Source: Jiella pacifica (GTDB taxonomy: Bacteria; Pseudomonadota; Alphaproteobacteria; Rhizobiales; Rhizobiaceae). From it: a DNA stretch of 64,000 bases. Under the pieces are notes generated by a model. The model was not told the origin of the DNA and did not search any database. It saw only the letters and a list, made by a program, of their open reading frames with translations. This document shows, piece by piece, positions 1 through 64,000 of this stretch; position 1 is the first letter of the stretch, and each line of letters begins with the position of its first letter. A program made the position numbers and the translations under genes. The stretch lies in NCBI RefSeq assembly GCF_010500815.1, contig NZ_JAAAMG010000018.1, positions 1-64,000 on the forward strand. Reading direction: 5' to 3'.

Positions 1-105
1 TACAACTTCCGCCGCATCCTCGCTTGGCTGGAGCTTTTTGTCGCCTTCATCCAGATCGCGATCATCAGCCTATTCGGCACCCGTCAAACCGCCGACGCCG
101 CTTGA
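1..105 (+). mobile_element. C-terminal end of an IS transposase (cut by window edge)
   Basis: The frame opening at base 1 reads YNFRRILAWLELFVAFIQ and continues for 34 residues to a TGA at 103-105. The [HY]NFRRxLAWL motif followed by a hydrophobic tail is typical of the extreme C terminus of IS5-type DDE transposases. Only this tail is in the window, so neither the catalytic residues nor the left end of the element can be seen. The right end of the element should lie shortly after base 105. A generic IS5-like assignment is the most I can support. Confidence 0.6.
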
Positions 106-153
106 CGAGCTTTCTTCACGGACGACCAGCGAGGTCCAAACCTTGAGAATGAC

Positions 154-256
154 AAGAGAGGGGTTTCACCGCGTCGATCGCCGCGAGCATCGACCAGTGA
201 CACCGCAATGAGGTCGGCGACGTCGGCAAAACCGCACCCGGTGAAACCCCTCTCTT
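154..256. repeat. 18-bp perfect inverted repeat flanking a 67-bp spacer
   Basis: Bases 154-171 (AAGAGAGGGGTTTCACCG) are the exact reverse complement of bases 239-256. The arms enclose 67 bp with no coding potential. The unit lies just 3' of the transposase tail, so it may be a terminal repeat of that element, a small MITE-like unit, or an intergenic palindromic repeat. No target-site duplication is evident. Confidence 0.75.
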
Positions 257-299
257 GCGATTTCTATCACTTGGCTTCGCCAAGACGATGAAATCGCTT

Positions 300-321
300 T
301 CTCTCCCACAAGGGGGAGAGA
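300..321. repeat. Small palindromic repeat (CTCTCCC/GGGAGAG type)
   Basis: TCTCTCCC at 300-307 pairs with GGGAGAGA at 314-321 around a 6-nt loop. A related, larger palindrome lies at 3217-3252, so the pair brackets the KAP NTPase gene. Such purine/pyrimidine palindromes are common dispersed intergenic repeats in alphaproteobacteria. Confidence 0.6.
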
Positions 322-490
322 GGCGCCCACGCCCGGGGCTGCGTGCAGTCCCTCCCAGGTCGGGCACGCCCCCCTCCGCTTCGTCATCCTCGACCGGCAA
401 GGTCGGGATCCATGCCGGAGCCGCACGACCCCCGCTCCACTTGAGTACGGCGGCACCAAGCCCTCCACCTTTCATCCTCAAGACCGCGAT

Positions 491-3085
<2,595 letters not shown>

Positions 3086-3216
3086 GCCGTCGCTCCCTAC
3101 ACTTACGGAGTGTGCAACGCCTCCCAGTTGCAGAGCAAGAGTGCCAATGCTGCCAGCTTGTCGCCGCAGAACAGCACATCTCGACAGACGTCGATTTAAC
3201 ACCATTCCGGAAACAG

Positions 3217-3252
3217 GCCGCCCTCTCTCCAACAAGAGGGAGAGAGGGCGGC
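3217..3252. repeat. Palindromic repeat with a 14-bp stem
   Basis: GCCGCCCTCTCTCC at 3217-3230 pairs perfectly with 3239-3252 around the 8-nt loop AACAAGAG. The core resembles the palindrome at 300-321, so both appear to belong to one dispersed repeat family. Confidence 0.75.
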
Positions 3253-3647
3253 TCCTCCTGCCCCCGCAGATATCTCTCCCCCCATCTCCCCCCAACCCCT
3301 TGATTCCCCTCACTCCGCAAAAATTCCCATCCCCGCCCCCTCCCCACGCCCCCATACTCCCCCCATCGCCGGTCCACCCGACACCAGTCGACGGGAACCG
3401 GGCACGGGCGCTCGCCGGGAGCGTCTGCGGGCCGGCGATGCGGTCTCCGCGCCGTCCGCCCTTCCGGAGGGCGGGCGTCCCGGACGGCCTCCCGGCGCCG
3501 CTGGCCCCTCGCGTAATACGGCGCGGGTGCGGATCGGTCCGCTTGAGGTCGCCGCGCTGAAAAGGCGCGGCGGGTGAAGCGCCAGCCGCCACCGGAACCC
3601 GTCGATCTGGCGGGCGACGGTCCCTGGGAGGTCGCACAAAGCCGCGC

Positions 3648-3705
3648 GGTGCGCCGGAGGCGAGCCGGATTGTTGCATAAACGGAGGGCTTGCCTCCGGT
3701 GCACC
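3648..3705 (+). repeat. Long hairpin upstream of the orphan gene at 3809
   Basis: The 19-nt arms 3648-3666 and 3687-3705 pair over their full length as RNA, with two G-U wobbles, around a 20-nt loop. It lies about 100 nt upstream of the ATG at 3809. It could be a transcript-leader structure or a remnant repeat; no poly-T follows, so it is not a simple terminator. Confidence 0.6.
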
Positions 3706-3808
3706 GCCGCCCGAGTGCCAGTGGCACGATGGGCGGCAGAGGAGAATCGGCTTCACCCGCCCGCAAAAAAAGCGGCGCGGGAACGGGAAGCCGTCCGCGG
3801 AGGAAACC

Positions 3809-4321
3809 ATGGCCAAGGCGAAGGACGAGGACCCGGCGGCACGGCCCGTAACGGCCGAGGAACGGGCCGAAAGCCGCGCCATTGCGCGGGCCCATATCAG
3901 CGCCTGCCGCGCCGCGCTGATTGCCGCCGGCATCCGCCGCGCGCCGCCGCGGCGAAAGCACGGCAAGGCGGAACGGGCCGAGGGCACCGGCGACGAAGCA
4001 CGGGGCCCGGCCGACGGCGAAAAGGCGCTGGCGGCGATCGCGCAAGGGCTGACCCGGCATTGCCGGCGCGGCGACTGTCGGCGGGCCTTCACCTGCCGCT
4101 TCGGCACGCGGCGGGGCGAATCGGAGACCATCGCGCCGCCCTGCCTCGAACGGCTGCCGCAGGAGGCGGTGCTGGCGCTGCGGCTCGGCGCGATGCGTCT
4201 CAGAACGCCGGAGGCGTTTCGCGAGGCACGGCTTGTGAAGTTCGAAGCGGGGGTGATCCGCCAGCGCGCGGCCGAGGCGGCGGCGTTGACCGGGGCGAAG
4301 GACGGCGGTGGAATGGCATGA
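3809..4321 (+). CDS. Hypothetical protein, 170 aa, Ala/Arg-rich
   Basis: I do not recognise this protein. The ATG is preceded by GCGGAGGAAACC, a strong Shine-Dalgarno sequence, which makes translation credible. The N-terminal third is charged and Ala/Arg-rich (AEERAESRAIARAHISACR). The middle has a Cys cluster, HCRRGDCRRAFTC near residue 90, that could bind metal. The C-terminal third looks helical. No signal peptide or membrane helix is visible. It stands alone, between the KAP NTPase (opposite strand) and the pleD 3' end, in the accessory part of the window. It could be a remnant or lineage-specific gene. Confidence 0.6.
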   Translation: MAKAKDEDPAARPVTAEERAESRAIARAHISACRAALIAAGIRRAPPRRKHGKAERAEGTGDEARGPADGEKALAAIAQGLTRHCRRGDCRRAFTCRFGTRRGESETIAPPCLERLPQEAVLALRLGAMRLRTPEAFREARLVKFEAGVIRQRAAEAAALTGAKDGGGMA

Positions 4322-4643
4322 CGGCCGGCCGGGGATCAGTGGCCGGCCGGCCTCCGCGCGGCGGTACGAGGAAACCACCCTTGCGCGGTGCCGGCCGGCC
4401 CCCCACGGGACCCAGGAGATGCGGCGGACCTGAGCATTCCATGGGGTTTTCGAAGGACCCGAAATCGTCGGTGGGCCCTGCAATTCCCTGGCCGAACACT
4501 TGCCCAGAACAGACTCGAATGCAACTTCGCCGCAGCCGGGAAGGGGAAAGTTTTAGCAACAGGGTTAAGACGGCGCCAACCGCGCCGGCCGATCGGGCGG
4601 GCTTGTCCACAAGTCCTTGCGGTCGCGGCGACGGCTCGAGGCG
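4322..4643. other. 322-bp gap between convergent orphan gene and pleD
   Basis: It starts with repeated GGCCGGCC blocks (about 4323-4351) able to form a GC-rich hairpin just after the stop at 4321, which may help end that transcript. No T-run follows. Nothing else recognisable is present. Confidence 0.4.
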
Positions 4644-6005
4644 TCAGGCGGCCTCGGCCATGCCGATGCGGTTGCGCCCGCCGCGCTTGGCCTCGTACAG
4701 CGCCGCGTCGGCGCGCTTCAAGAGCGCCTGGCGCGGCTCGGCGACGCCCGCCGCGACCGCGACGCCGGCGCTCACCGTCACCGCCAGATGGTCGCCGGAG
4801 ATCGGAAACGGCGCTTCGCAGACCGCCTGGCGGATCCGCTCGGCCACCGAAGCGGCGGTCTCGGCGTCGGCGCCGGGCATCAACACGGCGAATTCCTCGC
4901 CGCCGAACCGGCAGGCGAGATCGCTCGCCCGGATCGCCGTCTTCAGGCGCCGGCCGAATTCCTTCAGCACGGCATCGCCGGCATCGTGGCCGAAGCCGTC
5001 GTTGATCCGCTTGAAGTGGTCGATGTCGAACAGCGCCAGGGCGAAGCCGCTGGTTCCATCGGCGCCGCCGGCGGTCCGCGCCAGATGGATGTCGAGAAAG
5101 CGGCGGTTGTGCAGGCCCGTCAGCGGGTCGGTGACGGCAAGCTCGATGGTCTGCTGCAGCGACCGGCGCAGGCCCTCGTCGTAGCGCTTGCGGCGCAGCT
5201 GGGTTCGGAGCCGCGCGGCGAGCTCGTTGCGGTCGATCGGCCGGGAGACGTAGTCGTTGGCGCCGAGCTCCAGCGCCCGCGCCGCCCGCGCCTCGTCGCC
5301 GGCTTCGGCCAGCGCCAGGATCGGCAGCAGCCGCGTCGCCTCGGCCGAGCGCAGCTGCGAGATCAGCCGCAGCGGATCGTTGCGTTCGGCGGCAAGGTCG
5401 ATCATGATGACGTCGGCGCCGCCCGCCGACTGGAGGAGCGCCGCCGGCTCGGTGACGACGGTCAGTTCCGTTTCGGTCCTGAGGCGCCTGGCGATCGAGC
5501 GACCCTCCGCTTCGGTCTCGATATAGGCGAGCGTCCGCGATTTGGCGGTGGTGGCGAGCTGGCGCAGCATCTCCATCTCGCCGCCGACCAGCTGCATCGC
5601 CGTCTCCGCCCGGCTCCGGAGCTCGTCGGTGATCCGCTTCAGCCGCGTCAGGCTGCGCACGCGGGACATCAGAGCTAGATCGCCGACCGGCTTGGTGAGG
5701 AAATCGTCGGCGCCCGCCTCGAGCCCGGTCAGCCGATCTTCGGGCTGGTCCAGCGCCGTGATCAGCACCACGGGCACGTGCATCAGCTGCGCCGAGGCCT
5801 TGATCCTGCGGCAGACCTCGAAGCCGTCGAGCCCCGGCATCATCACGTCGAGCAGCACCAGGTCGAAGGGCTGACGGTCCAAAAGCGCCAGCGCCGCTTC
5901 GCCGCTCTCGGCACTCGCCACCTCGTAATACTCGGCCGCAAGCCGCGCCGTCAAAAGGCGGAGATTCACCTCGATGTCGTCGACGACCAGAATGCGCGCG
6001 GTCAT
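4644..6005 (-). CDS. pleD: PleD-type response regulator / diguanylate cyclase
   Basis: The 453-aa product makes c-di-GMP from two GTP when phosphorylated, controlling the motile-to-sessile switch and polar development. The domain order is REC1 (about 1-120, phospho-acceptor Asp53 in LVLLDVMMPG), a second receiver-like domain (about 150-270), and a GGDEF domain (about 285-450). The active-site loop GGEEF starts at residue 368 and is intact. An RxxD inhibitory site (RASD) sits five residues before it, so product feedback inhibition is expected. It lies 8 nt downstream of divK, the order found in many Hyphomicrobiales, so the two are co-transcribed and share upstream kinases. Confidence 0.95.
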   Translation of the reverse strand: MTARILVVDDIEVNLRLLTARLAAEYYEVASAESGEAALALLDRQPFDLVLLDVMMPGLDGFEVCRRIKASAQLMHVPVVLITALDQPEDRLTGLEAGADDFLTKPVGDLALMSRVRSLTRLKRITDELRSRAETAMQLVGGEMEMLRQLATTAKSRTLAYIETEAEGRSIARRLRTETELTVVTEPAALLQSAGGADVIMIDLAAERNDPLRLISQLRSAEATRLLPILALAEAGDEARAARALELGANDYVSRPIDRNELAARLRTQLRRKRYDEGLRRSLQQTIELAVTDPLTGLHNRRFLDIHLARTAGGADGTSGFALALFDIDHFKRINDGFGHDAGDAVLKEFGRRLKTAIRASDLACRFGGEEFAVLMPGADAETAASVAERIRQAVCEAPFPISGDHLAVTVSAGVAVAAGVAEPRQALLKRADAALYEAKRGGRNRIGMAEAA

Positions 6006-6013
6006 CGCCGTGC

Positions 6014-6385
6014 TCAGGCGTCGTCGAGGAAGGAGCGGATCACTTCCATGAAGCGATTCACCGAGATCGGCTTGGAGATATAGGCCTCGCAGCCGCCCTG
6101 GCGGATGCGCTCCTCGTCACCCTTCATGGCGAAGGCAGTGACGGCGATGATCGGGATCTTGAACAGTTCAGGATCGGCCTTCAGCTGCCGCGTGACGTCC
6201 AGCCCCGAGATCTCCGGCAACTGGATGTCCATCAGGATCAGATCCGGCCGCTCGGCGCGGGCGAGATCCATCGCGTCCAGACCGTTGCGGGTCTGCACCG
6301 TGTCATAGCCGTGCGCGACGAGGAGATCGCGGAACAGCTTCATGTTCAGCTCATTGTCTTCGACGATCATGACTTTCTTCGCCAT
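6014..6385 (-). CDS. divK: Single-domain response regulator DivK
   Basis: The 123-aa stand-alone receiver domain acts in the DivJ-PleC-DivK relay that controls CtrA activity and cell-cycle asymmetry in alphaproteobacteria. It opens [20 protein letters not shown], nearly identical to known DivK. Acidic residues near position 10, Asp53 ([10 protein letters not shown]) and the KPI lysine loop are present. The ATG at 6385 was chosen because AAGGAG lies just upstream and matches the family start; a 10-residue in-frame extension to 6415 has no support. The gene is divergent from the DUF3572 gene, with an 89-bp shared promoter region. Confidence 0.95.
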
Positions 6386-6474
6386 CGTCGATTCTCCTTG
6401 CCTCGACCGGGCCACGAATTTCGATTACCGCTGAGTATGTAAGCGGATTTCATTAAGAATCGGGAATCGCCGCA

Positions 6475-6807
6475 GTGAATTTCGTTAACGATCCCCGGAG
6501 CATTCGAGAACCGGCTGCAGGCCGCGCACCGCTCGGCCGGGAAAAGGCCGAATCCATCGCCATCGAAGGCCTGACCTTCATCGCGGCGGATCCGGTGTTG
6601 TGGCCGCGTTTCCTGGCCGTTACCGGCCTCGATCAATCACAACTTCGGGATGCTGCCCGCGCCGCCGGGTTCCTGCCGGGCGTCCTCGATTTCATCCTCG
6701 CCCACCAACCGACACTCGAATCATTTTGCGAGGCACAGCAGGTCTCGCCACAGTCGGTCTCCGCCGCGCGGCATCTCTTGACCGGCCCGGAAGACCTTTC
6801 CGATTGA
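6475..6807 (+). CDS. DUF3572 family protein
   Basis: The 110-aa protein has the DUF3572 pattern, with a core AESIAIEGLTFIAADPVLWPRFLAVTG followed by an acidic helical C terminus. This family is small, cytoplasmic, restricted to alphaproteobacteria and of unknown function. It usually sits beside divK, as here. The start is a GTG at 6475; the conserved region begins about 25 residues in, so a later start is possible. No membrane segment or signal peptide is seen. Confidence 0.8.
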   Translation: MNFVNDPRSIREPAAGRAPLGREKAESIAIEGLTFIAADPVLWPRFLAVTGLDQSQLRDAARAAGFLPGVLDFILAHQPTLESFCEAQQVSPQSVSAARHLLTGPEDLSD

Positions 6808-6933
6808 AACGCAGGTGCGCCGCGCGATGCGATCTGCTGCAATGACACACCCTACCGCAGTCGCGGCTCTCACGCGATCCGCTGCGAGAGGCGGCGTCGT
6901 CCTGTCCGGGTCGCACTCCAATCTTGGGTTCTT

Positions 6934-7590
6934 ATGAGCAAGTCGTTCGAAACAAGAGGGCCGGCGATCGCGGATCTGTCGCAGCGGCATAATGCACTTC
7001 TCGTCCTCGATGTCGATGAAGTCGTCCTCCATTTCATCACGCCATTTCGTGAGCTACTCGCAGATCACGGTGCCAGACTACATCCCGAGAGCTTTCGACT
7101 GACCGGCAACGTGCGGGAGATTTCGACCGGCGCCGCCTTGTCCGGCCATCGGTTGGACGACATCACCGAGCAGCTCTATCGCGAACAGGAGGTGCGGCAG
7201 CGCCCGGTCGATCGCGTCCACGAAGCACTCGACGGGCTTTCGGGCCGCGCCGACATCGTTTTTCTCACGGCGATGACGCCGAGCCATTACGACAGCCGGC
7301 GTCGGACGCTCGACCGGAGCGGTCTGGCCTATCCGATGATCGCGACGGAGCGGTCGAAGGGCGCCGTCGTTGCCGAGTTGTGCAGCCGCTGGAGCGGTCC
7401 CGTGATCTTCGTCGACGATCTGCCGCCCAACCTCACTGCCGTGCAACGCAGCGCCCCTCACGTGCGGCTTCTGCACTTCATGGCGAACGACGTGTTCCGC
7501 CCGCATCTGCCGGCTCTGCCGCAGGGAGCCGAAAGCGCTACGGACTGGCCGGCCGCGGCGGCACTGATCGGAACGTGGCTCGAAGACTGA
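6934..7590 (+). CDS. HAD-superfamily-like protein, 218 aa
   Basis: Four HAD landmarks can be read in order: motif I LLVLDVDEVV near residue 27, motif II VFLTAMTP near 110, a Lys-containing SKGAVV segment near 140, and motif IV VIFVDDLPPNL near 155. In motif I the nucleophile Asp is followed by V-D-E, so the general acid Asp is kept. The protein is probably a phosphatase or phosphohydrolase of unknown substrate. It is cytoplasmic, with no signal. It sits alone between the DUF3572 gene and dinB on the same strand, 99 bp before dinB, and the context does not reveal its substrate. Confidence 0.65.
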   Translation: MSKSFETRGPAIADLSQRHNALLVLDVDEVVLHFITPFRELLADHGARLHPESFRLTGNVREISTGAALSGHRLDDITEQLYREQEVRQRPVDRVHEALDGLSGRADIVFLTAMTPSHYDSRRRTLDRSGLAYPMIATERSKGAVVAELCSRWSGPVIFVDDLPPNLTAVQRSAPHVRLLHFMANDVFRPHLPALPQGAESATDWPAAAALIGTWLED

Positions 7591-7689
7591 CGCACCGGCC
7601 GAGGACGATCGGCTGCGAGCATTCGACGCCAGCCACTCGCCGCCTTGCCGCAAGCGGGCTATGATCGTCAGGGTTTACGGACGGCGCGG

Positions 7690-9036
7690 ATGACGGCTCT
7701 TTCTGTCAGATCGATCTTTTGTCGCGACTGCTTCACGCCGGTCAGATCCGGAGGACGGCGCTGTCCCGGATGCGGCAGCCCTCGCCTTCTCGACCATCCC
7801 GAAGCCGCCCTTCTTTCTATCGCCCACATCGACTGCGACGCCTTCTACGCCAGCATCGAGAAGCGGGATCGGCCGGAGCTCGCCGACAAACCCCTGATCA
7901 TCGGTGGCGGCCGACGCGGCGTCGTCTCGACCGCCTGCTACATCGCCCGCACCCGAGGCGTGAGGTCGGCCATGCCGATGTTCAAGGCGCTCAAGCTTTG
8001 CCCGGACGCGGTCGTGCTGCGGCCGGACATGGCGAAATATGTCGGTGTCGCCCGATCCATCCGGGTGCTGATGGGCGAAATCACCCCCCTCGTCGAGCCG
8101 CTGTCGATCGACGAAGCCTTTCTCGATCTTTCCGGCACCGAGGCACTGCATCGCGAGCCGAGCTCGATGACGCTCGCGCGGCTCGCAAAACGCATCGAGA
8201 CGGAGCTCGGCATCACCGTTTCGATCGGCCTGTCCCACAACAAGTTCCTCGCCAAGATCGCCAGCGACCTCGGCAAGCCGCGCGGCTTCTCGGTGATCGG
8301 CAGGTCCGAGACGACGACGTTTCTCGAGGCAAGGCCGATCAGCCTGATCTGGGGGGTCGGACAGGCGATGGAACAGAAGCTCGCGCGCGACGGCCTTCGA
8401 CGAATCGGTCAGCTGCAAAGCATGGAAGAGACCGACCTGATGAAGCGCTACGGCGATACCGGCCGCCGTCTCTGGCGCCTGTCGCGCGGCATCGACGACC
8501 GCCCGGTCAACCCCCGTTCCGAAGCAAAGAGCATCTCTGCCGAAACGACGTTCAACACCGACATCGCCTCGCTCGACGAGCTGACGCCCATCCTGCGCGA
8601 CCTGTCGGAGAAGGTCGCGACGAGGCTGAAGAAGACCGACCTCGCCGCTTCGACCATCGTCCTCAAACTCAAGACCGCGGATTTTCGTCTGAGAACCCGA
8701 AACCGCAAGCTCTCCGATCCGACGCGGCTCGCCGACCGGATCTTCGCGGCGGGACGTGCGCTGCTGAAGAAGGAAACCGACGGAACACGCTTCCGGCTGA
8801 TCGGCATCGGCTGCGCGGACTTTTCCGCCGCAGCGAGCGCCGACCCGATCGACCTCGTCGATCAGGGTGCCCTGAAACGCGCCAAGGCGGAAGCTGCTCT
8901 CGACAGGCTCCGGGGCAAGTTCGGCGACTCTGCCATCGAGACCGGCATCACGTTCAAAAATCTGGAACGCAGGCGGGGAAGCAAGACGCCAGTGGACGGC
9001 GATCCCAAGTCACCCAGCAACATCAAGCCAAACTGA
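7690..9036 (+). CDS. dinB: DNA polymerase IV with N-terminal zinc ribbon
   Basis: This Y-family translesion polymerase has 448 aa. The palm carries [13 protein letters not shown] near residue 45 and [12 protein letters not shown] near 138, giving the catalytic acidic residues. The thumb ([12 protein letters not shown]) and little-finger region follow. Residues 11-28 add a four-Cys ribbon (CRDC...CPGC), an extension seen in one rhizobial DinB subtype and absent from Escherichia coli DinB. The ATG at 7690 is used because the ribbon starts there; a longer frame from 7645 is less likely. I see no LexA box in the 99-bp upstream gap, so SOS control is not evident. It converges on dnaE. Confidence 0.92.
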
Positions 9037-9219
9037 CGGCGGTATGTCTCACGTCACCGGATGAGGAGCCGCGGTAAGCATCACCTGCTCGGTATTCGCA
9101 TCGCGAGCCCAACGGACAGCCACCGCGTGCCAGGTGGCGTTGAACCATCGGGCCCTTTGCCGGACATGCGCAAGGGACGCGGGCAACCTTGCAAACCCAT
9201 CGCCAATCGGCCTTCGCCG

Positions 9220-12711
<3,492 letters not shown>

Positions 12712-12928
12712 GGCGAGACCTCGATCTGCATCATCCACCGAGCCACGCGCGCCGCTGCTTTTGGCGGACGGGGGCATCGGCATAGTCGGCCCGGAACCGG
12801 CCGCCCCCTAGGGGTAGGACGGCGCTCCGCCCGAAGAAAGGACCGCGCTTTCCCGATCCCCAGGAAAGCGCCCTCCTCCACCGCATAATCCGCCTGTCCG
12901 GCGGGAGTGTCAGGAGGAACCGCTCCCG

Positions 12929-13015
12929 TCACACGGCGTGAACGATCAGGCTGAGCGCGAAGAGAAAGCTGGATATGGCGAGCAGGGACAGGACATCCTT
13001 GGCGACGGTGAGCAT
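12929..13015 (-). CDS. 28-aa single-span membrane protein under LexA control (SidA-like candidate)
   Basis: ATG at 13015 to TGA at 12929 encodes 28 residues: a short N terminus (MLTVAKDV) then one hydrophobic helix, LSLLAISSFLFALSLIVHAV. AAGG upstream can serve as ribosome binding site. A LexA box lies 34 nt upstream, between plausible -35 and -10 elements. In Caulobacter the SOS regulon includes SidA, a 29-aa inner-membrane peptide that blocks division by acting on FtsW/FtsN. The size, single helix and LexA control match that role, but I cannot claim sequence homology. It lies between lolD and dnaE on their strand. It could also be a neutral small ORF in the dnaE leader. Confidence 0.6.
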   Translation of the reverse strand: MLTVAKDVLSLLAISSFLFALSLIVHAV

Positions 13016-13045
13016 GGCAGGGCCTTCGTTTTTGTTTGCGTCCCT

Positions 13046-13074
13046 ATTTGTTCCTTTTTTGTTCTATTGGTCAA
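13046..13074 (-). promoter_or_regulatory. Promoter of the 28-aa gene overlapping the LexA box
   Basis: Read on the minus strand, TTGACC at 13074-13069 (-35) is followed after 17 nt by ACAAAT at 13051-13046 (-10, weak). The LexA box sits between the two, the classic position for repression. Confidence 0.5.
13050..13064. promoter_or_regulatory. LexA (SOS) box GTTC-N7-GTTC
   Basis: GTTC at 13050-13053, seven bases (CTTTTTT), then GTTC at 13061-13064 is an exact match to the alphaproteobacterial LexA direct-repeat operator. It is the only such match I noticed in an intergenic region of this window. It should control the 28-aa gene and perhaps dnaE downstream. Confidence 0.8.
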
Positions 13075-13281
13075 GCGAACTTCGCCACGCCGAGAACACG
13101 CGTAACGTAGCTGGCTATCGAACTCCGCGTAACCGATTGATCACCCACTGTTTCGATGAGGCGTGAGAGGGCGTGGCCGTATGGCCGCACGAATGCGCCC
13201 GCCCCGCATGTCGGGGGGCCGGCGATCCATGGCAGATCCTCGGCTTTGAAAACGTCGTCGGGAGACTGTCGCCGCGGGCGG

Positions 13282-13977
13282 TCAGTGCATCGCGAGCGGC
13301 ACGATCCTGCCCTCTTCCAGGGTGATCGCATGATCCATCCGCCGGGCGAGGTCGTGATTGTGGGTGGCGATGAGCGCGGCGACGCCGGACTGGCGCACCA
13401 GGGCCGTCAGCGCGTCGAAGACGTAGCCGGCGGTGGTCGGGTCGAGATTGCCGGTCGGCTCGTCGGCGAGGAGGACGTGCGGCGAGTTGGCCACGGCGCG
13501 GGCGATGGCGACGCGCTGCTGTTCGCCGCCGGAGAGTTCGGCCGGGCGATGCTCGGCACGCGCGCCGATGCGCATGTAGTCGAGCAGCTCCTGCGCCCGC
13601 GCCGCGGCTGCCTTGCGCGGCAGCCCGTCGATCATCTGCGGCAGCATGACGTTCTCCAGGGCGGAGAATTCCGGCAGGAGATGGTGGAACTGGTAGACGA
13701 AGCCGATCGCCTGCCGGCGCATGGCCGTGCGGGCTTCGTCGCCGAGCGTGCCGCAGGCGACGCCGCCGACATAGACCTCGCCCGAGCCCGGCCGGTCGAG
13801 CAGCCCGGCGATGTGGAGCAGCGTCGACTTGCCGGCGCCGGAGGGGGCGACGAGGGCCACCATCTCACCGGGAGCGATGGTCATCTCGGCATCCTTCAGG
13901 ATGACCAGCCGGTTCTCGCCCTGCCGATATTCCTTGCCGACGGCGTCGAGCCGCAGCGCGTGATTTTCTGCCATCAT
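13282..13977 (-). CDS. lolD: Lipoprotein-releasing ABC transporter ATPase LolD
   Basis: The 231-aa ATPase drives the inner-membrane Lol complex that releases outer-membrane lipoproteins to LolA. Motifs are Walker [11 protein letters not shown] near residue 45, the Q-loop with the LolD-type [18 protein letters not shown] near 93, signature [14 protein letters not shown] near 150, and Walker [12 protein letters not shown]. The start overlaps the lolC stop by 4 nt (ATGA), showing translational coupling. It is the last member of the proS-lolC-lolD group. Confidence 0.95.
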
Positions 13978-15272
13978 TCGTAACGCAACGCATCGACGGG
14001 ATCGAGCCGCGAGGCTCGCCAGGAGGGAAGGAGCGTCGCCAGGAAGGACAGGCCGATCGCCATGGCGACGACGAGGACCACTTCGCTCGGATCGACCTCG
14101 GCGGGAAGCTGGCTGAGGAAATAGAATTCCGGATTGAACAGGACGACGCCGGTCACCCAGGAGAAGAACTGTCGGATGTTCTCGATGTTGATGCAGAACA
14201 GCAGCCCGAGAACGAAGCCAGCCAGCGTGCCGGAGAAGCCGATCGACGCGCCGGTGATCAGGAAGACGCGCATCACCGCGCCCTTGGTGGCGCCCATGGT
14301 ACGCAGGATGGCGATATCGCGCCCCTTGTCCTTCACCAGCATGAACAGGCCGGAGATGATGTTGAGCGCGGCGACGAGGACGATCAACGTCAGGATGATG
14401 AACATGACGTTGCGCTCGACGTTGAGGGCCGAGAAGAAGCTCTGGTTCTGGGTCTCCCAGGTGACGGAGTAGACCGGCCGCCCGGCGGCCGCCTCGATCG
14501 CCGGCTGCAGGGCCTTCACCTGATCCGGCCGGTCGACGAAGATTTCAATCGACTGAACCTGGTTCTCCTGGTTGAAGTAGAGCTGCGCCTCGGGCAGCGG
14601 CATGTAGACATAGGCCGCGTCGTATTCCGACATGCCGATCTCGAAGATCGCCTTGACCGGATAGGCCTTCACCCGCGGGCTGGTGCCGAAGGCCGTGACG
14701 TCGCCATCGGGCGAGATCAGCGTGATCATGTCACCGAGCCCGATGCCGAGCGAGGAAGCGAGCCGGCTGCCGACGGCGACCCCGTCGCCGGTGTCGAAGC
14801 CTTCGAGGCTGCCGAGCTTGACGTTCTCGGAGACCGGCGCGAGCTTCGTCAGGTCCTGCAGGCGGACACCGCGAACGAGTGCGCCGGTCGAGCCGGAATT
14901 GGGACCCTGGGCGAGCACCTGCCCCTGCACCATCGGCATGACGAACTCGACGCCGTTAACCTGCCCGATGCGGTCGGCGACCTGTTCGTAGTCGGTCAGC
15001 GGACGATCGATCGGATAGAGGATGACATGGCCGTTGACGCCGAGGATCCGCATCAGGAGTTCGCCGCGAAAGCCGTTCATCACCGACATGACGATGATCA
15101 GGGCGGCGACGCCGAGCATGATCCCGACGAAGGAGAAGCCGGCGATGACCGAGACGCCGGCATCGCGGCGGCGCGAGCGCAGATAGCGCCCGGCGATCAT
15201 CCACTCGAAACGCGAAAACGGCCGGCTGCCGCGGGAGGCCTTTGCGGCCGCCGGGCTTTCCGGCAGGCTCAC
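13974..15272 (-). CDS. lolC: Lipoprotein-releasing system permease LolC/E
   Basis: The 432-aa permease partner of LolD has an N-terminal cytoplasmic stretch ([19 protein letters not shown]), a first membrane helix ([21 protein letters not shown]), a large periplasmic domain (about 55-275), and three C-terminal helices (about 290-425). The [18 protein letters not shown] segment after helix 1 is the family signature. Like many alphaproteobacteria, the operon has a single LolC/E-type gene, which implies a homodimer. It overlaps proS by 4 nt at its start and lolD by 4 nt at its end. Confidence 0.92.
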
Positions 15273-16591
15273 GCCGACACCCTGGCGACGACCGAGGCGA
15301 GCGGGATCGTCTCCCGCTCCCCGGTGGCGCGGACCTTGATCTCGGCCTCGCCGGCCTTGGCGCCGCGCGGACCGACGATCACCTGCATCGGCAGGCCGAT
15401 GAGATCCATGCTGGCGAACTTGGCGCCGGCCCTTGTGTCCTGGTCGTCATAAAGAACATCGAAGCCGGCCGCTTCGAGTTCCCGGTAGATCGTCTCGCAG
15501 GCGGCGTCACAGTCGGCGTCGCCGGGCTTCATGCTGACGAGACCGACGTCGAAGGGCGCGACCGACTTCGGCCAGACAATGCCGTTCTCGTCGTGCGATG
15601 CTTCGATGATGGCGGCGATCAGCCGGCTCGGTCCGATGCCGTAGGAGCCGCCGTGGACCGGGGTCTCCTTGCCGTCGGGCCCCGTGACAAGCGCCTTCAG
15701 CGGCTCGGAATATTTGGTGCCGAAATAAAAGATGTGGCCGACCTCGATGCCCCGCGCCGCGACCTTGTCCTCGGCCGGAACCGCGCTCCATGTCGCCTCA
15801 TCGTGCATTTCGTCGGTCGCCGCGTAGGGCGTCGTCCAGGTCTTGACGACCTCGGCCAAGCCCGCCGCATCGGAAAAGTCGACCGATGCATCCGGCACCT
15901 TCAGCCCGAGGAAGTCGCGATGGCAGAACACCTCGCTCTCGCCGGTCGAGGCCAGGATGATGAATTCGTGGGAGAGATCACCGCCGATCGGACCGGTATC
16001 GGCGCGCATCGGGATGGCCTGCAATCCGCAACGCTGGAACGTCCTGAGATAGGCGACGAACATGCGGTGATAGGCCGTCTCGGCCGAGGCCTGATCGATG
16101 TCGAAGGAATAGGCGTCTTTCATCAGGAATTCGCGGCTGCGCATGACCCCGAAGCGCGGCCGCACCTCGTCGCGGAACTTCCACTGGATGTGGTAGAGAT
16201 TGAGCGGCAGATCCTTGTAGGAGCGCACATAGGACCGGAAGATGTCGGTCACCACCTCTTCGTTGGTGGGGCCGTAAAGCATGTCGCGGCCGTGGCGATC
16301 CTCGATCCGCAGCATCTCTTTGCCGTAGCTGTCGTAGCGCCCGCTCTCGCGCCAGAGATCGGCCGACTGGATCGTCGGCATCAGGATCTCGTTGGCACCG
16401 GCACGGTTCTGCTCTTCGCGAATGATCGCGCAGACCTTGTCCAGAACGCGCTTGCCGAGCGGCAGGAAGGTGTAAGATCCTGCCGCCTGCTGGCGGATCA
16501 TGCCGGCCCGCAGCATCAGCCGATGAGAGACGATCTCCGCCTCTTTCGGATTTTCCTTGAGGATTGGCAGAAAGAACCGCGACAGACGCAT
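15269..16591 (-). CDS. proS: Prolyl-tRNA synthetase, short alphaproteobacterial type
   Basis: The 440-aa class II synthetase charges tRNA-Pro. Motif 1 is seen in the opening [29 protein letters not shown]. Motif 2 ([25 protein letters not shown]) is near residue 140 and motif 3 ([14 protein letters not shown]) near 320. It lacks the large editing insertion of the Escherichia coli enzyme, which explains the short length and is normal for alphaproteobacteria. It leads a coupled proS-lolC-lolD string. The upstream 692-bp gap contains terminators, so proS probably has its own promoter. Confidence 0.95.
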
Positions 16592-17020
16592 GCGTGATCC
16601 GATCAGATCGAGAGTTTATGACGCGCAACACGCGCCGAACCGGCTCTTAACCGGTCGTAACGGCAATGAAAAGGCGGGAATTCGGCGCAACGGCGCATCC
16701 GTCGCCAAGCTCTCGTCAAAGCAGCGCCGGGCTCGGACCGCGCGCGATCATCGCAGCCATCGACGTAACGTCGTTTCCGGCAAAGCGGCCCGGGCAATCT
16801 CCGGGACAGGAGATGAGCACCACGTCATCGAGTCGTCGTGCCCACCCTCGCCGGAAGACGTGCGAGACGCGCGCGGAGAGTCTTCCGACGAAGCACCGGG
16901 GCGGCAGTCGCCTCGGCGGAGACGACCCGTCGAGGCCAGATCACGATTGCCTTCCGATTCGATCCCACAGGAAAAATTTACGTGACAAGTGGGATGGTCG
17001 CAGGTAACGTCCTGTTGCAT

Positions 17021-17043
17021 AAAAACGCGCCGTCAACGGCGCG
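17021..17043 (-). terminator. Rho-independent terminator downstream of the DUF1467 gene
   Basis: CGCGCCG at 17026-17032 pairs with CGGCGCG at 17037-17043 around a 4-nt loop. On the minus strand the stem is followed by TTTTT (plus bases 17025-17021). It would end the transcript coming from the DUF1467 side, separating it from proS. Confidence 0.7.
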
Positions 17044-17141
17044 AAATCAAGCGGTCTAGTCTCGGGAGGACGTGATTTCCGGCGCGGCTTTTCAGTCGCA
17101 GCCCCGGCAAAGCCCGGTGCGAAATCCAGGCGCGCGAATTG

Positions 17142-17172
17142 AAATGCAAGGTGAAAGCCTTGCATTTTTTTT
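17142..17172 (+). terminator. Rho-independent terminator on the plus strand, no gene upstream
   Basis: AAATGCAAGG at 17142-17151 pairs perfectly with CCTTGCATTT at 17158-17167 around a 6-nt loop, and eight T residues run through 17172. This is a textbook intrinsic terminator read on the plus strand, where no protein gene precedes it. Confidence 0.75.
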
Positions 17173-17283
17173 GTGCAAAAGTCGCCGGTGAGGCCGTTTC
17201 CGCCAGACGATCAGCGGCGGGCATTTTTCTGATTGGACCGCGGAGTTTCCTGCCGGTCCCGAACGGCGACAGACCCAGCGCGA

Positions 17284-17550
17284 TCAGGTTCCCGGAATGA
17301 GATGCGGCAGGTCGTCGGGACCAAAACCCCAGACCTGCGTCACCAGATAAAAGACGGCGAAGACGATCGTCGCGAGGATGGTGGTCAGGATGACCTTGTA
17401 TCCCATCCGGGCGTTGATGGGCGCGCTGTCGGCGGTGCCGAGTGCCCTCTCCCCCACCTCGTGCTGCGACTGATTACCGATCGGCAGGACCGCGAAGAGC
17501 GTCGTCCACCAGATGATGAAATAGACTGCCAGACCCGATATGATTCCCAT
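17284..17550 (-). CDS. DUF1467 family membrane protein
   Basis: The 88-aa protein belongs to DUF1467, small two-helix membrane proteins of alphaproteobacteria with unknown function. Helix 1 is ISGLAVYFIIWWTTLFAVLP near the N terminus. A loop follows with the family pattern QSQHEVGERALGTADSAPINARMGYK. Helix 2 is VILTTILATIVFAVFYLVT. The gene regularly sits between mce and proS in this order, as here. Its own terminator follows at 17021-17043. Confidence 0.85.
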   Translation of the reverse strand: MGIISGLAVYFIIWWTTLFAVLPIGNQSQHEVGERALGTADSAPINARMGYKVILTTILATIVFAVFYLVTQVWGFGPDDLPHLIPGT

Positions 17551-17732
17551 CGCTGCCTCCCCCGCCGACAGCCGCTCCTCTCAGTGGAGCGCGCCGGGTG
17601 CTTTTCCTTGTCCGTCCGTCGTAACGACGGGATGCGGAGATTTGAAGATGGCGAAGGCGAGATGATCACCACATGCCGGGGATTGTTCGACCCTCGCGGC
17701 GTCGATCGCCGTCCACGGCAAGACGGGCGACC

Positions 17733-18137
17733 TCACACCTGTTCGAGCTCCGTCAGGGTGCCGTGAACGTCACCGGGATGGAGGAAGAGCACGGGCTTGC
17801 CGTGGGCGCCGACTCTCGGCTCGCCGTCGCCCAGCACCCTCGCCCCGGACGCAACCAGACGATCGCGCGCGGCGACGATGTCGGCAACCTCGTAGCAAAG
17901 ATGATGCATGCCGCCTTTCGGGTTCTTGGCCAGAAAGGCGGCGATCGGCGAATTTTCCCCGAGCGGCTCGAGGAGCTCAATCTTGGTGTTTTCCAGTTCG
18001 ACGAAGACGACGGTCACCCCGTGCTCGGGGAGCGACTGAGGCGCGGAAACGCTCGCCCCCAGCATCGAGCGATAGGTCGCGACGGCGGCTTGGAGATCCG
18101 GCACCGCCAGGGCGACGTGGTTGAGACGCTGCAGCAT
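17733..18137 (-). CDS. mce: Methylmalonyl-CoA epimerase
   Basis: The 134-aa vicinal-oxygen-chelate fold enzyme interconverts (S)- and (R)-methylmalonyl-CoA in propionyl-CoA breakdown. Metal ligands are visible in RLNHVALAVPDL (His near 7), GMHHLCYEV (His near 85) and the ELEN and LTELEQV glutamates. The ATG at 18137 is preceded by GGGAGG at good spacing; an in-frame start five codons earlier is weaker. It lies 90 bp downstream of the RNase J gene on the same strand, a linkage common in this order though without obvious functional logic. Confidence 0.92.
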   Translation of the reverse strand: MLQRLNHVALAVPDLQAAVATYRSMLGASVSAPQSLPEHGVTVVFVELENTKIELLEPLGENSPIAAFLAKNPKGGMHHLCYEVADIVAARDRLVASGARVLGDGEPRVGAHGKPVLFLHPGDVHGTLTELEQV

Positions 18138-18227
18138 CGAAGAACCTCCCACCTCTCGGGCGCCGCCGACGAGCGACGCACCGTCGATTGTCTCATCACT
18201 TCCGCAGCCTGGCGTCCGGGACCCGAC

Positions 18228-19901
18228 TCACGGCTTCGAGACGAACACAGTGACGATCGGCTTCTTGCCCCATGCATCGGCCGCCGCGAAACGGACCGCG
18301 CGGCGAACCGCCTCACGCACCGTTTCGACGTTGCCCCGGCGCTTCGGCGGGATGCTCTCGAAGGCGTCGACCGCGGCGTCGATGAGGATGTCCTCCATCG
18401 TGTCGCCCTCCTCGTCCTCCTTCGGCAAGCCAAGGACGACGACGTCGGGATCATCGCGCAGGACGAGCTTGGACGTCATCTCGACATGCACCGCGACATG
18501 GCCGACGAAGGAGAGCCGCCGACGCTCGACGATACCCATTTCCTCGGGCGTTCCAATCAGGCGCCCGTCCTTGTAGAGCCGCCCGACCGGAACCTCGTCG
18601 ATCACCATGGCCGGCCCAGGCGCGAGCTGCACCATGGCCCCGTTGCGGACGGACAGGACCGTCTTAACACCCGCCTCGCGGGCGAGCGCCGCGTGGGCGA
18701 CGAGATGGGCCGCCTCGCCGTGGGCGGGAATGGCGATCTGCGGCCGCACCCACTCATACATCTGCTTCATCTCGTGGCGCCGCGGATGGCCGGAGACGTG
18801 AACGAGGGTTGCGCCGTCCTCCAGGACGGTGATGCCACGGTCGATCAGCGCGTTCTTGATCTCGATGATGCCTTTTTCGTTGCCCGGGATCGAGCGCGAC
18901 GAAAAGATCACCATGTCGCCCTTCGACAGGCTGACGGATGGATGTTCGTCGCGCGACAAGCGGGCCAAGGCTGCGCGCGGCTCGCCCTGGCTGCCGGTGA
19001 GGATGATCACGGCCTTCTCGCGAGGGATGTAGCCGAAGTCCTGCTCGGTGAGAAACGGCGGCAGGCCCTCCAGATATCCGAGCTCGTCTGAGACGTCGAC
19101 GACGCGGCGCATCGACCGGCCCATCAGCAGCGCCTGGCGGCCCGCATCGCGCGCCGCCTCCGCCACCGCCCGGATGCGCCCGACATTGGAGGAAAAGGTG
19201 GTGATGGCGACACGGCCCGGCGCCTCGGCGATCACCTTGGCGAGCGAGGCCGACACCTCCCGCTCCGACGGGCTGATGCCCTCGCGCATGGCGTTGGTGG
19301 AATCGGCGATCATGGCGAGGACGCCCTCATCGCCGATGGCTCTCAAGCGGGCCTCGTCGGTGGGTGCGCCAAGCACCGGCGTCGCGTCGATCTTCCAGTC
19401 GCCGGTGTGGAGCACCGTGCCCGCTGGCGTGCGGATGGCCAAAGCGACCGGCTCGGGAATCGAGTGGGTGACGTTGATCGCCTCGATCTCGAACGCACCG
19501 ACCCTGAAACGATCGCCCGCCTTGAACAGCGTCACCGGGATGTCAGGTGCACCAGGCTCACCCTCGCGCTTCGCCGCCAGAAGTGCGGCGGAGAACGCCG
19601 TGGCGTAGACGGGCGCCTTCAGCCGCGGCCAGAGATCCAGAAGCGCGCCGTAGTGATCCTCGTGGGCGTGGGTGATCACGATGCCCTTCAGAGCGAGACG
19701 CTGCTCCTTGATGAAACGGATGTCCGGCAATACGAGGTCGACGCCCGGCATGTCCGGACCGGCAAAGGAAACGCCGCAATCGACGACGATCCACTCGCGC
19801 GCCTCTTCCGGACCGAAGCCGTAGAGCGCGAAATTCATGCCGATCTCACCGACGCCGCCCAGGGGGCAAAACACCAGTTCGCCGCTTTTATCGTTGTTCA
19901 T
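18228..19901 (-). CDS. rnj: Ribonuclease J
   Basis: The 557-aa metallo-beta-lactamase/beta-CASP nuclease takes part in rRNA maturation and mRNA decay in alphaproteobacteria. The zinc-binding motif THAHEDHYGALLDL is near residue 75. A further ligand region is HTGDWKIDATP. The beta-CASP signatures include GSQGEPRAAL and the C-terminal VHVSGHPRRHEM. The ATG at 19901 shares its A with the birA stop (TGATG), so translation is coupled. In-frame sequence upstream of 19901 belongs to birA's other frame and is not part of this protein. Confidence 0.93.
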   Translation of the reverse strand: MNNDKSGELVFCPLGGVGEIGMNFALYGFGPEEAREWIVVDCGVSFAGPDMPGVDLVLPDIRFIKEQRLALKGIVITHAHEDHYGALLDLWPRLKAPVYATAFSAALLAAKREGEPGAPDIPVTLFKAGDRFRVGAFEIEAINVTHSIPEPVALAIRTPAGTVLHTGDWKIDATPVLGAPTDEARLRAIGDEGVLAMIADSTNAMREGISPSEREVSASLAKVIAEAPGRVAITTFSSNVGRIRAVAEAARDAGRQALLMGRSMRRVVDVSDELGYLEGLPPFLTEQDFGYIPREKAVIILTGSQGEPRAALARLSRDEHPSVSLSKGDMVIFSSRSIPGNEKGIIEIKNALIDRGITVLEDGATLVHVSGHPRRHEMKQMYEWVRPQIAIPAHGEAAHLVAHAALAREAGVKTVLSVRNGAMVQLAPGPAMVIDEVPVGRLYKDGRLIGTPEEMGIVERRRLSFVGHVAVHVEMTSKLVLRDDPDVVVLGLPKEDEEGDTMEDILIDAAVDAFESIPPKRRGNVETVREAVRRAVRFAAADAWGKKPIVTVFVSKP

Positions 19902-20746
19902 CAAACGTTTGCCTTCAAATTCTTCACCGACGCGACAGCGCCGAAATGTACGTCTCCCGCCGCAACCCTCGTCATATGTCCATTCGCCTCGCGGATGACG
20001 AGATGGCACTCGGCGTCGATGGTCTCGAACACCCCGCGCACGATCCTGCCGCCCGTGTCGACGGCGATCTCGGCGCCGAGGCCGGCGGCCGATCCGAGCC
20101 ACTTGTCGCGCACCGCCGCAAGTCCGGCGCCTCCCCGCCAGAGGCGGAGATTGTCGACGAATGCGTCGGACAGGGCATAGAAGACGTCCGCCGCCGTACA
20201 CGCCACCCCAAGCGCGGAAAGATCCGTCGCCGGATAGGGCGTTTCATGCGGATGATCAACGACATTGACGCCGATGCCGATCGCCACCGCGATAGCGTCC
20301 GTCCCGGCTCCCATGGTCTCGAGCAGGATCCCTGAGAGTTTCGCTCCGTCGCCGAGGACGTCGTTCGGCCACTTCAGGGCAAAGCGCCCGCCGCTCGCCA
20401 GATCGCCGCCATCGGGCGCGATGGCGAAGCGGCTGCGCGGCATCACCGCCTCGAGTGCATCATGGAGCGCCAGCGCCGCGACGAAACCGAGCGAAGCCGC
20501 GGTTGCGAGGTCGACCTTCGGCCTGAGCAGCAGGGTCGCGGCGAGATTGCCCCGCCGCCCCTCCCAAGGCCTGCCGCGCCGCCCGCGCCCGCCGGTCTGA
20601 TGATCGGTGACGAGCCAGAGTCGCCCGGGATCGCCCTCCACTGCGCGTTGGAGCGCCAGCGCGTTGGTCGAGCCGATCTCGGTGAAGGACTCGTACCGGA
20701 AACCGTCGCCAAATGCCGTTGGTGAGAGGTTGAAACCCGGTGCCAC
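19901..20746 (-). CDS. birA: Biotin--[acetyl-CoA-carboxylase] ligase
   Basis: The enzyme attaches biotin to carboxylase carrier domains via biotinyl-AMP. It is about 281 aa and lacks the N-terminal DNA-binding domain of Escherichia coli BirA, so it is a monofunctional ligase. The active-site loop GGRGRRGRPWEGRRGNL is near residue 60, LKWPNDVLGDGAKLSGIL near 130, and GIGVNVV near 165. No strong ribosome binding site is visible; the GTG at 20746, 2 nt after the nuoN stop, is the best candidate and implies coupling to nuoN. Placement right after nuoN and before rnj is usual in Hyphomicrobiales. Confidence 0.88.
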   Translation of the reverse strand: MAPGFNLSPTAFGDGFRYESFTEIGSTNALALQRAVEGDPGRLWLVTDHQTGGRGRRGRPWEGRRGNLAATLLLRPKVDLATAASLGFVAALALHDALEAVMPRSRFAIAPDGGDLASGGRFALKWPNDVLGDGAKLSGILLETMGAGTDAIAVAIGIGVNVVDHPHETPYPATDLSALGVACTAADVFYALSDAFVDNLRLWRGGAGLAAVRDKWLGSAAGLGAEIAVDTGGRIVRGVFETIDAECHLVIREANGHMTRVAAGDVHFGAVASVKNLKANV

Positions 20747-20748
20747 CG

Positions 20749-22191
20749 TCAGAAGAAGGTCTTGGCCGCGGCTTCGGCAGCCGCGAAGATCGGCCCGCCG
20801 ACGAAGATGTAGAGCGGGAAGACGATAAGCCCGGTCACCCACAAAACGGCGCGCAGTTCGATGGCCATCGGCACGAATGCCTCGGCCGGCTCGTCGAACC
20901 ACATCACCTTCACGAGGCGTAGATAGTAATAAAGGCCGACGACGGAGGCGAGGACGCCGATGATCGCCAGCGGCCAGAGCCCCGCCTGCACCGCCGCCAT
21001 GAACACGAAGTACTTGGCGATGAAGCCGGCGAGCGGCGGCAGACCAGCGAGCGAAAGCATCATCACCGACAGGAACACCGCCATCACCGGATTGGTCTGC
21101 GACAGGCCGGCGAGGTCGTCGATCTCCTCGACCATGCCGTCGCGCCGACGCATGGCGAGGATGACCGCGAAGGTCCCGAGCGTCATCACCAGATAGATCG
21201 TCATGTAGAGGATGACGCCGCGGACGCCCTCCACGCTCGCGGGAGCAAGACCGACGAGCGCGTAGCCCATGTGGGCGATCGAGGAATAGGCCATCAGCCG
21301 CTTGATGTTGTGTTGGCCGATCGCGGCGAATGCGCCGAAGACCATGGAGGCAATCGAGATGAAGACGATCACCTGCTGCCACTGATCCGACAACGGTTCG
21401 AAGCCCTGCACCGTGAAGCGGGTGAGCAGCGCCATCGCCGCGACTTTCGGCGCGCCGGCGAGGAAGGCGGTGATCGGCGTCGGCGCGCCTTCGTAGACGT
21501 CCGGCGTCCACATGTGGAACGGCACGGCGGAAATCTTGAAGGCAAGGCCGGCGAGGACGAAGACGATGCCGACGACGAGGCCGAGCGAACTGCCGCTCTC
21601 CGCCGCGACGCGGGCAATTGCAGTGAACTCGATGTGGCCGGTGAAGCCGTAGACCATCGACGCGCCGTAGAGCAGCATGCCGGAGGACAGAGCGCCGAGG
21701 ACGAAATATTTCAGGCCAGCCTCGGTCGAACGGACGCTGTCGCGGTTGATGGCGGCGAGGACGTAGATCGCCAGCGACTGCAATTCGAGGCCGAGATAAA
21801 GCGCGATCATGTCGCCGGCGGAGACCATCATCATCATGCCGGTGGTCGACAGAAGCACGAGCACCGGGAACTCGAAGCGGTTGAAGCGCTCGCTCTCGGC
21901 GAAGCCGACCGACATCACCACCGCCGCGGCGGAGCCGACGAGGACGAGGATCTTCATGAAGCGAGCGAAGGGATCGAGCACAAAGGAACCGCCGAAGCCG
22001 GTGCCGAGCGGTGTGATCAGGATCAGCCAGAGCGCCGCGATGATGATCACCGCGACGGACAGGCCGGTCACCGTCTGCGAGCTCTTTTCGCCCATGAAGA
22101 CGCCGATCATCAAAAGGATCATCGCACCGACCGACAGGATCAGTTCCGGCGCGGCGATCGAAAGGCTGCTCGTCAGCATATCGGGCATCAT
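20749..22191 (-). CDS. nuoN: NADH-quinone oxidoreductase subunit N
   Basis: The 480-aa antiporter-like proton-channel subunit of complex I lies in the inner membrane. About 14 hydrophobic helices can be read; the conserved core includes [19 protein letters not shown] with the channel Glu, [21 protein letters not shown] with the key Lys, and a later GFIAKYFVF with a second Lys. It is the last nuo gene, separated from nuoM by a 112-bp gap with two GC-rich hairpins. Confidence 0.95.
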
Positions 22192-22225
22192 GGGCGGTTG
22201 GCCTCAAAGCTTGGACTTGGCACGC

Positions 22226-22299
22226 CCGGCGGGCAGTCTGGCCCGCCCGCCGGCGTCGGTCGTAAGTATGTCCGGCGGGGCGAGCGAGCCGCCCCGCCG
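22226..22299 (-). repeat. Two GC-rich hairpins in the nuoM-nuoN gap
   Basis: CCGGCGGGC at 22226-22234 pairs with 22245-22253 (10-nt loop), and CGGCGGGGCG at 22273-22282 pairs with 22290-22299 (7-nt loop). No poly-T follows on the minus strand, so they look like mRNA stability or processing elements rather than terminators. They occupy the longest gap in the nuoF-to-nuoN part of the operon. Confidence 0.55.
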
Positions 22300-22303
22300 C
22301 CGA

Positions 22304-23818
22304 TCAATGCAGCGCCGCGACGCTGCCGGACGCGGCGGCGTCGAGCGCCGCGGTGTAGCTGTTGACGAGGCTCTCGACCGAGGCGGCCGTCACGTCGAAG
22401 ACCGGCATCGGATAGACGCCGAAGAAGATCACCAGCGCCACCAACGGATAGAGCAGCAACTTCTCGCGGCCGGACAGATCGAGGATCGAGCGCAGGCTCT
22501 CCTTCTCCAACGCGCCGAAGATGACCCGGCGATAGAGCCACAGCGCGTAGCCGGCGGAGAGGATGACGCCCGTCGTGGCGAAGATCGCCACCCAGCTGTT
22601 CACCTGGAAGACGCCGAGGAGCGTCAGGAACTCGCCGACGAAGCCCGAGGTGCCGGGCAGGCCGACATTGGCCATGGTGAAGATCAGCATCACCACCGCG
22701 TAGTGGGGCATCCGGTTGACGAGACCGCCATAGGCCGAGATCTCGCGGGTATGCATGCGGTCGTAGACGACGCCGACACAGAGGAACAGCGCGCCGGAGA
22801 CGAGGCCGTGGGAGAGCATCTGGAAGATCGCCCCCTGAACACCCTGCTCGTTGGCGGCGAAGATGCCCATGGTCACGAAGCCCATATGTGCGACGGAAGA
22901 ATAGGCGATCAGCTTCTTGATGTCCTCCTGCATCAGCGCGACCAGCGAGGTGTAGATGATCGCGACGACCGACAGGGTGAAGACGAAGGGCGCGAAGTCC
23001 GCGGAGGCGAGCGGGAACATCGGCAGCGAGAAGCGCAGGAAGCCGTAGCCGCCGAGCTTCAGGAGGATGCCCGCAAGGATCACCGAGCCTGCCGTCGGCG
23101 CCTCGACGTGGGCGTCCGGCAGCCAGGTGTGGACCGGCCACATCGGCATCTTCACCGCGAAGGAGGCGAAGAAGGCGAGCCACAGCCAGGTCTGCATCTC
23201 GGCCGGGAACTTGTGCTGCAAGAGGTCCGGGATCGAAGTCGTGCCGGCGTTCCAGTACATCGCCATGATGGCGATCAGCATCAGCACCGAACCGAGAAAG
23301 GTGTAGAGGAAGAACTTGTAGCTCGCATAGATGCGGCGCTTGCCGCCCCACACCCCGATGATCAGGAACATCGGAATGAGGCCACCCTCGAAGAAGATGT
23401 AGAAGAGGACCAGATCGAGCGCGCAGAAGACGCCGATCACCAGCGTCTCCAGCACGAGGAAGGCGATCATGTAGTCCTTCACCCGCACCTTGACGCTCTC
23501 AAAGCTCGCCAGGATGCAGAGAGGCATCAGGAATGTCGTCAGGATGACGAACAGCATCGAGATGCCGTCGACGCCCATGTGATAGGTGATCGAGCCACCG
23601 ATCCACTCGGAGCGCTCGACCATCTGGAAGCCGGGATCTGACGCATCGAAGTTGATCCAGACCCACAACGAGACGATGAAGGTGAACACCGTCGTGAGCA
23701 GCGCGACGTTGCGCACGTTGCGCCGGGCGAGCTCGTTGTCGTCCTTGATGAACAGGATGAGGAGAGCCCCGACCAGCGGCAGGAAGGTGACGGTCGAAAG
23801 GATCGGCCAGTCGGTCAT
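22304..23818 (-). CDS. nuoM: NADH-quinone oxidoreductase subunit M
   Basis: The 504-aa antiporter-like proton-pumping subunit lies in the inner membrane. Landmarks are [30 protein letters not shown] with the conserved Glu near residue 135-140, [29 protein letters not shown] with the channel Lys near 225, and [13 protein letters not shown]. The ATG at 23818 shares one base with the nuoL stop, indicating tight coupling. Confidence 0.96.
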
Positions 23819-25842
23819 CAGCTTGCTCCCCCGAGCATCATCCAAGTGACCAGCGCGGCAACGCCGATCAGCATCGCGAAGGCGTAGTGATAGAGATAGC
23901 CGCTCTGCAGCTTCACCACCCGGCCGGTGACGTCCATGACGCGCGCCGATACGCCGTCCGGTCCGAACCCGTCGATCACCTTGCCGTCGCCGGTCCTCCA
24001 GAGGAAGCGACCGACGCGCTGCGCCGGCTGGACGAACAGGAAGTCGTAGAGCTCGTCGAAGTACCACTTGTTGAGCAGGAACTGGTAGAGGCCGCGATTG
24101 CGATCCGCCGTCTGCTTCGCGAGGCTCGGCCTGGCGATGTAGAAGAAGTACGCGGTGACGAACCCGACGACCATGCAAAGGGTCGGCAGGAAGGCGATCC
24201 AGAACGAGATCTCGTGCATGTCGTGGAGCACGTGGTTGTCGCTGCCGGTGAACAAGGCGGCGTGCCAGAACTCGCCGTAGCCCTCGCCGATGAAGGCGCC
24301 TTCGAACAGGATGCCCGCGAACAACGCACCGGCAGCGAGGACGAACAGCGGCACCAGCATGACCCACGGCGACTCGTGGATGTGATGCATCACGTCGGCG
24401 GAAGCGCGCGGCTTGCCGTGGAAGGTCAGGAAAATCAGCCGCCAGGAGTAGAAGCTGGTCAGCGCGGCGGCGATCACCGTCATTCCCCAGCCATAGAGGG
24501 CGAAGGAATTGTGGCCGACGAAGGCCGCCTCGATGATCGCGTCCTTGGAGTAGTAGCCGGCGGTGAAGGGAAAGCCGGTCAGCGCCAGCGTGCCGATCAC
24601 CATCATCCAGTAGGTCTTCGGGATGTGCTTTCTCAGGCCGCCCATCCGGCGCATGTCCTGCTCGTCCGAGACGGCATGGATCACCGAGCCGGCCCCGAGG
24701 AACAACAGCGCCTTGAAGAAGGCGTGGGTGAACAGGTGGAATATCGCGGGGCCATAGGCGCCGACGCCGAGCGCGACGAACATGTAGCCGAGCTGCGAGC
24801 AGGTCGAATAGGCGATGACGCGCTTGATGTCATTCTGGACGAGACCGATCGTCGCCGCGAAGAAGGCGGTGGTCGCGCCGATGAAGGTGACGAAGGTCAG
24901 CGCCGTGGAGCTCAGCTCGAAGAGCGGCGACATGCGGGCCAGCATGAAGACGCCGGCGGTGACCATGGTCGCGGCGTGAATGAGCGCCGACACCGGGGTC
25001 GGGCCTTCCATCGCGTCCGGCAGCCAAGTGTGGAGGCCGATCTGGGCCGACTTGCCCATGGCGCCCATGAACAGGAGCAGGCAGACGACGGTCAGCGCGC
25101 TGCCCATGGTGAGGGCGTAGCCGGCGAAGTTCATGACGACGTCACCGGTGGCCGCAGCCGCGCCGTGGGACGCTGCTTCGGCACCAGCCGCAGCGGCGTC
25201 GTGCCCTGCCCCGCCGAGCGAACCGGCGACGTCGGCCGCACCGGCGAAGATGGTGTCGAGGTTCACCGAGCCGAACAGCGCGAAGACGCCGAAGATGCCG
25301 AGGGCGAAGCCGAAGTCGCCGACGCGGTTGACGACGAAGGCCTTCATCGCCGCGGCGTTGGCCGAGGGCTTCTTGTACCAGAAACCGATGAGCAGGTACG
25401 AGGCGAGGCCGACGCCCTCCCAGCCGAAGAACATCTGGACGAGATTGTTCGACGTCACCAGCATCAGCATGGCGAAGGTGAACAGCGACAGATAGGCGAA
25501 GAAGCGTGCACGATGCGGATCGTGGTGCATGTAGCCGATCGAATAGACGTGCACGAGACTGGAAACGGTGTTGACGACCACCAGCATCACCAGCGTCAGC
25601 CGATCGATCCGCAGCGACCAGGCGACGTCGAGCGTACCCGATTGCATCCACTGGAGGAGCGGGACCCTGAGCGTCTCGCCCTCGCCGAACCCGAAGGAGA
25701 TGAAGGCGATCCAGGACAGGATCGCGGCCACCACCATGAAGCCCGACAGCGTGTATTCACAGGCCTTGGCGCCGATCGACTTGCCGAACAGCCCGGCGAT
25801 CAGGAAGCCCGCGAGCGGCAGGAGGACGATGATCGTGTACAC
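23818..25842 (-). CDS. nuoL: NADH-quinone oxidoreductase subunit L
   Basis: The 674-aa distal proton-pumping subunit carries the long lateral helix. Conserved regions include the N-terminal [34 protein letters not shown] with the channel Glu near residue 145, and [36 protein letters not shown] with the Lys near 250. An Ala-rich loop around residues 205-235 ([20 protein letters not shown]) is longer than in Escherichia coli NuoL, as in many alphaproteobacteria. It follows nuoK by 5 nt. Confidence 0.96.
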
Positions 25843-25847
25843 CGCGA

Positions 25848-26156
25848 TCAGCCTTTCATCGTGTTGACGTCGTCGACGGCGATCGAGCCGCGATTGCGGA
25901 AGAAGACGACCAGGATGGCGAGGCCGATGGCGGCCTCTGCCGCCGCGACGGTCAGGATGAAGAGCGCGAAGACCTGGCCGACGAGATCGCCGAGGAAGGC
26001 CGAGAAGGCCACCATGTTGATGTTGACCGCGAGCAGGATCAACTCCACCGACATCAGGATGGTGATGATGTTCTTGCGGTTCATGAAGATGCCGAAGACC
26101 CCCGTGACGAAGAGGATCGCGGCGACTGTCAGGTAATGGCCGAGACCGATTTCCAT
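25848..26156 (-). CDS. nuoK: NADH-quinone oxidoreductase subunit K
   Basis: The 102-aa, three-helix membrane subunit has the conserved start [20 protein letters not shown], the functionally essential Glu in [19 protein letters not shown], and a second Glu in [17 protein letters not shown]. Both carboxylates lie within the central hydrophilic axis that conducts protons. It lies 21 nt after nuoJ and 5 nt before nuoL. Confidence 0.95.
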
Positions 26157-26177
26157 GGCTTTACGGTTCCTTGTCCC

Positions 26178-26795
26178 TCAGATGCCCCGGCCGCTCTCGA
26201 CCTTGCGGATCTCGATGGCGGTGGCGGGCGTGCGGCCCACCTGAGCGGGGATGGACTGGCGCTTGAGGCCTTGCTTGTGGCGGAGCGTCAGGACGATCGC
26301 CCCGACCATGGCGACGAAGAGGATGAGGCCAGCGAGCTGGAAGAACAGAATGTAGCGGGTGTAGAGCACGCTTCCGAGCGCCCGGATGTTCGACATCTCG
26401 TAGAGCGGCGGCATCGGCAGCGCCGTCGATTTGGCGAGTTCGGGCTGGTAGACGCTGCCCGTCCCCGCGACCACCAGCTCGGCCAGGAGGACGAGGCCGA
26501 TGATCAGGCCGAAGGGGGCATATTTCAGCGCACCCTTCTTTGCCTGGGCGAGATCCAGATCGAGCATCATGACGACGAAGAGGAAGAGGATCGCCACGGC
26601 GCCGACATAAACGACGATGAGGATCAGCGCCAGGAACTCGGCGCCCGCCAAGAGGAACAGCCCCGCCGCGGCGACGAAGGTGAGAATGAGGAACAGCACC
26701 GAATGGACCGGGTTTCGCGCGAAGACGACCATCAGCGCGCCACCGACGGCGATGAAGGCGAAGATATAGAAAAAGAATGCCTGAAGGCCGAGCAT
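26178..26795 (-). CDS. nuoJ: NADH-quinone oxidoreductase subunit J
   Basis: The 205-aa, five-helix membrane subunit has a conserved third helix with flanks, AGAEFLALILIVVYVGAVAILFLFVVMMLD, matching the ND6 segment with its pi-bulge. The C-terminal hydrophilic tail (after ALRHKQGLKRQS) is cytoplasmic. It lies 98 nt after nuoI and 21 nt before nuoK in the operon. Confidence 0.95.
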   Translation of the reverse strand: MLGLQAFFFYIFAFIAVGGALMVVFARNPVHSVLFLILTFVAAAGLFLLAGAEFLALILIVVYVGAVAILFLFVVMMLDLDLAQAKKGALKYAPFGLIIGLVLLAELVVAGTGSVYQPELAKSTALPMPPLYEMSNIRALGSVLYTRYILFFQLAGLILFVAMVGAIVLTLRHKQGLKRQSIPAQVGRTPATAIEIRKVESGRGI

Positions 26796-26893
26796 TCTCG
26801 GGCTCCCCTCATGTTCCGGTCCGCGGCGGATGCCGCGTCGTTCAATCTATCTGCCCGACTCTCGGACGGCTCGTCACGCGATCGGCCGACCGA

Positions 26894-27385
26894 TTAGCGG
26901 TAGGGCGCGTCGAGCGCAATGTTGCGTGCGAGCTCCCGCTCCCAGCGATCGCCGTTCGCCAGGAGTTTCGCCTTGTCGTAATAGAGCTCTTCCCGGGTCT
27001 CGGTGGCGAACTCGAAGTTCGGTCCCTCGACGATGGCATCCACCGGACAGGCTTCCTGGCAGAAGCCGCAATAGATGCACTTCACCATGTCGATGTCGTA
27101 GCGGATCGTCCGGCGGGTCCCATCGTTGCGGCGCGGCCCGGCCTCGATGGTGATCGCCTGGGCCGGGCAGATCGCCTCGCAAAGCTTGCAGGCGATGCAC
27201 CGCTCCTGGCCGTTAGGATAGCGCCGCAGGGCATGCTCGCCGCGGAAACGTGGCGACACCGGGCCCTTTTCGAACGGATAGTTCAATGTCGCCTTGGACT
27301 TGAAGAAATAGCGCATGGACAGCGCGAACGCCTTCGCGAACTCGATCAGAAACAGCGAGCGGACGGTCTGGGCAATCTGGGACAT
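26894..27385 (-). CDS. nuoI: NADH-quinone oxidoreductase subunit I
   Basis: The 163-aa peripheral-arm ferredoxin-like subunit carries clusters N6a and N6b. The two motifs are intact: [12 protein letters not shown] (Cys63, 66, 69, 73) and [12 protein letters not shown] (Cys103, 106, 109, 113). An amphipathic N-terminal stretch anchors it to the membrane arm. It is preceded in the operon by the small membrane gene at 27410-27622 instead of directly by nuoH. Confidence 0.96.
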
Positions 27386-27409
27386 GAGCTCTGCCCTTCC
27401 TTTTTCTTC

Positions 27410-27622
27410 TCAGGCGGCGAAGGTCTGGCCGACGAACCAGCCCAACACCGGAAACAGTACCAGTTGCGAGATCCGAGCGACGTTCAGGGCGGTCTTCGCC
27501 CCGAGCCGTTCCGACGGCCGCTCCCGCGTCATGCGCTCCATCACGGCGCCGATGACGAAGTAGTCGGCGACGCAGATGACGAGACCGAGGAGAGCCCCGA
27601 CGATCGCCGGATCGATCGTCAT
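27410..27622 (-). CDS. Small membrane protein (70 aa) inserted between nuoH and nuoI
   Basis: I do not recognise a family. ATG at 27622 overlaps the nuoH stop by 4 nt (ATGA), so it is translationally coupled to nuoH and very likely expressed. It has two hydrophobic helices: [22 protein letters not shown] near the N terminus and [19 protein letters not shown] at the C terminus. A charged loop lies between them ([16 protein letters not shown]). It has no Cys. It may be an accessory or assembly factor of complex I, or an unrelated passenger. Confidence 0.75.
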
Positions 27623-28674
27623 GCGGCTGCGCCGGCCCAGCCGGTCAGCTGCAGGACGAAGGCGACGATCACGACCATCGCCAGCGACAGCGGCAGGAAC
27701 ACCTTCCAGCCGAGACGCATCAGCTGGTCGTAGCGGTAGCGCGGCACGAACGCCTTCACCATGGCGAACATGAAGAACACCAGCGCGACCTTCGCCAGGA
27801 ACCAGACGACGCCCGGCACCCAGGTGAACGGCGGCAAGTCGACCGGCGGAAGCCAGCCGCCGAGAAAGAGGATCGTCGTCAGGCAGCACATCAGCGTGAT
27901 GGCGGCATATTCGCCGAGCATGAACATCATGTACGGGGTCGAGCCATACTCGACCATGAAGCCGGCGACGAGTTCGGATTCGGCTTCCGGCAGGTCGAAA
28001 GGCGGCCGGTTCGTCTCGGCGAGCGCCGAGATGAAGAACACGATGAACATCGGGAACAGGCTCAGCCAATGCCAGTCGAGGAACGAGCCCGGCAGGCCGA
28101 CCATGGTGCCGAGTCCGACCGACTGCGCGATGACGATGTCGGTCAGGTTGAGCGAACCGACGCAGAGCAGCACGGTAACGATGACGAAGCCGATCGAGAC
28201 CTCGTAGGAAACCATCTGTGCCGCCGAGCGGAGCGCGCCGAGGAACGCATACTTCGAGTTCGACGCCCAACCGCCCATGATCACGCCATAGACCTCGAGG
28301 GAGGAGATGGCGAAGACGTAGAGAATGCCGATGTTGATGTCGGCGATCACCCAGCCGTTGGCGACGGGCACCACGGCGAAGGTGGCGAGCGCGAGCGTCA
28401 CTGCGACCAGCGGCGCCAGCAGGAACACCACCTTGTCCGAGCTCGCCGGGACGACCGGCTCCTTGAGCATGAACTTCAACAGGTCGGCGAAGGACTGGAA
28501 CAGGCCGAAGGGCCCCACCACGTTCGGCCCGCGCCTCAGCTGCACCGCCGCCCAGATCTTGCGATCGGCCAGAAGGATGTAGGCGATCAGGACCAAGAGA
28601 ACGACGAGGAACAGGACGCTCTGGGCGAGGATGATCAGCCCCGGGACGACATAGATGGAGAAGAAGTCGGTCAC
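27619..28674 (-). CDS. nuoH: NADH-quinone oxidoreductase subunit H
   Basis: The 351-aa membrane subunit lines the quinone-binding chamber at the junction of the arms. Conserved regions are [24 protein letters not shown] near residue 37, [25 protein letters not shown] near 130-155, and [21 protein letters not shown] near 225. Eight helices are visible. It follows nuoG by 12 nt and its stop overlaps the small membrane gene. Confidence 0.96.
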
Positions 28675-28686
28675 GATCGCCCGTCC

Positions 28687-30762
28687 CTATTCCGCTGCTT
28701 GAAGTTTTTCACCGGCGGCGAGCCGCGAGCATTCGGCCATCACCTTGGAGGCCCGGGCGATCGGGTTGGTCAGATAGAAATCGCCGAGCTTCGAGCCGAG
28801 ATGGGCCGCGCCAAGAGAGCCGGCCCGGTCCGCCAGCGCCAGGATGGCATCGTGACCGGCAGGCTCGACGCGGTCACTGCGCATCCATGGAAGTGCCTGA
28901 TACAACTCACGCTGCAGCGCGGCAAGCGAGTCGAAGGGCAGCGTTTTTCCGAGCACGGCGGACAGGGCACGGACGATCGCCCAGTCCTCGCGCGCATCCC
29001 CCGGAGGGAAGGCGGCGCGGGACGAGACCTGCGCCCGGCCTTCCAGATTGACGAAGGTGCCGTCCTTCTCGGTATAGGCCGCGCCCGGCAGGATGACGTC
29101 GGCGCGGTGGGCGCCGCGATCACCGTGGGTGCCGATATAGACGACGAACGGCCCTGGCGCGATCTCTACCTCGTCGGCGCCGAGATTGAACAGCACGTTG
29201 ACGCCGCCGGAGGCCATTTCGCCGAAGGTCTTGCCGCCCTCACCCGGGACGAAACCGACGTCGAGGCCGCCGACGCGGGACGCCGCCGTGTGGAGGACGT
29301 TGAAGCCGTTCCAGCCGTCCGCGAAGGCGCCGACCTCACGGGCCAACGCCGCGGCCGCCGCGAGCACACCCGGACCATCGTCCCCCGTGAGCGCGCCTGA
29401 GCCGACGATGATCATCGGCCGCGCAGCGTTCTTCAGGGCGTCGAAGAAGCCCTGGCTCGCCTTCGCGACGTCGGAAAGTGTCTCGGTGCCGGCACCCAGA
29501 TAGGTGGTGTCGTAGCGCAGATTGGCATTCTCACCGATGACGCCGATCGGGAAGCCGCCGAGCCGCCAGCGCTTGCGGATGCGGGCATTGAGGACCGCCG
29601 CCTCGAAGCGCGGATTGGCGCCGATGATGAGAAGCGCGTCGGCATCCTCGATGCCGGCGATGGTGGTGTTGAAGAGATAGCTGCCGCGGCCATTCGCGGG
29701 ATCGAGCATGGCGCCGTCCTGGCGGCAATCGATCGAGGTCGCGCCGAGGCCCGCCATCAGTTGCTTCAGCGCATACATTTCCTCGACGGCGGCAAGATCG
29801 CCGGCGACGGCGCCGATCTTTTCCGGCGCGGTCTGGTCGACCTTCGCCTTGATCGCGGCGAAGGCCTCCTGCCAGCTCGCCGGCTGCAGCTTGCCGTCGC
29901 GGCGCACATATGGGCGGTCGAGGCGCTGGGTGCGCAGCCCGTCCCAGACGAAGCGGGTCTTGTCGGAGATCCACTCCTCGTTCACCGCCTCGTTGACCCG
30001 CGGCAGGATGCGCAGCACCTCGCGGCCGCGGGTGTCGACGCGGATTGCCGAGCCGACGGCATCCATGACGTCGATCGTCTGCGTCTTGGTCAGCTCCCAA
30101 GGCCGCGCCTGAAAGGCATAGGGGCGCGAGGTGAGCGCGCCGACCGGGCAGAGGTCGATGACGTTGCCCTGCAGCTCGGAGGTCATCGCCTGTTCGAGGA
30201 AGGTGGTGATCTCGGCGTCCTCGCCGCGGCCGACGAGGCCGAGCTCGGAAATGCCGGCGATTTCGGTGGTGAAGCGGACGCAGCGCGTGCAGTGGATGCA
30301 GCGCGTCATGATCGTCTTGACCAGCGGGCCGATGTATTTGTCCTCGACGGCGCGCTTGTTCTCCCGGTAGCGGGAGGAATCGACGCCGTAGGCCATCGCC
30401 TGGTCCTGCAGATCGCACTCGCCGCCCTGGTCGCAGATCGGGCAGTCGAGCGGATGGTTGATCAGCAGGAATTCCATCACGCCCTCGCGAGCCTTCTTGA
30501 CCATCGGCGTGGTGGTGAAGACCTCCGGCAGCTGGCCCTCCGGCCCGGGGCGCAGGTCGCGCACGCCCATGGCGCAGGAGGCAGCGGGCTTCGGCGGCCC
30601 ACCCTTCACCTCGACCAGGCACATGCGGCAGTTGCCGGCGATCGACAGCCGCTCATGGAAACAGAAACGCGGAATCTCGGCGCCGGCCTCCTCGCACGCC
30701 TGCAGCAGCGTGTAGTGATCCGGGACCTCGATCTCGTTGCCGTCGACTTTCAGCTTCGTCAT
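28687..30762 (-). CDS. nuoG: NADH-quinone oxidoreductase subunit G
   Basis: The 691-aa peripheral-arm subunit carries clusters N1b, N4 and N5. N-terminal [2Fe-2S] Cys are in [22 protein letters not shown]. The His-Cys cluster region is [19 protein letters not shown], and the N4 cysteines are in [13 protein letters not shown] with a later Cys in [13 protein letters not shown]. The remainder is the molybdopterin-oxidoreductase-like domain without cofactor. The start lies 2 nt after the small coiled-coil gene. Confidence 0.96.
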
Positions 30763-30764
30763 GA

Positions 30765-31016
30765 TCAGGCTTTCTCTTCCAGACGGGAGACGCGCTCTTC
30801 CAGCGTCTTCAACCGTTCCGCCACGGTGGCGTGGCGGACGTTTGCATGCACGGCAGCGCCGGCGACCGTGTAGAGCGTCTCACGGAATTCTTCGAGCCGC
30901 TGGTCGATGTGATCCAGGCGGTTGCCGACGAGCATGAACTGCTCCGTGTGCTCACCTTGCGTCTCCCGGATCTCCCGCAAGAGCTGAAGCACCAGATTGT
31001 CCGGCTCGTCCGCCAT
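30765..31016 (-). CDS. Small coiled-coil protein between nuoF and nuoG
   Basis: The 83-aa, Leu- and charge-rich protein shows heptad-like spacing ([20 protein letters not shown], then [15 protein letters not shown] and [14 protein letters not shown]). It has no Cys, no signal peptide and no membrane span. Similar short orphan coiled-coil proteins are scattered in rhizobial genomes, often beside toxin-antitoxin or nuclease-like genes. It lies 12 nt after nuoF and 2 nt before nuoG, so it is part of the operon. Its function is unknown; it is not a standard complex I subunit. Confidence 0.75.
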
Positions 31017-31028
31017 CGTCCCTGCTCC

Positions 31029-32336
31029 CTACTCCGCCGCTTCGAGCACGGGGCGAACCTCATGCGCGTTGTGCGAGTACTCGTCGATGCGCCGTTCGAT
31101 CTCCGCGCGGAAATGCCGCACCAGGCCCTGGATCGGCCAGGCCGCCGCGTCACCGAGGGCGCAGATCGTGTGGCCCTCGACCTGCTTGGTCACGTCGAGC
31201 AGCATGTCGATCTCGCGCTTCTGGGCGTGGCCGGTGGCCATGCGCTCCATCACCCGCCACATCCAGCCGGTGCCTTCGCGGCACGGCGTACACTGGCCGC
31301 AGCTCTCATGCTTGTAGAAGTAAGAGATGCGGGCGATCGCCTTCACGATGTCGGTGGACTTGTCCATGACGATCACCGCCGCGGTGCCGAGCGAGGTCTT
31401 GATCTCGCGCAGTCCGTCGAAGTCCATCGGCGCGTCGATGATGTCGGCGCCCGGTACCAGCGGCACCGAGGAGCCGCCTGGGATCACCGCGAGGAGATTG
31501 TCCCAGCCGCCGCGCACGCCGCCGCAATGCTTCTCGATCAGTTCGCGGAACGAGATGCCCATTGCCTCTTCGACAGTGCAGGGCCGCTCGACATGACCGG
31601 AAACGCAGAACAGCTTGGTGCCGGTGTTGTTCTGGCGGCCGATGCCGGCGAACCAGGAGCCGCCGCGGCGCAGGATGGTCGGGGCAACGGCGATCGACTC
31701 GACATTGTTGACCGTCGTCGGGCAGCCATAGAGGCCGACATTCGCCGGGAACGGCGGCTTCAGCCGCGGCTGGCCCTTCTTGCCCTCGAGGCTTTCGAGC
31801 AGCGCCGTCTCCTCACCGCAGATGTAGGCGCCGGCGCCGTGATGGACGATGATGTCATAGTCCCAGCCGCACTTGTTGTCCTTGCCGAGATAGCCCTGTT
31901 CATAGCACTCGTCGATCGCCCGCTGCAGCGCCTGCCGCTCGCGAACATACTCACCGCGCACATAGATGTAGCAGGTGTGCGCCAGCATGGAGAAGCCGGC
32001 GATGATGCAGCCCTCGATCAGCGTGAACGGGTCGTTGCGCATGATCTCCCGGTCCTTGCAGGTCCCGGGTTCGGATTCGTCGGCATTGATGACGAGGTAA
32101 TGCGGCCGCTCGCCCACTTCCTTCGGCATGAACGACCATTTCAGGCCGGTCGGAAAGCCAGCGCCGCCGCGACCGCGAAGGCCGGAGGCCTTCATCTCAT
32201 TGATGATCCAGTCGCGGCCCTTGCCGATGATGTCGGCAGTGCCGTCGAAATGCCCGCGCTTCAGCGCCGCCGTCAGGCTCTTGTCGCGCAGGCCGTAGAT
32301 GTTGGTGAAGATCCGGTCCTTGTCCTGAAGCATCAC
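31029..32336 (-). CDS. nuoF: NADH-quinone oxidoreductase subunit F
   Basis: The 435-aa NADH-oxidising subunit binds FMN and cluster N3. FMN/NADH-binding segments are [16 protein letters not shown] near residue 55 and [19 protein letters not shown] near 180. Cluster N3 cysteines are in [14 protein letters not shown] near 350 with the fourth in [11 protein letters not shown]. The start overlaps the nuoE stop by 4 nt. Confidence 0.97.
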
Positions 32337-33802
32337 GCCTCTCCTTCACCCTTGCCGGGGCTGGCGTCCGACCCAGCGCGCAAATCCTTTGCCTGCTGAA
32401 TCCACTGTTCGCGGACGGCCCGGCCCCGGAAGTTCAGATAGTCGTCGATCCAGATCAGCTCGGTCTCACGCCACTCGGCGATCTGCCAGAAATGATAGAC
32501 GCCGAGATCGTTGAGCTTGCTCTCGATCACCCGCCCGATTCCTCGGATCTTCTGCAGATCGTCCTTTTCGCCTCTCGGGCTCGAAAGCAGATCTGCAGGC
32601 TTGTCGCCCGGCCGGGAGTCCGGCTTCGGCTCCTGGGCCTCGCTTTCGAAATGATCGGCATGCGCGGGGCCTGGCGTGACATCGGAGGTTTCGGTGCGCT
32701 CGCCCTCAGTGAGGTCGCCGCCCCGCCGACCGGTCAGCACCTCGACGGCGGCCTCGCCCTCGCGAAGTCGCGGCGGTTGCCGACCGGCGGCGTCGTCGAG
32801 CCGACTGCGATCGGGAATCACCGCGTCTTCGGCTGCCGCCTCGGCGCGGCGCAGATCCCCGCCCGTCTTCGCGTCGACTTCGTCCGGAACATTGCCTTCC
32901 TCGGCGTCGGTCGCGCCCTGGCGCGTGCCGCCTTCCCGGCCGGCTCCGGGCTTGTGGCCCTCGGCGGCGAGTTCGTCGCTCTCGCGATCCTCGACGCTTT
33001 GGTCGACCTTGGCATCGGTGGCGGCGCCGGGCGTCGGCAGCGTGGGATCGGTCTGCTCCGATGCGGTATCCGGGCGGCCAGCCTCCGATGGCGGCGTCGA
33101 CACGGCCTGACCGGCGCCCTCGCCCTGCGGCGTCGAACCGTTCGCCGGACCGTGACCGGCTTCCTGCTTATGCTCGGCGATCAGGTCGTCATAGTCCTCG
33201 GTCAGCGACGTCAAGCCACCAAGCGGCGCCGATAGATGCCGTCCGTTCTGCGGCCCTGGCTTCACTTCGCCGCGCCGGCCCGCCTCGAAGAGATCGATGA
33301 GCTCTTCCAGACGCTCGGGCGTGAGGTCTTCGTACGTATCCTCGAAGATCATCACCATCGGCGCATTGACGCAGGCACCCAGGCACTCGACCTCTTCCCA
33401 GGACAGCGTTCCGGCGTCGTTGCGGTGGAACTGCTCGGCATGGATCTTCTTGCGGCAGACTGCCTTCAGATCCTCGGCGCCACGCAGCATGCAGGGCGTC
33501 GTGCCGCAGACCTGGACATGGGCCCTGGTGCCGACCGGGTTGAGCTGGAACTGCGTATAGAAGGTCGCCACTTCCAGGACGCGGATCAGCGGCATGTCGA
33601 GCATCTCGGCGACATGCTCAATCGCAGCCTTGGTCACCCAACCGTCCTGATCCTGCGCTCGCATGAGCAGCGGGATGACGGCGGACTGCTGCCGACCTTC
33701 GGGATACTTCTTGATCGTCGCTTCAGCCCAAGCGGCGTTCTCTTGGCTAAACGCGAAGCCGGCTGGTTGCACGGCCTCTTCCGCGAGACGTCTGACAGAC
33801 AT
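32333..33802 (-). CDS. nuoE: NADH-quinone oxidoreductase subunit E with long C-terminal extension
   Basis: The 489-aa protein has a thioredoxin-like NuoE core (about 1-200) that binds cluster N1a through Cys99, Cys104, Cys140 and Cys144. Residues about 200-415 are acidic, Gly/Pro/Glu-rich and probably disordered. Residues about 418-475 form a helix-hairpin-helix-like module ([20 protein letters not shown], then [18 protein letters not shown]). The Escherichia coli protein is about 166 aa, so the tail roughly triples the size. Shorter versions of this tail occur in other alphaproteobacteria. The gene lies between the Uma2 gene and nuoF. Confidence 0.93.
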
Positions 33803-33925
33803 CGGACCTCGATCTTAGAGCGATTCAACACGCGATGTTGCGGCGCGTTCTATCACAAGACGGACAAAAGGCCAGTGGCCGATGACCGCAGTTGAAGATT
33901 GGCTCCCATGCCGGAAAGGCGGGGT

Positions 33926-34486
33926 TCAGCCGGCGAAAAGCGCCTCGACGGCGATGGTGATCCCGGGCGGCGTCAGTTCGATCGTCGCGTCCCTGCCGAG
34001 GATGCGGCTGACGATCTCGCCCGGCGTCTGCGAGCGAAACTGGTGGAGCACCCTCCCCTCGGCGGGAAACAGGACGAGGTAGTGTTCGACCGATGCCAGC
34101 GAGAAGTAGTCGAGCGTCTTCTTGCTCTCCGGGCTTTGCGGCGAAGCCACCTCGACCACCACGACGGGGTTCTCCGCGATCAAGGCGTTCGGATCGTAGG
34201 GCCCACAGTGGATGAGCGCGTCCGGTTCGCGCAGGGTCGTTTCGTCAATGCGGACACTGACGCCGTCGATGAAGGCGTGGCAGTCGCTCCTGCCGGCCCT
34301 TTTGAGTGCCGACTTGAGAGCCACCACGGCCGAAAACTTGGTCTCGGCGTGGATGATCCTCTCGGACTCCATCCGCGCCAACCTGCCGCCGACCAGTTCA
34401 TAGCGCTCGCCCGCCGGCAGGTCCTGCGACCAGGCCAGAAACTCGTCCACACTCATCGGTGCCGTCGGCAGGGCTCGGGTGTTCAT
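33926..34486 (-). CDS. Uma2-family (DUF820) putative nuclease inside the nuo operon
   Basis: The 186-aa protein has the Uma2 layout: SVDEFLAWSQDLPAGERYELVGGRL at the N terminus, a central REPDALIHCG carrying the first acidic residue, and VVVVEVASPQSPESKKTLDYFSLASVEHYLVL with the E and K of a PD-(D/E)XK-type site. Uma2 proteins are abundant in cyanobacteria and scattered in other bacteria; their role is not settled. It lies 37 nt after nuoD and 123 nt before nuoE on the same strand, so it interrupts the canonical nuoD-nuoE order. Acquisition by transfer is plausible. Confidence 0.85.
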   Translation of the reverse strand: MNTRALPTAPMSVDEFLAWSQDLPAGERYELVGGRLARMESERIIHAETKFSAVVALKSALKRAGRSDCHAFIDGVSVRIDETTLREPDALIHCGPYDPNALIAENPVVVVEVASPQSPESKKTLDYFSLASVEHYLVLFPAEGRVLHQFRSQTPGEIVSRILGRDATIELTPPGITIAVEALFAG

Positions 34487-34523
34487 CCTTTCAATTTCGC
34501 ATTCCGTAACGTCGGCCGCAACG

Positions 34524-35714
34524 TCAGCGATCGACCTCGCCGAACACGATGTCGAGCGTACCGAGAATGGCCGAGACGTCCGCCAGGAGATGCCCCTTGC
34601 ACAAGCCGTCCATCGCCTGCAGATGGGCGAAGCCGGGCGCCCGCACCTTGCATCGATAGGGCTTGTTGGTTCCGTCCGAGACCAGATAGACGCCGAACTC
34701 GCCCTTCGGCGCCTCGACTGCGGCGTAGACTTCGCCCTCCGGCAGGTGGAAGCCCTCGGTATAGAGCTTGAAGTGATGGATCAGCGCTTCCATCGAGCGC
34801 TTCATCTGGCCCCGCTTCGGCGGCACCAGCTTGCCGTCGGTCGCCGCGACGGGGCCCTGCCCGTCGGCGCTCGACAGCTTCTCCACGCACTGCTTCATGA
34901 TCCTGGCGGCTTCGCGCATCTCGACCATCCGGATCAGGTAGCGGTCGTAGCAGTCGCCGTTCTTGCCGACGGGAATGTCGAATTCCATTTCGTCGTAGCA
35001 CTCGTAGGGCTGCGACTTGCGCAGGTCCCATGCCGCGCCCGATCCGCGCACCATGACGCCGGAAAAGCCCATGGCCCAGGCGTCTTCGAGGTTGACGACG
35101 CCGATGTCGACGTTGCGCTGCTTGAAGATGCGGTTGTCGGTCAGAAGCTCCTCGAGGTCGTCGCAGACCTTCAGGAAGGGATCGCACCACGCCCCGATAT
35201 CGTCGATGAGCGCCTGCGGAATGTCCTGATGGACACCGCCCGGCCGGAAATAGGCCGCATGCAGCCGCGAGCCCGACGCGCGTTCGTAGAACACCATCAG
35301 CTTCTCGCGCTCTTCGAACCCCCAGAGCGGCGGTGTCAGAGCGCCGACGTCCATCGCCTGCGTGGTGACGTTGAGCAGATGCGACAGGATCCGGCCGATC
35401 TCGCTATAGAGCACTCGGATCAACTGGGCGCGCCGCGGCACGGTCACACCTGCCAACCGCTCGATGGCGAGGCAGAAGGCATGCTCCTGGTTCATCGGCG
35501 CGACGTAGTCGAGGCGGTCGAAATAGGGGATCGCCTGGAGATAGGTCTTGTGCTCGATCAGCTTCTCGGTGCCGCGATGGAGCAGCCCGATATGCGGATC
35601 CACCCGCTCGACGATCTCGCCGTCGAGCTCGAGCACGAGGCGCAGAACGCCATGGGCAGCGGGATGCTGCGGACCGAAGTTGATGTTGAAGTTGCGGACG
35701 TCGATCTCAGCCAT
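34524..35714 (-). CDS. nuoD: NADH-quinone oxidoreductase subunit D
   Basis: The 396-aa hydrogenase-like 49-kDa subunit forms the quinone pocket with NuoB and NuoH. It opens with [26 protein letters not shown], containing the quinone-site His region. Other landmarks are [37 protein letters not shown] and RPGGVHQD, and the C terminus is DIVFGEVDR. The ATG overlaps the GFA-family stop by 8 nt. Confidence 0.97.
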
Positions 35715-36144
35715 TCGGCTTGTCCTCTGCGGAGGCGAACTGGGCCAGGAACTCGGCCCCGGTCATCGACTCCGTCTCGTTGGCGAAGGCATACCAGTCC
35801 GGCTTGGAGTCGATGAAGATCTGCTTCGTCAGCACCGCCTCCGTCAGATCATCGAAAGCCATGGCCGAAATGGCGTAGTGGGCGGCATCCTTGGAGCGCC
35901 AGAACAGCGTCGAGCCGCAGCGGTTGCAGAAGCCGCGCTCGCCCCAGCCCGAGGATTCGTAGATGCCGAGAAGATCGGTCCCCGCGACGACGACGTTTTT
36001 CGACGCCTCGACCGCCAAAAAAGGTCCGCCCGCCCAGCGCCGGCAGATATCGCAATGGCAGGCGCCGACCTCCTGGTTGTCGAGATCGGCGTCGATGCGG
36101 ACGCCGCCGCAAAGGCACTTGGCCTGGAGTTGCTTGGCAGCCAT
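35707..36144 (-). CDS. GFA/CENP-V-fold zinc protein between nuoC and nuoD
   Basis: The 145-aa protein has the glutathione-dependent formaldehyde-activating enzyme (GFA) fold. Zinc ligands are CLC (Cys10, Cys12), CHCDIC (Cys29, 31, 34) and [10 protein letters not shown] (Cys73, Cys76). Most GFA-like proteins have unproven substrates, so formaldehyde activation should not be assumed. It is 15 nt after nuoC and overlaps nuoD by 8 nt, so it is translated with complex I. It is not a complex I subunit in any well-studied organism. Confidence 0.88.
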
Positions 36145-36159
36145 GGCTTCCTCCGCTCT

Positions 36160-36768
36160 TTATTGTCGCTTCGCCTTCTCGTCGCCCGGCAGCACGTATT
36201 CGGTGCCTTCCCAGGGCGACAGGAAGTCGAAGTTGCGGAACTCCTGTCTGAGCTCCACGGGTTCGTAGACCACCTGCTTCTTCTCTTCGTCGTAATGCAC
36301 TTCGACGAAGCCGGTGAGCGGGAAGTCCTTGCGCATCGGATGGCCTTCGAAGCCGTAGTCCGTCAGGATGCGGCGAAGGTCCGGGTGGCCGGTGAAGAGG
36401 ATCCCGTAAAGGTCGTAGGCCTCCCGCTCGAACCAGTCGGCGGCGGGAAAGACGTCGGAGATCGACGGCACCGGATCGTCCTCGGCGGTACGGACCTTGA
36501 CGCGTACCCGCTGGTTCTGGCGCGGCGACAAAAGGTGATAGACCACCTCGAAGCGCCTCTCCCGGCCCGGATAGTCGACGCCGCAGAGATCGATGAAATT
36601 GACGAACTGGGTCTGCGGGTCGTCGCGCAGGAGCGTCATCACCCGGACGATGTCCTGCGGGGCGACGACGAGGGTCAACTCGCCGAAGCGATGCTCGCTC
36701 GAATCGAGCTTCTCGCCGAGCGTCTCGGCCAGATAGTCGGCCATGTCGGTGGTGGCGAATTCACGCAT
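36160..36768 (-). CDS. nuoC: NADH-quinone oxidoreductase subunit C
   Basis: The 202-aa, 30-kDa subunit of the peripheral arm has [27 protein letters not shown] in the first half and the family signature [42 protein letters not shown] in the second, of which only the core [10 protein letters not shown] is strictly invariant. NuoC and NuoD are separate genes here, unlike the fused NuoCD of Escherichia coli. It lies 12 nt after nuoB. Confidence 0.96.
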
Positions 36769-36780
36769 GACGCGGCCTTC

Positions 36781-37374
36781 TTACCGTTCGATGGTGCCGG
36801 TGCGGCGGATCTTCTTCTGCAGGAGCAGGACGCCGTAGAGCAACGCCTCGGCGCTCGGCGGACAGCCCGGCACATAGATGTCGACGGGCACGACCCGGTC
36901 GCAGCCACGGACCACGGAATAGGAGTAGTGGTAGTAGCCGCCGCCATTGGCGCAGGAACCCATCGAAATGACGTAGCGCGGCTCCGGCATCTGGTCGTAG
37001 ACCTTGCGCAGCGCCGGCGCCATCTTGTTGGTCAAGGTGCCGGCGACGATCATCACGTCGGACTGGCGGGGCGAAGCGCGCGGTGCGAAGCCGAACCGCT
37101 CGGCGTCGTAGCGCGGCATCGACATCTGCATCATCTCGACTGCGCAGCAGGCAAGGCCGAAGGTCATCCACATGAGCGAGCCGGTGCGCGCCCACTGGAT
37201 CAGTTCGTCCGTCGAGGTGACGAGGAAGCCCTTGTCGGCCAGTTCCTCGTTGACTTCGGTGACGAACGGATCCTGCCGCTGGGCGATGGGCAGGCCCGGC
37301 GCGGCGGCGGCCGCACCCGTCCCCGCCTCGGGGGCGAGCGAAGCGAAGGGCTTGTCGCCGATGATCAATCCCAT
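36781..37374 (-). CDS. nuoB: NADH-quinone oxidoreductase subunit B
   Basis: The 197-aa subunit carries the terminal cluster N2. Its four ligands are visible: Cys76-Cys77 in [10 protein letters not shown], Cys141 in MGSCANGGG, and Cys171 in [12 protein letters not shown]. The N-terminal 35 residues are Ala/Pro-rich and variable. The ATG at 37374 gives the family start [10 protein letters not shown] and overlaps the nuoA end by 10 nt. Confidence 0.97.
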
Positions 37375-37730
37375 TCCAGTGCGCCTTTCTTCCATTCGTA
37401 GACGAAGCCGACCGTCAGGACGCCGAGAAACACCATCATCGACCAGAAACCGAACCAGCCGAGGGTCCCGAAGCTCGCCGCCCAGGGAAACAGGAAGGCG
37501 ACCTCGAGATCGAAGATGATGAACAGGATCGACACCAGATAGAAGCGGACGTCGAACTTCATGCGCGAGTCGTCGAAGGCGTCGAAGCCGCACTCGTAGG
37601 CCGAGAGCTTCTCGTCGTCCGGCGCCTTGAAGGCGACCAGGAACGGCGTGACCAGCAACGCCAGGCCGATGACCAGAGCGACGCCGACGAAGATCACGAT
37701 CGGCAGATAGGAGGCGAGGAGTGCGCTCAT
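37365..37730 (-). CDS. nuoA: NADH-quinone oxidoreductase subunit A
   Basis: The 121-aa, three-helix membrane subunit opens the complex I operon. Landmarks are [20 protein letters not shown] in the first loop (a Cys loop near the quinone site) and [17 protein letters not shown] with the conserved Asp/Glu pair in helix 2. The ATG at 37730 was chosen over an earlier in-frame start because it matches the family start [11 protein letters not shown]. It overlaps nuoB by 10 nt. Confidence 0.96.
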
Positions 37731-38039
37731 CGGACCATTTTCATCCTCGGTGACGGTCGAGGCTGCGGACGAGACGTCCGCGCCACAAGGATCGGCGGCC
37801 GGAGGACGAACCGCCATGCCGCATTGCGGCGAGGGTTATCCCCTTCTTAGAATGTGTGCAAGGCGTCTCTGGCGCAAGGATCTGAGGGCAATCGGTTTTA
37901 TCGTGTCCGGGAGATGATTTGCGATGGCCGCCAGACGTTTATGCGACCTCCGGCGGAAGGCTTGCCAGGCGCGGTCGATCGCCGCAAGGATAAGCCCGTC
38001 CCGGTGACGGGTGCCGGGCAACGCACAGGAGGCGATCCG
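37731..38039. other. 309-bp divergent gap between nuoA and the gene at 38040
   Basis: It must hold the nuo promoter (candidate listed) and the promoter of the plus-strand gene. A longer in-frame reading of the plus-strand gene reaches back to 37854 but lacks a ribosome binding site. No further structure is recognised. Confidence 0.4.
37834..37862 (-). promoter_or_regulatory. Candidate promoter of the nuo operon
   Basis: On the minus strand CTTGCA at 37862-37857 is followed after 17 nt by ATAACC at 37839-37834, a loose match to an alphaproteobacterial housekeeping promoter (CTTGAC-N17-CTATAT). It lies about 100 nt upstream of nuoA in the only gap before the operon. Sequence match alone is weak. 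Confidence 0.3.
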
Positions 38040-38354
38040 ATGACGGATTCGGCGAAGGGCGGCTGGTTGCCGATGGCGACGGCGAGACGGGACGGCGAGC
38101 GCATCCTGGTGACGGTGCGCGGCGGCGAGCAAGGGGCGGCGGAGGTCGACACGGTGCGCTACCAGACGATCCGCGGATCGGACGAGCGCGGCTGGGTGGC
38201 GACGGATACCGGCCCGGATGCGCTGGTCACCTATGACGAGGACGAGCTCATCGCCTGGATGCGCTGGCCGCAGCCGACGGCGCATTCGCCCGCTCTCGAT
38301 CTCCCCGCACCAGCCGACGCGGCTGACTTCGAGGATGCCGGGTCGGGCATCTGA
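38040..38354 (+). CDS. Hypothetical protein, 104 aa (WLPMATA-type)
   Basis: The ATG at 38040 is preceded by AGGAGGCGATCCG, a strong ribosome binding site, so I prefer it over the earlier frame start at 37854. The protein opens with GGWLPMATARRDGERILVTVRGGEQG and continues RYQTIRGSDERGWVAT. The W-x-PM-x-TAPRDG-type opening is shared by many small hypothetical proteins of rhizobia and their phages, of unknown function. It has no signal or membrane span. It is divergent from nuoA and 165 bp upstream of tRNA-Asp (opposite strand). Confidence 0.65.
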   Translation: MTDSAKGGWLPMATARRDGERILVTVRGGEQGAAEVDTVRYQTIRGSDERGWVATDTGPDALVTYDEDELIAWMRWPQPTAHSPALDLPAPADAADFEDAGSGI

Positions 38355-38518
38355 GCCGCGGGTGTCCGGGCGACACCGTTCCGGCCAAGCCGGCAAGGCG
38401 CTCTGGCAGCCGTTCGGATGACGGACGGGATGCTTGCCGCGCGCGACCGGCCGCCTTCGCACAGAGCGAATTACGGTTGATGGCACTTGACCTGATTTCG
38501 AGGAGGCAGAAGAAGAAA

Positions 38519-38595
38519 TGGCGCGAGTGACGGGGCTCGAACCCGCGACCTCCGGCGTGACAGGCCGGCACTCTAACCGACTGAGCTACACCCGC
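38519..38595 (-). tRNA. tRNA-Asp (GTC)
   Basis: Read on the minus strand from 38595: acceptor GCGGGTG, D-arm GCTCAGTCGGTTAGAGT, anticodon stem-loop CCGGCCTGTCACGCCGG (anticodon GTC), T-arm containing GGGTTCGAGCCC, acceptor CACTCGC, discriminator G and an encoded CCA at 38521-38519. All stems pair, with one G-T pair in the acceptor. Total length is 77 nt. Confidence 0.96.
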
Positions 38596-39132
38596 GCTTC
38601 GCCGCCCGGAGGCGGCTTGTGAGGCGGTCGTTTACGGAGAAGCGGGGGCGCTGTCAAGCGACATGGCGCAAACGTTTCACGACGACCGCACAAGCCGACA
38701 TGAAACCTTCATGCAAGGCCTCTTCAGGCGGTTTTGGAAGACTTCGGAGAGACACGAGCAAACGAATCGGGCCGGGCGGGCGGGCGCGAATCGCTTCTCG
38801 ATTCCCGGCACACGACCGATGCCAACCGATTCTCTCATCGGCAAGGCGACGGCGTCGTCGTTTGGCCCGAGCATTGTGCGAGGAAGGGCACGATCGGACG
38901 GGGGCTGACCGGTCTCGCCTCGCCCGGTCGCGCGCCATTCTGTTTTCCGGCCACATCGTCTATGAGGGCCCGCTGATCGAGCGCAGCGAACATGCAGATG
39001 TCGCCGGTGACCTCGCCTCGAAGAGCAGCTGCCGAAGTGAGCCGGCAGTCGTTGACGGCGGCTGTTTCGACGACGCCGGCAACGGGCGCCACCAGGAGAA
39101 CATCCGGGCCCACTGGAAGCAAAGGAGCGTAC
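38596..39132. other. 537-bp gap between tRNA-Asp and the aminotransferase gene
   Basis: It contains a short GCCGCC/GGCGGC hairpin at 38601-38616 next to the tRNA 5' end. Open frames on both strands have no recognisable protein signature. No integrase gene or duplicated tRNA 3' end is visible, so there is no sign of tRNA-targeted integration within the window. Confidence 0.4.
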
Positions 39133-40359
39133 ATGACCCCGCCTCGGCCGAATCCGCTGCTGACGGCCGTCTCCGCGCCGCCCATCGCCCAGGCCGTCAA
39201 ATGGGCGGGCGCTTATGACGGCCGTCTCGGAGCCCTGATCAACTGCAGCCAGGCCGTACCGAACCATGCGCCACCAGCGGCGTTTTCCGACCGCCTCGCG
39301 GAGGCCGCGGCCAGCCCGGCTACGGCTCGCTACGGCGACATCCTCGGCGACACGCCGCTGCGGACGGCCTATGCCGAACATGTCTCCGGCATTTACGGCA
39401 CACCGATCGGCGCCTGCCAGATCGCCATCACAGCGGGCTGCAACCAGGCCTTCTTCGCGGCGATGATCGCCGTTGCCGGGGCAGGCGACGCGGTCGTCCT
39501 GCCGACGCCCTGGTACTTCAACCACCAGATGACGCTGGACATGCTCGGGATCGAGAAGCGCGCGCTGTCGACGCAGGCCGAGAACGGCTTTCTGCCCAAT
39601 CCGGAGGACTTCGAGACGCTGATCGACGGCCGAACCCGGGCGCTGGTTCTCGTCAGCCCGAACAATCCGACCGGCGCGGTCTATCCGCCGGCGCTCATCG
39701 CCGAACTCTTCCGGATCTGCGTGCGCCGCGGGCTCTATCTCGTCCTTGACGAGACCTATCGCGACTTCTTGCCGCCCGAGGCAGGCGCACCGCACGCGCT
39801 GTTTGCCGATCCGCGCGCCGAAACCAACCTCGTCGGGCTCTATTCCTTCTCGAAGGCCTATGCGATTCCCGGTCACCGGATCGGCGCACTGATTGGCGGC
39901 GGCACGATCGTCGGCGAGATCGAGAAGGTCGTCGACAGCTTGCAGATCTGCGCGCCGCGGCCGGCGCAGGCGGCACTGCCATGGGCGATCGAGGAACTGG
40001 CGGACTGGCGGATCGCGAACGCTGCAGTGATCGCCGCGCGGGCGCGCCTGTTCGAAGCCATGATCGCCGATGTTCCCGGCTGGACGCTCGACCAGATCGG
40101 CGCCTATTTCGCCTATGTCCGCCATCCTTTCCCCGGTCGTCCGGCCGCGACGGTGGCTGCCGAACTCGCCCACAATTGCGGCATCCTCGCCTTGCCCGGC
40201 TCGTTCTTCGGTCCTGATCAGGAAGGGCATCTGCGGATCGCCTTCGCCAACGTATCGGAGGACGGTATTGGCGAGATCATGCGGCGGCTTGCGCTCGGCG
40301 GTCTCGGCGGCGCGACCGGGCAGACAGACCCCACCAAGGAGGTTTCGGCCCATGGATGA
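39133..40359 (+). CDS. Class I/II pyridoxal-phosphate aminotransferase
   Basis: The 408-aa fold-type I aminotransferase has the expected landmarks: AITAGCNQAFFAAMIAVAG (PLP phosphate region), PWYFNHQMTLDMLG, LVSPNNPTGAVYPP, YLVLDETYRDF with the PLP-ring Asp, and SFSKAYAIPGHRIGAL with the Schiff-base Lys. Substrate cannot be told from sequence. The ATG at 39133 has AAAGGAG upstream; frames reaching further upstream are not protein-like. Its last bases overlap the ureohydrolase start at 40352 by 8 nt, so the two form an operon and probably act in one amine or guanidino-compound pathway. Confidence 0.88.
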   Translation: MTPPRPNPLLTAVSAPPIAQAVKWAGAYDGRLGALINCSQAVPNHAPPAAFSDRLAEAAASPATARYGDILGDTPLRTAYAEHVSGIYGTPIGACQIAITAGCNQAFFAAMIAVAGAGDAVVLPTPWYFNHQMTLDMLGIEKRALSTQAENGFLPNPEDFETLIDGRTRALVLVSPNNPTGAVYPPALIAELFRICVRRGLYLVLDETYRDFLPPEAGAPHALFADPRAETNLVGLYSFSKAYAIPGHRIGALIGGGTIVGEIEKVVDSLQICAPRPAQAALPWAIEELADWRIANAAVIAARARLFEAMIADVPGWTLDQIGAYFAYVRHPFPGRPAATVAAELAHNCGILALPGSFFGPDQEGHLRIAFANVSEDGIGEIMRRLALGGLGGATGQTDPTKEVSAHG

Positions 40360-41405
40360 CGACAAGCTCGCGACACTCCGCCAGCGCTTTGCCGGCGACA
40401 ACGAGCGAAAGATCTACGACGCGGGCTTTGCCGCCGTCGCCGACCGCCTGTTCGATCCCGAAGGGCACCCGCGTCGCACCCTATGCAGGCCTGCCGACGC
40501 TGCTCGACGTCGCTTACCGGGCGATCGACTGGAATGCGCCCGACTTCGGCGATCTCGCCGTGGCGATGATCGGCGTGCCGATGGATCTCGGCGTCACCAA
40601 CCGCAACGGCTCGCGCTTCGGGCCGAGGGCGCTGCGGACCATCGAGCGCGTCGGGCCTTATAACCGCGTCCTGAAGACCATGCCGACCCACGAGATCCCC
40701 GTGGCCGATATCGGCGACGTGCCGTTCCGCTCGCGGTTCGATCTGGCGACGTCGCACGAGGACATCGAAAGGACGGCAGCAGCGATCGCCGAGGCCGGCG
40801 TCCTGCCGCTCTTCGTCGGCGGCGATCACTCGATCTCCCTGCCGATCCTGCGGGCGCTCGGCGCCCGGCGACCGGTCGGGATGATCCACATCGATGCCCA
40901 TTGCGACACCTCCGGCCCGTTCGACGGCTGCAAGTTCCACCATGGCGGCCCGTTCCGCCAGGCCGTTCTCGACGGCGTGCTCGATCCCGAGCGGACGATC
41001 CAGATCGGCATCCGGGGCTCGTCGGAATATCTCTGGGAGTTCTCCTACGAGACCGGGATGACGGTGATCCACGCCGAAGAGATCGGCGATCTCGGCATCG
41101 CCGCCATCGTCGAAAAGGCCAAGGCGGTTGCAGGCGACGGCCCGGTGTACCTGTCCTTCGACATCGACAGCCTCGACCCCGCCTTCGCACCCGGCACCGG
41201 CACGCCCGAGATCGGCGGACTGACGAGCCGTGAGGCGCAGGCCATCCTCCGCGGGCTCGCGGGCGTCAATCTGATCGGTGGCGACGTGGTCGAGGTGGCC
41301 CCGCAATACGACGCGACGACTAACACCGCCCATGCCGGGGCGCAGATGCTGTTCGAGCTTTTGAGCCTTGCCCGGCTGTCCCCTGCCCTTTCCGGGCGGG
41401 GATGA
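40352..41405 (+). pseudogene. speB: Agmatinase-family ureohydrolase with apparent +1 frameshift
   Basis: The family hydrolyses agmatine or related guanidino compounds, releasing urea, at a dinuclear Mn centre. Ligand motifs are intact: FVGGDHSIS, HIDAHCDTSG and SFDIDSLDPAFAPGTGTPE. The natural start is ATG at 40352, after AAGGAGG, reading MDDDKLATLRQRFAGDNERK and on to DRLFDPEG. At GGG 40463-40465 one extra G shifts the frame; the family sequence resumes in the +1 frame at TRVAPYAGLPTLL. Removing one G restores an uninterrupted product of about 350 aa. An ATG at 40356 opens the second frame directly but gives an unfamiliar N terminus. It may be a real mutation, a sequencing error in a G run, or use of the alternative start. 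Agmatinase versus guanidinobutyrase cannot be decided. Confidence 0.75.
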
Positions 41406-41690
41406 AGTTCCGCACGGTATGACGAGCATCGGCCGCGCCGTCGACGCCGCGACCGAAAATCCCGGAAGGATGGCCCGAAATTCCTCCCTTCTCCGCGCTT
41501 GCCGGCAGTCCAGATTGCCGCCGAAAAGGGCCGGGATGCGGGTGCCGAAACGAGCAACCCGACCGCGAGGATTTCTCTCGCGATCGGGTTCCGTCACGCC
41601 TGGAGGTCGGCGAGCGACGCTGGATCGGACGCGTGTCCGAGAAGCGATCTGGAGCCGGCGGCGATGGGTCGCCGCCGGAAGGTTCGGTGC

Positions 41691-43028
41691 CTATTGCAGA
41701 TATTTGGTCGGATCGACCGGGGAGGAGTTCTTGCGCACCTCGAAGTGCAGCATCGGCACGTCGGCATCACCGCTCATGCCCGACTGGGCGATGACCTCGC
41801 CGCGCCGAACGTCCGCGCCCTTCTTCACCTTCAGGTCGTCGGCGTGGCCGTAGACGGTGATGAGGCCGTTGTCGTGCTTGACGAGAACCGTGTTGCCGAA
41901 TTCCTTGAGCCCGTCGCCGGCATAGATGACGACGCCGTTCTCGGCGGCCTTGATCGGCGTTCCCCGCGGCACGGAGATGTTGACGCCGTCATTGCGGCGA
42001 CCGTCGACCTTTTCGCCGAAGCGATTGATGACGCGGCCCTGCACCGGCCAGCGGAACTGCGAGATGCCTGTGGAGTTCGGCGCCACCGCCGCGACTTCGC
42101 GCTCGGCTGCCTTCTGAACGGAACCGGTGGGCGCCGGATCGACGCTCGGCGCGGGAGACGCGATCCGGCTGCTCTTCTCCGCAACTTCCGGCTTCGACTG
42201 GGTGCGGACTTCGGCGACCTTCGTCGTCGTCTCGCTGGGCGTCGCGGCGGCAGCCGGCGAGGCCTTCGCTGCGGCGACGTCCTGCGTCCTTGCAGCCGGC
42301 ATCTTGCCGCCAGCCGGGATCATCAGGGTCTGGCCGAGGCGGACCATGTCGGAATCGAGATTGTTGGCGCGGCGGATCGCATCGGCCGAGACGCCGGAAC
42401 GGCGGGCGATGCCGCTCAGCGTGTCGCCCGAGGCGACCGTCACCGTGCCGGCAGCGGCACGCGATTGTTCGCTGCGCGTGGCGGCGGCGCCGCTGCGCTC
42501 ATCCATCGGGCGCGGCTTCGGAGTGGCGAGGTTGCCCGCCTGCTGCTGGAGGGTCGTCGGCGGGGCGCCGCGGGTCGCCGGAACCTGCGAGGGAGCGGCG
42601 GCGGGCTCCAGGCGGCCGGCACTCGCCTGCGCCGAGCGAACCGGCTGCGGCGCGTTGACGGCATAGCCCGGCTCGCTACGGACCGGCGCCGGCTGGCCGC
42701 GGTAGGACGGCTCGGTCGGCGGCGGCAACTGGCCGCGCTGCATCGACTGGTTGCCGGCGGGATAGGCCGACGGCTGCGGGCCGGAGAGATAGCCGCCGCC
42801 GGAGGCCGGAGCGATCGCGCCGGTCGCCATGCCGTCCACCTGCCCTGGATAGGGCTGGGCGGCCGGGATCTGCTGCGACGGGACGGATTGGGGAACGGAA
42901 CCGGTGTAGAAGCCGTCGTCGAAGCGAACGACATCGCCACTGCAGCCAGCGAACAGGCCAGCCATCGCGATGGCGGCAACGGAACCGAACATGCGTCGGC
43001 GCGAACGACTCAACACAGGTAAGCGCAT
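41691..43028 (-). CDS. LysM/LytM (M23-like) lipoprotein, NlpD/DipM-type
   Basis: The 445-aa envelope protein has a lipoprotein signal RMFGSVAAIAMAGLFAGC (lipobox LFAGC), a Pro/Gln/Ala-rich linker, one LysM (TVASGDTLSGIARRSGVSAD to QTLMIPAGG, about 210-255), another low-complexity linker, and a C-terminal LytM domain (about 335-440). In the LytM domain the HxxxD metal motif reads NDGVN and HxH reads MLH, while the YGH His remains. Three of the zinc or catalytic positions therefore look lost, as in NlpD and EnvC, which activate amidases instead of cutting peptidoglycan. The ATG at 43028 fits the lipoprotein signal; an ATG at 43067 would add 13 residues. Confidence 0.88.
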   Translation of the reverse strand: MRLPVLSRSRRRMFGSVAAIAMAGLFAGCSGDVVRFDDGFYTGSVPQSVPSQQIPAAQPYPGQVDGMATGAIAPASGGGYLSGPQPSAYPAGNQSMQRGQLPPPTEPSYRGQPAPVRSEPGYAVNAPQPVRSAQASAGRLEPAAAPSQVPATRGAPPTTLQQQAGNLATPKPRPMDERSGAAATRSEQSRAAAGTVTVASGDTLSGIARRSGVSADAIRRANNLDSDMVRLGQTLMIPAGGKMPAARTQDVAAAKASPAAAATPSETTTKVAEVRTQSKPEVAEKSSRIASPAPSVDPAPTGSVQKAAEREVAAVAPNSTGISQFRWPVQGRVINRFGEKVDGRRNDGVNISVPRGTPIKAAENGVVIYAGDGLKEFGNTVLVKHDNGLITVYGHADDLKVKKGADVRRGEVIAQSGMSGDADVPMLHFEVRKNSSPVDPTKYLQ

Positions 43029-43152
43029 TACAGTCCCTTTATCGAAAGCGTATTCCTTGGGGATCATTGAAGCGCGTTAATCTTACTGCCCGGTTAAGTC
43101 CGTTGACCAAAAGGTGAAATAAAAACAGCCGGCGGCCATCGAGGCCCCTCGT

Positions 43153-43806
43153 TCACAAGACGTCGGCCTTGCCGAAGGCGATCGCCTGATAACGCACGGG
43201 GCCGATATCCTCTCGCTCGAAGCGGCTGCCGATCTTCTTCAGCCGGACCAGCATTTGTTCGCCATCACCCGGCCCGATCGCGCAGATCAGCGACCCGTGC
43301 GGCGCCAGCTGGTCGAGAAACTGCTTGGGCGGCGCCGGAAAGGCGCTGTGGGTCACGATCCGGTGGTAGGGGCTGCCGCTGGCGAAGCCGTCGCGTCCGT
43401 CCTCGAAGATCGGCGTGACGTTGGCGATCCCGATGTCACGAAAGCGCTGGGAGGCGGCCTTGAGCAGTCGGCGATAGCGCTCGAAGGTAGTGACGTGGCC
43501 GACGATGCGCGCCAAAAGGGCGGTTACGTAGCCGCTGCCGGTGCCGATCTCCAGGATACGCTGCTCCGCCTCCGGCTCCATCGCGGCGACGATTCGGACG
43601 GCCGCGAGAGCGCCGGGCATGGTCTCACCGCAGGCGATCGGAGCCGTGCGGTCCTCGAAGGGATCGTCGATTCCAGACGGCAGGAACATCCGCCGGGGCA
43701 CGGTCTCGACCGCCTTCAGAAGCGCCGGAGAGACGCCCGGCTCTCCCCTGAGGCGCACAAGGAACTCGGCAAGCCTTTCGCGGTCCACCCCCTCTGCCGG
43801 CGTCAT
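43153..43806 (-). CDS. pcm: Protein-L-isoaspartate O-methyltransferase
   Basis: The 217-aa SAM-dependent enzyme repairs isoaspartyl residues in damaged proteins. The SAM-binding motif [19 protein letters not shown] is near residue 78, [11 protein letters not shown] follows, and the catalytic segment around [22 protein letters not shown] is near 150. The usual VTAA in that motif reads VTHS here, a modest deviation. The ATG at 43806 overlaps the surE stop by 4 nt. surE-pcm is a classic stress-survival pair. Confidence 0.92.
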
Positions 43807-44558
43807 TTCAGCGCTTCGGCCAGCCTGCCCCGCAGCGCCTCGGCCGTCAGGTCGAGCTGCAGCGGCGTCACCGAGATCATCCCGGCACTGAGGGCGGCAA
43901 TGTCCGATTCGGCCACGTCCGGCCCGGCCTGTCGGCCGAATTTCAGCCAGAAATACGGAAAGCCGCGGCCGTCGTTCCGCTCTTCGATGCCGAGCGAATA
44001 GTCGAGCTTGCCCTGGCGGGTTACCGCAATGCCCTCGACGGCGTCGGCTGCGACGGCAGGGAAGTTGACGTTGAGTAGATGGCCGGGCGGCAGGTCGAAG
44101 GCCGCCAGTCTGTCGATGACGCCGGCGGCGTGGGTTTCCGCCGTATTCCACAGCGCGTCGCGGCCGGTTCCGGGCCGGAATGCCTGGCTGAGGGCCATGG
44201 AGCGGATGCCCAGCATCATGCCTTCCATGGCGCCCGCCACTGTGCCGGAATAGCTGATGTCCTCGCAGATGTTCTGGCCGGCATTGACGCCGGACAGGAC
44301 GAGATCGGGCATCCCGTCCATCACCTTGCGCACCGCCATGATGACGCAGTCCGTCGGCGTGCCGCGCACCGCAAAGCGCCGTTCGCCGACCTTGCGCAGG
44401 CGCAGCGGCGAGGACAGCGTCAGGGAGTGCGACAGGCCGCTCTGGTCGGTTTCGGGGGCCACCGTCCAAACGTCGTCCGACAGGCTGCGGGCCACGCGTT
44501 CAAGAACGGCGAGACCCTCGGCCTCGATGCCGTCGTCATTGGTCAGGAGAATCCGCAT
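43803..44558 (-). CDS. surE: 5'/3'-nucleotidase SurE
   Basis: The 251-aa enzyme dephosphorylates nucleoside monophosphates. The N-terminal metal-binding motif [16 protein letters not shown], the [20 protein letters not shown] segment and [30 protein letters not shown] are all intact. It lies 3 nt after serS and overlaps pcm by 4 nt, forming a serS-surE-pcm unit. Confidence 0.96.
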
Positions 44559-44561
44559 GTC

Positions 44562-45842
44562 TCAGACCACCGCGAGCTTTTCGATACCGCCCATATAGGG
44601 CCTCAGAGCCTCGGGGACGGTGATCGATCCATCCTCGTTCTGATAATTCTCCATGACGGCGATCAGCGCCCGGCCGACGGCGACGCCGGAGCCGTTCAGC
44701 GTGTGGACGAAGCGCTGCGCCTTTTCGCCGGCGACCTTGTAACGGGCGTTCATCCGCCGGGCCTGGAAGTCGCCGCAGACGGAGCAGCTGGAGATCTCGC
44801 GATAAGTGCCCTGCCCCGGCAGCCAGACCTCGATGTCGTAGGTCATGCGGGCGCCGAAACCCATGTCGCCGGTGCAGAGCGTGACGACCCGGTAGGCGAG
44901 GCCGAGGCGCTTCAGGACCTCTTCGGCGCAGGCGGTCATCCGCTCGTGCTCCTCGACCGAGGAGTCCTCATCGGTGATCGACACCAGCTCGACCTTGTAG
45001 AACTGGTGCTGGCGCAGCATGCCGCGTTGGTCGCGCCCGGCCGCCCCCGCCTCGGAACGGAAGCAGGGCGTCAGCGCGGTGACGCGGAGCGGCAGTTCGG
45101 CCGCATCGAGGGTGCGCTCGCGCACCAGATTGGTGAGCGGCACCTCGGCGGTCGGGATCAGCCAGCGGCCCTCGGTGGTGTGGAAGAGATCCTCGGCGAA
45201 TTTCGGCAGCTGGTTGGTGCCGAACAGCGCCTCGTCGCGCACCAGGAGCGGCACCGCGGTCTCGGCATAGCCGTGCTCGCCGGTATGGAGGTCGAGCATG
45301 AACTGGCCGAGAGCCCGCTCCAGCCGCGCCAGTTGGCCCTTGAGGATGGTGAAGCGCGAGCCGGAGATCTTCGCCGCCTGCTCGAATTCCATCATGCCGA
45401 GGGCTTCCCCGAGCTCGAAATGCTCCTTCGCCTCGAAGGCGAAGCGTGGCGGCTCGCCGACCCGCCGGATCTCGACGTTGTCCGCCTCGTCCCGGCCGAC
45501 CGGGACGTCGTCGAAGGGAATGTTGGGGATCCGGGCCAGGACGTCCTCGAGGTCGGCGTCGATGCGCCGTTCGATCTCCTCGCCGTCCTGGATCTCGGCC
45601 TTGAGCTTGCCGACCTCTTCGATCAGCACGTCCGCCCGGGCGTTGTCGCCGGAACCCTTGGCCTTGCCGATTTCCTTGGACGCCTCGTTGCGTCGCCCCT
45701 GCAGATCTTGAAGGATCTTCAGGTGGTCACGGCGGCGTTCATCGAGCTTGATGAGATCGATCGCCGCCGGCGGCGCTCCGCGCTTTGCCAGCGCTTCGTC
45801 CAGCTTGGCCGGATTGTCCCTGATCCACTTGATATCGAGCAT
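44562..45842 (-). CDS. serS: Seryl-tRNA synthetase
   Basis: The 426-aa class II synthetase charges tRNA-Ser. It starts [22 protein letters not shown], then has the long coiled-coil arm (about 35-105) that contacts the tRNA. Motif 2 is [31 protein letters not shown] near residue 260, and motif 3 is [24 protein letters not shown] near 380. It lies 47 nt downstream of tatC. Confidence 0.96.
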
Positions 45843-45889
45843 GTTTCCCTCGTCAAAGGCGGCGAGGGAGAGCGCCCGACAAAGCCAGA

Positions 45890-46708
45890 TCAGGCTTGCG
45901 TCTGGGCCTCGCGCTGGGCGGCTTCTTCCGCCCGCTTCTTCTCGATCATCCGCGCCGCCAGGATGGAAATCTCGTAGAGAATGATCGTCGGCAGGGCAAG
46001 GCCGATCTGGGACAGGGGATCGGGCGGCGTGAGGATCGCCGCCGCAATGAAGGCGAGCACGATCGCATATTTGCGCTTCGACGCGAGCCCCGTCGACGAG
46101 GTCATGCCGGCCCTGACCATCAGCGTCGCGACGACGGGCAACTGGAAGACCAGACCGAAGGCGAAGATCAGCGTCATGATCAGCGAGAGATATTCGGAGA
46201 CCTTCGGCAAAAGCTGAATGGTCGCTTCGCCGCCGGTGCCCGCCTGCTGCATCGACAGGAAGAACCACATCACCATCGGGGTGAAGAAGAAATACACGAG
46301 CGCCGCGCCCAGCCCGAACAGCACGGGCGTCGCCACGAGATAGGGCAGAAAGGCGCCCCGCTCGTTGCGATACAGCCCCGGCGCGACGAACTTGTAGATC
46401 TGCGTCGCGATGATGGGGAAGGCGAGAAAGAAACCGCCGAACGCGGCGATCTTCACCTGGGTGAAGAAGAACTCCTGCGGCGCAGTGTAGATCAGCCTGA
46501 CGTCGTCGCCGTCGAGGCCCGCCCAGTTCGTCGCGATCTGATAGGGAATCACCAAAAGGTTGAAGATCGGCTTGGCGAAGTAGAAGCAGATCAGGAACGC
46601 CACGAAGAACCCGACGATCGACCAGATCAGCCGCTTCCTCAATTCGATGAGATGCTCGATCAGCGGCGCCGAAGACGCTTCGATCTCGCTGTCGTCGCGG
46701 GTACTCAC
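45890..46708 (-). CDS. tatC: Sec-independent translocase subunit TatC
   Basis: The 272-aa, six-helix receptor of the twin-arginine translocase has the N-terminal [20 protein letters not shown] (conserved HLIELRKR signal-peptide site), [25 protein letters not shown] with the F-x-E-type loop, and helices [13 protein letters not shown] to [24 protein letters not shown]. Its start overlaps tatB by 4 nt. It exports folded proteins bearing RR signal peptides. Confidence 0.96.
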
Positions 46709-47241
46709 GCCACGTCCCTCGCCTTCGCGACGCCATTCGCCTTGGCATCATGGGCGGGCTCGCCGCCGTTGTCCGACAATTTGGAATCAGATGCTGCGGA
46801 CTCTGCCGAAGCGGGACCAGCCGGCGCAGGCTTGGCTTCGCCCTTTGCCGGTTCGGCCCCGGTCGCGCCATTCTTGACCGGGTCGCCCTCGGTCTTCGGC
46901 CTGTCCGACGCGCTAGGCACCTTCGGCTCCGGTGACGCGGTCGCGCTGTTGAGAGACGAGCGGATCTCGTCGCCGATCGCCTTCATCGGGTTCATCGCCT
47001 CGCGGATCGAATGACGGGGATCGAGCGAGCGAACGTCGTCGATGCCCTTGCGAACGTCATCGAGCTCGGCTTCCTTCAGGGCGTCGTCGAACTGACGACG
47101 AAAATCGCCGGCCATCGACCGGAACTGCTTCATCACGCGCCCGAAAGTGCGCAACATCCCCGGCAGGTCTTTAGGGCCGACGACGACCACGAGGACCACC
47201 GCGATTACCAGAATTTCGGACCAGCCGAGATCGAACAGCAC
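46705..47241 (-). CDS. tatB: Sec-independent translocase subunit TatB
   Basis: The 178-aa protein has one N-terminal helix ([27 protein letters not shown]), the amphipathic [26 protein letters not shown] helix, and a long Ala/Pro/Glu-rich tail typical of alphaproteobacterial TatB. The Glu in the membrane helix and the GPKDLP hinge identify it as TatB rather than TatA. It lies 100 bp after tatA and overlaps tatC. Confidence 0.95.
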
Positions 47242-47341
47242 TACTGAACTGCCTAGGACGTCGCGACGGCCCGGCCGCCACGACTTCGAGGAAAGACCCG
47301 CCGGAGCCTTCAGACCCCGGCGCTACCCGCGCGGAGCGTGA

Positions 47342-47575
47342 TCAGCCCGCCGTCTTTTCGGTGTTCACGTCGCGAGCGACGACATCGCCCTCGCGCTGGT
47401 CGAGCGAGCGACGCTCGGCCGCCTTGGGCTCGGCGTCCTCGTCGGACATGCCCTTCTTGAAGCTCTTGATGCCCTTTGCGACATCACCCATCAGTTCCGG
47501 GATCTTGCCGCGCCCGAACAGGAGCAGCACCACGGCCAGAACGATCAGCCAATGCCAAATGCTGAAGCTACCCAT
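47342..47575 (-). CDS. tatA: Sec-independent translocase subunit TatA
   Basis: The 77-aa pore-forming component has the helix [27 protein letters not shown] with the conserved [12 protein letters not shown] hinge, the amphipathic [12 protein letters not shown] helix and a charged tail. It lies 42 nt downstream of the ABC ATPase gene, where scpB is expected in many Hyphomicrobiales. Confidence 0.95.
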
Positions 47576-47617
47576 ACTCTTATCTCCCTCGAACGCGTTG
47601 ATCGCCGTTCTTCGTAG

Positions 47618-48742
47618 CTAGCGATCCTCGGGTGTCTTTTCAAACACGATAACGTCCCGAGGATCAATGGAAACGACGACGTCGCGCCGATTTTCCGAAA
47701 CGAGCCCCGCGCGCATTCGTGAGCGCAGCGGCTGGTCGAGCCCTTCGACGGCGACGGTGAACAGCTCGACACCGCCGAGAAACCGGCGCGCGACGATCCG
47801 GCCCTCGACCCCTCGGTCGGTTTCGTCGAGCCGCAAGCCCGTCAACCTCAGGGCCACAGTGACGCATGTACCGTCAGATGATGGCGAATCGGCGACGGGT
47901 CCGATCGGCGTGACGACACGGCCCGACCGGACCTCGCCGTCGAGGACGTTGAGTTCGGAAAAGAACCCGGCGGCAAAAAGACTGGCCGGCCTGCCGTACA
48001 GTTCCGCAGCGGTCCCGATCTGTACCAGGCGGCCGTCCTTGATCAGCGCGATCCTATCACCCAGGCGCATCGCCTCTTCGGCATCGTGGGTGACGATGAT
48101 CGCCGTGGCGCGGCTTTCCCGGAGGATCTGCAACGTGTCGGTCCGGACGACGTCCTTGAGGCGGCTGTCGAGCCCCGAGAAGGGCTCGTCCATCAACAGC
48201 ACCGACGGCCGCGGCGAAAGAGCCCGCGCCAGGGCGACGCGCTGCTGTTCGCCGCCGGACAGCATGTGTGGATAATTGCGCGCGGCATGATCGAGCCCGA
48301 CCCGCTCCAGCGCCGCCATCGCCTCGCGCTTTGCCGCCGTGACCGAGAGGGCGTTGAGGCCGAAGCGGACATTGTCGAGAATGTTCATGTGCGGGAACAG
48401 GGCGAAGTCCTGGAACATCAACCCGACGCCGCGCTTTTCGGGCGTCACGAAGACGTTCGGACCGGCAATCTCACGCCCGTTCAGAAGCAGCCTTCCGGCC
48501 ATCTGACGCTCGATGCCGGCAGCGATCCTCAGCATCGTCGTCTTGCCGGAGCCGGACGGCCCCAGCAGGCAAAGGATCTCGCCGGGCTTCGCCGCGAGGC
48601 TTATGCCGGAGAGAATCTCCGTCGAGCCGAAGCGATGACTGACGTCCTCGAAGGCAAGACTTGCGGCAAAGCTGACGCCGGCGCTGGTGCGCGGCCGCGC
48701 ATGATCGCCGGTCTGTGCCTCGGATAAGGATTCTGCGCCCAC
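47618..48742 (-). CDS. Orphan ABC transporter ATPase (Fe3+/spermidine/maltose-like type)
   Basis: The ATPase core is about 240 aa: Walker A LLGPSGSGKTTMLRIAAGIE, the Q-loop LMFQDFALFPHMNILDNVRFGL, signature [16 protein letters not shown], Walker B VLLMDEPFSGLD and H-loop IIVTHDAEEAMRLGD. A C-terminal TOBE-like domain (LTGLRLDETDRGVEGRIVARRFLGGVELF) follows, as in FbpC/PotA importers. No permease or binding-protein gene is adjacent, so the substrate is unknown. The start is uncertain; the GTG at 48742 gives 374 aa, while the conserved fold begins about 30 residues later. Its position, between nagZ and tatA, is where scpA-scpB would be expected. Confidence 0.85.
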   Translation of the reverse strand: MGAESLSEAQTGDHARPRTSAGVSFAASLAFEDVSHRFGSTEILSGISLAAKPGEILCLLGPSGSGKTTMLRIAAGIERQMAGRLLLNGREIAGPNVFVTPEKRGVGLMFQDFALFPHMNILDNVRFGLNALSVTAAKREAMAALERVGLDHAARNYPHMLSGGEQQRVALARALSPRPSVLLMDEPFSGLDSRLKDVVRTDTLQILRESRATAIIVTHDAEEAMRLGDRIALIKDGRLVQIGTAAELYGRPASLFAAGFFSELNVLDGEVRSGRVVTPIGPVADSPSSDGTCVTVALRLTGLRLDETDRGVEGRIVARRFLGGVELFTVAVEGLDQPLRSRMRAGLVSENRRDVVVSIDPRDVIVFEKTPEDR

Positions 48743-48918
48743 GTCTCGCCCAACGGCTCCTGGAAGTCCGGCTGCCTGATTTCGCCCTGCGACCCGGACT
48801 GGAGCGCGGTGAGACGACGAAGTGCAAACCCGACGCGACCGGCTGGCCAGGCCGTATCTTGCCGATCCCCGTCCGTGCTGCCTAGCGACTCGGCCGACCC
48901 GGCGCAAGCCGGCCCGCG

Positions 48919-49941
48919 CTAGCCGACTTTGGCCATCAGCGATGTGTATTCGCCGCGGAGCGCTTCGAGGTCGGCCGTACCGGCCCCTCGCGCAATCACC
49001 GCCTCGCAGGCGTCGGCCCGGCGCTTCGCGTCGCCGGCCAGCGGCTGAGCGGCCCGGGCGACCCGACGCATCTCGTCCATCTCGCCGTTGCAGTGGAGAA
49101 CCACGTCGCAGCCCGCCGTGAGCGCCGCTGCCGACAGATCGTAGAGATCGCCCGAAAGCGCCTTCATCGACATGTCGTCGCTCATCAACAACCCGTCGAA
49201 GCCGATCTCCGTACGGATGACCGAATCGATGACGATCGGCGACAGCGTCGCGGGAAAGGTCGGGTCGATGTCCGTGTAGAGGATGTGCGCCGTCATCGCC
49301 GCCGGCAGGGTGGCGAGCGCCCGGAACGGCGCGAAGTCGCTTTTTGCCAGATCGTTGCGTGCGGTGGCGACGCGGGGGAGTTCGAGATGGCTGTCGGCAT
49401 TGCCGCGACCGTGGCCAGGAATATGCTTCATCACCGGCAGGACGCCGCCGGCCATCGCGCCGTCGGCAATCGCCCGTCCGAGCGTCGCGACGGCATCGGG
49501 ATCATGGCCATAGGCACGGTCGCCAATCACCGAATGGGCGCCGGGCACGGGGACGTCGAGGCAGGGCACGCAGTCGGCGTTGATTCCATAGGCCATGACG
49601 TCGGCGGCAAGGAGCCGCCCCTGCAGCCAGGCGGCGCGCTCGCCCGCCTTCGGATCGGTGGCGAACAGCCGTCCGATATCGGCCGGCGTCGGATAGGCCG
49701 GCGCCATCGGCGGGCGGAGCCGGTTGATTCGTCCACCCTCCTGATCGATGAAGATCGGGGTGGTCTTTCTGCCACCGACGTCCTTCAGGGATCCGACGAG
49801 ATCCGAGAGCTGTTTTTGCGAACCGATGTTTCGGCCAAAGAGGATGAAGCCCCAGGGTCGCTCGGCCTCGAAGAAGCGCCGCTCGTCGGCGGACAGCGTT
49901 TGGCCCAGCGGCGCGGCAATGAAGGCTTTGGAACCAGTCAT
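48919..49941 (-). CDS. nagZ: Beta-N-acetylhexosaminidase NagZ (GH3)
   Basis: The 340-aa glycosidase removes N-acetylglucosamine from anhydro-muropeptides in cell-wall recycling. GH3 landmarks are RPWGFILFGRNI, IFIDQEGGRINRLRPP, PVMKHIPGHGRGNADSHLELP with the KH(I)PGHG motif including the catalytic His, and GFDGLLMSDDMSMKAL with the nucleophile Asp. I start at the ATG at 49941, the family start (MTGSKAFI). An in-frame TTG at 50130 would add 63 residues containing RRRQLLRVALGVSAGLSG, which resembles a Tat signal but overlaps the SPOR gene by 49 nt. NagZ is normally cytoplasmic. Confidence 0.9.
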   Translation of the reverse strand: MTGSKAFIAAPLGQTLSADERRFFEAERPWGFILFGRNIGSQKQLSDLVGSLKDVGGRKTTPIFIDQEGGRINRLRPPMAPAYPTPADIGRLFATDPKAGERAAWLQGRLLAADVMAYGINADCVPCLDVPVPGAHSVIGDRAYGHDPDAVATLGRAIADGAMAGGVLPVMKHIPGHGRGNADSHLELPRVATARNDLAKSDFAPFRALATLPAAMTAHILYTDIDPTFPATLSPIVIDSVIRTEIGFDGLLMSDDMSMKALSGDLYDLSAAALTAGCDVVLHCNGEMDEMRRVARAAQPLAGDAKRRADACEAVIARGAGTADLEALRGEYTSLMAKVG

Positions 49942-50081
49942 CCTCTGTCTCGTCCTGAGGGAATCGGCAGACGGGGCCGGAGTGTTCCCTCCGTCCGCGC
50001 CGTCATTCGTTGCAATGGAATCGTCATCACCGCCGGCAAGGCGGGCGAGAAGTGCCGCCCCGCTGAGGCCGGCACTGACGC

Positions 50082-52508
50082 CTAACGCGACACGAAGCAG
50101 CTGCCGCCGGCGGATTTCAGGTCTTCGCAAAGCCGGGCGCCCTCGGTCTTGGAATCCACCGGAACCCGGACCCGGTAATAGGTACCCTTGCCCGGAATGT
50201 CGGCCGACTGGATGACGACGCTGCGGCCGGCGATGACGCTGCTGTAGCGCTGGCTGAGATTGCGCGAAGAGGCCTGCGCCGCGTCCTGCGAAGGCTGAGA
50301 CGAGATCTGCACGTAAAAGCCGTCGTGAGACGAGGCGGCCGAAACGCTCGGCGCCGCCGGCTGGGGCTGCAGCGATGCCGTCTGCATCGGCTCAGGCTGC
50401 GGGGCGGCTGCGACGGGCTGTGCGGAGGCGACCGGAGCCGGCGCCGCGGCTGAGACCCGCGGCGCGTCACCGCCGCCGTTTCTCGGCCGAAGGGTCGGCA
50501 CCGGCACGTTCGGCGCCGGAACGCCGGCTTCGGCCGCCGGGGTTGCCGTCTCCGTGCCTTCGCCTGCCGCAGTATCTTCACTGCTGGCGGCTATCGCGCT
50601 GACCGTCTCGTTGGCGACGCCCTGGTCGCTCTGCGACGCGCCGATCGTCTGCGCCACGTCGACCGGACGCGCGGCCGCCTGGATCAATGGGCCGCGATCT
50701 TCCTGGGCGGCTTCGCCGACCACCAACGTTCCATCGGGTCGCACCGAATAGGTCTTGGCGCGCCGGGGTGAAAGGACCGAGATGGCCGAGGCCTCGCTGT
50801 AGGAGTCGGCACCGCGGGCCGAAGCATCCGCGCCTTCGGTCTGCTCCGCCGCGTTCGCTGCGCCGACGCCGATCTCGACCCCGGGGAGATCGGAGATCGC
50901 CGCTTCCTCGCGCGGCAGGTCGATCGGCGTTTCCTCGGCGCTGACGAGCTGCTTCTGCTGGGGCGTGATGATCGCATCGCCGTCTTCGACGCGGTTGTAG
51001 ACCATCTTGTTCTGGTTGGGGATCTCGCGACCGCCGGGGTTCTCAGGCTTGACCTTGACCGGATCCTGGTCGGCGCGAACGATCAGCACCGAACCATCTC
51101 CCGCCGTCCCCTGACTACCGCCAAGGAAATAGTACGCCCCGCTCGCCGCAAGCATCAGGGCGACGGCGCCGATGCCGGCGCCGACGAAGCTGCTCCGTGC
51201 CGCCGAACCACGCCCGGCGATGGCTGCCGCGCGCCGCGTCTCCCGCATCTCCTCCTCGTCGGAGAAGTCGCCGGCTTCCGGGTCTTCGGCGCCTTGAGAC
51301 GGCGTCTCCAACCTCGATGCCCATTCGGGTGATTCCTTCGGCTCGGCCGCATCGACGGCATGGACGAAGGCGCTTTCGCGCGGCGCTTCCTGCTTGATGG
51401 CAGCAAGCTCGCTGGCGATGAGCTCGTCGAAATCGTCGAAGATCCGCGCATCCGCATTGTCTTCGGCGACGCTCGGCACGCGCTCGGGTGCGAAGGCTTC
51501 GGCATGATGAAACGTCGCCTGCCGAGGATTGGCCGGCTCAGAAAGGCCGAACAAGGCCTGCTCGAAATCGCGGTCGATCTCGCCAACCTGCTGCCCCGTC
51601 TTCGCGGCTGCGGCGGCTGCAGCGACGGGAACTGCAGCGACGGGGGCTGACGCCCTGGTTCGGGGAAGCGGAGGCTTTGCAGCGTCCGGCTGGCCGGCAA
51701 CAGAGGCTGACGGCTGCTTCGGCGCGGCCGGCTGAGCGACGGGTTGCACTTCGGGCTTGGCGGCGGATGCGGCCGCGGCCGGTACGGCCTTCGGCGCAGC
51801 CGGCTGTTGAGAGGCAGCCGATTGAGCAGCAGGCTGAGCTGCGGGCTTTGCGACCGGTGCGGCCGCTGCAGGGGCAGGCTTCGGCGCGACCGGCTGCTGG
51901 GCTGGCGCCTGCGGAGCGGCTGTCGCGGCGGCCTTTTCGGCGTCTGGACGGGCCGCAGGTTGAGCAACAGGCTTCACGGCAGGTGCCGCCGCTGCCGGGG
52001 TTGGCGTCGTTGCTGCGGGCTGCCCGGCAGACGCGGGCTGAGCGACGGGCGCTGCCGCCTTCGCCGCATTGGCACCGGCAGGCGCGAGAATTCCGTTGGC
52101 GGTGTTGAGATCGCTCGTCGGCGCCTCGGCGCCTCGATCGTTTGATCCGACGCCATCTGTCGGGAGCGTCTCCATGTCGGAGACGGCGAGCTCGAGAGCG
52201 TCGGACAATTCCTGCGTCAGCGCCGCATTCATCGCGCTTTCGTCGAAGGCGTCGGCCTCGTCGCTCGACGGGGCTTCGTCAGGCTGAGACGGGGCGGGCG
52301 GCGCCGCCGTGCTTCCCGCAGCAGCTGGCCTCGCAGGAAGCTGAGCCGGCGCCACGACCATGGGCTCGACACGGCCGGAACCCGTTGTGCCCGGCGTCGC
52401 AGCCGATCCTTCGAGAATGCGCGCGAGCTCTTCGAACGGGTCGGCGAGTTCGGCGTCGAACGACTGCCCGCCCTGACGGGCGGAACCGTTGTGGTCCCCC
52501 AGCGACAT
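50082..52508 (-). CDS. SPOR-domain membrane protein with low-complexity Ala/Pro region
   Basis: The 808-aa protein is predicted to be anchored in the inner membrane with its C terminus in the periplasm. Residues about 40-280 are Ala/Pro/Gln-rich (AAPVAKPAAQPAAQ-type repeats) and cytoplasmic. A single helix AGIGAVALMLAASGAYYFLGG lies near residue 445. The last 75 residues form a SPOR domain (FYVQISSQPSQDAAQASSRN to GARLCEDLKSAGGSCFVS), which binds denuded glycan at division sites. The ATG at 52508 follows GGGGATATAC. It lies between argS and nagZ, the usual rhizobial location, and is probably a division or envelope factor. Confidence 0.88.
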   Translation of the reverse strand: MSLGDHNGSARQGGQSFDAELADPFEELARILEGSAATPGTTGSGRVEPMVVAPAQLPARPAAAGSTAAPPAPSQPDEAPSSDEADAFDESAMNAALTQELSDALELAVSDMETLPTDGVGSNDRGAEAPTSDLNTANGILAPAGANAAKAAAPVAQPASAGQPAATTPTPAAAAPAVKPVAQPAARPDAEKAAATAAPQAPAQQPVAPKPAPAAAAPVAKPAAQPAAQSAASQQPAAPKAVPAAAASAAKPEVQPVAQPAAPKQPSASVAGQPDAAKPPLPRTRASAPVAAVPVAAAAAAAKTGQQVGEIDRDFEQALFGLSEPANPRQATFHHAEAFAPERVPSVAEDNADARIFDDFDELIASELAAIKQEAPRESAFVHAVDAAEPKESPEWASRLETPSQGAEDPEAGDFSDEEEMRETRRAAAIAGRGSAARSSFVGAGIGAVALMLAASGAYYFLGGSQGTAGDGSVLIVRADQDPVKVKPENPGGREIPNQNKMVYNRVEDGDAIITPQQKQLVSAEETPIDLPREEAAISDLPGVEIGVGAANAAEQTEGADASARGADSYSEASAISVLSPRRAKTYSVRPDGTLVVGEAAQEDRGPLIQAAARPVDVAQTIGASQSDQGVANETVSAIAASSEDTAAGEGTETATPAAEAGVPAPNVPVPTLRPRNGGGDAPRVSAAAPAPVASAQPVAAAPQPEPMQTASLQPQPAAPSVSAASSHDGFYVQISSQPSQDAAQASSRNLSQRYSSVIAGRSVVIQSADIPGKGTYYRVRVPVDSKTEGARLCEDLKSAGGSCFVSR

Positions 52509-52593
52509 GTATATCCCCGCTCTTCCCCTCATGGAGGTCCCTACCCCCACGGATTCGATGGCTAGGCGAGGAAATTGGCCAAAGCGTGATGAT

Positions 52594-54339
52594 CTAGCGC
52601 ATTTCGTTCGGCGCATCGGCGCCGATCAGATCGAGACCGACGGACAGAACGGTCGCGACCGCTTTGACGAGTCCAAGCCTCGCTACCGACAGTTCTTGCT
52701 CATTCTGGTTAACAAACCGTAACTCAGGCATATCCTTTCCACGGTTGTACTGGGCGTGGAATGCGGCCGCGAGGTCGTTGAGATAGAAGGCCAGGCGATG
52801 CGGCTCCTTGGCGTCGGCCGCCTGGCGGACGAGCCGGGGGAACTCCGCGAGCTTGCGCAGAAGGCCGATCTCGCCGACGTCGGTGAGACCCTCAAGCGTC
52901 GCCAAATCGACCTTGTCCCAGGCCGGCAAAGCGATTTTGCTCTCGGCCGCCTGGCGGAAGATCGCCGCGGTCCGCGCATGGGCATACTGGACGTAGAAAA
53001 CCGGATTGTCTTTCGACTGTTCAGTAACTTTCCTGAAGTCGAAATCGAGCGGCGCGTCGCTCTTGCGATAGAGCATCATGAAGCGGACGGGATCGCGGCC
53101 GACCTCCTCGACCACCTCGGCGAGCGTGACGAAGTCGCCGGAGCGCTTCGACATCTTCACCGGCTCGCCGTCGCGATAGAGCTTCACCAGGTTGCACAGG
53201 ACGCAATCGGCGACGGCCGAGCCGCCGGAGATCGCCCGCGCCACCGCCTCCAGCCGCTTGACGTAGCCGCCATGGTCGGCACCGAGGACATAGATCATCT
53301 CGGAAAAGCCGCGCTCGAACTTGTCGCGGAAATAGGCGACGTCGGCGGCGAAATAGGTGTAGGCGCCGCTCGACTTCACCAGCGGCCGGTCCTGGTCGTC
53401 GCCTACTTCGGTGGAACGCAGCAGCGTCTGCTCACGGTCCTCCCAATCCTCCGGCAGCTGACCCTTCGGCGGCGGTAGCGTGCCCTGATAGATGAAGCCC
53501 TTGGCCCGCAGGTCGGCGATCGTCGCGGCGATCTTGCCGCCATTGCCTTCATGCAGCGTCCGCTCGGAGAAGAACACGTCGTGCTCGACGCCGAGAAGCT
53601 TCAGGTCGGCGCGGATCATCGCCATCATCGCATCGATCGCCCGGTCGCGGACGATGGGCAACCACTCGGCCTCGTCCATCTTCACCAGCGTTTCGCCGTA
53701 TTCCTCGGCGAGCGCCTTGCCGACCGGCACGAGATAGTCGCCGGGATAAAGGCCGGCGGGGATGTCGCCGATCTCTTCGCCCAACGCCTCGCGGTAGCGC
53801 AGGAAGGCGGAGCGGGCGAGGACGGAAACCTGCTCGCCGGCGTCGTTGATGTAGTATTCCTTGGTCACCGCGTCGCCGGCGAAGTCGAGCAGCCGGGCGA
53901 TCACGTCGCCGACGACGGCGCCGCGACAATGACCGACATGCATCGGCCCGGTGGGGTTGGCCGAAACGTATTCGACATTGACCTTGCGGCCGGTCGGGGC
54001 GCCGCGACCGTAGCTCCGGTCCGCCGCGAGCAGCAGCCTCAGATGGGCCGTCCAGAAGGCCTGCTTCAGCGTCATGTTGATGAACCCAGGCCCGGCGATG
54101 GCGACGCTCTCGACGTCAGAATCAGCGCGCAGGCCTTCGGCGATCTTCTCGGCCAGATCGCGCGGCTTCATGGCAAGCCCCTTGGCCAGCACCATCGCCG
54201 CGTTGGTGGCGAGATCGCCATGGGCGGCATCGCGCGGTGGTTCGACCGCCAGCTTGGAGAGATCGATCTCTTCGCCAGCGGGAACAATCGCTTTCACCGC
54301 GTTCTTCACCCGGTCTTCGAAGTCGGCAAAGATGTTCAT
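52594..54339 (-). CDS. argS: Arginyl-tRNA synthetase
   Basis: The 581-aa class I synthetase charges tRNA-Arg. The signature HIGH motif reads HVGH in [20 protein letters not shown] near residue 135, and the KMSKS loop reads [10 protein letters not shown] near 390. The C-terminal DALR anticodon domain ends [21 protein letters not shown]. It is followed after 85 nt by the SPOR gene. Confidence 0.96.
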
Positions 54340-54520
54340 CGATCGATTTCTCCGTGAGGCGGGTGGCGGTCATTTCGGATGGCGGGAGACATCGGATATA
54401 GGCCTCTTCGGTGCCGGGGATGCGACCGCCGCCGCATTCGGCAGGCCGTAGCGTCGCGCCGCCCCCTCGCGCCCCGAAGGCCCGTCTGCGTCCATCCGTC
54501 GACCTGCCGCGGTCCGGCGG

Positions 54521-55732
54521 CTAGCGCAATTGCGGCACCGCGTCAAACAGGCGCCTGTACTCGTTGATCGCGTAGGTATCGGTCATGCCGGAGAGATAGT
54601 CGGCGATACGCCGCGTCAGCCGCTCCTGGGAAAGCGCCCCGACGCCGACCGCCCAATCCCGCGGCATGAGATCAGGCCGTTCGTGGAACCGGTCGAACAG
54701 CGCTTCGACCACGCCTTCGGCCTCGCGCATCACCCGCATGACGCTCTCGCAGCGATAGACCCGCTCGAACAGGAAGCGCCGCGTCTGATCGACGGCCATC
54801 ACCATCGCCGGCGAAAACCGGACGATCTGCCGCCCGGCATCGCGGACGTCGTCGGCACTTCGGGGATCGATCTCGGCGAGCCCCTTCGCCGTCTCCGAGA
54901 TGACGTCCTCGACGAGGCGGGTGATATGGCGGCGCATGATCTCGTGGATCGTTCGGGACGGGTCGAGGGCCGGATATTTGCCGCGCACCTCGCGAAGGAT
55001 CGAGCCGGCCAGATCGAGGCCCTCGATGTCGGCAAGCTCGATCAGCCCCGCCCTCAGCCCATCGTCGAGGTCGTGGGTGTTGTAGGCGATGTCGTCGGAA
55101 ATCGCCGCCGCCTGGGCTTCGAGATCGGCGAAGCGATCGAGGCCGAGCGGCAGGAGGGCGTCGAAGTCGAGGATCGGCCGGGGAACGGGATGGGGGACCC
55201 GGGCATGCGGGCCGGTCAACGGGCCGTTATGCTTGACGAGCCCCTCCAGGGTCTCGAAGGCGAGGTTCAGCCCGTCGAAATCGGCATAGCGGCGCTCCAG
55301 CGTCGTCACGATCCGCAGCGACTGGGCGTTGTGGTCGAAGCCGCCGAAGGCCTTCATCTTCCGGTCGAGCGCCCGCTCGCCGGCATGGCCGAAAGGTGTG
55401 TGGCCGAAATCGTGGACGAGCGCCACCGCCTCGGTCAGGTCCTCGTCGAGCCCGAAGGCCCGCGCCAGGGCTCGGGCGACCTGCGAAACCTCGATCGTAT
55501 GGGTCAGGCGCGTGCGGTAGGTGTCGCCCTCATAGGGCACGAAGACCTGGGTCTTGTGCTTCAACCGGCGAAAGGCGGCGGAGTGGACGATGCGGTCGCG
55601 GTCGCGCTGGAAGGGTGTGCGGGTCGGGCTGGCATGCTCGGCGACGAGCCGCCCGCGCGACGCGGCAGGGTCCTCGCCATAGATCGACCGGCCGAGCGGC
55701 AGGTCCGGTCGTATGATCGAACGCTCCGTCAT
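54521..55732 (-). CDS. dgt: Deoxyguanosinetriphosphate triphosphohydrolase-like protein
   Basis: The 403-aa HD-domain enzyme hydrolyses dNTPs to nucleoside and triphosphate. Visible motifs are [41 protein letters not shown] (first His), [18 protein letters not shown] (HD pair) and NAQSLRIVT. The ATG at 55732 fits the family; a longer frame to 55786 is unsupported. It is divergent from erpA across a 120-bp gap and lies next to argS, as usual in Hyphomicrobiales. Confidence 0.93.
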
Positions 55733-55852
55733 GACCCTGTTTCGCTTCCCTGCCCCGTCGTGGCGATTGACCGGCCATGCCGGCATCCATAACTAATGGG
55801 TCTGTAGCAAACAAGGAGCGGCGCGAGGCGGAAACGCGGCGTCGTCGATCAG

Positions 55853-56194
55853 ATGAGCGAGACACTTTCCCAGCCGGTGGTCCTGTCGGACAGCGCGATC
55901 CGGCGGATTTCCTCGATCCTTTCGAAGTCCGAGAGCGGTCGGAGCCTGCGCATCTCCGTCGAGGGCGGCGGCTGCTCGGGCTTTTCCTACAAATACGACC
56001 TGACCGACGAGCGGGAGGCCGACGACCTGATGATCGAGCGCGATGGCGCCCGCGTCGTCGTCGATCCGGTGTCGCTGGTCTATCTGGAAGGCTCGGTGGT
56101 CGATTTCGTCGACGACCTGATGGGCCAGTCCTTCCAGATCCGCAATCCGAACGCCGTCGCCTCCTGCGGCTGCGGCACCTCCTTCTCGATCTGA
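55853..56194 (+). CDS. erpA: Iron-sulfur cluster insertion protein ErpA
   Basis: The 113-aa A-type carrier passes Fe-S clusters to target enzymes. The three conserved cysteines are present: Cys41 in EGGGCSGFSYKY, and Cys105 and Cys107 in ASCGCGTSF. The length and the YKYDLTDERE segment favour ErpA over IscA. It lies 9 nt upstream of xthA on the same strand. The Fe-S-rich complex I encoded in this window is one plausible client. Confidence 0.92.
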   Translation: MSETLSQPVVLSDSAIRRISSILSKSESGRSLRISVEGGGCSGFSYKYDLTDEREADDLMIERDGARVVVDPVSLVYLEGSVVDFVDDLMGQSFQIRNPNAVASCGCGTSFSI

Positions 56195-56203
56195 CCGCGC
56201 CGG

Positions 56204-56986
56204 ATGCTGATCGCCACCTGGAACATCAATGGCGTCAAGGCGCGTCTCGACGCCCTTCTCGCCTGGCTCGAAGCCGCCTCGCCCGACATTGCCTGCCTGC
56301 AGGAGATCAAGTCCGTCGACGAGACTTTCCCGAGAGCTGCGATCGAGGCACTCGGCTATCACGTCGAGACCCATGGACAGAAGGGCTTCAACGGCGTCGC
56401 CCTGCTCTCCAAGACGAAGCCGGCCTCGGTGCTGCGCGGCCTGCCGGGCGACGAGGCCGACGAGCAGTCCCGCTACATCGAAGGGCTTTGGATCCTGGGC
56501 GGACGGCGGCTGCGCGTCGCCTCGATCTACCTGCCTAACGGCAATCCGCTCGGCACGGAGAAATTCGCCTACAAGCTCGCCTGGATGGACCGGCTGATCG
56601 CCCATGCGAAGTCGCTCATGGACGGTGAGGAGGATCTCGTCCTGGCAGGCGACTACAACGTCATCCCGATGCCGATCGACGTGGCGAACCCGCAGGCCTG
56701 GCTCGGCGACGCGCTGTTCCAGCCGGAAAGCCGCGCGGCGCTGCGCCGGTTGGTCAATCTCGGCCTCGCCGATGCCGTCCGCCTGACGACCGACGAAGCC
56801 AAGATCTATACGTTCTGGGACTATCAGGCCGGCGCCTGGCAGAAGAACAACGGCATCCGCATCGACCATCTCCTGGTCTCGCCCGAGGTGCAGGACCGGC
56901 TGGTCTCCGCCGGCATCGACAAGCATGTCCGCGGCTGGGAGAAGCCATCCGACCACGTGCCGGTGATGATCCAGCTCGGGGCTTGA
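56204..56986 (+). CDS. xthA: Exodeoxyribonuclease III
   Basis: The 260-aa AP endonuclease and 3' exonuclease acts in base-excision repair. The fold motifs are complete: LIATWNINGVKARLDALLAWL, ACLQEIKSVDETF (metal Glu), GDYNVIPMPIDV (catalytic Asp-Asn), RIDHLLVSP and PSDHVPVMIQL (catalytic Asp-His). It converges on exoR with only 6 nt between stops. Confidence 0.95.
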   Translation: MLIATWNINGVKARLDALLAWLEAASPDIACLQEIKSVDETFPRAAIEALGYHVETHGQKGFNGVALLSKTKPASVLRGLPGDEADEQSRYIEGLWILGGRRLRVASIYLPNGNPLGTEKFAYKLAWMDRLIAHAKSLMDGEEDLVLAGDYNVIPMPIDVANPQAWLGDALFQPESRAALRRLVNLGLADAVRLTTDEAKIYTFWDYQAGAWQKNNGIRIDHLLVSPEVQDRLVSAGIDKHVRGWEKPSDHVPVMIQLGA

Positions 56987-56992
56987 GGCCCG

Positions 56993-57832
56993 TCAGTTGT
57001 TGGCGCTCACCACCGCGCCCGCCGTCGGCCCCACCTGCCGGTCGACATAGGCCTGAGCCTGCCGCCGCACGTCTTCGCTGGCCACCGAGAACGTCTCTTC
57101 CTGCAGCGGGCGGATCCATTGCTGATCGCTCGCGCCAGCATCCTTCAGCGCCATCGTCAGCATGGCGAGACCGCGCACCGGCTCGGGCCTCAGCGAAATC
57201 GTCTTGCCGTCGAAGAGCAGATAGCCGAGCAGCGCCTCGGCGCCGACATGGCCCTTTTCGGCAGCAAGGTTGAGCCACCTCGCCGCCTGGCGGGGATTGG
57301 CACGGCCACCCTCGCCGTTGAGCAGCATCCGCCCGAGTTCGAACTGCGCCTTGGCGTCGCCGAAGAACGATGCGGCGTGGAAATAGAACTGCCGCGCCCG
57401 CGGCAGGTCCACCGTCACCGGGCTGTTCGTGATCCCCAGCCGGAGATAGTCGGCCAAGGCGACGACGGCGCTCGCGACATAGGCGGCGTTCGAGTAGTTG
57501 CCGGTCTCGTCATCCTGGTCGCGAACGATCTGCTCGAAGATCTTGAACGCCTCGTAGTCGTTCTCGGGCACGCCGTCGCCCTCGGCATACATCTTGCCGA
57601 GCTTCCAGCGGGCCCCGGGATGACCCTTGTCGGCGGCGTAGCGCAATGCTTCGAAGGCCTCGAGCTTCTCGCCGCGCTTATAGGCCTTGAAGCCGAACGA
57701 AAACAGCTCGAGCGGCCCCGCATCCGGGTTGACCTGCGCGTCCGGATCGAGCGCCAGGGCGCCCTGGCCGAACGACAGCAACGCTGCCGAGGCCAGAGCG
57801 AGAGCCAGAAGACGTCCCTTAAATGTCTGCAT
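56993..57832 (-). CDS. exoR: ExoR-type periplasmic regulator with Sel1 repeats
   Basis: The 279-aa protein has a signal peptide (LLALALASAALLSFGQGALA) and Sel1-like repeats: ALRYAADKGHPGARWKLGKM, FYFHAASFFGDAKAQFELGR and ARWLNLAAEKGHVGAEALLG. In Sinorhizobium meliloti ExoR binds the sensor ExoS in the periplasm and restrains ExoS-ChvI, controlling succinoglycan, motility and acid response; it is inactivated by proteolysis. The ATG lies inside the 3' end of ilvD (14-nt overlap), so the two are co-transcribed. The partners are not in this window. Confidence 0.88.
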   Translation of the reverse strand: MQTFKGRLLALALASAALLSFGQGALALDPDAQVNPDAGPLELFSFGFKAYKRGEKLEAFEALRYAADKGHPGARWKLGKMYAEGDGVPENDYEAFKIFEQIVRDQDDETGNYSNAAYVASAVVALADYLRLGITNSPVTVDLPRARQFYFHAASFFGDAKAQFELGRMLLNGEGGRANPRQAARWLNLAAEKGHVGAEALLGYLLFDGKTISLRPEPVRGLAMLTMALKDAGASDQQWIRPLQEETFSVASEDVRRQAQAYVDRQVGPTAGAVVSANN

Positions 57833-59543
57833 AGCAGTGCTTTTCCGCAGTGCCGCCCGGATGGGTCACCGCGCCCTTGCGGGCCGTGCCGACCTGCTGC
57901 GCATATTTCCAGATGGCGCCGGTGGGATACTCGGTCTCACGCGGTGCCCAGTCGGCCCTGCGCCGGCCGAACTCCTCCTCGCTGACGTCCACCGAGATCT
58001 CGCCCGTGGTGGCGTCGAGGGTGATCATGTCACCGTCCTTGATCAGGGCGATCGGACCGCCGACGGCTGCCTCCGGGCCCACATGGCCGATGCAGAAGCC
58101 GCGCGTCGCGCCGGAGAAGCGCCCATCGGTGATCAGCGCGACCTTGTCGCCCATGCCCTGGCCGTAGAGGGAAGCCGTGGTGGACAGCATCTCACGCATG
58201 CCGGGGCCGCCCTTCGGCCCCTCATAGCGGATCACCAGCACCTCGCCTTCCTTGAACTCGCGCTTGTCGACGCACTTGAAGCATTCTTCCTCATTGTCGA
58301 AAACGCGGGCCGGACCGACGAAACGCAGGTTCTTGAGTCCTGCGATCTTCACGATCGCGCCGTCGGGTGCGAGATTACCCTTGAGCGAAACGACGCCGCC
58401 CGTGGTGGAAATCGGGTTCGACGTCGGACGGACGACATCCTGGTCCTCGTTCCACTTCACGTTGGCGAGATTTTCGGCAACGGTCTTGCCGGTGACCGTC
58501 ATGCAGTCGCCGTGCAGGAACCCGCCGTCGAGCAGCGCCTTCATCACCAAGGGGATGCCGCCAGCCTCGAACAGGTCCTTGGCGACGTATTTGCCGCCGG
58601 GCTTCAGATCGCCGATATAGGGGGTCTTGCGGAAGATCTCGCCGACGTCGAAGAGGTCGAACTCGATGCCGGCCTCATGCGCCATCGCCGGCAGGTGCAG
58701 CGCCGCATTGGTCGAGCCGCCGGTCGCGGCCACCGTCATTGCGGCGTTTTCGAACGCCTTGCGGGTGACGATGTCGCGCGGCCGGAGGTTCTGCTCCAGA
58801 AGCACCATCACCTGCTCGCCAGCCATCGAGCAGAAGGCGTCGCGGATCTCGTAGGGCGCCGGCGCGCCGCAGCTATAGGGCAGCGCCAGGCCGATCGCCT
58901 CGGCGACCATGGCCATGGTGTTGGCGGTGTACTGGCCGCCGCAGGAACCGGCCGACGGACAGGCCACACGCTCCATCTCGTCGAGCGTCACGTCGTCCAT
59001 CTTGCCGACCGAATGCAGGCCGACCGCCTCGAAGAGATCCTGAACGACGATGTCGCGGCCCTTGTAGCGGCCGGGCAGGATGGAGCCGCCATAGATGAAG
59101 ATCGACGGCACGTTGAGCCGGATCATCGACATCATCATGCCCGGCAGGCTCTTGTCGCAGCCGGCCATGGCGACCATCGCGTCATAGGAATGGCCGCGCA
59201 TCGTCAACTCGACCGAATCGGCGATCACGTCGCGGCTGGCGAGCGAGGACTTCATGCCGGCATGGCCCATGGCGATGCCGTCGGTGACGGTGATGGTGGC
59301 GAATTCGCGCGGCGTGCCGCGATTGGCGGCGACGCCCTTCTTGACCGCCTGGGCCTGGCGCTGCAGCGAGATATTGCAGGGCGCGGCCTCGTTCCAGGCC
59401 GTCGCGACACCGACCAGCGGCTGGTGAATTTGCTTGTCCGTCAAACCCATGGCGTAGAGATAGGAGCGATGCGGCGCGCGCTCCGGTCCCTCGGTCACAT
59501 GGCGGCTCGGCAGCCGCGATTTGTCGATCGATTTGACGTCCAT
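57819..59543 (-). CDS. ilvD: Dihydroxy-acid dehydratase
   Basis: The 574-aa Fe-S enzyme performs the third common step of valine and isoleucine synthesis. Landmarks are ATAWNEAAPCN with the first cluster Cys, VAMAGCDKSLPGMMMSMIRL with the second, and CPSAGSCGGQYTANTMAM with the third, plus DGRFSGATRGFCIGHVGPEA near the C terminus. The ATG at 59543 matches the family start MDVKSIDKSRLPSRHVTEG. The pattern fits the [2Fe-2S] branch. It overlaps exoR. Confidence 0.95.
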   Translation of the reverse strand: MDVKSIDKSRLPSRHVTEGPERAPHRSYLYAMGLTDKQIHQPLVGVATAWNEAAPCNISLQRQAQAVKKGVAANRGTPREFATITVTDGIAMGHAGMKSSLASRDVIADSVELTMRGHSYDAMVAMAGCDKSLPGMMMSMIRLNVPSIFIYGGSILPGRYKGRDIVVQDLFEAVGLHSVGKMDDVTLDEMERVACPSAGSCGGQYTANTMAMVAEAIGLALPYSCGAPAPYEIRDAFCSMAGEQVMVLLEQNLRPRDIVTRKAFENAAMTVAATGGSTNAALHLPAMAHEAGIEFDLFDVGEIFRKTPYIGDLKPGGKYVAKDLFEAGGIPLVMKALLDGGFLHGDCMTVTGKTVAENLANVKWNEDQDVVRPTSNPISTTGGVVSLKGNLAPDGAIVKIAGLKNLRFVGPARVFDNEEECFKCVDKREFKEGEVLVIRYEGPKGGPGMREMLSTTASLYGQGMGDKVALITDGRFSGATRGFCIGHVGPEAAVGGPIALIKDGDMITLDATTGEISVDVSEEEFGRRRADWAPRETEYPTGAIWKYAQQVGTARKGAVTHPGGTAEKHCYADI

Positions 59544-59732
59544 GTCTTCCCCCTCGTCTTTCAGCCGATTCCGGCGAAACATCGGCCAGGATCGGGTGAC
59601 GGCGTTTTGTGGCGGCAACGGGGCGCCAGTGCCGTCTCTCCGACTATAGCCGGTGCAGGGTTGCAATAGTGTTGCGGTGAAAGCACACGGCATTTTTCGC
59701 AGAAAGTCGCTGGAACCTTTTATTGCTCAACG

Positions 59733-59760
59733 AAAAAGGCGCGCCGAGGCGGCGCGCCTT
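59733..59760 (-). terminator. Rho-independent terminator after the FadL-type gene
   Basis: AAGGCGCGCC at 59736-59745 pairs with 59751-59760 around GAGGC, and on the minus strand the stem runs into TTTTT (plus bases 59737-59733). It lies 67 nt beyond the stop at 59828 and insulates the outer-membrane protein gene from ilvD. Confidence 0.8.
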
Positions 59761-59827
59761 CAATGGATGGTAAATCTGCCACAGTGTCTGCGAGCAATCC
59801 CGGCTTATGCCGGATGCGTATCTCGCT

Positions 59828-61087
59828 TCAGAAGGTGAGTCTCAGCGATGCGTTGATGCCATAGACCATGTCGTCGCCGACCGTGGCATTGTAGTAGCTG
59901 TCCTGCGAGGTCGATTGGTCGCCGCTCGTCCAGTAGCCGACGAGGCCGCCGAAGCGCAGCTCGGCCATCTTGTTGGCCTTGAACGAAACGCCACCGGAGA
60001 GGGTGTAGAGGTCGGTGTAGGTCGTCTCCGCGCCCGTCGACACACCGCTGTCGTAGCCGACGGCCACGGCAGCGGAGATCTGGTCGTTGAAGGCATGGCC
60101 GACGCCGATCTGGGCTGTGTAGCCGTCGCGCCAGTGATAGGGGGCGTAGGAAGACGAGGAGATACCGAAGTTCGGATTGGAGATCGAGCTGACGCTCACC
60201 TCATTGGTCGACCAGTCGGTCCAGCGGAAAGAGCCGAGCAGCAGCCAGCCGGGGGCGATGCCGGTCTGGGCTTTGATGTCGACGAACTGCGGACTGGTCG
60301 CCTCGCTGAGAGCCGATTCGACGGTAATTGGCGTTATCGGCGCATTGAGGAACGTGACGGTGCCATCGCCCGTAATGTCGTCGTGTTTCACCTCAGACCG
60401 GTACATCGCTTGGATGCGCAGAGCATATTCCGGAATTTCGTAAGCCGCTCCGATGCGGAAACCAGCCTTATAGCCCCCGTCGCTTTCGACCTCCACGCGG
60501 GTGCGGAGGCCTGCCTGGGGGCCTCTCGTAATGGTCCCGAAACTGGTCCCCTCGAAGTGGAAGTCCTCGACGAAGACGCCACCGAGCAGACTGTAACGGC
60601 CCGAATCGGCCTGGTAACTGACACGGCAGGTCAGACCGAGTTCCTGAGATTCGAACGCCAACCGCTGAGTTTGCGAGATCGAGGTCGCCGTTGCGAAGTC
60701 AAGCCGATCGGCCGTCGACGTGCTCTGCGTCGAACTGACTTGGCTCGGCAGCGCGCCGCCCGGCGCACCGGAGTAGTCGGCGTTGGCGGCGAAGGATTCC
60801 GTTGCAGTCCCGGCGCAGCCGAACACTTCGTTGCCGAAGGAAACCGAATAGTTCGGGATCAGGTAGTCACCGGTGTAGTCGCCGAAGTCGCCGTCCTGCC
60901 CGTTGATCGACGTCAAGCCACGCTGCGGATCGACATAAGTCAGGCTGACGCGCGTGTTCATGGTGCCCGGCTCGAACAGGATGTCCGTGTCTGCGGTGCC
61001 GCGTTGAAACCCGCCGGCGAACGCCGTGGTGCTGCACGCTGCCGCGAGGACGAGCGCGACTGAAATGCTCTTGCGATGGATTGGCAT
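59828..61087 (-). CDS. FadL/OmpP1-type outer-membrane transport protein
   Basis: The 419-aa predicted beta-barrel has a signal peptide (SISVALVLAAACSTTAFA, cleavage before GG). It has alternating hydrophobic strands throughout, the YSVSFGNEVFG and FGTITRGPQAGLRTRVEVE regions, and a C-terminal strand ending in Phe (NASLRLTF), the usual BAM recognition signal. FadL-type barrels take up long-chain fatty acids or other hydrophobic compounds. The ATG at 61087 follows GGGGGGAATTC. It is a single-gene unit ending at its own terminator. Confidence 0.85.
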   Translation of the reverse strand: MPIHRKSISVALVLAAACSTTAFAGGFQRGTADTDILFEPGTMNTRVSLTYVDPQRGLTSINGQDGDFGDYTGDYLIPNYSVSFGNEVFGCAGTATESFAANADYSGAPGGALPSQVSSTQSTSTADRLDFATATSISQTQRLAFESQELGLTCRVSYQADSGRYSLLGGVFVEDFHFEGTSFGTITRGPQAGLRTRVEVESDGGYKAGFRIGAAYEIPEYALRIQAMYRSEVKHDDITGDGTVTFLNAPITPITVESALSEATSPQFVDIKAQTGIAPGWLLLGSFRWTDWSTNEVSVSSISNPNFGISSSSYAPYHWRDGYTAQIGVGHAFNDQISAAVAVGYDSGVSTGAETTYTDLYTLSGGVSFKANKMAELRFGGLVGYWTSGDQSTSQDSYYNATVGDDMVYGINASLRLTF

Positions 61088-61699
61088 GAATTCCCCCCAC
61101 TCTTCCGACGCCCGGCCTGTTTCGGCGTTGCATGGCGTCATCCAATCCATACAGCCTAGTGCAAAACTGACGAGGTGGGTACATGGGATGAATGGTCGAA
61201 TCGCCACAATTATTCTTGCAAGTCTTAATAAAAGCGGCCTCCGATGAATTAGTTACGTTATAATATACTTTCATGATGGGAATAGCGTGACCAAAACCGG
61301 CGGGATCGGTCGCGAGGGATCAGGGAAATCGGGGTGCTCCGGACACAATTCCGCACGCTGCGTGGCGGAAATGTGACAGAAATGACCGCTTACGAATACG
61401 TCAAAGACGGTGTGTTCAGTATTCTCTATGAACTTGCAATCCAACATCAAAAAAGTCTTGGCTGACGCTTACGTCAACGCCGCTGGCGGAGGCGAATAGG
61501 GATGTGTCAGACGGACCTCATCACCCTGACGGCCTCGGGATCAAACACGGCCCGCGCGCCATCGCGCCGAGTTCTTGCGAAGAGAGCAGAGTTGCGATCG
61601 ATATACGCTCAGCACCGAATAAACGTGCCGGTGCCCCGGCAGCACGTGACGAGCAGCCGCCATCCGCCGATTCCCGACGGCGAAAAAGGAGCCGAATCC
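61088..61699. other. 612-bp gap between murB and the FadL-type gene
   Basis: It includes an AT-richer segment (about 61195-61280) with TATAAT-like sequence, where the FadL-gene promoter probably lies. Two overlapping small ORFs (61382-61465, 27 aa; 61428-61499, 23 aa) are open on the plus strand but neither has a clear ribosome binding site. The expected ddl-ftsQ-ftsA genes are not here. Confidence 0.45.
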
Positions 61700-62647
61700 T
61701 CACCGACTCTCGGCCGGCTCCACCACCCTGCCCGGGGCAAAGCGGCCCAGCCGCTTGATCTCCCACTCGAGCAAGAGGCTCGAGCTTTCCCGCACCCGCT
61801 CGCGCACGGTCTCGCCGAGAGACTCCAGATCGAAGCCGGTGGCCGCGCCGGTGTTGATCATGAAGTTGCAATGCATCTCGGACATCTGCGCACCGCCGAT
61901 GGTGAGCCCCCGGCAGCCGGCCTTGTCGATCTCCTTCCAGGCGGAGGAGCCCGCCGGATTCTTGAAGGTCGACCCCCCGGTTTTTTCACGAATCGGCTGG
62001 ACGGTCTCGCGATGGGTCTGGACCTCGTCCATCTTCGCGCGGATCTCGTCCCGGTCGGCCGGATATCCTTCGAAGACGGCGCCGGTGAAGATGAGATCGC
62101 GCGCGGCTTCGGAGTGGCGATAGGAGTAGCCCATCTCCGCATTGGTCAGGACATGACGCCGCCCCCTGCGGTCGAGCGCATGAACCTCGACGACGCGCTC
62201 CATCGTCTCGACAACGTTGGCGCCGGCGTTCATGCGCAGCGCGCCGCCGAGCGCACCGGGAATGCCGTGGTAGAAATGAAAGCCGCCGATGCCGGCTTCG
62301 AGGGCCGCCGCGGCGAGCCGCTTGTCCGGCAGGGCCGCGCCGGCGAAGAGCATCGTGTCCGACCGCTGCTCGACGTTGCCGAACCCTTTGGCCGACAGCC
62401 GGATCACCACGCCTTCGATGCCGCCGTCGCGCACCAGAAGGTTCGAACCGACCCCGACGACGAGCACCGGGATTTCGTCCGGCAGCCGCTCGAGAAACAG
62501 TGCGAGGTCGTCTTCGTCCGCCGGCTGGAACAGAAGGTCGGCCGGGCCGCCCACCTGGAACCAGGTGAGCTTGGACATCTCGGCATCCGGCTTGAGCCTG
62601 CCCCGCAATCCCGCCAGCCGGTCGCCCAGACGATCGAGCAGCGTCAT
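61700..62647 (-). CDS. murB: UDP-N-acetylenolpyruvoylglucosamine reductase
   Basis: The 315-aa FAD enzyme makes UDP-MurNAc for peptidoglycan. Landmarks are [35 protein letters not shown] (FAD site), [19 protein letters not shown] and [20 protein letters not shown] with the catalytic Ser, then [16 protein letters not shown]. The type I length and Tyr/Ser pattern are normal. Its ATG overlaps the murC stop by 4 nt. It is the last dcw gene present here. Confidence 0.96.
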
Positions 62648-64000
62648 GCGGCGCCGTCCTCGCGGCCGAGGCCGAGCTTCTCCAATTCCTTGGGCAGCGC
62701 ATAGGCCCAGGCCGTGATCGAACCCGCGCCGAGGAAGACGACCATGTCGCCGGCATCCGCGAGTTGCTTGACGAGCGGCGCGATCTCCTCCGGGCCGTCG
62801 ATCAGACGGGCATCGCGATGGCCGCCGAGCTTCAGCCGCTCGACCAAGAGCTCGGAGCTGACGAAGGGGATCGGCTCCTCGCCGGCGGCATAGACCGGCG
62901 CGACGACCACCGTGTCGGCATCGTTGAAGCACGAGGCGAAGTCGGCGAACAACGACTGCAGGCGCGAGTAGCGATGCGGCTGCACGATGGCGACGACCCG
63001 CCCCGGCGCAGAGGCACGGGCAGCAGCGAGCACCGCGCGGATCTCGACCGGATGATGGCCGTAGTCGTCATAGACGGAAATGCCCCCGACGACCCCCGTC
63101 AGCGTGAAGCGACGCTTCACCCCGCCGAAGCCCGCAATGCCCCTGCGGATGGCGTCTGCCGAAATGCCGAGGCGGTGGGCAACGGCGATCGCCGCGGTCG
63201 CATTGGAGACGTTGTGGCGGCCCGGCATCGGGAGTGCGAGGTCTGCGATCTTCTCGATCTTCCCCGTCACCCGGTCGCGCAAGGTGACGTCGAAGAGCGA
63301 CTTGCCGGGCTCGAAGCGCAGATTCTCGAAGCGCATGTCGGCCTGCAGGTTCTCGCCATAGGTGATGACTCGCCGGTCCTCGATCTCTCCGACGAGGGTC
63401 TGCACCTCCGGGTGGTCGAGGCACATCACGGCGAAGCCGTAGAAGGGTACATTCTCGACGAAGGCGCGGAACGCCGCGCGCACGGCATCGAACGTGCCGT
63501 AATGGTCGAGATGCTCGGGATCGATGTTGGTGACCACCGCGACGTCGGCCGGAAGTTTCAGGAAGGTGCCGTCGCTCTCGTCGGCCTCCACCACCATCCA
63601 GTCGCCGCCGCCCATCCGGGCATTGGTTCCGTAGGCGTTGATGATGCCGCCATTGACCACGGTCGGGTCCATGCCGCCGGCGTCGAGCAGCGTCGCGACC
63701 ATCGAGGTGGTGGTGGTCTTGCCGTGGGTCCCGCCAATGGCGATCGCCTGGCGGAAGCGCATCAGCTCGGCCAGCATCTCGGCGCGCCGCACGATCGGCA
63801 GCAGCCGCTCGCGCGCCGCCGACAGCTCCGGATTGCTGCGGCGGATGGCTGTCGACACGACGACCACCTCGGCCGTCCCGAGATTGTCCGCTGAGTGGCC
63901 GATATGGACGGTCACGCCCTTTTCGCGCAGGCGCTGGACGTTGGCGTTCTCGCTCTGGTCGGAGCCCTGGACCGTATAGCCGAGATTGACCAGCACCTCG
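62644..64000 (-). CDS. murC: UDP-N-acetylmuramate--L-alanine ligase (5' end outside window)
   Basis: About 452 codons are visible. The frame remains open to the window edge, where it reads [18 protein letters not shown]; the usual N-terminal GIGGIGMSG Rossmann motif lies beyond, so roughly 20-25 residues are missing. The ATP-binding [21 protein letters not shown] is near visible residue 95. Other motifs are [27 protein letters not shown] and [11 protein letters not shown]. It adds L-Ala to UDP-MurNAc and is translationally coupled to murB. Confidence 0.95.

Follow-up and report, generated by a model that had tools for sequence, protein, structure and literature searches.

A gene of 28 codons that encodes a predicted membrane peptide lies between a lolD-type gene and dnaE in Jiella pacifica (Rhizobiaceae), in the first 64,000 nucleotides of contig NZ_JAAAMG010000018.1 (assembly GCF_010500815.1), the stretch here called the window. 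Its coding frame, LexA operator and neighbourhood are conserved, and its product is similar to a 29-residue peptide at the corresponding locus of Caulobacteraceae. Taken as a whole, these observations are best explained, with good confidence, by a Rhizobiaceae orthologue of sidA that would be switched by LexA and would block the late divisome. SidA itself is described as an SOS-induced inner-membrane inhibitor of 29 amino acids acting on FtsW (PMC4211646). The gene is predicted to be a real, conserved SOS gene standing outside any family model in the five members scanned, none of which scored above a curated cut-off of Pfam or NCBIfam. The features of the locus are as follows.

12929..13015 (stop codon included), minus strand: proposed orthologue of sidA, 28 codons long and encoding a predicted single-TM peptide, with profile matches in relatives
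13050..13064, minus strand: LexA operator GAAC-N7-GAAC (GTTC-N7-GTTC on the plus strand), conserved in relatives
13069..13074, minus strand: -35-like TTGACC, also seen before the box in relatives
13045..13051, minus strand: weak -10-like ACAAAT/CAAATA that shares bases with the end of the operator, from the sequence only
12845..12871, minus strand: terminator-like hairpin of 12 pairs and a T-rich tail in the gap from the small gene to dnaE, a weak hit of a pattern scan
9220..12711, minus strand: dnaE (DNA polymerase III alpha), downstream neighbour at 217 nt from the small gene, TIGR00594 match, start MTQAPS
13282..13977, minus strand: upstream neighbour, lolD-type ABC transporter ATPase (PF00005), a name presumed from gene order

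An earlier sequence-only reading had claimed a 28-codon ORF for a single-helix membrane peptide beneath a perfect LexA operator. On translation the frame at 12929-13015 of the minus strand gives 28 residues, MLTVAKDVLSLLAISSFLFALSLIVHAV, and with a 17-residue hydropathy maximum of 2.47 the product is predicted to be a single-helix membrane peptide of about the size of SidA. The candidate operator, GTTCCTTTTTTGTTC at 13050-13064, stands 34 nt from the ATG exactly as claimed and is the sole exact GTTC-N7-GTTC in the window. Less of the proposed promoter stood: the -35 element TTGACC is good, but the -10 element is weak and a consensus promoter scan did not flag the small-gene promoter. The arrangement recurs among 64 promoters picked for having a box (early loci plus profile-search loci, a list separate from the 64 genera counted below), where TTGAC is found 9-10 nt ahead of the box in 41. 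The operator therefore occupies the spacer and reaches as far as the -10 element, where LexA would block polymerase.

Exact boxes of this form are expected by chance in a sequence of 64 kb (shuffle mean 1.92; at least one in 88 of 100 shuffles), so that the box alone is no proof and evidence is needed from relatives. The whole genome holds 151 exact boxes versus 93 for a reversed control pattern. The same operator precedes the lexA gene of this genome (box at L457:1277, ORF at L457:1330, PF01726 E 5.4e-16), and another box is found about 2 kb ahead of a second dnaE-type gene. Published LexA boxes of Caulobacter, for example GTTCttgttatGTTC, share this form (PMC12700426). A further LexA-type box of the same genome, GTTCTTGTTATGTTC at position 1179 of locus L452, lies about 135 nt before an ORF that by eye resembles a flagellin; its 15 bases are identical to a published Caulobacter LexA box.

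Relatives were sought in a family sample of at least 109 genera. A single-sequence search with the window peptide covered 151 family genomes and gave matches in 29 of them (E<=10), several of which were false; those at L046, L047, L054, L056 and L058 were rejected, and a profile search was used instead. The loci fetched with the single query were mostly 28-codon ORFs with an upstream box, many of them between lolD and dnaE. Alignment A1 was made of 23 peptides from 30 such loci, leaving out a contig-end duplicate (L041) and six that were non-matching or unboxed, and in it D7, S10, L11 and F17 are invariant. With a combined profile, A2, 77 Rhizobiaceae genera were searched, and 70 of them gave a hit at E<=0.1. 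An exact GAAC-N7-GAAC lies no more than 100 nt ahead of the ORF in 64 of these 70, or in 67 if one mismatch is allowed, against 5 and 79, respectively, of 2580 control windows from the same stretches. As for the remaining matched genomes, one has a box with two mismatches (G048), one has no box (G056), and one was left out of the count as no ATG was found (G018). The reading took in 78 of 79 Rhizobiaceae places (81 including two from Caulobacter), with one of the two places of G077 in each pass. Exactly 28 codons are found in 52 of the 64 boxed ORFs, and these 52 carry D7 in 51 cases and F17 in all 52, with S (33) or A (19) at position 10 and L (26), F (22) or M (4) at position 11.

The profile search gave no match in seven of the 77 genera (G005, G006, G044, G076, G026, G043 and G065), the first four of which are represented by genomes of 1.1-2.0 Mb. 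In the named set, the window DnaE is closest to those of Tianweitania and Chelativorans, and neither box nor peptide was found in the 1.5 kb ahead of dnaE in these two.

The pattern of substitution in the small ORF is of the coding type. Of the A1 sequences, 20 have 28 codons; over their 190 pairs, mean differences of 13.6, 7.3 and 15.5 are found at first, second and third codon positions. Third positions are the most variable (permutation p = 0.0003) and first positions nearly as variable. In four close pairs, 4-9 codons differ synonymously and 6-9 non-synonymously, which suggests rapid evolution of the peptide outside its motif. The search of relatives that the sequence-only reading had called for supports it, frame and box being kept together in 64 of 77 genera, typically after lolD and/or before dnaE; a frame that is not conserved among relatives with the box, which would have refuted that reading, is not what they show. 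A chance ORF beside a chance LexA box might be entertained given that 64 kb of sequence would be expected to hold a box, but the fact that these 64 genera keep frame, length and box together, along with the coding-type substitution, makes such a coincidence exceedingly improbable.

The position of the gene raises another explanation. When 1-1.5 kb were read on each side of the 64 boxed loci, dnaE was found in 38, lolD in 45, both in 26 and at least one of them in 57. The small gene precedes dnaE in the same orientation and could be a leader that tunes dnaE expression through its translation, with the LexA box really controlling dnaE. A precedent for translation at this place is sORF25 of Sinorhizobium meliloti, which ribosome profiling reports as a translated ORF in the 5'-UTR of dnaE1, and the authors of that study suggest that some 5'-UTR sORFs may act as uORFs (PMC10117765). 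However, the peptide is conserved at the amino-acid level with a fixed length of 28 codons, the gap between the ORF and dnaE ranges over 115-542 nt, and dnaE is absent from the 1-1.5 kb read in 26 of the 64 boxed loci. The terminator-like hairpin before dnaE also speaks against a leader, if weakly: the pattern scan found one such hairpin against a shuffle mean of 0.6, and in the minimum-energy fold of 12790-12930 an arm of the hairpin pairs elsewhere and the hairpin is not formed. A leader function is accordingly considered quite unlikely, and a sidA-like gene is the preferred reading of the locus. Two observations on the window may be added. The consensus scan flagged a promoter-like site at 12913-12885 of the minus strand, between the small ORF and dnaE. 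At 4644-6415 there are two adjacent minus-strand genes, one a PleD relative by a strong PDB match and the other a small response regulator that presumably resembles DivK.

Evidence for a relationship to SidA comes from Caulobacter, Phenylobacterium and Brevundimonas: the place just ahead of dnaE holds a relative at all 14 loci in which a dnaE start was found, out of 15 genomes asked. Taking the start that aligns (GTG in one case), these peptides (alignment A3) have 29 codons in 13 of the 14 loci, a length that depends on the choice of start, as an in-frame upstream ATG would give 40 codons at three Caulobacter loci. The exact box is present in 12 of the 14; C. radicis and one Caulobacter MAG are without a perfect box. 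In a C. vibrioides MAG (G663) neither a dnaE start nor the peptide was found. Rfam CC2171, tried as a marker of Caulobacteraceae, was rejected because it matches other alphaproteobacterial families too.

The comparison with SidA was made through these Caulobacteraceae peptides, and strain NA1000 itself entered it through locus tags only. The sidA gene is CCNA_02004 (PMC10769358) and Caulobacter dnaE is CC1926 (PMC1839093). Since recN is both CC1983 and CCNA_02062, the two series of tags are offset by 79, which places CCNA_02004 within about one gene of CC1926, that is, sidA beside dnaE. We take sidA to be CC_1927.

An hhalign comparison of A1 with A3, a single pairwise comparison of two hydrophobic profiles, gave a gapless alignment from Met1 to residue 20 with probability 92 and E 6.3e-7. 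Shuffle controls are mixed. Scored against the rhizobial profile, the three Brevundimonas rows obtain 16.1, 11.7 and 13.3 bits, values reached by 0, 1 and 0 of 3300 shuffles (shuffle maximum 11.8), and the Caulobacter rows 11.3, 10.0 and 6.8 bits (1, 4 and 27 shuffles); locus L211 obtains 9.1 bits (5 shuffles). The Phenylobacterium rows are weak at 4.0, 4.4 and 7.2 bits (109, 89 and 22 of 3300), as is a Caulobacteraceae MAG row at 3.5 bits (146 of 3300). In the reverse direction, against the Caulobacteraceae profile, no more than 20 of 4600 shuffles attain the score of 18 of the 23 rhizobial rows; among these 18 the window peptide obtains 7.5 bits (9 shuffles), and the other five are weak (74 to 2874 shuffles). 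A second null, of 9208 transmembrane windows drawn from other proteins, was partly contaminated with family members, and reliance was therefore placed on the shuffles and hhalign; its best window scores 13.0 against A3, a value that 21 of the 23 rhizobial rows fall short of, and sequence alone is therefore not decisive. Both the LexA-box promoter and the place directly upstream of dnaE are shared with SidA, and sequence homology to the Caulobacteraceae peptides is indicated by hhalign. The joint conservation of frame and box, the 29-codon relative upstream of dnaE and the gapless alignment thus favour the likeness to SidA that the sequence-only reading had suspected, and the window gene is, with high probability, orthologous to sidA and more than an analogue.

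Beyond these two families the picture is patchier. Upstream of dnaE, a short hydrophobic ORF preceded by an exact box was found in 3 of 29 class-wide loci that were the best matches, and in 15 of 80 more from 178 matched genomes, which were mostly of at least 2.4 Mb with some smaller; one of the 80 stretches (L222) has only 316 bases. In one family, f12, the combination occurs in 27 of 30 loci read (36 genomes matched). The dnaE-linked boxed peptides of f12 (L091, L092, L120-L147) are longer, mostly 39-47 residues, with an extra N-terminal segment before a [KQE]D-A-[AG]L motif, and the peptide of a named Parvibaculaceae MAG (L320) is of the same type. A boxed short ORF is plain in 19 of 42 named loci and doubtful in one (L322). 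Such ORFs also stand upstream of dnaE in Devosia, in one of two Methylobacterium and in Methylorubrum; none was found at that place in Azospirillum, Bosea, Hyphomonas, Henriciella, Belnapia and others. When 151 class-wide and named loci were rescanned with A2, 22 reached 12 bits, namely those of Caulobacteraceae, L211, Devosia, L323, L320, L091, L092, L156 and L192. The remaining distant peptides are putative relatives, with only place, box, size and hydrophobicity in common. A class-wide profile search (385 genomes) yielded mostly chance matches and was set aside; synteny did better.

Eight further motif peptides in Rhizobiaceae have no box and no dnaE or lolD nearby (L049, L384, L390, L396, L426, L427, L428 and L431). 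Ten of their neighbours in all were compared with PHROG families: neighbours at L049, L384, L428 and L431 match such families, among them exonuclease, repressor-type regulator and tail-fibre-like ones, and the one neighbour examined at each of L390 and L396 gave no match. Searches for viral relatives with alignment A4 gave none, and a phage collection gave no match in one search and one match at E 2 in another. Three DNA patterns hit 15 loci, all judged to be chance. The unboxed copies may be prophage-borne division inhibitors. A broader and more tentative idea, on balance doubtful, is that SidA is an ancient class-wide SOS checkpoint peptide of the lolD-dnaE locus, of which temperate phages of these bacteria captured LexA-free copies to stop host division at a time of their own.

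The mechanism that we infer runs from repression and induction to membrane topology, divisome target and division arrest. In undamaged cells LexA would occupy the GAAC-N7-GAAC site that separates the -35 and -10 elements and keep the promoter off. Upon DNA damage, activated RecA would promote self-cleavage of LexA, and a small mRNA for the 28-residue peptide would be made. The peptide would enter the inner membrane as one helix, with its N-terminus, including K6 and D7, inside according to the positive-inside rule, and would block the late divisome (FtsW/FtsI/FtsN) until the damage has been repaired and LexA is back. Through the proposed orthology with SidA, the window peptide is likely to be an SOS division inhibitor, presumed to be LexA-repressed and to act on FtsW/FtsN.

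A short, hydrophobic, LexA-controlled peptide might instead be a membrane-depolarising toxin, SOS-induced like TisB and DinQ, and not a divisome inhibitor. Toxins of this type depolarise the membrane and are under antisense RNA control. DinQ of E. coli is described as a toxic single-TM SOS peptide (PMC3567139). A toxin of this kind is nevertheless unlikely here given the conservation of D7 and F17, the orthology with SidA and the chromosomal core locus. The reading as a sidA orthologue offers a testable candidate for an SOS division inhibitor in most of the Rhizobiaceae genera sampled. It would also provide a deep natural alignment of a 28-residue proposed divisome inhibitor, in which D7 and F17 are nearly always kept, with S/A at position 10 and L/F/M at 11, and these kept residues may point to a way in which FtsW/FtsN can be switched off.

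Searches of the literature, through titles and abstract openings, named no SidA relative outside Caulobacter, and through these and some passages named no rhizobial SOS division inhibitor; a text search for the letters of the peptide returned nothing. Several known systems are nonetheless informative by comparison. YneA, SosA and SulA differ in size from the window peptide. What they share with its proposed role is that division is halted upon SOS induction: YneA targets FtsW, and in S. aureus division is blocked by SosA (PMC13396833, PMC6851548), whereas the target of SulA is FtsZ (PMC4211646), unlike the proposed action on FtsW/FtsN. DidA of Caulobacter is likewise a damage-induced inhibitor with a single TM segment, acting on FtsW/I/N, but it is described as a SOS-independent protein of 71 residues from another locus (PMC4211646). 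As a small translated ORF at the same place, sORF25 of S. meliloti, compared by location only, is probably this same gene, which would be a likely explanation for the ribosome-profiled orphan ORF. The closest parallel is SidA (CCNA_02004) itself, which the window peptide resembles in length (28 versus 29 residues), in its one predicted TM helix, in its LexA box and in its place just before dnaE, and the window family aligns without gaps with the Caulobacteraceae peptides of that place. The window peptide is only 14-25 % identical to those peptides and differs from them in its C-terminal half, which reads FVWM... in Caulobacteraceae.
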